Source of the DNA: an uncultured Clostridia bacterium
GTDB lineage: Bacteria; Bacillota; Clostridia; Christensenellales; UBA1242
Assembly: GCA_944362965.1 (NCBI GenBank)
Contig: CALVTR010000004.1
Coordinates: 1 to 43,600 of the forward strand
Length of the DNA stretch: 43,600 nt
Direction of reading: 5' to 3'
Below the pieces are notes generated by a model that was not told where the DNA came from, made no database searches, and saw only the letters and a list, made by a program, of their open reading frames with translations. A program made the position numbers and the translations under genes. This document shows positions 1 through 43,600 of the stretch, one piece after another. The number at the start of each line of letters is the position of its first letter. Within the stretch, counting starts at the first letter, position 1.

Positions 1-608
1 GAACCTACTGTCACATCTGCTGCCTTAACTGACTGTGGATACCATCCAAAGAGAAGATAGTTTCCTTCTGGGTCTGGGTTGCCTTCTGCATCTACTCGTT
101 CGTATGGAGCGGTATATTCACTAAAGGATATTGAGATGCCATTTAAGTCAACACTGCTAGAGCCAGTGAATTGTATTGTTAAAATTATTGTGCCTGAGAT
201 GGCTGCGGTTGTGACGTTTTCTATAGGAGTTTCAGAGCCTGCTATCGTTCCGCTTGTTGATAAAGTTACCCCATTTCCACCTGTAGCTTTTGCTTGATAG
301 GCTGTTGACGTTGTATTTACAAAATCAAAGTATACATTGACTGTGCCACTAGATGAGTGAATTGTTCCTAAATCTATATCAAGCTCACTGTTAATAAAGC
401 CCGGCATAAAATCGTCCATCTGTTCGACTAAGCCAAGTTCTGTTTGAATACGTATATCCTTGATATATAGTGTGTTGTCTGTGATATTAAAACTTACCGT
501 TCCACTTAAATTGATTGTCTGGGTTGCGGCAAGCACTCCAACAAGCAGCATGCTTAGCACAAGCACAAATGCTGAAATCATTGACATAAGTTTGATTTTT
601 AATGACAT
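1..608 (-). CDS. DUF6273-type exported surface protein, N-terminal part (cut by window edge)
   Basis: I read 202 residues from ATG at 608, which follows an AAGGAG ribosome site; the gene runs off the left edge. Residues 1-28 are a hydrophobic export segment beginning MSLKIKLMSMISAFVLVL. The next ~140 residues look like a beta-sandwich rich in Thr, Ser and Asn. At about 186-192 the sequence FGWYPQS resembles the opening of a DUF6273 domain (family recalled, not searched). It is a clear paralog of the complete gene at 37327-39135: both start MSLK-KL, both have GV-AATQ at the end of the signal, and both continue with an SF/FV-D--LY-K--R block. Function is unknown; a cell-surface location is likely. 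Its upstream region carries a cloverleaf palindrome. Confidence 0.75.
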   Translation of the reverse strand, partial: MSLKIKLMSMISAFVLVLSMLLVGVLAATQTINLSGTVSFNITDNTLYIKDIRIQTELGLVEQMDDFMPGFINSELDIDLGTIHSSSGTVNVYFDFVNTTSTAYQAKATGGNGVTLSTSGTIAGSETPIENVTTAAISGTIILTIQFTGSSSVDLNGISISFSEYTAPYERVDAEGNPDPEGNYLLFGWYPQSVKAADVTVG

Positions 609-737
609 AATCTTTCTCCTTCTTTTATTTTGTTTAATTTAAGACCAAAGCACGCCTTTGATGCAACTTAATAGACATTAATATAACTTAAGGCGGGCTA
701 GCAGTTTTGGCTTTTAATAAAATAAGTGCGTGTTTGG

Positions 738-863
738 CTGTGAGCTTTAGCCCTGCCCAAGAAAACATGCGAATTTTTTAATTCGCATTATGACGCAAAG
801 ACTTTTGCGTCATCAGAAACTCATTCGAGTTTCTGTTTTCTTGGGCAGTGGCTAAAGCCACAG
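738..863. repeat. Nested palindrome A: long outer stem enclosing three hairpins (cloverleaf)
   Basis: Outer arms 738-767 and 834-863 are complementary over about 28 pairs with one bulge on each side (core GCCCAAGAAAA / TTTTCTTGGGC). Between them lie three hairpins almost without gaps: 768-787 (8-bp stem TGCGAATT, loop TTTT), 790-813 (10-bp stem ATGACGCAAA, loop GACT) and 814-835 (9-bp stem CAGAAACTC, loop ATTC). Nearly every base pairs and all three loops are four bases. The same plan recurs at 39818-39932 with almost entirely different sequence. It lies 130 bases upstream of a surface-protein start. Whether it acts as RNA, as extruded DNA or as a mobile element cannot be read from the sequence. 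Confidence 0.9.
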
Positions 864-913
864 CCCCTGCTTTATAGCGGCAAGTTTAGACAAATCCACC
901 TAAAAAAATCTCA

Positions 914-951
914 TAAAAAAAGATAGAAGATGCTTTCTTTAATCTTCTATC
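914..951 (-). terminator. Intrinsic terminator of the dfx-Ig-MBL operon
   Basis: Stem GATAGAAGA (922-930) pairs with TCTTCTATC (943-951). On the minus strand it is followed by a run of seven T, just after the stop of the MBL gene. Confidence 0.85.
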
Positions 952-972
952 CTTTTTAAACTATTCAACTTT

Positions 973-2103
973 CTATAGCCATGCTGACGGGCAAGTTCTA
1001 TTGTTTTTAAACCAATCGGCATCTTTAAGTTTAAGATCGCTATCACTAAATACTAGCGTTATGGTATTGCCTGAAACGGTGAAAACTATATTACCATTCA
1101 TTGGTTTAACGCTGCCGAGAGATGAAAAGTCACTTTTATCAACATAATTATCTACCATTGATGTGACATAGACATTGTCTGTGTATGGTGCAACGTTATC
1201 TATAAACTCCTGTGTTGGAAACTGATTTTCAGCGGTATCGGTATATTCGCTTGTTCCTGCACAGCAGCATACGCATACATACTCTGGTGTGATTGTTTCC
1301 ATAAGCAAAGGACAACTTGAAGTTTTTGAGCCATGATGCCCTGCCTTATACAGCACACAATGTGGAAGTCCGCCGTGATTTTCAGCATAATACTCAACGA
1401 GCCTTTCTTCTCCACGCTCTTCAAGGTCGCCTGTGAAAAGATAGTGGTTGTCACCTTGATTTATCATAACGCACACTGAGTAATCATTCTCGCCTGATGA
1501 CTGAGTGTGGTCATAATAGTAATTATACAAAATCTCAAGCTCAACATCGTTAGAAAGTTGAATTATTCGGCTTGCACCATTTTCATTGTTATAGCACTCA
1601 AGAGCCGTCCAATGATTAGCACCATCTGCTATCTCTTGGGCGCGGGCAGCATAGTATTTGCCTACAACAGTTCTTGAAGTTGCACTGCTGTTTGTGAGTG
1701 GAAAGTCAATTATATTTTCAACTTTATAGTAGTCAAATATACCAACTCTATCTGACTCGCTATAGAATGCTGCAATGTGGTCTTCATGACCATGCGTTGC
1801 AATCACATATTCAAGAGTATTATCTGTGACATACTCGTCAACATAGTTTATGATGGTTGAAGATGAGTCATTGCGAGAGCCTGCATCTATCAAAATATCA
1901 TTTTCGCCACACTTTATATAGACGCTATCGCCTGTGTATTTATTGCCAAGTTGCAAAAAGTGGATTGATAAATCACCGCTGACAAAGGTTTCTGTTTGTG
2001 GTTTATCAACAATAAAAATATCTATCGCAAAGCCGCCGACAAAACCTATTGCAAGAATTATTACAGCAAGAAGCAAGCCGCCAAGCCACTTAAATACTTT
2101 CAT
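973..2103 (-). CDS. Membrane-anchored metallo-beta-lactamase-fold hydrolase (ComEC C-terminal-domain-like)
   Basis: 376 residues. One N-terminal membrane segment (about 5-30) puts the catalytic domain outside the cell. The metal motif HxHxDH is intact (H104, H106, D108, H109), followed by the GDLE motif (D226) and GHHGS (H256, H257), in the spacing of the hydrolase domain of the competence protein ComEC. The channel part of ComEC is absent, so this is a stand-alone exported hydrolase, possibly acting on nucleic acid or a phosphoester; the substrate is inferred only from the family. Its start overlaps the preceding Ig-like gene by 14 bases, which suggests translational coupling and shared function. 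It is the last gene of the dfx operon. Confidence 0.8.
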   Translation of the reverse strand: MKVFKWLGGLLLAVIILAIGFVGGFAIDIFIVDKPQTETFVSGDLSIHFLQLGNKYTGDSVYIKCGENDILIDAGSRNDSSSTIINYVDEYVTDNTLEYVIATHGHEDHIAAFYSESDRVGIFDYYKVENIIDFPLTNSSATSRTVVGKYYAARAQEIADGANHWTALECYNNENGASRIIQLSNDVELEILYNYYYDHTQSSGENDYSVCVMINQGDNHYLFTGDLEERGEERLVEYYAENHGGLPHCVLYKAGHHGSKTSSCPLLMETITPEYVCVCCCAGTSEYTDTAENQFPTQEFIDNVAPYTDNVYVTSMVDNYVDKSDFSSLGSVKPMNGNIVFTVSGNTITLVFSDSDLKLKDADWFKNNRTCPSAWL

Positions 2104-2452
2104 CGCTCACCTCGCTTGCTTCAACAACTATCACCCTGTAACGCTCTATACCGCGATATCTTATATCGTCAACGGTGTATTTTATATAATAAGTGCCAAC
2201 AGTTGAATAATCAACATTTGTTTCGCTCACAATCTTTGATGATATGTCTTTGCCAAAAGAAATTGCTTTTGCACCTTCGTCTTGATAGGTTTCACCCACG
2301 CTTAAGGTGATGGTCTGCTCGCCAATTATTTCAAAAACGTCATTGCGTGTTATATGCTTTGCTGTGAAAAATCCAGCAACTCCGCCAACAGCTAGCAACA
2401 AAACTGCTGCGATAAAGCCTATACCCTGCTTTTTTGATTTACGTTTTGCCAT
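2090..2452 (-). CDS. Small membrane-anchored Ig-like (DUF5011-like) protein
   Basis: 120 residues. A basic cytosolic start (MAKRKSKK) is followed by a membrane helix at about 11-30. The extracellular part reads as one bacterial Ig-like fold: the pattern LSVGETYQDEGAKA, then VDYSTVGTYYIKYTVDD, then R-R-VIVVE, is typical of DUF5011/HYR-like domains. There is a good ribosome site (AAAGGAG) 16 bases after the dfx stop. The 3' end overlaps the start of the MBL hydrolase, so the two are probably made together and may form one surface complex. No enzymatic residues are visible. Confidence 0.75.
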   Translation of the reverse strand: MAKRKSKKQGIGFIAAVLLLAVGGVAGFFTAKHITRNDVFEIIGEQTITLSVGETYQDEGAKAISFGKDISSKIVSETNVDYSTVGTYYIKYTVDDIRYRGIERYRVIVVEASEVSDESI

Positions 2453-2468
2453 TTTTCTCCTTTATCTC

Positions 2469-2846
2469 TTATTTGCTCCAAATTCCATGAAGATTGCAGA
2501 TTGAATAAACCTTTTCAAGTTTTTCATCTGTGGCTAATATGTAAGTTGCCTCTGGTCTATCTCCCGGTGTAAGCTCTCTTACATAATAGCCCTTGTCTGT
2601 TAAAACAATTATATGCGAGATATAGTGTTCTGCTGTCATTGGGTGCTCAACTTCGCCAACCTTGACAAAGATAGTGTTGCCGTTCTGCTCTACGACCGGA
2701 ACGTGTTTTTCAACTGCTGCATCTGTTGAATTTACGTTTACCTCCTGCATCATTTGACCGCAGCAGAAAAGTGAAACTCCCTTGTCTACAAGTTTTACAA
2801 CAATATTTCCACATACATTACATTTTAAAAATACTAATTTTTTCAT
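2469..2846 (-). CDS. dfx: Desulfoferrodoxin (superoxide reductase)
   Basis: 125 residues, the usual length for two-iron desulfoferrodoxin. It reduces superoxide to hydrogen peroxide without making oxygen, a typical defence of anaerobes. The N-terminal rubredoxin-like iron site is complete (C9, C12, C28, C29). The catalytic iron site is also complete: H48 in the EKHVP motif, H68 (HPM), H74 (HY), C117 and H120 (CNLHG), with K47 as the usual catalytic lysine. ATG is preceded by AAAGGAG. It is the first gene of an operon whose other members are exported proteins with no obvious redox role, an unexpected partnership. Confidence 0.95.
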   Translation of the reverse strand: MKKLVFLKCNVCGNIVVKLVDKGVSLFCCGQMMQEVNVNSTDAAVEKHVPVVEQNGNTIFVKVGEVEHPMTAEHYISHIIVLTDKGYYVRELTPGDRPEATYILATDEKLEKVYSICNLHGIWSK

Positions 2847-2926
2847 TTTTATCTCCTTTTATTTCTACTATTTTTTTAGACAAACTTAAAAAAATATGTC
2901 GTTAAATGACTTGTTTGCTTAGATAA

Positions 2927-2955
2927 ATTATATCATACAAAAACAAAATTAACAA
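2927..2955 (-). promoter_or_regulatory. Promoter of the dfx operon
   Basis: TTGTTA (-35), 17-base spacer, TATAAT (-10) on the minus strand, leaving a leader of about 75 bases. No clear PerR box was recognised. Confidence 0.65.
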
Positions 2956-2998
2956 AATATTTTTATAAAAAACCATTTTATCTTTTTTTAAAATTTTA

Positions 2999-3027
2999 TT
3001 GACAAATTGTATTATTTATATCATAAT
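2999..3027 (+). promoter_or_regulatory. Promoter of the zinc-ribbon membrane protein
   Basis: Perfect TTGACA, 17-base spacer, CATAAT, followed after about 10 bases by AAGGAG and the start codon at 3045. Confidence 0.75.
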
Positions 3028-3044
3028 AAATTTAAGGAGAAGTT

Positions 3045-3476
3045 ATGGAAGAAAAGAAAAAAGGTAAACGAATAAGTGGTTTTTGGATTGCAAGAATAAT
3101 CGCAATACTTTTGTTTGCTGGCGGTTTGTGCATGATTATAGTAAATTCAGTCAGAGACGAAGAATCCCCTGCGCTGATTATTTGTGGATGTTTTTCAATT
3201 GTTATTGGCTTTATTGTGTTGATGTTTACTCTGCTACCACTCATGCAAAAAGGGATGATAAAACTTAACAAAAAAATCATAGAAGAAAATAAAGAAGATT
3301 TGCAAGACTTATCAACAACGCAAAGTGAAATTATGAGCAAAGGTGTGAAAAATATATCTAAAGCAGCTGCAGAAGGTGTGCAAGAGGCTAAAGACACAAA
3401 ATATTGTATGTATTGCGGAAAGGAAATAAATACTAACAGCAGGTTCTGTCAATATTGTGGAAAGGAACAAAAATAA
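3045..3476 (+). CDS. Two-helix membrane protein with C-terminal zinc ribbon
   Basis: 143 residues. Two membrane helices (about 13-34 and 43-66) are followed by a charged helical linker and a compact zinc ribbon with C121, C124, C135 and C138 in the pattern YCMYCGKEI-FCQYCGK. This is the common zinc_ribbon_2 type that ends many Bacillota membrane proteins of unknown role; it probably mediates protein contacts on the cytosolic side. AAGGAG ribosome site seven bases upstream. It is followed after 56 bases by an unknown gene on the same strand, with which it probably shares a transcript. Confidence 0.8.
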   Translation: MEEKKKGKRISGFWIARIIAILLFAGGLCMIIVNSVRDEESPALIICGCFSIVIGFIVLMFTLLPLMQKGMIKLNKKIIEENKEDLQDLSTTQSEIMSKGVKNISKAAAEGVQEAKDTKYCMYCGKEINTNSRFCQYCGKEQK

Positions 3477-3532
3477 ATTTAATTAAAACGTATAGATAAG
3501 TTACAATAATACTATTATTTTGGAGAACATAG

Positions 3533-4021
3533 ATGAAGATAAAAAAATATGATGAAATAGTCGAACTTAATAAAAATTCAGAATTAAAATATAAAATTGG
3601 AGAACCCAATTCCAATATTTTAAAGAAAAATAACGAAAATTTTGATATAATCCACAACTTTATGTCCACAGATTTTTATCTGCCAAGCAGTAAAGAGAGA
3701 GCACAAGTTATAAAGTTCTATGGATTTCCAACAGATGAAGATCCTAGCTGTCTAGCTTATTACTACACAACAATTTCTAGTGATAGTATTTTTAAAATAA
3801 GCGTTGGTTTAGAGATGGCTGCTGCAGAAAAAATATTATCTAATTATGGCTATAAAAAAGATGGCGAATACTATGTAAAAGGTGTTGTTCAAATAAAACT
3901 TTATCATGATAAAAAGAATATAAAAGAACTTGTAAAAGAAAAAGACAATTTGTTACCTGATAGAGTGTCAGGAATTGAAATATCCCTAAAAAGCAAATAT
4001 TTAGGCAATCGTTTATACTAA
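3533..4021 (+). CDS. Hypothetical cytosolic protein, 162 residues
   Basis: Not recognised. ATG follows a GGAG site. The first 50 residues are Asn/Lys-rich and polar. The rest looks like a small alpha/beta domain, with a helix near KISVGLEMAAAEKILSNYG, a beta region at about 115-128 and a final strand VSGIEISLKSKYLGNRLY. No signal peptide, membrane helix or cysteine cluster. Base composition matches its neighbours. It lies downstream of the zinc-ribbon membrane protein and ends at a strong terminator, so the two probably form a bicistronic unit. Confidence 0.65.
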   Translation: MKIKKYDEIVELNKNSELKYKIGEPNSNILKKNNENFDIIHNFMSTDFYLPSSKERAQVIKFYGFPTDEDPSCLAYYYTTISSDSIFKISVGLEMAAAEKILSNYGYKKDGEYYVKGVVQIKLYHDKKNIKELVKEKDNLLPDRVSGIEISLKSKYLGNRLY

Positions 4022-4030
4022 AATAATTAC

Positions 4031-4064
4031 AAAAAATCAACTCAAATTAAAGAGTTGATTTTTT
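4031..4064. terminator. Bidirectional intrinsic terminator
   Basis: A 13-bp perfect stem (AAAAAATCAACTC at 4031-4043, GAGTTGATTTTTT at 4052-4064) with an 8-base loop, having A-run and T-run on both sides. It serves the 162-residue gene on the plus strand and the U32 gene on the minus strand. Confidence 0.93.
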
Positions 4065-4096
4065 CTTGTCTATTAAGCGCAATCTCTGCTATGCCT

Positions 4097-6268
4097 TTAT
4101 AATTCTATTGCTTTATTGATATTGTCTGGAAGATTTCTTTGTTGCAATTTTGCTCCCTTTAAAATAAATTGGCAAGTGATGACCTTTTGTCTTTTTAAGG
4201 TAAAAGATTGATTATTTAGTTTATATATTAGGTCGGAGTCGTTAAACTTGCACTTATCGCACCTGCTTTGCAAGTGCTCTTTATATGGGCAGTGTCTGAA
4301 ATACATATACTCTGGGTAGTAACTTGACAGGCAATATAGATTTGCGGCGCTATTTTTTATTATTTCTATATCAAATTCTTCTTTTGACAAAATTATGTCG
4401 TTATAACCCTGCTCTACATAATATTTTACGGCATAGCTGTTAAATACATTCATGTTGCTGCCTATAATTGTTTTTGACCTATCGCGAAGCTCTAGTGCAT
4501 AATAATTATTTGCAACTATTCCCCAATTTTGACAATATGATATTATATTTTTTAATATTTTTAGCTCACTTTCAATTATCATAACAGGAAGTGAAAGATA
4601 AATATTTAAGTTTTTATATTTATCATAAAGATTTTTTATAACTTTTTCGTCAAAATCATAAGGCTTAAAAATCAATAAATAATTGTTTAAATTATAAGCA
4701 TTTAATTTATCAAAATTATCAAAAATTAAAATATCTTTATTTTTTATTTTTTTATCTATAATTTCTATATTATTTTGAATATATTTTGATTTTTCATTTA
4801 ATTTATTATAATTTTCTATTATTTTATTTTTTAATTTCTCTATTCCTATTCTTCTTAATTCGTTTAGTTGGGATTTTGTTAAAAATACATTTTCTAGGTT
4901 TGCTTTTAAAGAATTTAAAGTAAAGCTTTCTCCCATTTTTGAAAGCTGAGAAAAAACTTCATCATAAGTTAAAGGTGATGTCTTAGCTTGCGGGGCTAGA
5001 TACTCACTTTCAATGGTAACGAAAGTGCCATTTAAAGATAACTCCAATCTAACCCTTTCGTTTACTTTTGCTGTTAGTGAAGCATCTACTGCTATTTTCT
5101 TAACAATACTAAGATATTCATTTTCAAATTCGCTATCAACAACAAGTCTTACTTCACTGCCATTTGGCAAGTTTGCAGTGGTTGTGGCAAGATACATATT
5201 GTTTGACAACTTTTTTATATCAACTAAGGTTATAATGCCTTGCTCTATGTTATCTACAAAAAACTTAACAACATCACCGCGTTTAAGCTCGTGATTTGAC
5301 TGAATTGTTACTTCGTTAAATTTTTTGCCCTTCTTAAAATTTATCACCTTGCCAATCTTTATACCTATATGATTTTGTGCGTAAGGATAGATAATCTTTT
5401 CATCAGCAAAATAGCCGCCTATAAAATTGCCACGATTATACACTTTCATAAGAGACTTTATATCTTCATCTGTATACTTAAAATCATTGTCGAGTGCCTT
5501 TCTATACACATTTGTTGCAACCGCCACATATCCTTCTCGTCTTGCCCTGCCTTCAATTTTAAAACTTGAAACGCCGCTACCTGCAAGCTGTTTTAAATAC
5601 GGAAGCATGCAAAAGTCCTTTGTGCTTAATAGGTAACCTTGACGGGTTTGATTGTCGGATGAAAGGCTATATTTAAGGCGGCAAAATTGTTTGCACTTTC
5701 CCCTATTGCCGCTGCTATCAGCAAGTAGCGAACATAGATAGCAATTCCCTGAAAAGGCAACACATAAAGCGCCTTGAATAAAATATTCTATATCAATATC
5801 ACAGTTTTGGCTTATTCGTTTTATCTCGCTAAGCGGCGTTTCTCTTGCAAGAACAACACGTGAAAAACCTAAGGGTTTTAGTGCGTTTACCCCTTCTAAA
5901 TTTTGAATGCCCATTTGTGTGCTTGCGTGGAGTTCAATATTGGGGAAATTCTGCCTTAAAAAATAGCAAAGCCCTATATCTTGCACAATAAAGGCATCAA
6001 CTCTCGCGCCTAGAGCAAGTTTGACGTGTTTTAGAACATCATCAAATTCGCTATCTTTAATCAAAGTGTTTAGCGTTAGATATACCTTAACATTATAAAG
6101 ATGTGCAAATTCTACCGCAGCCTTTAAGTTCTCAGGTGTGAAATTTTCTATATTCCCCCTTGCGCTATAGCTATTTAGACCTAAATAGACGGCATTTGCA
6201 CCATTATATATTGCACTTTTCAAACTTTCAAAATTCCCTGCTGGTGATAGTATTTCTAAATTTTTCAT
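4097..6268 (-). CDS. U32 peptidase-family protein (RlhA/TrhP-like RNA hydroxylation factor)
   Basis: 723 residues from ATG at 6268. The N-terminal half opens LEILSPAGNFESLKSAI and carries the U32 signature EYFIQGALCVAFSGNC. A Cys cluster (about C169, C176, C179, C192, C196) matches the family's conserved cysteines, and ASTQMGIQN and FKIEGRARREGYVA are also conserved. Family members act in prephenate-dependent 5-hydroxylation of tRNA uridine or 23S rRNA cytidine rather than as collagenases. The long C-terminal part, which ends in CPYKEHLQSRCDKCKF, fits the DUF3656-bearing long form. A very AT-rich Asn/Lys/Ile tract sits near 4700-4870. TTG at 6304 is in frame but coincides with a -35 box, so ATG at 6268 is preferred. 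No Shine-Dalgarno is present; the mRNA is probably leaderless. Confidence 0.88.
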   Translation of the reverse strand: MKNLEILSPAGNFESLKSAIYNGANAVYLGLNSYSARGNIENFTPENLKAAVEFAHLYNVKVYLTLNTLIKDSEFDDVLKHVKLALGARVDAFIVQDIGLCYFLRQNFPNIELHASTQMGIQNLEGVNALKPLGFSRVVLARETPLSEIKRISQNCDIDIEYFIQGALCVAFSGNCYLCSLLADSSGNRGKCKQFCRLKYSLSSDNQTRQGYLLSTKDFCMLPYLKQLAGSGVSSFKIEGRARREGYVAVATNVYRKALDNDFKYTDEDIKSLMKVYNRGNFIGGYFADEKIIYPYAQNHIGIKIGKVINFKKGKKFNEVTIQSNHELKRGDVVKFFVDNIEQGIITLVDIKKLSNNMYLATTTANLPNGSEVRLVVDSEFENEYLSIVKKIAVDASLTAKVNERVRLELSLNGTFVTIESEYLAPQAKTSPLTYDEVFSQLSKMGESFTLNSLKANLENVFLTKSQLNELRRIGIEKLKNKIIENYNKLNEKSKYIQNNIEIIDKKIKNKDILIFDNFDKLNAYNLNNYLLIFKPYDFDEKVIKNLYDKYKNLNIYLSLPVMIIESELKILKNIISYCQNWGIVANNYYALELRDRSKTIIGSNMNVFNSYAVKYYVEQGYNDIILSKEEFDIEIIKNSAANLYCLSSYYPEYMYFRHCPYKEHLQSRCDKCKFNDSDLIYKLNNQSFTLKRQKVITCQFILKGAKLQQRNLPDNINKAIEL

Positions 6269-6275
6269 ATATACA

Positions 6276-6304
6276 ATATTAGAACATTTGATGTGTTTTT
6301 TCAA
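6276..6304 (-). promoter_or_regulatory. Promoter of the U32 gene (leaderless transcript)
   Basis: TTGAAA (6304-6299), 17-base spacer, TAATAT (6281-6276) on the minus strand. Only 7 bases separate the -10 box from the ATG at 6268, so transcription should begin at or beside the start codon. Confidence 0.65.
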
Positions 6305-6355
6305 GCAAATAGATAAAGATATGTTGCAAAAAATTTTTATTGATGCTAAATTTGT

Positions 6356-6385
6356 TTGACAAATGACTTTGTTCCATGTTATTCT
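6356..6385 (+). promoter_or_regulatory. Promoter of the lipoprotein gene
   Basis: Perfect TTGACA at 6356-6361 and TATTCT at 6380-6385 with an 18-base spacer, followed by AAGGAGGG and ATG at 6409. Confidence 0.7.
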
Positions 6386-6408
6386 ATTTATACATTAAGG
6401 AGGGAAAT

Positions 6409-7410
6409 ATGAAAAAATCTTTAATATCTATGGCACTTGGGCTTGCTATCGTGCCTTGTGCGTTAGTGCTAACTGCGTGCGGCGGTGGTGACGGCGGAAT
6501 TAACATTAATACAGATGGCAACTATGCGGCAGTTGAAACCACTGAATACGCAAACGTTCTTGCAGACCTTCAAACAAGAGGGCTTACTGTTGAAGATATC
6601 ATTGGCGGAGCTAGACTTACATTAGACGTGGATGCTAACGTTGGATTAGCTGGCGTGACAATGGGAGTTACAATGTCTTCTGATAACTATATTAGAAACA
6701 GCTCAGAAGCTGGCACTCTTGACGTTACAAAAGTTGATATGATAAGTGAAAACTCTCTTACAATGACTACAACTGCTGGCGAAGAGACAACTACAACTGA
6801 AGCTTCAGCTTATATGTATTTCTCGCAAGGTGTGCAATACGTTGACCTTACAGGAGCTGAAGAACTTTTGACAGGTTTTGGCGCAAGTCTTCCTAGCTTT
6901 AAGTTCTCTCAAAGTCTTGTAACTGGCAATCCTGAAGATGATGTTGTTGCAACGCCAGAATTTAATATTGCAGACTTATTACAATATATTCCTGAAGGTT
7001 CTTACGGAACAGGACTTGTGATTGAAACAAGTGAAGAAGATGATGACTATAAAGTTAGAATTACTCTTAACGGAACATTCATGCAAGAATATGTTACAGG
7101 CATGATTGCTGAAAGTGACCCAGAACTTGCTTCTACTGTAACTTTTAACTCATTTGGCGACATTGTTATCTACGTTGTTTGCAATGCTGACGGACTTGTA
7201 GGTATGAATGTTACTGGAAGCGTTGATATGACAATAGCTATTACTGTTGCAGAAGGTCAAGACCCTATGCTTGTTACTGTTGATGGAGATATCGAGCTTA
7301 ACATGGCAGGCTACAATGGTGAATTTGATATGCCAACTGACCTCAACGAAGAAAACTATTCTCCAATAGACGTTGACGGACCAAAGGAAACAGAACAAGT
7401 TCAAGGTTAA
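6409..7410 (+). CDS. Secreted lipoprotein of unknown function
   Basis: 333 residues from ATG at 6409, chosen because AAGGAGGG lies just upstream and an earlier in-frame ATG (6376) falls in the promoter. The signal peptide ends in the lipobox LTAC, with C24 as the lipidated residue, then a Gly/Asp linker. The mature part is Thr/Val/Glu-rich and acidic, with alternating beta pattern and no enzyme motif. It resembles the LolA/LppX-like lipoproteins of Bacillota in size and fold pattern, but that is only an impression. It would sit on the outer face of the membrane. Monocistronic: own promoter and own terminator. Confidence 0.85.
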   Translation: MKKSLISMALGLAIVPCALVLTACGGGDGGININTDGNYAAVETTEYANVLADLQTRGLTVEDIIGGARLTLDVDANVGLAGVTMGVTMSSDNYIRNSSEAGTLDVTKVDMISENSLTMTTTAGEETTTTEASAYMYFSQGVQYVDLTGAEELLTGFGASLPSFKFSQSLVTGNPEDDVVATPEFNIADLLQYIPEGSYGTGLVIETSEEDDDYKVRITLNGTFMQEYVTGMIAESDPELASTVTFNSFGDIVIYVVCNADGLVGMNVTGSVDMTIAITVAEGQDPMLVTVDGDIELNMAGYNGEFDMPTDLNEENYSPIDVDGPKETEQVQG

Positions 7411-7431
7411 AAATTTAATTTAAAAATAAAG

Positions 7432-7463
7432 ACATGGGCTTTAAATTAAGTCCATGTTTTTTT
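7432..7463 (+). terminator. Terminator of the lipoprotein gene
   Basis: Ten-bp stem ACATGGGCTT (7432-7441) with AAGTCCATGT (7448-7457), one G-T pair, six-base loop, then a run of T to 7463. Confidence 0.9.
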
Positions 7464-7609
7464 GATAAGCAAAAAAACATAGACTTTTAATTTAATGCTA
7501 GCAAGCTTATAAATATAGAAGTCGTCAATTCCCCTTCTGTTAAGTGATATTTCTGTTTAGAGTATTAAAAAATTAAAATTGGGTAAACTCTTTTTTGGAG
7601 GAATATTTT

Positions 7610-8860
7610 ATGAGTTTTAACCCATTTTTAGCAAAACCGAAGAAAATTGAAAGCACTATTATGAATTTTAAAATGCTTGCACCAAAGCCATATAATAAAG
7701 ATGAAGTTGACCCCTATACACGAGTAAGATGCATTCTTATGAACGGAACGGAGTATGAAGCTGTATGGTCGAAGCACCATTTGAATAGACACTGCGGAAA
7801 CAATGATATAAGACGGGCTGTTGGGCTTATAAGAAATTGTGAGCAGCAACAACAAAAACTTATCTCTGCGCTGAAACCTATTGACGAGAACATTTTGCAA
7901 ACCACTTTAGGCTATGAACAGCTTGCGGTTGACCTTACTGCAATCCTTGCACAAAGACAGACCAACAGCTTTGTTAAAAACGCATTAGACTTTGCACTGC
8001 TTGAAGATTTTGACCACCTTTATAGATATGCCAATCTGCTTGAGACTGATATGGGTGAACATGCAGAAAAATATATCGGCTCTTATACTGAAATCATGCC
8101 CGGCAGACCAACAGTGGCTCATCACAGACACCCTTATGACAACATTAAAAAGCCAATAAGCAACATGTCTGCCGACCCTATTACAAAATGTGATGTTTCA
8201 ATAATAACAGCTGCCGAGCAGCAGACTATGAATTATTATATGAATTTAGGGGCATTCTATAAAAATCAAAAAGGCCGAGAAGTATACAGCGAAATTGCTA
8301 TGGTTGAAGAAGAGCACGTGTCGCAATACGGCTCTCTTATTGACCCATCTATGACAATGCTTGATGACCTTTTGATGCATGAGTATATTGAATGTTATCT
8401 TTATTATTCAATGTATAATGATGAAATTGACGCGCATATTAAGCAAATATGGGAGATGCTTTTTGAGCAGGAAATCTCTCACCTGCACTTTGCACTTGAA
8501 CTTGTGCACAAATATGAGAGCAAAGATTGGTTTGACGTGATACCCGGTGGAGACTTCCCTGAGCTTATTGCATTTGCTCCGCAAAAAGAATATGTTAGAA
8601 AAATTCTTGGTGAAACAGTTTGCAATACCTGCAATCTTGAGAATTATTGTGCTGTTAACAAACTCCCCGACAATGCCCACTTCTTTGACTATCAAAAAAG
8701 AGCCGTTAAGGATGTTTTAACGATGCCTTCTCATCTTGTGATTGAAAACCATATAAAGCAATTCAAAACTGACTATAGACTTGAAGACAAGGAGCATCCC
8801 GTCAAAAGTTTAAGAAATAGAAAAGAAGACAATGTAGAAATAGGAAGAGTTAAAAAATAA
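7610..8860 (+). CDS. Large ferritin-like/rubrerythrin-like protein
   Basis: 416 residues from ATG at 7610, with GGAGG eight bases upstream. The helical pattern and metal residues suggest a ferritin-like diiron bundle: E203 (AAEQQTMNYY), E233/H236 in EEEHVSQYG, E258 (MHEYIECYLYY) and E288/H291 in FEQEISHLH, that is two ExxH motifs and matching glutamates. An earlier helical pair (GYEQLAVDL at about 101-109, ALLEDFDHLYRYANLLE at about 129-145) may form a second, more degenerate bundle. Three cysteines lie near the C-terminus (CNTCNLENYC). No signal or membrane segment. It may handle iron or peroxide, in line with the desulfoferrodoxin nearby; the exact reaction is unknown. A candidate promoter could not be fixed. 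Confidence 0.75.
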   Translation: MSFNPFLAKPKKIESTIMNFKMLAPKPYNKDEVDPYTRVRCILMNGTEYEAVWSKHHLNRHCGNNDIRRAVGLIRNCEQQQQKLISALKPIDENILQTTLGYEQLAVDLTAILAQRQTNSFVKNALDFALLEDFDHLYRYANLLETDMGEHAEKYIGSYTEIMPGRPTVAHHRHPYDNIKKPISNMSADPITKCDVSIITAAEQQTMNYYMNLGAFYKNQKGREVYSEIAMVEEEHVSQYGSLIDPSMTMLDDLLMHEYIECYLYYSMYNDEIDAHIKQIWEMLFEQEISHLHFALELVHKYESKDWFDVIPGGDFPELIAFAPQKEYVRKILGETVCNTCNLENYCAVNKLPDNAHFFDYQKRAVKDVLTMPSHLVIENHIKQFKTDYRLEDKEHPVKSLRNRKEDNVEIGRVKK

Positions 8861-8962
8861 ATAAAAATTTAATTTTATTTATTTTTTATTTTATTTTTTG
8901 TTTTTGTTTTTATTATTTTAATTTTTGTCTATTTATTTTTTTACTAAATAATTTTTAAAAAT

Positions 8963-8993
8963 AAAAAATACAAGGAATTTCCTTGTATTTTTT
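8963..8993. terminator. Bidirectional terminator between convergent genes
   Basis: A 14-bp stem AAAAAATACAAGGA / TCCTTGTATTTTTT around a three-base loop, with A and T runs for both directions. Its right end touches the stop codon of the cardiolipin synthase gene. The preceding ~95 bases are low-complexity T-rich sequence with no visible gene. Confidence 0.92.
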
Positions 8994-10444
8994 TAAAATA
9001 ATGATGACAAAAGTCGCATGATTGCTTGCAACATCTTTGTAATCCATTTTTTCTTTTTGAAAAACTCACTATTCACTTCTATTGAATTTTTCATATCGTT
9101 ATCAAATATATTTTCATATTCTTTATTTAAACTTTCAGAATAGATTATCATAGCGTCTTCAAAGTTAAGTCCAAAAGAGCGGTTGTCGGTGTTGCACGTT
9201 CCTATAGAAAGTTTGTTGTCATCTACTAAAATGGTTTTGCTATGCAAAAAACCATTGTAGAGATAGACTTTAACCCCCATATCTGCCACTTCCTTTAAAT
9301 AGGAAAGTGTGGCAAGATATACTGTCTTTTTGTCTGGAACATTTGGCACCATAACACGCACGTCAACCCCACTATTTATCGCAATACGAAGTGCCGCAAA
9401 AAATACATCGTCTGGAATAAAATATGGAGTTTGAATGTAAACACGCTTTTTTGCGTTGATTATCATTTTAACAAAAGTTTCTTTTATCTTTTGAACTTGG
9501 CTATCTGGCCCTGATGTTACAAATTGCACGGTGGCTGTGCCACAAATTTTTGGACTTGGGAAATAGCCATTTTCTAGATATAGTTTAGGCGGAGTGTTAT
9601 CGTTGGTGCAATAACGCCAGTCATCTAGAAAACTATTTTGAAGAGCGTAGACGCCGCTGCCTTCCACTCTGATATGGGTATCTCGCCACGGTTTGATTTT
9701 TTTGTCTAGTCCTATGTGGTCATCACGTATATTGATGCCACCTGTATAGCCAATTCTTCCATCAATGACAACTATCTTTCTGTGATTACGATAGTTGAGT
9801 TTTAAATTGAGATTTCTTATATGCAAGAGTGGCGGGAAAAATTCCCCAACCTGCCCGCCAGCCTTTTCAAGTTTCTTAAAAAAGCGGCGTGGAGCTTTTC
9901 TTGAGCCAATGGAATCATATATCAATTTAACGTCTATCCCTTCTCTTGCACGTTTGCAAAGAAGGTCCATAATAACTTTGCCTGTTTTATCATTTGCAAA
10001 GATATAATATTGAATATTGATTGATTCTTTAGCGTTTAGAATGTCTTTCTTTAAGGCTTCAATCTTATCTTTTCCATTGGTGAATATCTTGATGTCATTG
10101 CCCGGAATTGGATAAGAGCCAAAGGAATAACAAAGAGTGACAAGCTCTTGGTCATCCTTTAGTATGCCGTCAAGCTTTGCCTCTTCTAGCGTTTGTATGC
10201 CGTCAATATTTCTGATTATATCACGTTCTGAAATTGATTTCTTTTTTATCATTCGGCGTGTTGTTACACTCAGACCACTTCCAAAGACAACATATAATAA
10301 GAAACCAATTATTGGCAAAAAGGTTAAAACCGTCAGCCATGCGATGATATTCTCTGGTTTGCGTTTTTCATAGAATACCATACCTATCGAAAGGAGAAAA
10401 TTGATGCATACAACAACAGTGAAGCTTATTGTAAACCAGTTCAT
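8993..10444 (-). CDS. cls: Cardiolipin synthase (phospholipase D superfamily)
   Basis: 483 residues, matching bacterial cardiolipin synthases of the ClsA type. Two N-terminal membrane helices (about 2-25 and 33-57) are followed by two HKD motifs: H221-K223-D228 (HRKIVVIDGRIGYTGG) and H401-K403-D408 (HSKTILVDDNKLSIGT). The enzyme joins two phosphatidylglycerol molecules into cardiolipin and glycerol at the inner membrane face. ATG follows AGGGGG. It begins 39 bases after the stop of the giant surface-protein gene and no separate strong promoter was seen, so it may be read from the same transcript. Confidence 0.93.
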   Translation of the reverse strand: MNWFTISFTVVVCINFLLSIGMVFYEKRKPENIIAWLTVLTFLPIIGFLLYVVFGSGLSVTTRRMIKKKSISERDIIRNIDGIQTLEEAKLDGILKDDQELVTLCYSFGSYPIPGNDIKIFTNGKDKIEALKKDILNAKESINIQYYIFANDKTGKVIMDLLCKRAREGIDVKLIYDSIGSRKAPRRFFKKLEKAGGQVGEFFPPLLHIRNLNLKLNYRNHRKIVVIDGRIGYTGGINIRDDHIGLDKKIKPWRDTHIRVEGSGVYALQNSFLDDWRYCTNDNTPPKLYLENGYFPSPKICGTATVQFVTSGPDSQVQKIKETFVKMIINAKKRVYIQTPYFIPDDVFFAALRIAINSGVDVRVMVPNVPDKKTVYLATLSYLKEVADMGVKVYLYNGFLHSKTILVDDNKLSIGTCNTDNRSFGLNFEDAMIIYSESLNKEYENIFDNDMKNSIEVNSEFFKKKKWITKMLQAIMRLLSSLF

Positions 10445-10483
10445 ATTTCCCCCTTTTAATAGTGTATGTTTTTAGATAATAGT

Positions 10484-13400
10484 TTAAGCTCTATAATTTC
10501 TATCCCAGCTTAATCTCAATGTGCCAAGTGTTATTAGACCACAATCATCGTCTTCGGTGATGTCTCTATCAGCACCTGAAACTTTCATTCTGATTATGAT
10601 ATTTATATATTGATCATAAGTGAATGAATCATAGAATGTGATAGTTCCGTTCGCTGCGACTTCGGCATTACCAGATGCACCATCTGTTGCATCAAGAGTG
10701 AATGTTAAATAATTTGTATTTATAGTAAGGTCACTTGAAGTGTTAGGTTGAAGATTGCTATTTGCAGGTCGCAAAGTGAATGCATCAGACCAACCGCTAA
10801 GGTATGAAACATAACGTCCGCCGCTAGAAACGCAGGTGATCAAAGGAATTATATCTTGTGCTGTGTATTCACGTTGAAGCGCAAAGTATTTACCGGTTAC
10901 ATAGTAGTTTTTAGAAACTCTGTAGTTAAATGCTGAGCTTGCTGTTCCGCCAAAAGATACACTTACTATATAATATTTTCTTACATTATAGTAGTTTCTA
11001 GCTTCAAGAAGTGATGCATTTTCAACATAGATAACATCGCGAGTTATAGATGCAATCGGTATGGTTATCACCTGATTAGTGCTGCCAGGTGCATACTCAT
11101 AATATCTTACACTGCTTCCACTGTTATATACATAATATATGGTTGAATTAGTATCGCGTCGAACAATTCGTATTGTGTCGTCAACTCTTACATTTGTTCC
11201 TATATATTGAGAAATTGAAATATATTCTGTTCTTGCCCAGCTGTTTCCAGTGTTTGAAATATCGACAATGGCTGGAGTTTCGTTATAAAGTGAGTCACCT
11301 CTATATAGATACATTTCAAAAGTTGTTGATTGACCGCCATTGACGAGGACTTCAAGTGTGTCATTTATATAGGTTACAGAATCTGAAGAGCCAAGTTCGT
11401 CTCCGCCACTTGTTACGCTAAATTCATTGGCTAGAGCGAAGCTTTCGCCATCTCGAACAGGAGCCTGCTCTTCTGCCATGATTGATACTTCTCTTGTGAT
11501 TGTGACATTTACCTTTAAGTCATAGTATTCAACAACACCGTCATTTTCATACATAAGTCTGACAACCATTTGAGCATCTGCTGTGTTGCTATCTTCAAAC
11601 AAATCGGTATCTGTTATACGTGGAACTTGGAATGGATAGTAATCACCTTCATAGCCCGACATACTTGGGTTCATATAAGGCATACGTCCTGTGTCGCCAG
11701 TGCCAAGTCCATTATAGACAGCTTCACCACCATCTGCAGTTTCAAGACCTGTTGTTGTGGCAAGAGTATAGCCTTGTGATGTTGCTGTATGTCTAGTTGG
11801 CTCTATTGCCTCAGCTATAATTGGCTCATCATTCATATCATAGAACATGACTGAATCAACTGTTACATAGGCAAACATTGGAACTTTAAAATATGAGCTA
11901 TCTTCTGTGTATCTTGGCCAATTTCTTATATCATTATTATTTAAAATTTGATATCCGCCGCTTGCTTTTTCAGAAATGCCACCCATACCACTTGGGTCTC
12001 CATTGAATAGGTATGCTTCAATTCCTGTAATCTCTATAAGTTGAACTGTTCCGTCGGTTGCTTCTGGAGAATATGGCAATGCATTGATATAGTATTGTGT
12101 TTGATCATCATTCTCTACTTCTTGAACACTGAGAAGCTCATATTGAACGCCAAAATCAATATATCCAAGTTCTGTTAGAGAAATTGTGCTAGCTTCTATT
12201 CTTGGCTCATCATATGATGACTGCAAGCTGAAGTAAAGGATATATGTGAAACCATATGGGTCAACAGCTTCAATATAATAGTATTGTGTTCCAAATATTA
12301 CTTCTTGTGCTGATGAGAATCTTGTGTTCTGTCCTTCTCGAAGCGTGTATGTTCTATTTGCGCTGCTATAGCTCCATACTGTTGTATTGCCTAAATCACC
12401 ACTCAATTTTTGAGTTACATTTATTGAGTTATTGTATTCAATACCTTCAATAGTGTTGCCCGGAACGCGCATTGTGATTGTGAAGTTTGAGGTTGCAAGT
12501 TCTGCTGAAGTGTTGTCACCATTTGTATGTCTTACTGAAACATAGCCATCTGACGCCGTGCTAGAACTTGTCAATGTGAACGGATTATATATGCTATTAC
12601 CTGTGCTTGTCTCGGTAAGGCTTTCAATGTTGTATATATTGCCCGCATTTGTGATTACATCGCTATTTGTATCACTTTCAACAACATTTCCGCCATAGGT
12701 AACTTGATAATCTGGAACTATTTTGACTACGATATAAAATTCCTTTTCATAGGTCAGTGTTGTGTTTTCTATAGGAACTGAATATGCAAGTCTTGTAAGA
12801 ACATAGTCGCCTTGATTGTCTGCACCAAGTGGGAGCAATCTATAGTCATAAGCATATTGCCCTGCATTTAGGATAGCTGATGAGTATAGGTATATATAAT
12901 GAGTTGTTCCGCTTGAAGATGCTTCTGTTCTGAAACCTTCATCTTCAAAGTTATAATTTGTTATATAGCCATCTAGTGTTGTTTCAAGACTTTCATCTAC
13001 AGTGCTAGACGCATTGCCGATATTATAGTTTACACTCTCAAATGTTAAGCTTGCCTTGCCTTCTCCGAAGTCACCTTCATTTATATATTCCCCTGTTGTT
13101 GGGTGGCGAACACCGAAGAGTTCTACCATGCTTGGAACTTCATAGTTCACTTCTAGTTCAATAAAGTTGTATAGAGTTGAAATCTTCTCTTCAACGTCGA
13201 TATCTATGCTTGGCATGAAGTAATAATTGAGAGAGAAGTTTGTTGTGCTGTAGTTGCTGCCATCATCTTTGTCAAGCTGAGCATCAAATACAGATAAACT
13301 GCTTATTGTATCTAAGGCATAGTTGACAGTTGCTCCGCTTGTGAAATCAAATTCAGCTAGCATGTCGTCATAGTAGCTGTAGGCAACAGGCACGCCATTT

Positions 13401-16400
13401 GAACCACCATAGATGATTTGTATTCTATTTGTAAGAGTTAGATTTGAGAATATTCTCTGATTTGAATCGCTGTTTGTCATTACATTGATATCTTCCCAAT
13501 CTGCATTAAAATACAATGTAGAACCGCTTGAGATTGCCTTTTGGATTAGACCATTTGCTCCCACTGAAAGCAAGTTGCTTTCAAAAGCAGAAACTTCATA
13601 GGTGCCAACATAGACGAAGTCGCTTCCATCTGCATTTGCCATGCTATAGCCAAGATCTAAGTTTGCCATCTGTCCTGCATTGCTTGTGCTGATGTATTGT
13701 GGGTATGATGCATAGAAGTTGACTGTGTTATCTTCTATGTATCCACTTCTCTCGGCAAATACAATATAGTATGAGCCTGTGGCTGAAAGTTCACTGCTAA
13801 ATTCTACGCTTGCCATTCTATTTTGTCCAAATAGGTCTACTGTTGAAGTTTTATCAACATAGAGCGTTTCATAAGTTACGAGTGTGTCTCCATAATTTCC
13901 ACTTGCAATGTTTGCACTTGTATAATTAATTTGAGCCACTAGTGAGTTTGCAAGAATGTGGACTGTATAATCGCATGAAACTTCTTGATATGTTACTCTT
14001 AAAGTTACATAAGATTCATTTCCATTATCGTTAAACGAAACTGAATTATTCTGAGTATTGGACGTCCAAACGCCACGTCTAAATGTGATGCTGCTGTTTG
14101 AATCTATTTCAGAGCTTACAACATAATTTGTGTCGTTTGTATCTGCTCCATTATTTGTTTCATCAGTATAGATGCTTGCGTTTGACAAGGCTATAACTGT
14201 GATTGAGAGTTCTGAAACACTGAATGAGTTTACAAAATCGTTATAAACCGCACTATTACCTGAAATTTCACCTTGCTTGAATGATATTCTATCGAGTGCT
14301 TGGCTTCCTTCAGTTTGGTTAAATACAGGTTTATGTGAAATAAAGTCATTGAGAATATTATCAAAGGTTGCACCATCGTCTAAATATTCTCTTGTGAGTG
14401 CTTCGCCATTAGGAGCAGGATATTTGGCTTCGAGTGATACGCTTCTATATGTGTCAAATGAGTAAGTTATAGTAAATGATTGATATGATACATTTGTAAG
14501 ATTGTCAGCATTTGAATAGTTGAAGTATAGTGTGACTATCATATTCACATCAACATTTGTGTCGCTTGCAATATAATTTGTATGGATTGTTGTGCCTTCT
14601 ATTGATGCAAATGCTGGACTTGAAGATGAGCCGTTATAGACAACGTCTGTGTTATCATAACTATATTTTGCATTAAATATACCATCTTCGTCTATTTCTA
14701 AATCGCTTCCTGCGAGAACAACACCGCCATTTACGCTTGTTCTATACGTTACATTACGTCCAAGTGTTAATTCAACCGTGAATGCAAATATTTGATTTAC
14801 GTAACTATCGCCTGCACTAGTTCTAAATCTGATTGTGAAACTGAGCGTTACATTATAATCTCTGATAAGGTCGGCAACGATAAAGGTTTCATCACTATCA
14901 AATGTCACAAAGTCTGTGCCATCAAAGCCATTTATATCTTGTGATGTGCTTGTCATAGCCTCCAATGTGACATCATATGCATCTCCAGATACAATGTTCT
15001 CTGAGTCATTTAGTCTTATATCAAATACATCTGAGAAGTTATAGGTGTTGCCACCAACAAGGGTATTATTTTCAACTTTTACTTCAAAGCTTGCTGTGGC
15101 TGAAACATTTACAATAAGGGTTGCGAGATAGCCTTGCTCTGTGTAAAGAGTAAACTCTATCTGTCTATCACTTGAAATATAATCTGCAAATGTGATATTA
15201 AATTGCCCTTGATTTGCTTGAGAAGAATCATAGGAATAGCTTGCAACAGCTGAATCTGTGCCAATACCTATCTCTTGCGTTCCTTCTCTTTCTTCTGTCA
15301 TGGCTATTTCAAGTATATCCCATACTTCTGTGTAGCTTTGAGCTGAACCTGAAATATAACCTTCAAGCAATCTTATATCCATAGATATAGTTCTGTCTTC
15401 TGGAATATCTGCTCTAGAAATATCCCAAGTGTATGTTACATTGTTAGAATCGGTTATAACAGGAGACTGCCCTTCTTCTGCAAACCTTACTGAATAGTTG
15501 TAAGAAGTTGTGTTAAGAATGAAGGTGTAATACTGCTCTCCACCAACGACCGCTAAATCGTTATCTTGTGCACCGCCTTGATAGCTGTGTCTGATATTGA
15601 TTGTGATTTGCTCATTTGAGTATGGAGTGTAATACATTTGTGAGTAGTCTTCTGAGAAATATATTCGAACATAATCTGACCAAGTCTCTTCAGTGTAGTA
15701 TGGGTCTTCACCTACAACAACACTTTCAACAACATTAACATAACTTAAGTCTGAGAATACTTCTGTGCCATTGTATGTTATATCACCTTCGCCTGAAATT
15801 ATCTTGATTGTAAGAATATCGCCTGTGGCGATTTCAAAACTTGGAATTGCGTCGTATTCTGCAAATACATCTTCTAGGTCAACAATTTTTTCATCTTCTG
15901 AAATAGTCACAAGTTGAGCTTCTGCTTTAGGCTGATTATCACTATCATATAGAGCTATCCAAGCTTGCATCTCTCTTGTTATATCAACTTGAAGCTCTGT
16001 GATGGTGTCACGTGCTACACTTATTTCTCGACCATTTCCATCATAAGTGATGCTGCCCGAGCCTGATATGCTTCTGATTGTAAATCTATCACCGCTTACA
16101 ATATTATCAAAGTAATCTGCAAGGTCAACTGTTTGGTCTTGCGTTGTGATTGTTATAAGTTGCATCTCACCTTTAGCTTCACCTAAATCATCTGTGAGAG
16201 AAATCATAACCGTCATATCACTTAAAATGTTGACTTTTAGTGTTGTGATAACTTCCCCTTCGCTCTCTACAATCGTTGCACTTCCATTTATTAAGTTACC
16301 ATCGACAAGAGAAATTCTCTTTGTGATATTAAATCTCTTTTGATTTTCATTTAGTGTGGTTGAACCAAATATATAGTCAAGTTCCACCATATTTTCACTA

Positions 16401-19400
16401 CCAATTTCGCTTGTTAAAAATTCCGAGTTTCCATTGTAGCCATATACCGAATCTTCAACGACAACGTCTGGAACAACCTTAAGCACGTAGTAAAATTCAC
16501 GGCTGTCACTTGAATTTGAAATTGTATATCTCAGCGCCAAGTAGAAATTGTCCATTGCAGTTGTTAGGTGGTTAAGATAAAGGTTCCCTACCCTTTCATA
16601 AACTCCATTTCCAACTTGTTCTGATTCTATGGAGATTAATTTCACAATTTCTGAATTTGCTTGAACAGAGCCTGTGGTGTCTATAGGATAATATTGAATA
16701 TTGCTTGTGAGACTTGAATTTGTGATCATGTATAGACCATTTGTTACAGTTTCGCCAAAGGTGTATTCACTTAAAATTTGAGTTACCTGCCCTGCTGTTA
16801 TTGTGTCATAAATGCCATTTTCAATAAGAGTATTTGGGTCGGTCATTGCAGTTGCAAGTTTGTCACTTTCATTAACTCCGCTTGCATAATTTACGTAATC
16901 AAAACCTATTGAAGTGATTATGATAGGCACATACATAACTGCTATACTACCCGGAAATTCAGGTCTTTCTCCACCATTTTCGCTTGCAGAGCCAAAGTAT
17001 ACAACAAGGAAGAGTTGTTCATTGCCAAGCCCTTGAAACAGCCTGTTGCTTGAATTTCTTGTTGTAAGTCTTGTGCCGGTTATTGTTATAGTTCCGCCAT
17101 TTCCATCCTCGACATTGTGTCCTGTGGAGTCATATGTTACGCCAAGATAATTTGAAGTTGACTGAGAATTTCCTGTTGTTGAGTATGTTCTCATATTGCC
17201 ATAGATATTAAAGTTATTTGTTCCTAGTGTTGCAAAATCGTCATTTAAGAACCAAGTGCCTTCTTGCAACATTATATATTCAGTTGAGCCAATATTTTGA
17301 ATTTGTGCTTTGATGCTATAGTCTGAATCATAAGATATTAAGTTTGCAATATACTCATAAAGGTCAAAGTCATCGCCATTTGAATACAATCTTATTTTAA
17401 TTTCAATAGAGCCAAGTTCCACTCTTTCTGTTATAGTGTTGTTTGCACCACGAACTAAATAGTTTATAGTTAGAGTTGTTGAAAGTTCTGTTGTGTTATA
17501 GTCAAACACAAAGAATGAATCATCGCTCTTTGTGACATTGTTATTTTCATAAACTAGATAGTCTGAGAATACATATTCAACATCAATGCCTTCTATAGCT
17601 GTTTCTGCCGCGCTTCCACCCGCTGTTGACATTCTATGCAAGTTTACAAAGTCGGTTATACCAAAATTTGTGCCACTATTCATTATGTAGTATACATTTT
17701 GCAAATCTTCAACAGCAAGGTCACGTGTTACAACAAAACTAATTGTTCGGCTTAAAGTAAAGTTGTTGTCGCCATCAGGTGTGAAGGTTATTGAATAGGT
17801 TTGAGAAGCAACATTCCAAAAATCTGAGAAGATTATTGAGCCTGCTGAGATCAAGTTTCCATTGACCATCGTGTCTTGGGCATAGTAAATTCCTACGTAA
17901 GAAGATGGCATATTAGATTGCAAGATATAATTATTTCCGCTTCTTACAATATAATAAGTTGAAGCACCATCAGCATAGAGCGAAGCAAATGAACTGTCGT
18001 ATTCTTGTGATAAATAGTTAAGGTAATTATTTGTTACTGTGTTCTCAAGCACTAACGCTTCACTTGCATACAAAGTTTCGCCATTATTTGGATAATTCTG
18101 AGATGATAGTGTGATATTTGCCAGAAGTGTTAAGTTTAAGGTTGAACTTATAGCTCCATTTTCACCTGTGTCAGAAATTGAAAATCTTATGATGTAGTCT
18201 ACTGCAAAGTCTTTATTTATCAAAATTCTTGTGATTGTCTGTCCGCTTAGTGCTGTTCTGATTGAAGCAGCGCTGCCATCAAGCCCTGTGATTACACCCG
18301 TCTCATTGTAAAGTGTAAGCATGCCATTTGGTCCAAACAAGTCAATTATCATTTCATCGGTAAGTGTGCTGTCATTGAGATATTGTTGACTGAGTTGAAA
18401 ACGAATGTTGTTATATTGCGTTCTGCTTGCATCTTCTCCAACATAGAACCTTGCAAGTGTATTTAAAGTGATAACGTCTGCACCGCTTGATGATTGAGCA
18501 CCATATTTGCTGACAGAGATATTTGAAATATCGGCTTCTACGAAATTATTATTTACAAATGGGTCGAGAGAAGTTGTGCTATCGGCATAGGTTACGCCAA
18601 CAGATGATATATTTAAAGTTATGCTTTGTCCGTTTGCTATGCTTGTTGCATTGCCATCCAAACTTTCAAGTGCTAGGATTACTTCCGCTCCGCTTGCTTG
18701 TCTGAATGTGAAGGTTTGTCCGTTCAGGTTTATTGCATCACTTGCTCCACTTTCAACAACAAATCTCCAATTCCTAGCAAGAGTGTCTATTCTTTGTTTT
18801 TGGTCTGTTATTGTGACATAACTATTGTCAAGACCTATAAGTCTAGCTAAAAGGTCTGATACGCTTGCGAGTGTGGTATTTCCAAGATTGATAGTTGTAG
18901 TAAAAGCACCGCCTGCATTCAATGTTTGATTCACGTAAATTGTTTCAAGCCCTGTTATAAAGTTTTCATAATCATAAGCTCCATCTGGAACAATTTCAAT
19001 GTCTGTTGCAATAGGACTATATATGCAAATAGGTGTATTAGTTGGAACAGACATTATCCAATCAATATTTTTATCGTCATTATTATTGTAATTTAATATA
19101 AATTGATATATATATATTCCATTTAAAACATCAATACTTACGCCTGTGTTTACACTAAGTTGATATTCTAAAATGCCTTCGCCAGACGCTCCAACAACTG
19201 AGAAATCTCTATTTACTATAGAAAAATATGACGTTACATCTGCACCTTGTGCATTTCTTATTATTAAACTTATATAACCATTGTCATATTCTTCTTGGAA
19301 TACAGACACGGATTCTGCCATTACTCTGAATGACACGCTTATAGTCTGCTGCGCGCCTTGATTTATTGCTATTTCACCATTTATTTCTTGGAAAGCGCTC

Positions 19401-21352
19401 GTATCAATTTCGCCCGCTTGAACTGAATCTTGATAGAGTGATTTTTCGCAAATAACAGTGATATATTCACTACACATCATAGCAATACGATATGTTCTAT
19501 TTCCGCTTTGGTCTTCTTCATAAACAGGAACACCATTTTCTGTTACTATTGTTGCATAATACAGTCTAAATGTTCCGGTATTTTGAAGTGTTATTGAATT
19601 TCCGTTTATTGCAAACAGCATAAGGTTGTCAACATCTGTTGAATAATACCCTGTTAAATCATAGTTATATCCCGTTGGTCCAATAATTGCATCAGCTGTT
19701 GGAACCAAAGTGTTTTTCTCACCTTCGCCAAAGTATGCGAAGAATACATAGTCTTGATAGATATTATCAGTTGGTATTGAAACAAGACTATCTAAATTCA
19801 ATGGATATTGACTGATACTTCCGTCTGCATTATAGTCAAGCATAACTTCAATATCGCTTGAATCAGCCCAAGAAATAGCAGCTTCAGTATGTTCTTCTAC
19901 AGCCAAAGTAAAGTTGTATATCAAAGATGGAGTTCCAAATAGTGAATATGACCCATCTTCATTTTCTATTAAAAGCACAACATTGACTGTAATTTCTGCG
20001 TCTTGTGATGCTAGCAAATCCCAATAGCTGTAGTTTAAATTAGTAACATTTGAATATGGCTTGTAGTAGTAGGTGCCATCAACTTCTACTTGCTGACCAC
20101 CGCGCACTGTAAAGAAGGTGCTATCGCTCTGTGTTGGGTCTTGCTCGTTATATTCAAATGAGAGTGCTATATTTGGAAGCATATTTTCAATAAGAGAACC
20201 TGAAGTTGAATATATATTTACTCCTAAAAATTCAGAATTTAGGTCGTAGAGATATTGGTTTAAATATAATCTCAACGTGCTGTCAGTATTCATTGATACT
20301 GTTGAGCCCGCTTTGCTTACTGTGAAATTATATACACTTGCAGTGCCAATTCTTACATTTAACTGAGATGAAACGTCTGTTGTTGATGTGTAAAGATAGC
20401 CTAAAACTTGTGAATAGAAAAGTTCATCGGCTGAATCTGTGTAAAGATTTTCTGTTGCAATCTGAGTGGCTGCATCCCTAAATGTATAGCCAAACATGGT
20501 TATATTATCAACTGCTTGGTCACCTGCAATGAATGTTACTTCATATCTTCCATCGTATCTTGTTGAAAGATTGCTTGAATCTACATTTATTGCTTGATAA
20601 TATGCATGTTTCACACGTTTATTCTCTTCTGCGATATTGCTGTTTGTGTCATCACTATAAACATACTCACTTTTTGCTGGATAGAAGATTGTGTCAAGAG
20701 TGAATGCCTCGCCCGTTACTATTTGATTTGTTGTTTCTCCCACTGAGTTGATTGCCACTGTTTCAGTCATATAAACAGGCACGTCAACTGCGATTTGTAA
20801 AGTGATTGCACTTATCATATTGTATTCACTTCTTGCCTGCAAAGTGGAGATTCCACCAACAATCCAATCAATAGACTGATTATTTCCGTCTAAGATTTCA
20901 TTTCCTTCACTATCTTCAAGATAGTTGTCTCTTATAAGTCTAACTGTGAAAGGTTGCCCTAAGGTGACATTTTCTGGAACTTGAATAATTCCATTGTCAA
21001 TATACGTGATTCCATCATCACCAACAACTCTGTATGTAACGTTGCTATTTATAAATGAAAGTGTGACTGCCGTTTCTGTGATAGGATTTGTTGGAGTTGT
21101 TATTGTCAAGCTAAAATCGTCAACAACTTCAAGTTGCCCTGTGCTTTCATTATATAAAGATTCATCATAAGAAAAAGCTATTGCTTCTGGATTTATAATT
21201 CGCTCTTCAAAACCGCCTGCAAGATAAACGCCTAGCACTGTTATGCCAGATATAGCGCCTACGCCTGCGATAACGAGTATTAAAGTCAGCCACAGCGGCC
21301 ATTTTTTGCCACTTGTTTTCTTTGCTTTTTTCTCTTTCTTCATTCTTTTCAT
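10484..21352 (-). CDS. Giant N-terminally anchored surface protein, 3622 residues
   Basis: An uninterrupted 10.9-kb gene. A basic cytosolic tail (MKRMKKEKKAKKTSGKK) is followed by one membrane helix at about 18-46; everything after it would be outside the cell. The body is Ser/Thr/Asn/Tyr-rich, acidic, poor in Lys and Cys, with a continuous alternating beta pattern that suggests dozens of Ig-like or other beta-sandwich modules. I found no catalytic motif, no LPXTG and no C-terminal anchor; it ends LSWDRNYRA. Two adjacent modules of ~80 residues are clear duplicates (DNA about 15745-16255). GAGGTG precedes the ATG at 21352. A tethered adhesin, stalk or matrix protein is the best guess. The absence of frameshifts over this length argues that it is under selection. 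Confidence 0.85.
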   Translation of the reverse strand: MKRMKKEKKAKKTSGKKWPLWLTLILVIAGVGAISGITVLGVYLAGGFEERIINPEAIAFSYDESLYNESTGQLEVVDDFSLTITTPTNPITETAVTLSFINSNVTYRVVGDDGITYIDNGIIQVPENVTLGQPFTVRLIRDNYLEDSEGNEILDGNNQSIDWIVGGISTLQARSEYNMISAITLQIAVDVPVYMTETVAINSVGETTNQIVTGEAFTLDTIFYPAKSEYVYSDDTNSNIAEENKRVKHAYYQAINVDSSNLSTRYDGRYEVTFIAGDQAVDNITMFGYTFRDAATQIATENLYTDSADELFYSQVLGYLYTSTTDVSSQLNVRIGTASVYNFTVSKAGSTVSMNTDSTLRLYLNQYLYDLNSEFLGVNIYSTSGSLIENMLPNIALSFEYNEQDPTQSDSTFFTVRGGQQVEVDGTYYYKPYSNVTNLNYSYWDLLASQDAEITVNVVLLIENEDGSYSLFGTPSLIYNFTLAVEEHTEAAISWADSSDIEVMLDYNADGSISQYPLNLDSLVSIPTDNIYQDYVFFAYFGEGEKNTLVPTADAIIGPTGYNYDLTGYYSTDVDNLMLFAINGNSITLQNTGTFRLYYATIVTENGVPVYEEDQSGNRTYRIAMMCSEYITVICEKSLYQDSVQAGEIDTSAFQEINGEIAINQGAQQTISVSFRVMAESVSVFQEEYDNGYISLIIRNAQGADVTSYFSIVNRDFSVVGASGEGILEYQLSVNTGVSIDVLNGIYIYQFILNYNNNDDKNIDWIMSVPTNTPICIYSPIATDIEIVPDGAYDYENFITGLETIYVNQTLNAGGAFTTTINLGNTTLASVSDLLARLIGLDNSYVTITDQKQRIDTLARNWRFVVESGASDAINLNGQTFTFRQASGAEVILALESLDGNATSIANGQSITLNISSVGVTYADSTTSLDPFVNNNFVEADISNISVSKYGAQSSSGADVITLNTLARFYVGEDASRTQYNNIRFQLSQQYLNDSTLTDEMIIDLFGPNGMLTLYNETGVITGLDGSAASIRTALSGQTITRILINKDFAVDYIIRFSISDTGENGAISSTLNLTLLANITLSSQNYPNNGETLYASEALVLENTVTNNYLNYLSQEYDSSFASLYADGASTYYIVRSGNNYILQSNMPSSYVGIYYAQDTMVNGNLISAGSIIFSDFWNVASQTYSITFTPDGDNNFTLSRTISFVVTRDLAVEDLQNVYYIMNSGTNFGITDFVNLHRMSTAGGSAAETAIEGIDVEYVFSDYLVYENNNVTKSDDSFFVFDYNTTELSTTLTINYLVRGANNTITERVELGSIEIKIRLYSNGDDFDLYEYIANLISYDSDYSIKAQIQNIGSTEYIMLQEGTWFLNDDFATLGTNNFNIYGNMRTYSTTGNSQSTSNYLGVTYDSTGHNVEDGNGGTITITGTRLTTRNSSNRLFQGLGNEQLFLVVYFGSASENGGERPEFPGSIAVMYVPIIITSIGFDYVNYASGVNESDKLATAMTDPNTLIENGIYDTITAGQVTQILSEYTFGETVTNGLYMITNSSLTSNIQYYPIDTTGSVQANSEIVKLISIESEQVGNGVYERVGNLYLNHLTTAMDNFYLALRYTISNSSDSREFYYVLKVVPDVVVEDSVYGYNGNSEFLTSEIGSENMVELDYIFGSTTLNENQKRFNITKRISLVDGNLINGSATIVESEGEVITTLKVNILSDMTVMISLTDDLGEAKGEMQLITITTQDQTVDLADYFDNIVSGDRFTIRSISGSGSITYDGNGREISVARDTITELQVDITREMQAWIALYDSDNQPKAEAQLVTISEDEKIVDLEDVFAEYDAIPSFEIATGDILTIKIISGEGDITYNGTEVFSDLSYVNVVESVVVGEDPYYTEETWSDYVRIYFSEDYSQMYYTPYSNEQITINIRHSYQGGAQDNDLAVVGGEQYYTFILNTTSYNYSVRFAEEGQSPVITDSNNVTYTWDISRADIPEDRTISMDIRLLEGYISGSAQSYTEVWDILEIAMTEEREGTQEIGIGTDSAVASYSYDSSQANQGQFNITFADYISSDRQIEFTLYTEQGYLATLIVNVSATASFEVKVENNTLVGGNTYNFSDVFDIRLNDSENIVSGDAYDVTLEAMTSTSQDINGFDGTDFVTFDSDETFIVADLIRDYNVTLSFTIRFRTSAGDSYVNQIFAFTVELTLGRNVTYRTSVNGGVVLAGSDLEIDEDGIFNAKYSYDNTDVVYNGSSSSPAFASIEGTTIHTNYIASDTNVDVNMIVTLYFNYSNADNLTNVSYQSFTITYSFDTYRSVSLEAKYPAPNGEALTREYLDDGATFDNILNDFISHKPVFNQTEGSQALDRISFKQGEISGNSAVYNDFVNSFSVSELSITVIALSNASIYTDETNNGADTNDTNYVVSSEIDSNSSITFRRGVWTSNTQNNSVSFNDNGNESYVTLRVTYQEVSCDYTVHILANSLVAQINYTSANIASGNYGDTLVTYETLYVDKTSTVDLFGQNRMASVEFSSELSATGSYYIVFAERSGYIEDNTVNFYASYPQYISTSNAGQMANLDLGYSMANADGSDFVYVGTYEVSAFESNLLSVGANGLIQKAISSGSTLYFNADWEDINVMTNSDSNQRIFSNLTLTNRIQIIYGGSNGVPVAYSYYDDMLAEFDFTSGATVNYALDTISSLSVFDAQLDKDDGSNYSTTNFSLNYYFMPSIDIDVEEKISTLYNFIELEVNYEVPSMVELFGVRHPTTGEYINEGDFGEGKASLTFESVNYNIGNASSTVDESLETTLDGYITNYNFEDEGFRTEASSSGTTHYIYLYSSAILNAGQYAYDYRLLPLGADNQGDYVLTRLAYSVPIENTTLTYEKEFYIVVKIVPDYQVTYGGNVVESDTNSDVITNAGNIYNIESLTETSTGNSIYNPFTLTSSSTASDGYVSVRHTNGDNTSAELATSNFTITMRVPGNTIEGIEYNNSINVTQKLSGDLGNTTVWSYSSANRTYTLREGQNTRFSSAQEVIFGTQYYYIEAVDPYGFTYILYFSLQSSYDEPRIEASTISLTELGYIDFGVQYELLSVQEVENDDQTQYYINALPYSPEATDGTVQLIEITGIEAYLFNGDPSGMGGISEKASGGYQILNNNDIRNWPRYTEDSSYFKVPMFAYVTVDSVMFYDMNDEPIIAEAIEPTRHTATSQGYTLATTTGLETADGGEAVYNGLGTGDTGRMPYMNPSMSGYEGDYYPFQVPRITDTDLFEDSNTADAQMVVRLMYENDGVVEYYDLKVNVTITREVSIMAEEQAPVRDGESFALANEFSVTSGGDELGSSDSVTYINDTLEVLVNGGQSTTFEMYLYRGDSLYNETPAIVDISNTGNSWARTEYISISQYIGTNVRVDDTIRIVRRDTNSTIYYVYNSGSSVRYYEYAPGSTNQVITIPIASITRDVIYVENASLLEARNYYNVRKYYIVSVSFGGTASSAFNYRVSKNYYVTGKYFALQREYTAQDIIPLITCVSSGGRYVSYLSGWSDAFTLRPANSNLQPNTSSDLTINTNYLTFTLDATDGASGNAEVAANGTITFYDSFTYDQYINIIIRMKVSGADRDITEDDDCGLITLGTLRLSWDRNYRA
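15745..16255 (-). repeat. Tandemly duplicated ~80-residue module inside the giant protein
   Basis: Copy 1 contains TLKVNILSDMTVMISL, then QLITITTQDQTVDLADYF, then RSISGSGSITYDGNG. Copy 2 contains ELQVDITREMQAWIAL, then QLVTISEDEKIVDLEDVF, then KIISGEGDITYNGTE. The order and spacing match, with roughly 45% identity by eye. Confidence 0.8.
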
Positions 21353-21389
21353 TTAAGGCACCTCACCTTCACAAATATATTACAATTCT

Positions 21390-21418
21390 ATTATAAATTT
21401 TTGCTACGAAAAAGGCAA
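21390..21418 (-). promoter_or_regulatory. Promoter of the giant surface-protein gene
   Basis: On the minus strand TTGCCT (21418-21413), 17-base spacer and a perfect TATAAT (21395-21390), giving a leader of about 30 bases before the start codon. Confidence 0.65.
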
Positions 21419-21441
21419 ATAAATTTCGCTTTTTGTCGTAG
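21404..21441. promoter_or_regulatory. Imperfect inverted repeat over the giant gene's -35 region (candidate operator)
   Basis: Arms CTACGAAAAAGGC (21404-21416) and GCTTTTTGTCGTAG (21428-21441) are complementary apart from a one-base offset. The left arm contains the -35 box of the giant gene. There is no T-run for a terminator, so an operator is the likelier reading. Confidence 0.5.
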
Positions 21442-21667
21442 TTTTAAGAAATTATATTTATTATAATTATTTAAGGCAAAAATATTTAAAAATTTAAAAA
21501 TATTAAAAAATAGATTTTTAATTTCTAAAAAATAAAAAAATTATTGAAAAATTATAAAAAATTTAAGCATTTTTATTTAAAAATCATTATTTTTTTGATT
21601 TTTTATTAGTCTTTTAAAAAAATACATATTTTAATATGTTTTAAATATTTTCTTAAATCACTTTTTG

Positions 21668-21696
21668 TTGACAATGACAAACTTTTCAATTATAAT
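21668..21696 (+). promoter_or_regulatory. Consensus promoter of the ABC-F gene
   Basis: Perfect TTGACA (21668-21673), exactly 17 bases, perfect TATAAT (21691-21696). The start codon at 21737 follows an AAAGGAG site. Confidence 0.9.
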
Positions 21697-21736
21697 AAAC
21701 TAGAATTATTTAAAGGATTTAAAGGAGACTTATTTT

Positions 21737-23329
21737 ATGATACAAGTAAGCAATGTATCTTTGGCATTCGGCGGAAGAGTGCTTTATAAAGATGTTAATT
21801 TGAAATTCACAAAAGGCAACTGCTATGGTATAATTGGTGCAAATGGCGCAGGAAAATCAACTTTTCTTAAAATCTTGACGGGAGAAATTGAGCCTAACAC
21901 GGGTGAAATTTTTATCACTCCTGGTGAGCGTATGAGTGTGCTTGCTCAAAATCAAAATGCTTATGACAATGAAACTGTGCTAGACACCGTGCTTTTAGGA
22001 CACAAAAGACTTATGCAGGTGCAGAAAGAAAAGGATACACTCTATGCAAAGCCTGATTTCACTGAAGAAGATGGTTTGCGGGCTGGCGAACTTGAAACTG
22101 AGTTTGCAGAGCTTGGGGGTTGGGAAGCTGAAAGTGAAGCTAAAACTCTACTTCAAAACCTTGGCATAAGTGAAGAGATGTTCTACACTCAAATGAAGGA
22201 TATTGACCCTAAGGAAAAGGTCAAAATTCTGCTTGCACAAGCTCTTTTTGGTAATCCTGACATTTTAATCCTTGACGAGCCTACAAACAACCTTGACTTT
22301 AAAACTGTCAGATGGCTAGAAGAATTTTTGCTAGACTTTGAAAACATTGTTATCATCGTTTCTCACAACCGTCACTTTTTAAATAAGGTCTGCACCCACA
22401 TCTGCGACGTTGACTATGGCAAAATCAATATGTATATTGGAAACTACGATTTCTGGTATGAGTCAAGTCAGCTTATTCTTCGCCAGATGAAAGACCAAAA
22501 CAAGAAAGCTGAGCAACGTGCTAAGGAACTTAAAGAATTTATTGCAAGATTCTCGGCAAATGCATCAAAGTCTAAGCAGGCAACAAGCAGAAAGCGTGAG
22601 CTTGAAAAATTGACTATTGAGGACATTAAACCATCATCGAGAAAATACCCTTATATCAACTTTGAATACACCCAAGAAATTGGTAAAGAAGTTTTGAAAG
22701 TTGAAGGCTTGAGCAAAGCTGGAATGTTTAAAAAATTGAATTTTAACATAGAAAAAGGACAAAAAGTGGCATTTTTTGCAAAAAATAGCCAAATTTTAAC
22801 CACTTTATTCAATATTATCTTAGGAAAAGAAAAACAAGACAGCGGAAATGTGTTTGTGGGAAAGACCATAAAAATCACCAACCTTCCACAAAACAACAAT
22901 GAATATTTTGAAGGCAACACAAGCTCTATTGTGGACTGGCTTAGACAATATTCTAAAGACCAGAATGAAACATATATTAGAAGTTGGCTTGGCAGAATGC
23001 TGTTCACTGGCGAAGAAAACCTAAAACCTGCAAATGTGCTTTCTGGTGGTGAACGTGTGAGATGTATGCTTGCAAAGATGATGCTTGAACAAGGCAATCT
23101 TTTGATATTTGATGAGCCTACAAACCACCTTGACCTTGAAAGCATCACTGCCCTAAACAAAGGTATGCAGAACTTTCGTGGCAATATCTTATTCGCTACA
23201 CACGACCAAGAAATAATTGAAACGGTTGCGAACAGAATTATTGACATCATTGATGAAGACCACTATAATGACTTTACTGGAACTTATGAAGAATATATGA
23301 CTTGGCTTGAAAAAAATAGCAAAAAATAA
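21737..23329 (+). CDS. ABC-F family ATPase (YbiT/YkpA-like) with one degenerate ATP site
   Basis: 530 residues, two ABC domains joined by a charged linker (about 245-300), no membrane segments. ABC-F proteins act on ribosomes. Domain 1 has an intact Walker A (GANGAGKST, K40) and Walker B (ILILDEPTN, E181), but IDPKE (156-160) stands where an LSGG-type signature should be. Domain 2 has an intact signature (LSGGE, 435-439) and Walker B (DEPTNHLD), but its Walker A is broken: AKNSQILTT (348-356), with Leu in place of the Lys. The two lost motifs belong to the same composite ATP site, while the other site is complete. Own consensus promoter and terminator. Related proteins, as I recall them, keep the domain-2 lysine. 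Confidence 0.9.
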   Translation: MIQVSNVSLAFGGRVLYKDVNLKFTKGNCYGIIGANGAGKSTFLKILTGEIEPNTGEIFITPGERMSVLAQNQNAYDNETVLDTVLLGHKRLMQVQKEKDTLYAKPDFTEEDGLRAGELETEFAELGGWEAESEAKTLLQNLGISEEMFYTQMKDIDPKEKVKILLAQALFGNPDILILDEPTNNLDFKTVRWLEEFLLDFENIVIIVSHNRHFLNKVCTHICDVDYGKINMYIGNYDFWYESSQLILRQMKDQNKKAEQRAKELKEFIARFSANASKSKQATSRKRELEKLTIEDIKPSSRKYPYINFEYTQEIGKEVLKVEGLSKAGMFKKLNFNIEKGQKVAFFAKNSQILTTLFNIILGKEKQDSGNVFVGKTIKITNLPQNNNEYFEGNTSSIVDWLRQYSKDQNETYIRSWLGRMLFTGEENLKPANVLSGGERVRCMLAKMMLEQGNLLIFDEPTNHLDLESITALNKGMQNFRGNILFATHDQEIIETVANRIIDIIDEDHYNDFTGTYEEYMTWLEKNSKK

Positions 23330-23343
23330 TTTTGCTATTTTTT
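23311..23343 (+). terminator. Terminator overlapping the end of the ABC-F gene
   Basis: Fourteen-bp stem AAAAAATAGCAAAA / TTTTGCTATTTTTT with a five-base loop; the stop codon lies in the loop region. The T-run continues past 23343. Confidence 0.9.
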
Positions 23344-23475
23344 TATTTTAAATTATCGCTTTTTTGTCTTTTCAATTTAAATTTTTGTTAATTTATCAAA
23401 AAAAGTGAAAATTTTGATAAAATTTACAAAAAAAGATGCATTTTATTTATTTTTTATCTTCTTTATTATAAAAAA

Positions 23476-23496
23476 CAAGACTTATTTAAAGTCTTG
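23476..23496 (-). terminator. Terminator of the 335-residue gene
   Basis: Stem CAAGACTT / AAGTCTTG (8 bp, five-base loop) followed on the minus strand by TTTTTTATAA. It lies about 130 bases beyond the stop codon. Confidence 0.7.
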
Positions 23497-23623
23497 ATTA
23501 TGTTTTACGCTCGACAAAGCATGCATTTAATAGTATTGACACTTCTTAAACATTACATGGAAAATGACTCTACTCCCCTTGTGTTTTTATTAAATTGTAA
23601 ATCTTTTATATATCAATATATAT

Positions 23624-24631
23624 CTACTCATTTTCTGTGTCTTCTGTTTTAGTACTTTGTGGTTGGTCACTTAATTTCGCTTTTCTTGGATTTTCGTCGA
23701 AAACAAATCCAACATTATCTGCAATCAAATTGCCATTCTTGCCAAATTTAGCGATAAGAGCAAGCTCTAAAATGTTATCAATTCTTGGGGTAACTGACTT
23801 TGTAGACTTTCCCCTGTTTAAATCTTCTATTAATTGAACAACTTTTAAAAGGCTTCTTTTTGCTCTAAATTTAAGTGTTTCGTCGCTATTATCCTTATTC
23901 CAACCATAAGATCTTTGAAGACTGATGTATTCTTCTGTGTATTTGTTTACGTATTTTTCCCATTCTTCATGAAGAATTTGTGGTATAACTTGTTCGCCGC
24001 GAGCCATTATCTCTTCAATGCTTAATTGGCTTCCACGATCAAGCTCTCTCATTTGGTGAGAATTGTTTATTGCATAGTAGTCTTCAAGATCATGCTTATC
24101 CTTATGCGACATTCCATAAATTTTGGCATAGATGGTTGATGGGTTGTCAAACTTTGTGAAAATATATGCACCATCTATTTTATAAACAAAATTATTTCCT
24201 TTTGCCTTCTCACCTAAAAATTCCTTGACTAAATCTTCCAAGTTGCCTTCAAATTGCTTTTCGGTGGCGCTAAGCATAGTAAGTGCATTTTTATAGCATC
24301 TGTTCAAACGATTATCTTTGCTTAAACCTTTGCCAAAATTTTGAAGTATGTAGACAGCCCTTTCAGCAAGTCCCAAGCATGTTTCCTTGTATTCTTTTGG
24401 AAGTTGGTAGAAGTTTGCGTGCAAAACATCTACTTCCCATTCGCCATTATTTTTACGGTAAACTGAAGGAACAAATGGGACTTCCCCGCTATCCTGCTCA
24501 TCAAGTTTTGCAACAAGGTTTGCGTCCTTTACTGGGAACCATCTTGGCTCATTATTGAGCAAACTTAAAATATCTTTTTTCCAATCTTCATGCTCTTGAA
24601 ATGCAATGTTTTCTAATAATTTATTATCCAT
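23624..24631 (-). CDS. Hypothetical cytosolic protein, 335 residues
   Basis: Not recognised. ATG at 24631 follows AAGGGA. The protein is soluble and charged, mostly helical, with no signal or membrane helix; cysteines are few and not in metal patterns. The N-terminus (ENIAFQEHEDWKKDILSLL) may be an amphipathic helix. A central part with short beta segments (about 150-190) precedes a long helical region (200-300) and a disordered acidic tail ending TEDTENE. A promoter-like TTGACT with TATAAT (18-base spacer) lies near 24670-24710 on the minus strand. It is transcribed away from glyS. Confidence 0.65.
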   Translation of the reverse strand: MDNKLLENIAFQEHEDWKKDILSLLNNEPRWFPVKDANLVAKLDEQDSGEVPFVPSVYRKNNGEWEVDVLHANFYQLPKEYKETCLGLAERAVYILQNFGKGLSKDNRLNRCYKNALTMLSATEKQFEGNLEDLVKEFLGEKAKGNNFVYKIDGAYIFTKFDNPSTIYAKIYGMSHKDKHDLEDYYAINNSHQMRELDRGSQLSIEEIMARGEQVIPQILHEEWEKYVNKYTEEYISLQRSYGWNKDNSDETLKFRAKRSLLKVVQLIEDLNRGKSTKSVTPRIDNILELALIAKFGKNGNLIADNVGFVFDENPRKAKLSDQPQSTKTEDTENE

Positions 24632-24735
24632 AAAATTTCCCTTTTAATTTAGATAAACTAAAACTTTACATTACAATTATATACCTTGATTTATAAAAAA
24701 GTCAATATTAAAACAAGAAAATCGTGTGCTTTTTG

Positions 24736-24763
24736 TTGACTTTTATTTTTATTTTGTTATAAT
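24736..24763 (+). promoter_or_regulatory. Promoter of the glyS T-box leader
   Basis: TTGACT (24736-24741), 16-base spacer, perfect TATAAT (24758-24763); transcription should start near 24770. Confidence 0.8.
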
Positions 24764-24769
24764 ATTTAT

Positions 24770-24952
24770 AGCAATGACGGAATTGGCGACTCCCGAGCTA
24801 AACGCGTGTCGGCGTAAAGACAGCAAACAAGGTGTTGGACTTTAAGTTGTGTGATTTTATAAAAATCATATAAAAAAAGTTTAACATGAATTAGGGTGGA
24901 ACAGCGAAAATTAGATTATCGCCCCTATGCAAGTTTTGCATAGGGCTTTTTT
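24770..24952 (+). ncRNA. T-box riboswitch leader (glycine) with intrinsic terminator
   Basis: The T-box sequence AGGGTGGAACAGCG is at 24893-24906, one base off the usual ACCGCG ending. The TGGA within it would pair with a tRNA ending UCCA, which fits bacterial tRNA-Gly with discriminator U. An intrinsic terminator (stem CCCTATGCAA at 24923-24932 with TTGCATAGGG at 24936-24945, then six T) follows and competes with the antiterminator (AGGG...CCCT, GCG...CGC). GGC at 24785-24787 is a possible specifier codon for glycine, but I could not draw a standard stem I around it. A hairpin at 24852-24868 may be stem III. Uncharged tRNA-Gly should permit glyS expression. Confidence 0.9.
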
Positions 24953-25043
24953 AATTTTGCAACCGTTTTTGCCATAAAACAATAAAAATTTAAAGAAAAA
25001 ACGCAAAAAATCAATAAAAAATCGTAAAAAAGGAGAAAATATA

Positions 25044-26447
25044 ATGAAAGATGAAAAGAAAGTTAAAGAAATGAAAAATGAACTCACAATGGATAAAATT
25101 GTTAATTTATGTAAAAGTCGTGGGTTTGTATTTCCTGGCAGTGAAATTTATGGCGGGTTTGCGAACACTTGGGATTTTGGTCCTGTGGGAGTTGAACTTA
25201 AAAACAACATCAAGCGTGCATGGTGGAAAAGATTTGTTCAAGAAGACCCTAGCACCTATGGCGTTGATGCGGCTATTCTAATGAACCCACGCGTATGGGA
25301 AGCAAGTGGTCACGTAGCAAGTTTTGGTGATCCTAAAATGGACTGCAAAAAGTGCAAACAACGCTTTCGTGCAGACACCCTTGTTGAAGTACACAGCAAA
25401 GGCAGCGTTTCTGCTGAAGCTATGACAAATGAGCAACTTGAATCATACATCAATGAGTATCATATCTGCTGCCCACGCTGCGGTGGTTTTGACTGGACAC
25501 CAATTCGCAAGTTTAATCCTATGTTTGTCACTTCTCGTGGAACACTTGAAGCTGATGCTGACAAGGTTTATCTTCGTCCTGAAACTTGCCAAGGTGAATA
25601 TGTGAACTTCTTAAATGTTCAACGCACAACGAGAGCTAAGGTACCTTTTGCAATCGCACAAATTGGAAAATCATTCAGAAATGAAATCACACCTGGAAAC
25701 TTCCTTTTTAGAACCATTGAATTTGAACAAATGGAGCTTCAAATGTTCTGCCGCGAAGAAGATTCTATGGACATTTACAACAACTACAAGGCAAGAGCAC
25801 TTGAATTTGTTGAAAATTTAGGTTTAAAAACTGAAAACTTACGTTTCCACGACCACGACAAGCTTGCACACTATGCAAAGGCTGCTTGTGATATTCAATA
25901 TAACTTCCCTATCGGTTGGCAAGAACTTAATGGAATACATCATCGTGGCACTTGGGACTTATCTCGTCATCAAGAATATTCTGGCAAAAACATGCAATAT
26001 GTTGACCCATTCACAAATGAAAAATATACACCTAATGTTATTGAATATTCTATCGGCGCAGATAGATTGACACTCGCCATTCTTTGCGGGGCGTATGAAG
26101 AAGAAAGCCTAGATAACGGCGAAACAAGAGTTGTTATGCACTTCCACCCTGCTATTGCGCCATATAAAGTTGCAATCCTGCCGCTTCAAAAGAACCTATC
26201 TGAGAAAGCAAAAGAGGTTTACAGTAAGCTTTCAAAAGAATTTATGTGCGACTATGATGAAGCAGGTTCTATTGGCAAGCGTTATCGCAGACAAGACGAG
26301 ATTGGAACGCCTTTCTGCGTAACTATAGACTTTGACACACTTGAGAACAACACCGTCACAATTCGTGACCGCGACAGCATGGAACAAATCAGACTTAATA
26401 TAGACGAACTTATTCCTTATATCTCTGAGAGAATCCGCTTTGAATAA
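25044..26447 (+). CDS. glyS: Glycyl-tRNA synthetase, dimeric (alpha2) type
   Basis: 467 residues, normal for the single-chain class II glycyl-tRNA synthetase (also named glyQS). It opens with the conserved block RGFVFPGSEIYGGFANTWDF. A zinc-binding insert has C101 and C104 (CKKCKQRFRAD) and a later CCPRCGG. Motif 2 (FRNEITPGNFLFRTIEFEQME) and motif 3 (SIGADRLTLAIL) are intact, and the C-terminal anticodon-binding domain begins near VAILPL. ATG at 25044 follows AAGGAG; the first ~12 residues are a charged extension. Controlled by the upstream T-box. Confidence 0.97.
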   Translation: MKDEKKVKEMKNELTMDKIVNLCKSRGFVFPGSEIYGGFANTWDFGPVGVELKNNIKRAWWKRFVQEDPSTYGVDAAILMNPRVWEASGHVASFGDPKMDCKKCKQRFRADTLVEVHSKGSVSAEAMTNEQLESYINEYHICCPRCGGFDWTPIRKFNPMFVTSRGTLEADADKVYLRPETCQGEYVNFLNVQRTTRAKVPFAIAQIGKSFRNEITPGNFLFRTIEFEQMELQMFCREEDSMDIYNNYKARALEFVENLGLKTENLRFHDHDKLAHYAKAACDIQYNFPIGWQELNGIHHRGTWDLSRHQEYSGKNMQYVDPFTNEKYTPNVIEYSIGADRLTLAILCGAYEEESLDNGETRVVMHFHPAIAPYKVAILPLQKNLSEKAKEVYSKLSKEFMCDYDEAGSIGKRYRRQDEIGTPFCVTIDFDTLENNTVTIRDRDSMEQIRLNIDELIPYISERIRFE

Positions 26448-26476
26448 AAAACTAAGTTAAAAGAACAATAACCAAC

Positions 26477-26505
26477 AAAAAACTTTGTCTAGGACAAAGT
26501 TTTTT
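26477..26505. terminator. Bidirectional terminator between glyS and the 151-residue gene
   Basis: Thirteen-bp stem AAAAAACTTTGTC / GACAAAGTTTTTT with a TAG loop. It follows glyS and overlaps the last codons of the minus-strand gene. Confidence 0.93.
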
Positions 26506-26944
26506 TAAGTAAATTATCTAATATCTCTAATGCATCTTGCATCTCTTTTAGTTTTAATTCTTTAGGAGTTATATCATCTAAATATATTAAAAAATTTCTA
26601 AATTCTATTATACTACCCTGCGCAACCATATCATTTAACATACACATAGTAACAAATCGTCTTATTTTTATTGAATCTTCTCCTAAGTATGTATTTGAGA
26701 TGCAATTCAATAATGGTAATAATTGATTTTTCACGTCTTCTGTTAAAATTATAACCTTATTATATACACTCTTTTCTATTTCGTTGTAAGCTTCTATTTC
26801 TTTTTTCTCCTTTTTTCGTTTAATTATCCTTGATATAACTTGAGCTAAAATTAAAATTAAATTGATAACAAATAATGGAGGAACAACAATAGATACAATT
26901 AGATAAAAAATAGCATACTCTGGGTCTAATTTTTTAAACTTCAT
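26489..26944 (-). CDS. Small membrane protein under Xre control, unknown function
   Basis: 151 residues. One or two closely spaced membrane helices at about 10-40 (YAIFYLIVSIVVPPLFVINL), then a Lys/Glu-rich stretch and a cytosolic helical domain of ~90 residues. Not recognised. Start preceded by AAAGGGGGGG. It is transcribed divergently from the xre gene. Its near-perfect promoter carries a 19-bp palindrome exactly in the spacer, so strong repression by the neighbouring Xre protein is expected. This gene-repressor pairing resembles stress-induced or toxin-like membrane cargo, but no toxin family was recognised. Confidence 0.75.
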   Translation of the reverse strand: MKFKKLDPEYAIFYLIVSIVVPPLFVINLILILAQVISRIIKRKKEKKEIEAYNEIEKSVYNKVIILTEDVKNQLLPLLNCISNTYLGEDSIKIRRFVTMCMLNDMVAQGSIIEFRNFLIYLDDITPKELKLKEMQDALEILDNLLKKTLS

Positions 26945-27046
26945 AAGATATCCCCCCCTTTAAACCTATAATAAAATAAATTTCAAATAAATAAAATATT
27001 AATCTTCCCATCCCCATTTTATTGTCCCTAACTTGCTTTCGACATC

Positions 27047-27075
27047 ATTATACTAGACAATTTGTCTAGTGTCAA
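27047..27075 (-). promoter_or_regulatory. Consensus promoter of the 151-residue gene
   Basis: On the minus strand TTGACA (27075-27070), 17 bases, TATAAT (27052-27047), all consensus. The spacer is the core of the palindromic operator. Confidence 0.9.
27052..27070. promoter_or_regulatory. Perfect palindromic operator O1
   Basis: ACTAGACAA-T-TTGTCTAGT, 9-bp arms around one base. A second, partial copy (AGACA-TTT-TGTCT, 27075-27087) has its centre 20 bp away, about two helical turns, and overlaps the candidate xre promoter. Probable binding sites of the Xre protein encoded at 27109. Confidence 0.88.
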
Positions 27076-27102
27076 GACATTTTGTCTAGTTTAGGTTAAA
27101 AT
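27074..27102 (+). promoter_or_regulatory. Candidate leaderless promoter of xre, overlapping operator O2
   Basis: AAGACA, 17-base spacer, TAAAAT, then only six bases to the ATG at 27109. The -35 and spacer are covered by the second operator copy, so the repressor would also act on itself. Confidence 0.5.
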
Positions 27103-27108
27103 TTTTAT

Positions 27109-27315
27109 ATGGATAAAATATTCTGTGATAATTTGAAATATTTAAGAAAAGATATAGGATTGACGCAAAAACAGGTTGCTGAAAAGCTTGGCGTTGTTGA
27201 AAGTTGCTATGCAAATTGGGAACAAGGACGAACTGAGCCTTCCATTGCAATGCTTAGAAAGTTATCTAAAATTTTGAAAGTCAGCATAGATGAAATGATA
27301 AATAATAGCATTTGA
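27109..27315 (+). CDS. Xre-family helix-turn-helix repressor
   Basis: 68 residues, little more than one HTH_3 domain: LKYLRKDIGLTQKQVAEKLG, then the recognition region VVESCYANWEQGRTEP, then LRKLSKILKVSIDEMINNSI. Such small Xre proteins bind palindromes as dimers, and two suitable sites lie immediately upstream. There is no Shine-Dalgarno; the nearest AGG is 13 bases away, so initiation is probably leaderless. It likely represses both itself and the divergent 151-residue membrane protein. Confidence 0.9.
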   Translation: MDKIFCDNLKYLRKDIGLTQKQVAEKLGVVESCYANWEQGRTEPSIAMLRKLSKILKVSIDEMINNSI

Positions 27316-27387
27316 GTTTTTTAATTATTTTCTACTATAATTCTTAATTTTAACTTAAAAACAATAACATTTTTATTTATTTATATA

Positions 27388-27449
27388 AAAAATAATGTAT
27401 CAGTAACCCTTCAAAGATAATTTTTAGGCTATTTTGATACATTATTTTT
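27388..27449 (-). terminator. Long-stem terminator-like structure after the first YugP gene
   Basis: A perfect 15-bp stem AAAAATAATGTATCA (27388-27402) with TGATACATTATTTTT (27435-27449) encloses 32 bases. T-rich ends on both sides allow it to stop transcription from either strand. Confidence 0.75.
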
Positions 27450-27468
27450 ATTTTATATATTATTTTTT

Positions 27469-28185
27469 TTAATCTCGTTTTGTCCACATAAGGAGAAGGA
27501 ATAAAAATCTTAAGAAATATGCCATGGATACGAGTAGTGATGCAACGTAGGTTAAAGATGCGGCGTTTAGCACCTTGTCTGTGGCTTGAACTTCGCTGTC
27601 GCTTGTGCAACCTAATTTTACAAGCAAATCTTTTGCACGAGACGATGCATTGACTTCAACTGGAAGTGTGATAAGGTTTGCAATCACAGCAACAGCATAA
27701 AGAGCCACTGAAATATATATGACAAGCGGACCTGCTATGCCAAGTAAAAATATTTGAAGCAGTATTCCAACTATTAAAAGTGGCATAATCATACGAGAGA
27801 TAAGATTGCTTGCTTTGACAACAGTTTGTCTTACCTTAAACGGTGCATAGTTCTCGGCATGTTGGAGTGCGTGTCCGAACTCGTGCGCAACAATGGCTTG
27901 AGCGGCTATTGATTTTGAATTAAAGTTTTCTTGTGATATGTTTAGGCTTCTGTCTGTTGGGTCATAGTGGTCGGTTAGTCTTCCGTTACACTGCCTTACC
28001 ATTAAATTCAAATCATAATCTGACGACAATTTTTCAGCAAGCTGACCGCCCGTCATATCAAGTGATGATAATTTTTCTTTATTTTCTTCATAGGCATTGT
28101 TAACTTTCACCTGTGCAACAAGTGCAATTATTACCGAAATTATTATCACTACACCTGAAACAATATATCCTATATAGTATCCCAT
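27469..28185 (-). CDS. Membrane zinc metallopeptidase, YugP family
   Basis: 238 residues. N-terminal membrane helix (about 5-26), then the zinc site HEFGHALQH (H101, E102, H105) with a probable third ligand E178 in the family block PVEVNASSRAKDLL. Two or three further helices (about 132-175 and 205-232) complete the fold. YugP-like proteins are putative membrane proteases of Bacillota with poorly known substrates. AAGGAG lies upstream of ATG at 28185. The next gene upstream encodes a related but diverged protease on the same strand. Confidence 0.92.
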   Translation of the reverse strand: MGYYIGYIVSGVVIIISVIIALVAQVKVNNAYEENKEKLSSLDMTGGQLAEKLSSDYDLNLMVRQCNGRLTDHYDPTDRSLNISQENFNSKSIAAQAIVAHEFGHALQHAENYAPFKVRQTVVKASNLISRMIMPLLIVGILLQIFLLGIAGPLVIYISVALYAVAVIANLITLPVEVNASSRAKDLLVKLGCTSDSEVQATDKVLNAASLTYVASLLVSMAYFLRFLFLLLMWTKRD

Positions 28186-28354
28186 TGCAAATTCTCCTTA
28201 TATACTTTCCATAAAAATATTTATTATAATAAATTTTACTAATTTTTTATTGATTTTTCCTTTATTTTTTTATTTTTTCTTTAATTTTTATTATTTTTTT
28301 ATTTTTAATATATTTTTTAAAATTTTTTATTATTTATTCAATATTTTATTTATA

Positions 28355-29065
28355 TTAAAATAATTTTGATTTTTTTGATAGTGCTGTCCAGCCTAAGATT
28401 AGTCTTAAAAAGTCTGCCCAATAGGTAAGCCTTGCATCCTTCAAAAATCTTTTTGCCTTTTTAAGTTCACCTTCTGAAAGGTATTCTTCAAGCATCTTAA
28501 TCGCCTTTTTTGATGCGTCTTTTTCTATGGAAATTGTTAAAAGTTTTGTAAAAAGTGAAAGAACAAATATTCCAGCAGCGCATCCAAGAAGTATGAAACT
28601 TATATTGAAATAATCTTCACCTAAGATAAGCATAACAACGCCAGCAATTAAAAGAAGTGGTAAAAATACACCAATAATTTTTCCAAAAGCTTTTAAGAAA
28701 TGCAAGCGTTTAAGTTTCCCACCTTCCTTATCTTGTTTTGCATGCCCTAGTTCATGAGCAATGATTGTGATTGATGCCAGTGAATTTTTGTTTAGTGTGT
28801 TTGTTGACAAAAATAGTTTTCCTTTGCTATAGGCGTCGCCTGCAAGTTGAGAGATTTGAATAAATTGAAGTTTTCCATCAAACTCGTTATGATTTATATA
28901 ATTTATAAAATCATATATTGACAAATCTCCTTGCAGCGGAACTTTATCAAGTTCTTGATAGCGTTGCAAAAACCTATCGTATGCAAAATTTGCTATTGCA
29001 AGCAAAAAACATAACAAAACGCCAAATGCTATCACAGCTATAATGATAATCCATGTTGTGCTCAT
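28355..29065 (-). CDS. Second, diverged membrane zinc metallopeptidase (YugP-like)
   Basis: 236 residues with the same layout as its neighbour: N-terminal helix (about 4-28), HELGHAKQD (H104, E105, H108), central helices (about 128-175) and a possible third ligand E181 in IEKDASKKAIKML. Identity with the neighbouring YugP protein is low outside these motifs, so the pair is an old duplication or two distinct subfamilies. No Shine-Dalgarno is visible; TATAAA lies eight bases before the ATG, with TTGATA 15 bases further up, so a leaderless transcript is possible. The 169 bases between the two genes are nearly pure A/T. Confidence 0.85.
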   Translation of the reverse strand: MSTTWIIIIAVIAFGVLLCFLLAIANFAYDRFLQRYQELDKVPLQGDLSIYDFINYINHNEFDGKLQFIQISQLAGDAYSKGKLFLSTNTLNKNSLASITIIAHELGHAKQDKEGGKLKRLHFLKAFGKIIGVFLPLLLIAGVVMLILGEDYFNISFILLGCAAGIFVLSLFTKLLTISIEKDASKKAIKMLEEYLSEGELKKAKRFLKDARLTYWADFLRLILGWTALSKKSKLF

Positions 29066-29176
29066 ATTATTATTTTATATTTTTTTAAAGTTTTTATCAA
29101 GTAAATGATAGTTTTTTAAGCGTTATGATTGGCTAAATCAAATATTTTTAATATTTTTAAAAGTTTTTATGATTTT

Positions 29177-31078
29177 TTACGTTATCAAAACGACAGTTAT
29201 GCCAACTTGCAAACTCGTGCCAGCAGGCGGGAGCTGTGACGTGATATATTCGCCTTCGCCATCAAGCTCATAATAAAGTCCAAGATTTTTTAGTGCTACC
29301 GCTGCGTCTGCAAGGCTCAAACCTACGACATTCGGCATATCTACATATTCTATAACCACGCTTTCATCTTGTTTAGGCTCGTTGAGATAGTCAAATAAAT
29401 TACTAAATACTATCTTGCCATAAGGTGCGGCAACTATACTTCCATAATACGCCCCTGCACTCGGCTCGTCAACCATAATAAAGACAATATATTCTGGGTC
29501 GTCTGCTGGGTAAGTGCCTATAAAACTTGAGATATACTTGCCCTGTGCTATACCGCCACTTTCGCTATATTTCTGAGCTGTTCCTGTTTTGCCGCCAACA
29601 TTATAGCCTTCAACAAAGGTATATTTGCCTGTTTTGTTTTCAGCAAGTTCTAGAAGGTAATTGACTGTTTGAGATGTTTCGCTGCTGACAACACCTGTTG
29701 ACCTGACGCTGCTTTCTATTGTTTGTGTTTCGCCGCTTGTGGCATCTGTGATTGAACTTAATATATGTGGTTCGTTGTAGGTGCCGCCATTTACAATTGC
29801 TGCAACTGCAGTCAAAAGCTGAATTGGAGTGAGTGCAACTGCATGACCAAAGCCCATACGAGCTAGGTCAACCGTTCTGACCTGAGATTTTGCCATAAGC
29901 ATTCCGCTGCCTTCGCCAGAGATGTCTATGCCCGTCTGCTGACCAAGTCCAAATTTCTCCATATATTCATAGAATCTATCAACGCCAAGTCTAAGAGCAA
30001 GGTCCATAAAGCAGCAGTTGCATGAATTAGAGAAGGCTTCTGCAAGTGTTTGATTGCCGTGACCTATTGTTTTCCAACATTTTATTCGCTCGCCGTCTAT
30101 AATTCTGTAACCCGGACAATAAAAGGTGTCGTCAAGGCTGCATACCCCTGCTTCAAGTGCGGCGGCAACCGTCAATATTTTAAAGGTTGAGCCTGGCTCG
30201 TAAATATCCGTGACAAGTTTTACGCGACTTTGGTCAAAGAGTGCTTCTAGGTCATCACGCGGCACATCGTTAAGGTCAAAACTTGGCTTGCTTGAAATTG
30301 ATAAAATTTCCCCTGTTTTTGCGTTCATGATAAGTCCTGAAACGTTCTTTGCCTGCTGCTCTTCCATAATCTGCTCAAGAACCTGTTCTAGAATAAGTTG
30401 CATTTTGCTGTCTATTGTTAGGGTTATACTGCTACCCGCCGTTGCAGGATAATAGTATCTTAAGCTTCCGCCTATCTCCTTGCCTTGAAGGTCACTTTGC
30501 ACATAGCTATAGCCGTCTGTGCCACTTAATATATCGTTGTAATATGCTTCAACACCCGTTTGACCAACATTATCTATGCTGATAAATCCGAGCACCTGCG
30601 TTAAAAGATTGCCGTTTGGATAGTATCTATCGCTATTTTCCGCAAGATACACACCGTCAAGCTTATGATTGTATATTGCTTCTGCCGTTTCGCCGTCAAC
30701 CTGCATCTTTATTAGCACTTCGCTGACATTTTTGTTGCTGATTTTTTGGTAGACTGAAGAAAAATCTAGGGCAAGCTCTTGTGACAAAATGGACGCGACT
30801 TTGCTTGGCGACGTGACTTCCCTTGCTCTGACGTATACATTATAGGTTGTATAGCTGACGGCAAGTGTTGAGCCTGTTGTGTCATAGATAGTGCCACGTG
30901 GTGCGACTATTGAAAGGTCTCTTGTCCACTGGTCCGTTGCCCTGAGTTGAAGGCTTTTGCCGTTTATCACCTGTATTACAAATAATCTAACAATTAGGGC
31001 ACAAAAAATAAAGGATATTACCAAGAGAATTGCTAATATCCTTTTCTTTAATGAAAATAATGTGAATTTTTTTTGCAA
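29177..31078 (-). CDS. Class B penicillin-binding protein with PASTA domain (FtsI/SpoVD-like)
   Basis: 633 residues. Membrane anchor at about 13-36, dimerisation domain, then transpeptidase motifs S297-T-F-K300, S352-C-N354 and K497-T-G499, and a single C-terminal PASTA domain (about 571-633). It cross-links septal peptidoglycan, or cortex if it is the SpoVD member. The start codon is TTG at 31078, two bases after the stop of the FtsL-like gene, with GGAGG seven bases upstream inside the end of that gene; coupling is likely. Its position after rsmH and an FtsL-like gene is that of ftsI/pbpB in the division cluster. No strong terminator follows. Confidence 0.93.
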   Translation of the reverse strand: MQKKFTLFSLKKRILAILLVISFIFCALIVRLFVIQVINGKSLQLRATDQWTRDLSIVAPRGTIYDTTGSTLAVSYTTYNVYVRAREVTSPSKVASILSQELALDFSSVYQKISNKNVSEVLIKMQVDGETAEAIYNHKLDGVYLAENSDRYYPNGNLLTQVLGFISIDNVGQTGVEAYYNDILSGTDGYSYVQSDLQGKEIGGSLRYYYPATAGSSITLTIDSKMQLILEQVLEQIMEEQQAKNVSGLIMNAKTGEILSISSKPSFDLNDVPRDDLEALFDQSRVKLVTDIYEPGSTFKILTVAAALEAGVCSLDDTFYCPGYRIIDGERIKCWKTIGHGNQTLAEAFSNSCNCCFMDLALRLGVDRFYEYMEKFGLGQQTGIDISGEGSGMLMAKSQVRTVDLARMGFGHAVALTPIQLLTAVAAIVNGGTYNEPHILSSITDATSGETQTIESSVRSTGVVSSETSQTVNYLLELAENKTGKYTFVEGYNVGGKTGTAQKYSESGGIAQGKYISSFIGTYPADDPEYIVFIMVDEPSAGAYYGSIVAAPYGKIVFSNLFDYLNEPKQDESVVIEYVDMPNVVGLSLADAAVALKNLGLYYELDGEGEYITSQLPPAGTSLQVGITVVLIT

Positions 31079-31080
31079 GA

Positions 31081-31830
31081 CTAGCCTCCAAACAGCCCTG
31101 CTATGAAATTACAAAATCTATCAAACCAATTCGATTGCTCGCCGATGGAACTTGGTGGAAATTCGTCTTTAGGTATGGTCTGGAAAAGATTTTCCATGTT
31201 TTCGCCATTGGTGGCATCTAGGTTGTGCAGATTGTTGAGATAAGATATCAAATTCATATCATATTCTGTTGAAATATCACTTATCTGACCACCTAAATTA
31301 TCAAGGGTTGCAATATTTATTATTCCCCACACCCCAAAGATTGCAAACAAAATTGCAATTATTATGTTTTTAACCTTGCTTGTTTTAGGTTTTACTTTGC
31401 TTTGCGATTGTTGCTCTTCTAGCTTAAATATCTTTCCACGTTGCTCTGGTGATAGCTCTTCTATAAAATCATAGTTCGGTCTTTCAATGATAGTAGACGG
31501 CTCACTTGCTGACAAAGTTTGCTCCTCGTCCTCATCTTCAGGCTCATGATCTGGTTCTTCTGTAGGCTCTTCTTCGAAATGTTCGCCGCTCAGCTCTGCA
31601 TATTTTTTTTCAAGTCTTTCGCTAAGAGCATTATTTGGAAATGCTTTTGCTGAAAATGCACTAGGACTTGTTCTTGAGCGTTTTTTCTCGCTTTGCACTT
31701 TTGTTTCAGGTTGAGTATCAGCTATAGTTGTGTTTTCGCTTGGAACACTGCCCTTTTGCTCTAAAAACTTTTCTTCTATCTTTTTCTTTTGCTCTTTTTC
31801 TATTTCAGCAAGTAAGGTCTTCTCATCCAT
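31081..31830 (-). CDS. FtsL-like bitopic division protein with long acidic cytosolic tail
   Basis: 249 residues. A single membrane helix lies at about 154-175 (IIIAILFAIFGVWGIINIA). The ~70 residues after it would be outside. The ~150 residues before it are charged, with a Glu/Asp-rich run at about 85-105. The identification as FtsL-like rests mainly on position, between rsmH and a class B PBP where ftsL sits in Bacillota; the outer part does not show a clear leucine-zipper coiled coil. The cytosolic tail is far longer than in ordinary FtsL (whole protein about 100-120 residues). Start preceded by GGAAGGGGG. Confidence 0.6.
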   Translation of the reverse strand: MDEKTLLAEIEKEQKKKIEEKFLEQKGSVPSENTTIADTQPETKVQSEKKRSRTSPSAFSAKAFPNNALSERLEKKYAELSGEHFEEEPTEEPDHEPEDEDEEQTLSASEPSTIIERPNYDFIEELSPEQRGKIFKLEEQQSQSKVKPKTSKVKNIIIAILFAIFGVWGIINIATLDNLGGQISDISTEYDMNLISYLNNLHNLDATNGENMENLFQTIPKDEFPPSSIGEQSNWFDRFCNFIAGLFGG

Positions 31831-31878
31831 ATTATATTTACCCCCTTCCTGTTATATTACATGATTTTTATCTATATT

Positions 31879-32814
31879 TTAAAGTTTTTCAACTATTCTT
31901 AGTTTTGCACTGCTGCTGCGTGGATTGTTTTTTAGTTCTTCCGCTCCTGCCGTGATTGGCTTTTTGCTTACAAGTTTCACAGACTTTTTATGCCCGCAAA
32001 TACAAACAGGTGTTTTTGGCGGACATAGGCAATCTGTGGCTTCTTCTTTAAACACATTTTTGACTATGCGGTCTTCAAGGCTATGGAAGGTTATAACAGC
32101 TCCGCGTCCACCGCTTGACAGCATTGAAAGAAGCTCTTTTAGAAGGCTGTCAAGCCCGCTAAGTTCTCCATTCACTTCAATCCTTATTGCCTGAAAGGTC
32201 TTTTTTGAAACACCACCTTTGCCATATATCACTTTTTTAGGAAAACTCTCTTCTATGATATTTTTAAGCTCGGTTGTTGTTTCAATAGGCTTTATTTTGC
32301 GATATTTTATTATATTTTCAACTATTTTGCGAGCGTTGCTCTCTTCGCCATATTTATACAAGATATCTAAAAGCCTTTCCTTTGAGTAGTAGTTCACCAC
32401 TTGAAAAGCATCAAGGTCTTGCTCTGTGTCCATACGCATATCAAGTCTGCCTTCATGCAAAAAGCTAAAACCACGCTCTGCCGTGTCTATTTGATAAGAA
32501 CTTACTCCAAGGTCTATCAAAAAGCCGTCTATTTTATTTACGCCCATTTCCTGCAAAAGCTTTGGCGAGTCTTTATAGTTTGCATGAATTATTGTCACAT
32601 TTTTATTGTTTTTAAACCTTTCTAGGCAAACTTTTACTGCATCGGCATCTCTATCGAAGCCATATAGGTGACCTTTCGCTGATAGTTTTTCTATTATTTT
32701 TGAAGAATGTCCACCGCCACCTATAGTGCAATCGACATAGATGCCATCGGGTTTGATATCAAGTCCTTCTATAACTTCATAAAGCATCACAGGAATATGT
32801 TTAAATTCAGTCAT
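31879..32814 (-). CDS. rsmH: 16S rRNA (cytosine-1402 N4)-methyltransferase
   Basis: 311 residues from ATG at 32814, chosen because AAGGAC lies just upstream and the conserved start MTEFKHIPVMLYEVIEGL begins here; an in-frame upstream ATG overlaps the preceding gene. The SAM-binding motif YVDCTIGGGGHSSKI, then DRDADAV, IDGFLIDLGVSSYQID and the C-terminal FHSLEDRIVKNVF are all intact. It also has the CLCPPKTPVCICG segment common in Bacillota RsmH. First recognisable gene of the division cluster, 16 bases after the CvpA-like gene. Confidence 0.97.
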   Translation of the reverse strand: MTEFKHIPVMLYEVIEGLDIKPDGIYVDCTIGGGGHSSKIIEKLSAKGHLYGFDRDADAVKVCLERFKNNKNVTIIHANYKDSPKLLQEMGVNKIDGFLIDLGVSSYQIDTAERGFSFLHEGRLDMRMDTEQDLDAFQVVNYYSKERLLDILYKYGEESNARKIVENIIKYRKIKPIETTTELKNIIEESFPKKVIYGKGGVSKKTFQAIRIEVNGELSGLDSLLKELLSMLSSGGRGAVITFHSLEDRIVKNVFKEEATDCLCPPKTPVCICGHKKSVKLVSKKPITAGAEELKNNPRSSSAKLRIVEKL

Positions 32815-32830
32815 CTTTCGTCCTTTTAGT

Positions 32831-35350
32831 TTACAAGCTTTCAAGTTCTTCTATCATATTGAAGAGTTCTGTAAAATTGATATATGGATAATTCTCTTCA
32901 GCAAGCATTTGTTGAAGGTCGCTAGAAAGTGCTATCACGTCTTGATATTCGGTCTTTATAGTTGCAAGAATATTGTCGTAAACACCCTTGAATGCACCTG
33001 TCTCCTGTTTCTCTGAAAGCACCTGTCTATAAGCATTTTGTTGCATGCTAGTTAAAAACTCTCCAAGAAGCGATTTATCTATATCTCTTAAGCCTATGCC
33101 TTCGCTATAGACCTTATTAAGCTCTAAGAAGTTTGAAAGAATGTTGCATATTTCGTCTGCTTGGTCTTCACTGCTACCTTCAATTAAGGTTACACCGCTT
33201 AGGTCTATTGTGTTTGCGGCTATAGTTATTCCATCTACAACGTCTGTGATTGTTGCAAAGAGATCATCCCTTAAAGCAGATGTTGATTTTGCATAGAGCA
33301 CAGGTTTTACAACGTTTGTAAGAGTATCTTCTGTAAGATTATTTATTATAGATTGCACGTCTCCATTGAAAGCGAGTTCTAGATATGTGACATCTCCAAG
33401 AGTGAGATTATTTAGCGTTACAAGAAGATCTGAGATATAACCTAGATCATTCTTCCAATCTTGATAACTTGTCAAGAGTGTAAAGTCTACAACATTGTTT
33501 TGTATTGGCTGTAACATCTCTTCAACCACAAAGGTCTTTGTTGGTTCAACTTGAGAAAGTGGAAGTATAATCTCGCTTAAAAGGGTTTCTTTGCCCTCTT
33601 GTGACAAAATTGACGCAAGCTCGCTCATAAGAGATAAAGTATCTTGAGAGTTATTCAAAACGTCATAGAGATTATTCTCTTTAATTTGTGTAAGAGCTGG
33701 CGTGATAAAGCCAAATAAATCGCTGTAATTTTTGATTTCAACCGCTTGTCCTTCTGCGTCATACACTTCTGTTGTTGGAAGCGAAATGTTGTAATTTCCA
33801 AGAAGGTTATCAATTATAGACTGACCATCTGCATTGTAGAATAGCTTTATTGCCCTTGCCTCGTCAATTAAATTGCCAAGTGCTGAAGTTATATTCTCAA
33901 TATCAATACTGTCATCACTAATCAAAATGCTAGGGTCTTCTGCCACTTCTATGACGTCAACTTGGTTTGATAAATCACTATAATCTTTAACCACATTTAC
34001 AACTGACGTTGAAAGACTATCCCAATCTTGCTCGCTCCAAGTGCTTGTGTCCACGCTTATTGGTTCTAATTCAACACTTTGAGAAAGCTCGTCAAGAAGC
34101 ATCTCTGTAAGCGGCGCGATCGCATCACGAACAAGGTTGACGTCAAGTGCACTTGCAAGGGTTTCTTCTGTTGTTTGAATATAACGGTCACTTATAAGCA
34201 AATCCATCATATCTGTCAATGACGTATTTGACGACATGGTCATAATTTCATCTAAAAGTCCATTTTGTGCTGCCGTTTTCACTGTTTGGAATATATATTT
34301 CACGTCGTGAGTGAAATATTGTTCAAGCATATCATGATTTTCTGCATATTCTTGTAATTTCACTTGAATTGGTGACAAAATTTCTTGAATTTGTGATAAA
34401 TTCTCACTTTCAGAAATAAATGGATATTCTTGATAATTTTGAATTATATCGTTTGCTAGGTCTACTATTATGCCTTTAAAAAGTCCACCATCTATAAAAT
34501 TGTTTACATAATCTTCAAGTTTATCATAATCAACGTCGCTGAAGTTTACATTTGCTTCGGTAGTTGCTATTTGATATGCCATGTTGGCAAGTGGATAAAG
34601 ATTTTCTATCTCTTCTCTTAAGTAAATAGTGTTTTCTTCAACGTCTATTTGTGTGTAATAGTCAAAAGTGGCATTGTCAAGCCCGAATATACCACAAACT
34701 TTAATTAAAGCGTTGTTCTCAAGCCCTGTCAAAATTTCATCAACTTCTGCTGGCACTTCGTCAAGAATTGAACTTGTTGCCACTTCGCTGTTTGTTACAA
34801 AAACTTCATTACACTTTGCTGTGCCATACACTCCAATAAGTCCTGCAAGTGGCATAAAGGCAAAGATTGTAAGAAGAAAGGTCTTTACAAGTCCAACCCC
34901 TGCACCCCACCAACGATGTTTGCTTTCACCTTCTGGAGTTTTAAGTGTGAATGAAACTATAATTCTATAAATGATATACATTAGAAGTTCTATTGCACAG
35001 GTCACAAGTATAAACACAAGCACATTTGCAAGTGCTGATGGCAAAGCTTCAATAAACGACTCCATATTTGGATTTCTTGTGATAAGGGCTGAAATTGTTT
35101 CATCTTCCTTCAATGCTTCAATAATCACTTGACTGAGCGACATTTGCGTGCCATTGTTATCAATTTGAATCCCCATGATAGCATTTGTGATTGCAGGTGT
35201 CACAAAGAAGGCAATTATTATGCCCACAACAGAAAATATGAGATTGGCTGTTGACCTTTTAAGTCCTCTCCAAAATCCCACGAAAAAACCTATCACTAAG
35301 ATTACTACAAAAAATATAGATACAATCCAACCTATTGCAGATGCACTCAT
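32831..35350 (-). CDS. CvpA-like membrane protein with very long helical extension
   Basis: 839 residues. The N-terminal ~190 residues contain about four membrane helices (near 7-28, 35-55, 105-130, 155-178) and the CvpA-type opening GFFVGFWRGLKRSTANLIFSVVG. The remaining ~650 residues are acidic, Leu/Ile/Asn-rich and almost wholly helical, without enzyme motifs, and should lie on one side of the membrane. CvpA/YshB proteins are usually ~170-200 residues, so the extension is unusual. AAAGGAG precedes the ATG. It lies where mraZ would be expected, ahead of rsmH, and is probably co-transcribed with the division genes. Confidence 0.8.
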   Translation of the reverse strand: MSASAIGWIVSIFFVVILVIGFFVGFWRGLKRSTANLIFSVVGIIIAFFVTPAITNAIMGIQIDNNGTQMSLSQVIIEALKEDETISALITRNPNMESFIEALPSALANVLVFILVTCAIELLMYIIYRIIVSFTLKTPEGESKHRWWGAGVGLVKTFLLTIFAFMPLAGLIGVYGTAKCNEVFVTNSEVATSSILDEVPAEVDEILTGLENNALIKVCGIFGLDNATFDYYTQIDVEENTIYLREEIENLYPLANMAYQIATTEANVNFSDVDYDKLEDYVNNFIDGGLFKGIIVDLANDIIQNYQEYPFISESENLSQIQEILSPIQVKLQEYAENHDMLEQYFTHDVKYIFQTVKTAAQNGLLDEIMTMSSNTSLTDMMDLLISDRYIQTTEETLASALDVNLVRDAIAPLTEMLLDELSQSVELEPISVDTSTWSEQDWDSLSTSVVNVVKDYSDLSNQVDVIEVAEDPSILISDDSIDIENITSALGNLIDEARAIKLFYNADGQSIIDNLLGNYNISLPTTEVYDAEGQAVEIKNYSDLFGFITPALTQIKENNLYDVLNNSQDTLSLMSELASILSQEGKETLLSEIILPLSQVEPTKTFVVEEMLQPIQNNVVDFTLLTSYQDWKNDLGYISDLLVTLNNLTLGDVTYLELAFNGDVQSIINNLTEDTLTNVVKPVLYAKSTSALRDDLFATITDVVDGITIAANTIDLSGVTLIEGSSEDQADEICNILSNFLELNKVYSEGIGLRDIDKSLLGEFLTSMQQNAYRQVLSEKQETGAFKGVYDNILATIKTEYQDVIALSSDLQQMLAEENYPYINFTELFNMIEELESL

Positions 35351-35467
35351 ATAAATCTCCTTTAACTATATGATACCATTTTTAACATTTTTTTCTCAAA
35401 TTATTTTGAATACTTTTATAATTTTTATCAATATTTTTGTCGGCAAGGATTTTGCTGTAAACGAAAA

Positions 35468-35494
35468 TGAAGTGAAAAACATATTTTCACTTCA
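35468..35494 (-). terminator. Hairpin after metG
   Basis: Stem TGAAGTGAAAA / TTTTCACTTCA (11 bp, five-base loop). The T-tract on the minus side is short (ATTTTCGTTT), so termination may be partial. On the plus side a T-rich stretch follows. Confidence 0.55.
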
Positions 35495-35513
35495 CTTTTT
35501 ATCTATTTTTTAT

Positions 35514-37091
35514 TTATTTTGTGATTTGACCAAGTTTTTCAAGCTCTGCGTTGACGTCAAGACGTGGGAAAAGTATATCAAGCGGTTTAAGTTCTTGCCC
35601 TGCCGTGAGACCTGCAAAATTATCAAGATTTTTGAAAACCTTATCAGTGATGCCAAGAGCATCAAGCACTTGACGAGATTTTGTTGGCGTGAATGGCTCA
35701 AAGAGTTCGCTACCAATTCTGATGACTTCAAGAAGGTTTCTTAAAATTGTTTTTAGGCGAGCTTGCCCGTCTTCTTGTTTAGCAACCGCCCAAGGCTGAA
35801 CCTTTTGGATATATGTGTTTGCTTCAGTGAAGATATTAAATACTGCTGTGACCGCCTTTGTGACGTCAAGCTCATCCATATAGGTAAGCGTATTTTTAAC
35901 TTCCCTATCCACAACTTCCTTTAGAGCGATGTCATCTGGGTCGGTAAGGGCTGAGCCTTCTGGAATGACTGAGTTAAAATATTTTTTAACCATGCTGAAG
36001 GTTCTTGAAACAAGGTTGCCATAGTTGTTTGAAAGGTCGCTATTGAAGCGGTTTAAGAAAGCTTCTGTTGAATAGTTGCCGTCTGAGCCAAAAGGTATTT
36101 CACGATACAAGAAATATCTTATTGCGTCCGCTGAGTAAAGTGGAACAAGCACACGTGGGTCTATGCACTCAACTTTGCTGTTTTCTTTGCTCTTTGAAAG
36201 TTTGTCTCCACCGAACATAAGCCAGCCGTGACCGAAAACACGATGTGGAAGCTCAAGCCCTAGTGCCATAAGGATTGCAGGCCATATGATTGCATGGAAA
36301 CGCACAATTTCCTTGCCAATAACGTGAACGTCTGCTGGCCAGAATTTCTTAAATAAGCTGTCATCTTCACTGCCATAGCCAAGTGCTGTGATATAGTTTG
36401 GAAGAGCGTCAATCCATACATAGATTGTGTGCTTAGGGTCGAACTCAACCGGCACTCCCCACTTGACTGATGTTCTTGACACACAAAGGTCGGTTAGACC
36501 TGGCTTTATAAAGTTGTTGACCATTTCGTTGACACGAGATTTTGGAAGTAAAAACTCAGGATGCTCTTCATAGAGCTTTAAAAGTTTGTCTGAAAACTCA
36601 GAGAGCTTAAAGAAATATGCCTCTTCTTCTTGGAATTTGACTTCTCTTCCACAATCTGGGCATTTGCCATCTACAAGCTGACTTTCAGTCCAGAAAGATT
36701 CACAAGGTGTGCAATACCAACCTTTGTAACTGCCTTTATAAATATAGCCTTTATTGTAAAGTTCGGTGAATATCTTTTGAACAGCCTTTTCATGATATGG
36801 GTCTGTAGTTCTTATAAACTTATCATAGCTGATATTCAAAAGTTGCCAAAGTGACTTGGTGTCTGCAACCATTTCGTCAAGATATTCTTTCTCCGTTTTG
36901 CCCGCTTTCTCTGCTGCTAAGCTTATCTTTTGACCATGCTCGTCGGTGCCTGTGAGATACATTACGTCTTTGCCAAGTTTTCTATTGAAGCGTGCAAGTG
37001 CGTCACAGACAATAGTTGTGTAAGAATTGCCAAGATGAAGTTTGTTGCTTGGATAATATATAGGTGTTGTGATATAGAATGTTTCTTTCAT
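35514..37091 (-). CDS. metG: Methionyl-tRNA synthetase (short form)
   Basis: 525 residues from ATG at 37091; an in-frame upstream start lies inside the promoter and is rejected. The HIGH-type motif appears in TTPIYYPSNKLHLGNSY and the KMSKS-type motif as KLSKS in GGDKLSKSKENSK. A zinc finger has CTPC and CPDCG. The anticodon domain is present, but the C-terminal EMAP-like tRNA-binding dimerisation domain of the ~650-residue enzymes is missing, as in several Clostridia. It charges both initiator and elongator tRNA-Met. Weak ribosome site (GGCAGGG). Confidence 0.96.
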   Translation of the reverse strand: MKETFYITTPIYYPSNKLHLGNSYTTIVCDALARFNRKLGKDVMYLTGTDEHGQKISLAAEKAGKTEKEYLDEMVADTKSLWQLLNISYDKFIRTTDPYHEKAVQKIFTELYNKGYIYKGSYKGWYCTPCESFWTESQLVDGKCPDCGREVKFQEEEAYFFKLSEFSDKLLKLYEEHPEFLLPKSRVNEMVNNFIKPGLTDLCVSRTSVKWGVPVEFDPKHTIYVWIDALPNYITALGYGSEDDSLFKKFWPADVHVIGKEIVRFHAIIWPAILMALGLELPHRVFGHGWLMFGGDKLSKSKENSKVECIDPRVLVPLYSADAIRYFLYREIPFGSDGNYSTEAFLNRFNSDLSNNYGNLVSRTFSMVKKYFNSVIPEGSALTDPDDIALKEVVDREVKNTLTYMDELDVTKAVTAVFNIFTEANTYIQKVQPWAVAKQEDGQARLKTILRNLLEVIRIGSELFEPFTPTKSRQVLDALGITDKVFKNLDNFAGLTAGQELKPLDILFPRLDVNAELEKLGQITK

Positions 37092-37116
37092 TATGCCCTG
37101 CCTTTTAAGTGAATAA

Positions 37117-37145
37117 ATAATACCACAAGCATAAGTTTTTGTCAA
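37117..37145 (-). promoter_or_regulatory. Promoter of metG
   Basis: TTGACA (37145-37140), 17-base spacer, TATTAT (37122-37117) on the minus strand. The leader is about 20 bases, with no T-box. Confidence 0.85.
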
Positions 37146-37194
37146 ATAAATATAAAGTGTTAATATTATTTAAAATGATTTTTGATATTTTCTA

Positions 37195-37226
37195 AAAACA
37201 AAAGACACAAATTTATTGTGCCTTTT
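37195..37226 (-). terminator. Terminator of the DUF6273-type gene
   Basis: Stem AAAAGACACA (37200-37209) with TGTGCCTTTT (37217-37226), one G-T pair, followed on the minus strand by GTTTTTAG. It lies about 100 bases past the stop. Confidence 0.75.
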
Positions 37227-37290
37227 GAATTTTATTAAAAAGTTAGCTATTAAAGTAATTAAGCGATAGGTTATATCATTTATAAGATGT

Positions 37291-37344
37291 TTCAAATTTT
37301 CTTTGGGTTTTGGGAAAATTCGGGGTCTATATCGAAAATTTGAA
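37291..37344. repeat. Inverted repeat spanning the 3' end of the DUF6273-type gene
   Basis: Eleven-bp perfect arms TTCAAATTTTC (37291-37301) and GAAAATTTGAA (37334-37344) with 32 bases between. One arm lies inside the last codons, the other beyond the stop at 37327. There is no T-run, so it is not an ordinary terminator. Confidence 0.7.
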
Positions 37345-39135
37345 AGCTGCTCGAGCCGCGTGACTGTGGAAGTCGACAAAATCGAAATTGAGAAAACCCG
37401 AAGTATCAACAATATAAGCAAAAACACTAAAAACCGAATTAGGCGAACGGAGCCAATAGTAGTTAGCTGAACCTGTTGGCCATACTCTTCCACTATCACT
37501 GTCTATTGTGCTGCTTCCGCCTGTTAGTTGATATACTTCATAGTATGATAACAGCCAAAAGGCATCTTCGTGCCCTTCTTGATAGTACTCATCTCCGTCT
37601 TTTAAGTCTGATGGATAGGTTACGTCGTTTGGATTTGTTGTCGAGTTTGTATTATCTTTATATAACTCCCCGAGCGACCTTGCCACTATTTTTTCGTATA
37701 CTAAGTCATTTGTTGTATCAATGTTTAAATCATCATACATATTAGATTCTCTTCCATCTGGCTCGTATGTATATGGGTATGTTGATGTACCACTTGGGTT
37801 TTTATAAGCATCATAAGAATCAACGCCATTGATGTACCTTCGAACATTACTTGTTGCGTAGTCATTGGCGTTGATGCTTGTCCACTCTGCTTTCGTTTGA
37901 TGTCCTGCTCTTGCACTTGTTCTTGTCCAATCATTATTGAATGATACTTCTATCATATTGTTTGTGCCGTCTCTGCCTATGGCTGAAAGTACGTTTGTTT
38001 CTAGATAGAAATAACCTTTGCCTGTTGGAGTAGTGTCTGCATCAAAGGTTGTATATTTTGTTGCTACGTCACTGCCGCTGCTGTCGTCTACTGATGCGAT
38101 ATATTTCCAGCGGATGTATTCACTTTGTGTCTGTCCCATCACTGTGCCCATTTCTACATACCAATATTTATTCTCGGTGTCTTTTTGAAGCAAGCTTTCT
38201 TTCTCTTCAAAGGATACCTTGAGTCCTGAGATTGTCTTTGCTGAGCTTGTGTTGTTATTTACATAGATTGTAAGGTCTTTACTTTCTCCGCTTGATAACT
38301 CTCCGCTTGAGTTTTGTGGTAGATACAAGCTTGTTGAGTGAACAAAGAGTGTTCCACTTGTGCCTGTGGTGTTATAGTTAACTGTTCCTGAGTCGTAGCT
38401 TACTATGTTCTTTATATATTTTGCACTTAGTGATGTCATGGAAATTGTAAGGGTTGTTTCACCTGTTGCAAACTCTATGCCTGACAAATCTACAGAGCCG
38501 TCTATTGCTACTCCACCTGCAAGGTCTGTATATGTATCTGTTGTTGCTCCACTTGATGACACCGATGTCACTTGAACAGCTGCGTCTATATATTCGTCTA
38601 TTGTTATAACTATTCCTTCAAGGTTGACGGAACTAGAGTTTGGTGCGGTGATGGTTAAGATAAGAGAGCCGTCGATTGGTGTGTTTGCGTCAAAGTTTTT
38701 ATAACCATCACTATCTGTGTCAGTCAAATCATTTGTTGGTATAATTCCGCTATAGCTTGCTGATACCCCTGCACTTGTTAAAGCAGTAGGCAGTTCTACG
38801 TCCACTATTGCCCACTGGATATCTGTTGTATTGATTATATCAAAATACAATGCAAAGGAGCCGTGAGCGTTTTCTTCTGTTTCTAAAGCCGTCAAATCCA
38901 TATTAAAGCTTCCGTTTATGTAGCCCGGAGTGAAACTTTCAATATCAACCGCTTCACCGCCCGCTTCTTGATATCTTACATTTTTCACATACAAGCTTTT
39001 ATCTGGGACTACAAAGCTTAAATTCCCTTGCATGCTTATTTGCTGTTGCGTTGCCGCAAATACGCCTATAACTAGCACTCCTAGCATAAGCATAAATAAT
39101 GAAATACATGATATTAGTTTTACTTTTAATGACAT
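37327..39135 (-). CDS. DUF6273-type exported surface protein (complete)
   Basis: 602 residues, ATG at 39135 after AAGGAGG. Export segment at about 6-28 (ISLFMLMLGVLVIGVFAATQ). The first ~310 residues are Ser/Thr-rich beta-sandwich-like modules. The C-terminal ~280 residues match a DUF6273-like domain (recalled): YWYVEMGTVMG, EYIRWKYIAS, then FWLLSYYEVYQLTG and the terminal block WLRSPNS ... ARAAFKFSI. That ending resembles C-type-lectin folds displayed by diversity-generating retroelements. The codons after WLRSP are almost all NNT/NNC and poor in A. No sorting motif or second membrane segment. A paralog begins at 608. Function unknown; display or ligand binding at the surface is likely. Confidence 0.8.
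   Translation of the reverse strand: MSLKVKLISCISLFMLMLGVLVIGVFAATQQQISMQGNLSFVVPDKSLYVKNVRYQEAGGEAVDIESFTPGYINGSFNMDLTALETEENAHGSFALYFDIINTTDIQWAIVDVELPTALTSAGVSASYSGIIPTNDLTDTDSDGYKNFDANTPIDGSLILTITAPNSSSVNLEGIVITIDEYIDAAVQVTSVSSSGATTDTYTDLAGGVAIDGSVDLSGIEFATGETTLTISMTSLSAKYIKNIVSYDSGTVNYNTTGTSGTLFVHSTSLYLPQNSSGELSSGESKDLTIYVNNNTSSAKTISGLKVSFEEKESLLQKDTENKYWYVEMGTVMGQTQSEYIRWKYIASVDDSSGSDVATKYTTFDADTTPTGKGYFYLETNVLSAIGRDGTNNMIEVSFNNDWTRTSARAGHQTKAEWTSINANDYATSNVRRYINGVDSYDAYKNPSGTSTYPYTYEPDGRESNMYDDLNIDTTNDLVYEKIVARSLGELYKDNTNSTTNPNDVTYPSDLKDGDEYYQEGHEDAFWLLSYYEVYQLTGGSSTIDSDSGRVWPTGSANYYWLRSPNSVFSVFAYIVDTSGFLNFDFVDFHSHAARAAFKFSI
37360..37440 (-). other. Candidate hypervariable (DGR-like) codon tract
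   Basis: These are the 27 codons between the WLRSP motif and the terminal AARAAFKFSI. Twenty-five end in T or C; the other two are TCG. The coding strand has 14 A and 39 T out of 81. Residues are Phe, Val, Asp, His, Ser, Tyr, Ile and Asn in alternation with fixed Gly, Ala and Ser. This is what adenine-directed mutagenesis of AAT/AAC codons would leave. No template copy or reverse transcriptase is in the window. Confidence 0.45.
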
Positions 39136-39443
39136 TCTATTAACCTCCTTATTTTATATAGTTTGTCTAAAGCTATTATTTCTATGCAAAAATTGTCTAT
39201 TTTTGCATTTTACACCCACACTATAGCATATTTAAAAAAGTCTGTCTCGCACTTGCCGTCACTATGACGTCAAACCGCTTGGGGTGTAGTTATATTTTAA
39301 TAATCTTTTTATTTTATTTACTACAACTATAATCACAAAAAATTTATAAAATTTTTTAATTTTATATTTAAAAAACTTTTATTTTGTTATTTTACATATT
39401 ATTTTCTCCCCATATCACCTAATTAGCTAGTCCAAGAAAGCGG

Positions 39444-39783
39444 GTGGATTATCCACTTTCCATCGTCTACTATTTCTATAATGCCGAGTTTATCAGTTCT
39501 GGTATGTGGATAACTTTTACCTTATGTGGATAAATTTTTGCTCCCTTTTCACCACTTTTATTCAATTTCCCGCTTTCGCGGTTGGCAGTAAGATACAATA
39601 TTATTATCTACTAAAGATACCTTATTATACCCCCCCCGCAACCTACGTCAAGCAAATTTAACAAATTTTTTAAAATTTTTTGAAAAATTTGTGGCTTAGC
39701 CACTTTTTATCGAGTGTTTTAGGCACTTTCTATCGTAAACTTTTATTAATTTACAATTTTTTTAGTCCGCCTTATGTGGATAA
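39444..39783. other. DnaA-box cluster, candidate replication origin
   Basis: Three perfect DnaA boxes (TTATCCACA on the minus strand) lie at 39505-39513, 39525-39533 and 39775-39783; the first two start exactly 20 bases apart. A fourth, TTATCCACT (one mismatch), lies in the opposite orientation at 39449-39457 within a 13-bp palindrome (39444-39456). The motif CACTTTNNATCG occurs three times (39454, 39701, 39724). AT-rich DNA lies to the left (39290-39410) and inside (39655-39690). Genes diverge from this region. dnaA and dnaN are not adjacent, so the origin assignment is an inference. Confidence 0.6.
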
Positions 39784-39817
39784 CTTACTGGGGTAACACC
39801 AAAGTTTCTCACTTAAA

Positions 39818-39932
39818 CTTCTTTGACACGGGCAAGCGAATGGGTGATTTTTTCTGAAGAAAAAATCACGATAGGCAAATGCCTATCAAAAACTCAAGAG
39901 AGTTTTCCATTCGCTTGCCCGTGTCAAAGAAG
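39818..39932. repeat. Nested palindrome B: perfect 26-bp outer stem enclosing three hairpins (cloverleaf)
   Basis: Outer arms 39818-39843 and 39907-39932 are perfectly complementary (core ACACGGGCAAGCGAATGG). Inside, with only one unpaired base between elements, are 39844-39869 (11-bp stem GTGATTTTTTC, loop TGAA), 39870-39887 (7-bp stem GATAGGC, loop AAAT) and 39889-39906 (7-bp stem AAAACTC, loop AAGA). All three loops are four bases. The architecture equals element A at 738-863. The only evident shared sequence is the third hairpin, AAACTC-NNNN-GAGTTT. It lies just beyond the last DnaA box. Confidence 0.95.
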
Positions 39933-39954
39933 GTCTGTGTTTTCAATTCAACTT

Positions 39955-40135
39955 GCCGGATAGTCGCCATGCATTTGGCTTGAAAGCGGAGATAAAATTT
40001 ATTTTAAACTCACCCTGCCGGACAATCGCCAAACTTTTGGTTTGGAGAGCGGAGATAAGGTCTGCATTTTCAATTCAAGCCGTCGGACATTCGCCGAGCG
40101 TTAGGCTCGCGGACAGTCGTCGAACATTTGGTTCG
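39955..40135 (+). repeat. Four imperfect hairpin repeats of ~28 bases
   Basis: Units at 39955-39982, 40017-40045, 40082-40109 and 40109-40135 follow the pattern CGGACANTCGCC + small hairpin (for example CGAAC-ATTT-GGTTCG, CGAGC-GTTA-GGCTCG, CCAAAC-TTTT-GGTTTGG). The stem bases change together between units. Two flanks are also repeated: GCGGAGATAA after units 1 and 2, and AAGGTCTG--TTTTCAATTCAA before units 1 and 3. The pattern starts right after palindrome B. Confidence 0.8.
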
Positions 40136-40226
40136 TGACAAATTACAACGATATTAAAAAGATTTCGACAATTTATGGCTATATAATGCTTTTTAACTAT
40201 TTTAAATATATGATAAAATTTAACTT

Positions 40227-40403
40227 GTGAAAAATAATCTCTTTTTTATTGCTGGACTTATAATATTTGCAACTTTGATATGGCTTTTCACGTCTATTTG
40301 CATGAATTATAGTTACAAGTCCGCAGAAAGTGATATATCCGTTTGTGAAGAATGTGAAGAAAGTTCTTTCACAAAATTTTTATATGAAAATGAAGATAAA
40401 TAA
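40227..40403 (+). CDS. Small membrane peptide, 58 residues
   Basis: GTG start at 40227, stop TAA at 40401-40403. One membrane helix (about 4-26, NNLFFIAGLIIFATLIWLFTSI) is followed by a short acidic outer or cytosolic tail with CEEC and ending FLYENEDK. The clean amphipathic organisation and normal codon use suggest a real gene. No Shine-Dalgarno is present; TAAAAT lies seven bases upstream, so it may be leaderless. It precedes walJ on the same strand by 78 bases, but walJ has its own promoter. Function unknown. Confidence 0.55.
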   Translation: MKNNLFFIAGLIIFATLIWLFTSICMNYSYKSAESDISVCEECEESSFTKFLYENEDK

Positions 40404-40443
40404 TAAATAAACCTTATAAATATCTAATAAAAACAACAAAAAC

Positions 40444-40472
40444 TTGCAAAATCGGGCAAAATAATATATAAT
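40444..40472 (+). promoter_or_regulatory. Promoter of walJ (nearly leaderless)
   Basis: TTGCAA (40444-40449), 17-base spacer, perfect TATAAT (40467-40472). Nine bases separate the -10 box from the ATG at 40482, leaving a leader of about 0-3 bases. Confidence 0.7.
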
Positions 40473-40481
40473 ATTGTCACT

Positions 40482-41264
40482 ATGAGAGTTATCAATCTAT
40501 CATCAGGTAGTGACGGGAACATTACATATATTGAAACGGATAACACTAAATTATTGTTAGACGATGGTTTATCATGCCAAGAAACAGTTAAAAGGTTAGA
40601 ACTTATTGGAATAAAGCCAAATGAGCTTGATGGAATTATCATCTCACACGAACACAGTGACCATATAAAAGGGGTTGATATTTTTTCAAGCAAATATAAC
40701 CTGCCGGTTTACGCACACGAGATGGTATGGCAAGGGATGGATGACAAGTTAAAAAAGGTATCAACGCTTAATAGAAAGCTCTTTGATGGAGAATTTGAGC
40801 TTAAAAAACTTACTATCTACCCTGTGGAAGTTCCGCATGACGTTAAATGTTTTGGGTTTAGTTTTTCACAAGGCAATAAAAAAATATCAGTCGTCACAGA
40901 CCTTGGGCATATTACCGACAAAATCATAAATTCCATTTCTGGAAGTCAAATTGTATACTTAGAAGCAAATTATGATAGGCAAATGCTGTATAATGGCACA
41001 AAATACCCACTATCACTTAAAAGACGAATAGATGGACCAAATGGGCACCTATCAAACAACGTAAGTGCAAAGGCTGTTGAAAGGCTGGCAGCAAGCGGAG
41101 CAAGGCAAATTATACTTTCACACCTTAGCAAAGAAAACAATAGCCCAGAACTTGCATATAATTTTGTTAGCAGTGAGATTGAAAAGGACGGAATTATAGA
41201 AGGTCAAGATATACGAATTGACGTTGCGACCACTTCTGTTGGAGCATTTTTTAGGCTTAAATAA
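40482..41264 (+). CDS. walJ: Metallo-beta-lactamase-fold hydrolase, WalJ/YycJ (VicX) family
   Basis: 260 residues, normal family length. The metal motif HEHSDH (H56, H58, D60, H61) is followed by TDLGH, LEANYD, GPNGHLSN and LSHLSKENN, all hallmarks of YycJ. Family members are cytosolic, related to 5'-3' exonucleases and, in Bacillus, encoded with the WalRK cell-wall regulators near the chromosome origin; here the kinase and regulator are absent. No ribosome site; the start is close to the promoter. Followed by an unknown 694-residue protein with its own promoter. Confidence 0.93.
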   Translation: MRVINLSSGSDGNITYIETDNTKLLLDDGLSCQETVKRLELIGIKPNELDGIIISHEHSDHIKGVDIFSSKYNLPVYAHEMVWQGMDDKLKKVSTLNRKLFDGEFELKKLTIYPVEVPHDVKCFGFSFSQGNKKISVVTDLGHITDKIINSISGSQIVYLEANYDRQMLYNGTKYPLSLKRRIDGPNGHLSNNVSAKAVERLAASGARQIILSHLSKENNSPELAYNFVSSEIEKDGIIEGQDIRIDVATTSVGAFFRLK

Positions 41265-41344
41265 ACACAATTTTCTTAGAAATGTATGATTTATGCTAAA
41301 ATAATCGGGGTTTTTGTAAAATTTTTTAAAGTTACCTATTGAAA

Positions 41345-41372
41345 TTGACGGCAATATATGGTAAAATATAGA
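41345..41372 (+). promoter_or_regulatory. Promoter of the 694-residue gene
   Basis: TTGACG (41345-41350), 16-base spacer, TATAGA (41367-41372), then GGAGGG and the start codon at 41393. Confidence 0.6.
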
Positions 41373-41392
41373 TAACAAAAATGGAGGGAATT

Positions 41393-43477
41393 ATGTCTAA
41401 ACTTATTAAAGGAATGATAAACGAACTTCTTATCAATAAAGGTAAAGAAATTGATAAGACTATTCTTGAAAACATTGACACGATTACTACTTTTGACCCT
41501 AGAGTTTTGCAGGCTAACTGCTTGACTTCTTTATTTATGCTTGATGTAGATAAAAATCCAAAAGATGGCTTTATTAGATATTGCGACGACCAAGAAAATT
41601 ATAGCGATAAGAATAAAAGAGTTGCTATTCTTGCAGATGCAGTAGAACTTAAACATGACTTTGATGATAAAGAGTTTAAAAAACGCAATTCTGACAGCAC
41701 AACTATTGAAAAATTTATAGATGCTATAGAAAGCAATCAAGATGGATTTAAAACAAAGTATGGCAACACACTTTTTGTTAAAGCTTTGAAGAAAGTTTCT
41801 AAACAAGCACCTAATTCTCATTTTGCTGTTCAACTTTTGTCTGCTATCACAAGTGCAAAATTGCAGGCTCAAGACGCGGGCGACTATGAAAAATTAAATG
41901 AAATTGAAAATGATTGCAAGCCTTTTGTATATCAAGCTTTAAAAGAAAAAAATCCTTTCAAAAAGCAAAAGGATATTCAACAAGCTGTTTTAGGCACTTT
42001 TAATGGTGAAGAACGCTATGAAGCTTCTGAATATTATAGATGCTTAAATATACACAACATTATTAAAACTAAGCTTGCTAGCGAAAATCAACTTAACACT
42101 AACGTTGCAGATACAAATGCAAATAATTCGCTTTTCTATATCGGGCTCGACGGCTTCCAAAGAGTTTTAATCAATGCTAACGACCCAGACGTAGCAGGTA
42201 AAACAGTTGCATCTGACGGGTTCACAATGCAAGGTGATGAAAAAATCACTGACATAGTTAAAAAATGTGCTCTTATTGATGACAACCTTCAACCTACCCG
42301 CAATTCTAAATACATTCAAAAAGCCCTACTGATGATAAACGATAAGGTTAATGAATTTAATGGTCAAACTCAAAGAAGTAAAAAGTCTATTCAAAGTAAA
42401 GAAAATTTCCTTCAAAGTGCTATTGCTTTCCTTATCCTTCTTGATGTTGAAGAAGTTAGAGACGATTTCGACCCTATAGGTATTGCCCTTGCAAACTCTA
42501 TCAGCGACATACTTTCTATGATGAAAGGTTCAAAAGAACTCGACACCCTTATAATGAATGGTTACAAGATTGCTAATAGAATTGCTAGAGCTGAGCTTGG
42601 GCAGTCTCTCAATGAAAGATACTTTAAACAGATAACAGCTGGCGAGACTAAAGCTAAAACAGAAAATGAAAACCCTGAAACTCAAGGCGAGCCTGCTGAG
42701 GCAACAGATGATAGCGAAGAAAAAATAGAAAAACAACCTGAGACTGAAGATACAATCATTGTAGAAGATGATAGCAAAGGTCAAGATGATACAAAACAAG
42801 GTAGTGATTCAAAGGCTAGCACTAGAAAAGTGGTTGGAACACCTGTTAAGAAAGCTGCAAGTTACGTAAAAACAAATATCCAATTCTATAAAAATATAAC
42901 TAAATCATTGGTTGCTGCTCTAAGCAAGCCACAAGCAGAGCTTAAAAAGCTTGAAGCAAAACAAAAAGAATATGACGATGCTAAGGCGGCTGGACAAAAA
43001 GCAAAGAAGCTTACAAAAGCTCAAGCAGATAAACTTGAAACTCTTCAATTACAATATGGCAGTGCTGATGCCCTATCTAGCATGATAGACGAACTTAAAG
43101 CAATGAATAGTGACATGAGTTTCCTTGCAGATACAATGGTGAAAGCTATAAAGAAAGATGAAGAATTATCTCTTGATAAGGTTAAACAATCAATGTTCTT
43201 AAGCGAAGAACAATATCAAAAGAATGTTGCTCGCATTGAAAGTTACACCGAATATTACGAATTTATTAAGGCTTTTGATAATGCAAGAAAAGTTACAATG
43301 GCTGATATCTATACTTATAGAGATGCTCATATGGGTTCAACAACGTTTTCAAAAATTCTTGCTCACCTTCCTGCACAAAAGGCTAAACAAGTTGTTCCAC
43401 AAGTTCAACCTGCAAAATCACAAACACCTGCAGCTGAAGAAGAACAAAAAGTTGATGACCCTGAGACACACAACTAA
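41393..43477 (+). CDS. Hypothetical helical protein with acidic linker, 694 residues
   Basis: ATG at 41393 is preferred to the in-frame ATG at 41381 because GGAGGG lies five bases before it and would overlap the earlier start. Not recognised. The first ~420 residues are helical and charged. Then comes a disordered Glu/Asp/Thr/Lys linker (about 425-475), a strongly helical segment that includes a likely coiled coil (KAQAELKKLEAKQKEYDDAK, about 510-560), and a Pro/Gln/Ala-rich tail ending PETHN. No membrane helix or signal. It could be a cytosolic scaffold or cytoskeleton-like protein. Own promoter and a strong terminator. Confidence 0.7.
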   Translation: MSKLIKGMINELLINKGKEIDKTILENIDTITTFDPRVLQANCLTSLFMLDVDKNPKDGFIRYCDDQENYSDKNKRVAILADAVELKHDFDDKEFKKRNSDSTTIEKFIDAIESNQDGFKTKYGNTLFVKALKKVSKQAPNSHFAVQLLSAITSAKLQAQDAGDYEKLNEIENDCKPFVYQALKEKNPFKKQKDIQQAVLGTFNGEERYEASEYYRCLNIHNIIKTKLASENQLNTNVADTNANNSLFYIGLDGFQRVLINANDPDVAGKTVASDGFTMQGDEKITDIVKKCALIDDNLQPTRNSKYIQKALLMINDKVNEFNGQTQRSKKSIQSKENFLQSAIAFLILLDVEEVRDDFDPIGIALANSISDILSMMKGSKELDTLIMNGYKIANRIARAELGQSLNERYFKQITAGETKAKTENENPETQGEPAEATDDSEEKIEKQPETEDTIIVEDDSKGQDDTKQGSDSKASTRKVVGTPVKKAASYVKTNIQFYKNITKSLVAALSKPQAELKKLEAKQKEYDDAKAAGQKAKKLTKAQADKLETLQLQYGSADALSSMIDELKAMNSDMSFLADTMVKAIKKDEELSLDKVKQSMFLSEEQYQKNVARIESYTEYYEFIKAFDNARKVTMADIYTYRDAHMGSTTFSKILAHLPAQKAKQVVPQVQPAKSQTPAAEEEQKVDDPETHN

Positions 43478-43492
43478 AACTTATAGCTTAAT

Positions 43493-43528
43493 AAAAAAAG
43501 ATTGCATGGTTACATGCAATCTTTTTTT
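43493..43528 (+). terminator. Terminator of the 694-residue gene
   Basis: A perfect 16-bp stem, AAAAAAAGATTGCATG (43493-43508) with CATGCAATCTTTTTTT (43513-43528), and loop GTTA. It can work in both directions. Confidence 0.95.
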
Positions 43529-43600
43529 AATTATTTAAAAATAAAATTATTTATTAAAAATAAAAATATAATTTTTAAATAAATAACATAATATTTCTAT

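Follow-up and report, generated by a model that had tools for sequence, protein, structure and literature searches.

A cloverleaf palindrome upstream of a predicted secreted protein gene

The window analysed here, 43,600 nucleotides in full, comprises bases 1-43600 of contig 4 of a 1.37-Mb draft genome that is 98% complete. Near its right end, on the minus strand, lies a gene at 37327..39135 for a predicted secreted protein of 602 amino acids with the N-terminus MSLKVKLISCISLFMLMLGVLVIGVFAATQQQ; no Pfam or NCBIfam match was found for its product. The start of this gene is 681 bp from a 115-base palindrome at 39818-39932, which lies upstream of it. A perfect 26-bp outer stem encloses three contiguous tetraloop hairpins. 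The left arm (39818..39843, given on the plus strand like all parts of the element) and the right arm (39907..39932) are 26 nt each, 100% complementary and 63 nt apart. Hairpin 1 (39844..39869) reads GTGATTTTTTC(TGAA)GAAAAAATCAC and has 11 bp, hairpin 2 (39870..39887) is GATAGGC(AAAT)GCCTATC with 7 bp, and hairpin 3 (39889..39906) is AAAACTC(AAGA)GAGTTTT, also with 7 bp; all three are supported by the fold and by covariation. A single base, 39888, is left unpaired between hairpins 2 and 3. Arm complementarity and fold thus bear out the original prediction, which had described a perfect 26-bp stem and three tetraloop hairpins with about one spare base. Its statement that the structure is far beyond chance holds as well. 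The fold energy is -54.1 kcal/mol as DNA (z -16.6) and -80.9 kcal/mol as RNA (z -15.9), and in each case 0 of 200 shuffles folded as well.

A second paralog of the secreted protein gene, cut by the window edge, occupies 1..608 on the minus strand. Another cloverleaf, which belongs to a different sequence family (F3), is found at 751..850 (plus strand), 143 bp upstream of this gene, which starts at 608. It is presumably the element that had been called palindrome A. The window also contains a 3622-aa open reading frame at 10484-21352.

Other repeats surround the 39818-39932 cloverleaf. Small imperfect hairpin repeats adjoin it at 39950..40140 (plus strand), and similar repeats flank other copies. 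They have a fixed frame and variable stems and possibly form a second class of repeats kept for structure. To the left of the cloverleaf, three perfect TGTGGATAA sites of the DnaA-box type are located in intergenic DNA at 39505, 39525 and 39775. Because similar TTATCC motifs also occur in the flanks of some other cloverleaf copies, these sites may be part of repeat modules rather than the mark of an origin.

A sequence family within a wider class of shape

A sequence search of the own genome with the element recovered, besides itself, 13 further copies spread over nine contigs as well as a partial match. All 15 matches fold as three hairpins within an outer stem. We call this home sequence family CAT1. 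Its alignment holds 16 copies, two of them from another genome; the inner arms, GCAAGCGAA..TTCGCTTGC, are invariant while the hairpins vary with paired changes. Nine pairs changed on both sides, as compared to 2.9 in shuffles, and 98.2% of the cells of the alignment are paired as compared to 33-52% in slid controls.

Descriptors free of sequence were then used at several settings. The strict one (outer stem of at least 14 bp, inner part of 40-160 nt, at least 70% paired) leaves the number of hairpins open. In 261 kb of the own genome, picked around sequence relatives of the element, it found 20 elements, all 20 with three hairpins, against 0 in 2.61 Mb of dinucleotide shuffles. The structure-only search that had been proposed as a check therefore finds such folds far above the shuffled rate. 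In 100 kb of the own genome picked for neither elements nor paralogs the same descriptor gave 2 elements, and in 387 kb from 20 relatives it gave none. With the lax descriptor (stem of at least 10 bp, at least 62% paired, three hairpins required), 57 elements were found in 445 kb sampled from the own genome, as compared to 2 in 1.34 Mb of shuffles. Six lax matches in the 387 kb of relatives count against the explanation that we favor below.

The number of branches was counted without any filter on it (stem of at least 11 bp, inner part at least 70% paired) in the own genome, the sister species G127, G025 and 11 further genomes; the G127 sample included 17 stretches that had not been picked for elements, although one of these (L280) was already known to contain a match. 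This count gave 87 elements with three branches, 5 with two and 0 with four or more. Five plain long hairpins and 4 interrupted stems around three hairpins were also seen.

The element at 39818-39932 is thus a member of a class with dozens of members, which goes beyond the original prediction. Members are roughly 85-135 bp long and intergenic. As judged by reading the 57 lax places, they form at least four multi-copy families plus singletons, and their sequences differ widely. The CAT1 covariance model recognizes many members of other families, which makes a distant kinship between some of them probable. Of 87 elements, 74 have one to three spare bases, and 230 of their 261 hairpins close with a loop of three or four bases; like the G-U, mismatch, T-run and gene-gap counts given below, these were made on elements pre-filtered for three hairpins and carry no information on branch number. 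Tetraloop flips were too few for any claim (3 reverse-complement pairs versus 105 others). Overall, the class is better recognized by shape than by letters.

Cloverleaves precede a family of surface-protein paralogs

A search of the own genome with the MSLKVKLISCISLFMLMLGVLVIGVFAATQQQ N-terminus yielded 32 matches, which represent 31 starts when a split copy is counted once. BspA-type leucine-rich repeats (PF13306) were found in 4 of the 7 paralog proteins scanned. One paralog (L136:6605-8563) scored above the cut-off of TIGR02167, a model of PARCEL-repeat surface proteins, and another (L145:11266-12780) below it. The copy near 9538 of L140 (C2:80538) has in-frame stops soon after the signal peptide and is a broken copy.

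A cloverleaf was found within 1.5 kb upstream of 29 of the 31 starts, and for the two remaining starts the contig ends after only 996 and 166 bp. Fifteen of the 29 are in stretches picked around CAT1 copies; among the 16 starts that were not so picked, 14 have a cloverleaf. C1:70705 and C1:71499 share one element, which for the first of them lies beyond the second start, and without it the count is 28 of 31. The elements of C9:54762 and C8:26624 were found only by the covariance model or at a laxer setting. As a comparison, own stretches picked for neither elements nor paralogs gave 4 elements in 100 kb with the lax descriptor. The distance from cloverleaf to gene ranges from 34 to about 1200 bp.

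G025 likewise has cloverleaves, with other sequences, ahead of such paralog genes. The paralogs themselves are present in only 13 of 101 genomes of the genus that were searched. No cloverleaf was found at 25 sampled paralog loci of 11 other genus genomes, about 19 of these loci being covered for roughly 1 kb or farther upstream, showing that the link to the gene is not general.

Pairing in the cloverleaves is almost exclusively Watson-Crick

Could the elements act as structured RNAs, that is, as 5′ or 3′ untranslated elements that stabilize, terminate or regulate transcripts? The predicted RNA fold is extremely stable, and many elements away from paralogs lie 20-150 bp past a stop codon. Gaps between convergent genes are also weakly enriched among the elements away from paralogs (8 of 32 gaps versus 18 of 144, p 0.07), a lean which makes a role at 3′ ends possible. 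However, G-U pairs are almost absent whichever strand is read. In the inner hairpins of 57 elements, the 1552 pairs of one strand include 8 G-U pairs and the 1558 of the other include 18 (0.5% and 1.2%). Ten tRNAs from this genome have 30 in 245 (12%), and shuffled inner sequences have 112 in 961. Runs of T after the stem occur at 32 of 172 ends of 86 elements against 18.4% in the control, which is background. The orientation of CAT1 relative to the paralogs is mixed as well, 3 one way and 7 the other, with the copies 260-1183 bp upstream of the paralog start and, in the window, within a divergent gap. A role as RNA, one of the options first raised for the element, is thus disfavored and appears quite improbable.

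Known RNA classes were rejected too. With T-runs at background, the elements do not qualify as intrinsic terminators, as had been stated at the outset. The window had no Rfam match at gathering score and no tRNA by ARAGORN, which excludes a tRNA or another Rfam family and agrees with the earlier statement that the element is no T-box. From the comparison with a tRNA made in the original prediction, only the four-way shape stands. A lax Rfam search of 39780-39970 gave 30 matches, mostly to miRNA models and far below their cut-offs.

In the outer stems and hairpins of 37 elements, 1581 pairs are Watson-Crick and single mismatches number 10, among them three G-T and two A-C; in this count the outer stems had been found through exact seeds, the inner hairpins had not. 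From its sequence, then, the fold looks like one of DNA rather than of RNA.

In two families the center is found in both orientations

Centers were compared between loci with closely related flanks. The F4 copies L144:10315-10404 and L135:9492-9579 have flanks that are 97% and 95% identical over 100 bp on each side. When the L135 center is turned, 87 of its 88 bases align to L144 at 94% identity, whereas unturned only 71 align, with gaps, at 92%; the local scores are 71.5 and 27, respectively. In CAT1, L142 and L141 have flanks 91-97% identical to those of L143, and their centers match at 93-94% one way and at 82-84% the other. L137, also of CAT1, behaves like L143 in the orientation of its center.

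A study in yeast reports homogenized arms and inverted spacers as outcomes of replication template switching at inverted repeats (PMC8604942). The perfect arms and inverted centers seen here correspond to these reported marks. Perfect arms can come from template switching alone, without any function. Together, the strict Watson-Crick arms and the inverted centers suggest that folding takes place in DNA inside the cell. Among the possibilities proposed originally, an extruded cruciform or a structure on single-stranded DNA is accordingly the one favored by the comparison.

An inverted center flanked by inverted arms, upstream of surface genes, also recalls an inverton, in which a recombinase would flip the center and switch the neighboring gene, as has been reported for the gene cwpV in Clostridioides difficile. 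The genome does have recombinases, with 7 matches to the tyrosine and 1 to the serine type. The cwpV switch is an inverton near a surface-protein gene, and the resemblance lies in inverted repeats that bound an invertible stretch near such a gene (PMC2784873). In contrast with cwpV, no orientation-dependent signal was seen here and the multi-hairpin center folds identically either way. Further, the distance to the gene varies, and with arms that differ between families a common site is not apparent. The two orientations with matching flanks come from a comparison of paralogous loci inside a single genome rather than from a population. We consider this explanation very unlikely, the least probable of those discussed.

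Element sites are shared with a sister species

The sister species G127 (including CALVPQ010000014.1 and CALVPQ010000038.1) was compared with the own genome at 66 non-overlapping intergenic sites with the same flanking gene pairs. Ten of these sites have an element in both species, 2 in the own genome only, 0 in G127 only and 54 in neither. G127 therefore has an element at 10 of 12 own element sites and at 0 of 54 element-free sites (Fisher 3e-10). The count uses 20 larger stretches and a single species pair. Exclusion of four stretches in which a match was already known gave 8, 2, 0 and 41 (8 of 10 versus 0 of 41; 7e-8), in agreement with the full recount. These figures supersede a first table of 78 rows, which had overlapping sites and nine small loci fetched for holding elements.

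By eye, the cloverleaves of the two species differ in sequence at some of the shared sites. In the nine orthologous pairs that could be aligned, 310 stem pairs are identical, 14 changed on both sides, 8 changed to G-T, 15 are broken and 28 gapped; the pairs changed to G-T, broken or gapped count against structural constraint. Among the unpaired bases, 82 are the same, 44 different and 12 gapped. The elements might be a neutral by-product, palindromes kept perfect by template switching and tolerated between genes, and template switching by itself does yield arm identity and spacer inversion (PMC8604942). This would leave the constant branch number of three unexplained. In the same nine alignable pairs, moreover, 310 of 347 aligned stem pairs are unchanged, as compared to 82 of 126 aligned unpaired bases and an average of about 82% of the aligned bases in the flanks. 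We thus hold a purely neutral origin to be rather improbable.

In both species a CAT1 copy (L137:496-585 in the own genome, L243:1500-1598 in the sister) is found near the same gene cluster, which from reading the sequences we take to be rpmH/rnpA. The rpmH/rnpA cluster is often close to the replication origin.

In other species, five loci could be placed. An element lies beside the same gene in two of them (G092 and G022) and is absent from three. The G092 element is of the same family with changed hairpins and is also found in G127; that of G022 has an unrelated sequence. L297 and L295 share their site with the own genome and G127. L296 (G126), considered as a common site, was rejected on comparison of the neighbors, and L298 and L299 are likewise not common sites; L293 and L294 could not be placed. 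The G098 element adjoins a gene 72% identical to the neighbor of the own C1:71785.

A search of 60 relatives with the DNA sequence of the element found none. Covariance models gave matches in at least 5 of 112 genus genomes in one scan and at least 9 of 112 in another, at least 12 in union, lower bounds because 29-40 candidates were scored per genome. The descriptor adds G025, G081 and G008, and G028 at a laxer setting. In an order-wide draw of 151 genomes, again with 29-40 candidates scored in each, only the own genome had a covariance match. No match to the element was found in phage and plasmid collections; one viral contig fitting the arm pattern was rejected since it does not fold as a cloverleaf. 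Over genome contigs the arm pattern is too loose, returning at least 109 stretches, and among those listed just two, L075 and L078 of a single genome, represent this element as judged from their folds. Chitinophaga silvatica has a long hairpin repeat of its own, present in many copies and unrelated to the element, with arms close to ATAAGGATCGAAGCGAATGT (L027, L030, L050 and others).

Comparison with known repeats and mobile elements

Integron attC sites are single imperfect hairpins with extrahelical bases, and a folded DNA strand is their working form. The cloverleaves resemble them in that structure is kept while sequence varies, and differ in having three hairpins within an outer stem; a cassette array was not noticed here either. 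The terminal repeat of a parvovirus (AAV) has an outer stem, two inner hairpins and a 'flip/flop' interior, and forms the end of a linear genome. Outer stem, inner hairpins and a flipping interior are common to both; here, however, there are three inner hairpins and the element is inside a bacterial chromosome.

ERIC is a bacterial MITE. Nezha and EFAR belong to the same category (PMC3733652). Like these three, the cloverleaves are of the order of 100 bp and intergenic, and they have long terminal inverted repeats, namely the 26-bp perfect arms. Unlike in MITEs, the interior is fully hairpinned and its sequence turns over, with no parent transposon identified and, in an unsystematic assessment, no target duplication either. 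REP and REPIN elements go with RAYT transposases (PMC3116915, PMC3733652). REPINs, too, are inverted repeats scattered between genes that show compensatory changes, and they have been depicted with a 'clover' fold (PMC3116915). In contrast to REP/REPIN, three hairpins stand here inside a long outer stem, there are several sequence families, and sites are common to two species.

Miniature mobile elements of the REP/REPIN or MITE kind, mobilized by a transposase that works on folded single strands and with no cellular role, would account for multi-copy families at different sites and for the long inverted ends. The compensatory changes and proposed 'clover' fold of REPINs speak for them as well (PMC3116915). 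Against this, the RAYT (Y1/IS200-like) transposase model PF01797 had 0 matches in the own genome, 98% complete, while the control was positive in 5 of 14 genomes, which leads us to reject REPs driven by RAYT. Home-family alignments inspected by eye had neither a conserved GTAG nor a CGTC tag next to the palindrome. In the sampled own stretches, a search with three arm patterns turned up no empty palindromic target. The element sites common to the sister species argue against mobility. The earlier idea of a transposase substrate therefore finds no support, and such an origin seems unlikely. No sign of a decayed insertion-sequence end appeared in the sequence and fold comparisons made here.

Loss of the hairpin nuclease SbcCD was rejected as a cause. 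A single weak SbcD-like match (E 7.5e-14, under the curated cut-off) is present in the own genome, and relatives are alike, 27 of 41 showing a match, so that the character is not discriminating.

In the literature searched, which left most subscription papers outside, no description of such a cloverleaf class was found. A published survey that covered inverted repeats in 118,019 genomes describes arms as generally conserved and spacers as variable; the word cloverleaf is absent from its main text (PMC13155455).

A class of four-way-junction palindromes probably under structural constraint

Taken together, the interpretation in the original prediction is partly supported. The most probable explanation, in our view, is a genus-restricted class of intergenic DNA four-way-junction palindromes, each strand of which can fold into an almost perfect junction of an outer stem and nearly always three hairpins, kept under structural constraint. 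It builds on what can be read from the sequences, that is, the fold, the copy number, the variety of letters at constant shape, the strictness of Watson-Crick pairing, the inversion of centers and the sharing of sites. Since sequence, orientation and distance to the gene vary while branch number and site are largely constant, we infer that the shape is the feature that is kept.

In such a mechanism, the structure would form as DNA in the cell, either by extrusion of a cruciform or where the DNA is single-stranded at the fork. Switching of the polymerase between arms as templates would keep the arms perfect and flip the center. The four-way shape, not the letters, would be retained because a putative junction-recognizing factor acts there. 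Upstream of the surface-protein paralogs, the elements would serve as structural hot spots for the exchange of upstream modules or for modulation of expression, which is the most likely role and the weakest step of the proposal. Recombination among the upstream regions of surface genes and insulation of gene borders may both be considered as candidate roles.

A bolder version, which we regard as unlikely, is that the genome encodes dozens of Holliday-junction mimics, in which a freed strand would fold into a four-way junction irrespective of its sequence. Junction-processing enzymes or a dedicated reader would use them as fixed sites to steer recombination of surface genes and, elsewhere, to mark gene borders. 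Branch number would then be under selection, as three hairpins and an outer stem make a four-way junction and two or four hairpins do not, and the sequence would be free to turn over by template switching.

Conservation of shape at shared chromosomal sites while letters turn over would make these elements a natural test-bed for selection on non-B DNA in bacteria. Watson-Crick-only pairing and inverted centers would provide marks, readable in sequence, of a DNA fold in cells. Should the elements direct exchange between surface-protein genes, a structural trigger would join the modes of surface variation already known in bacteria.
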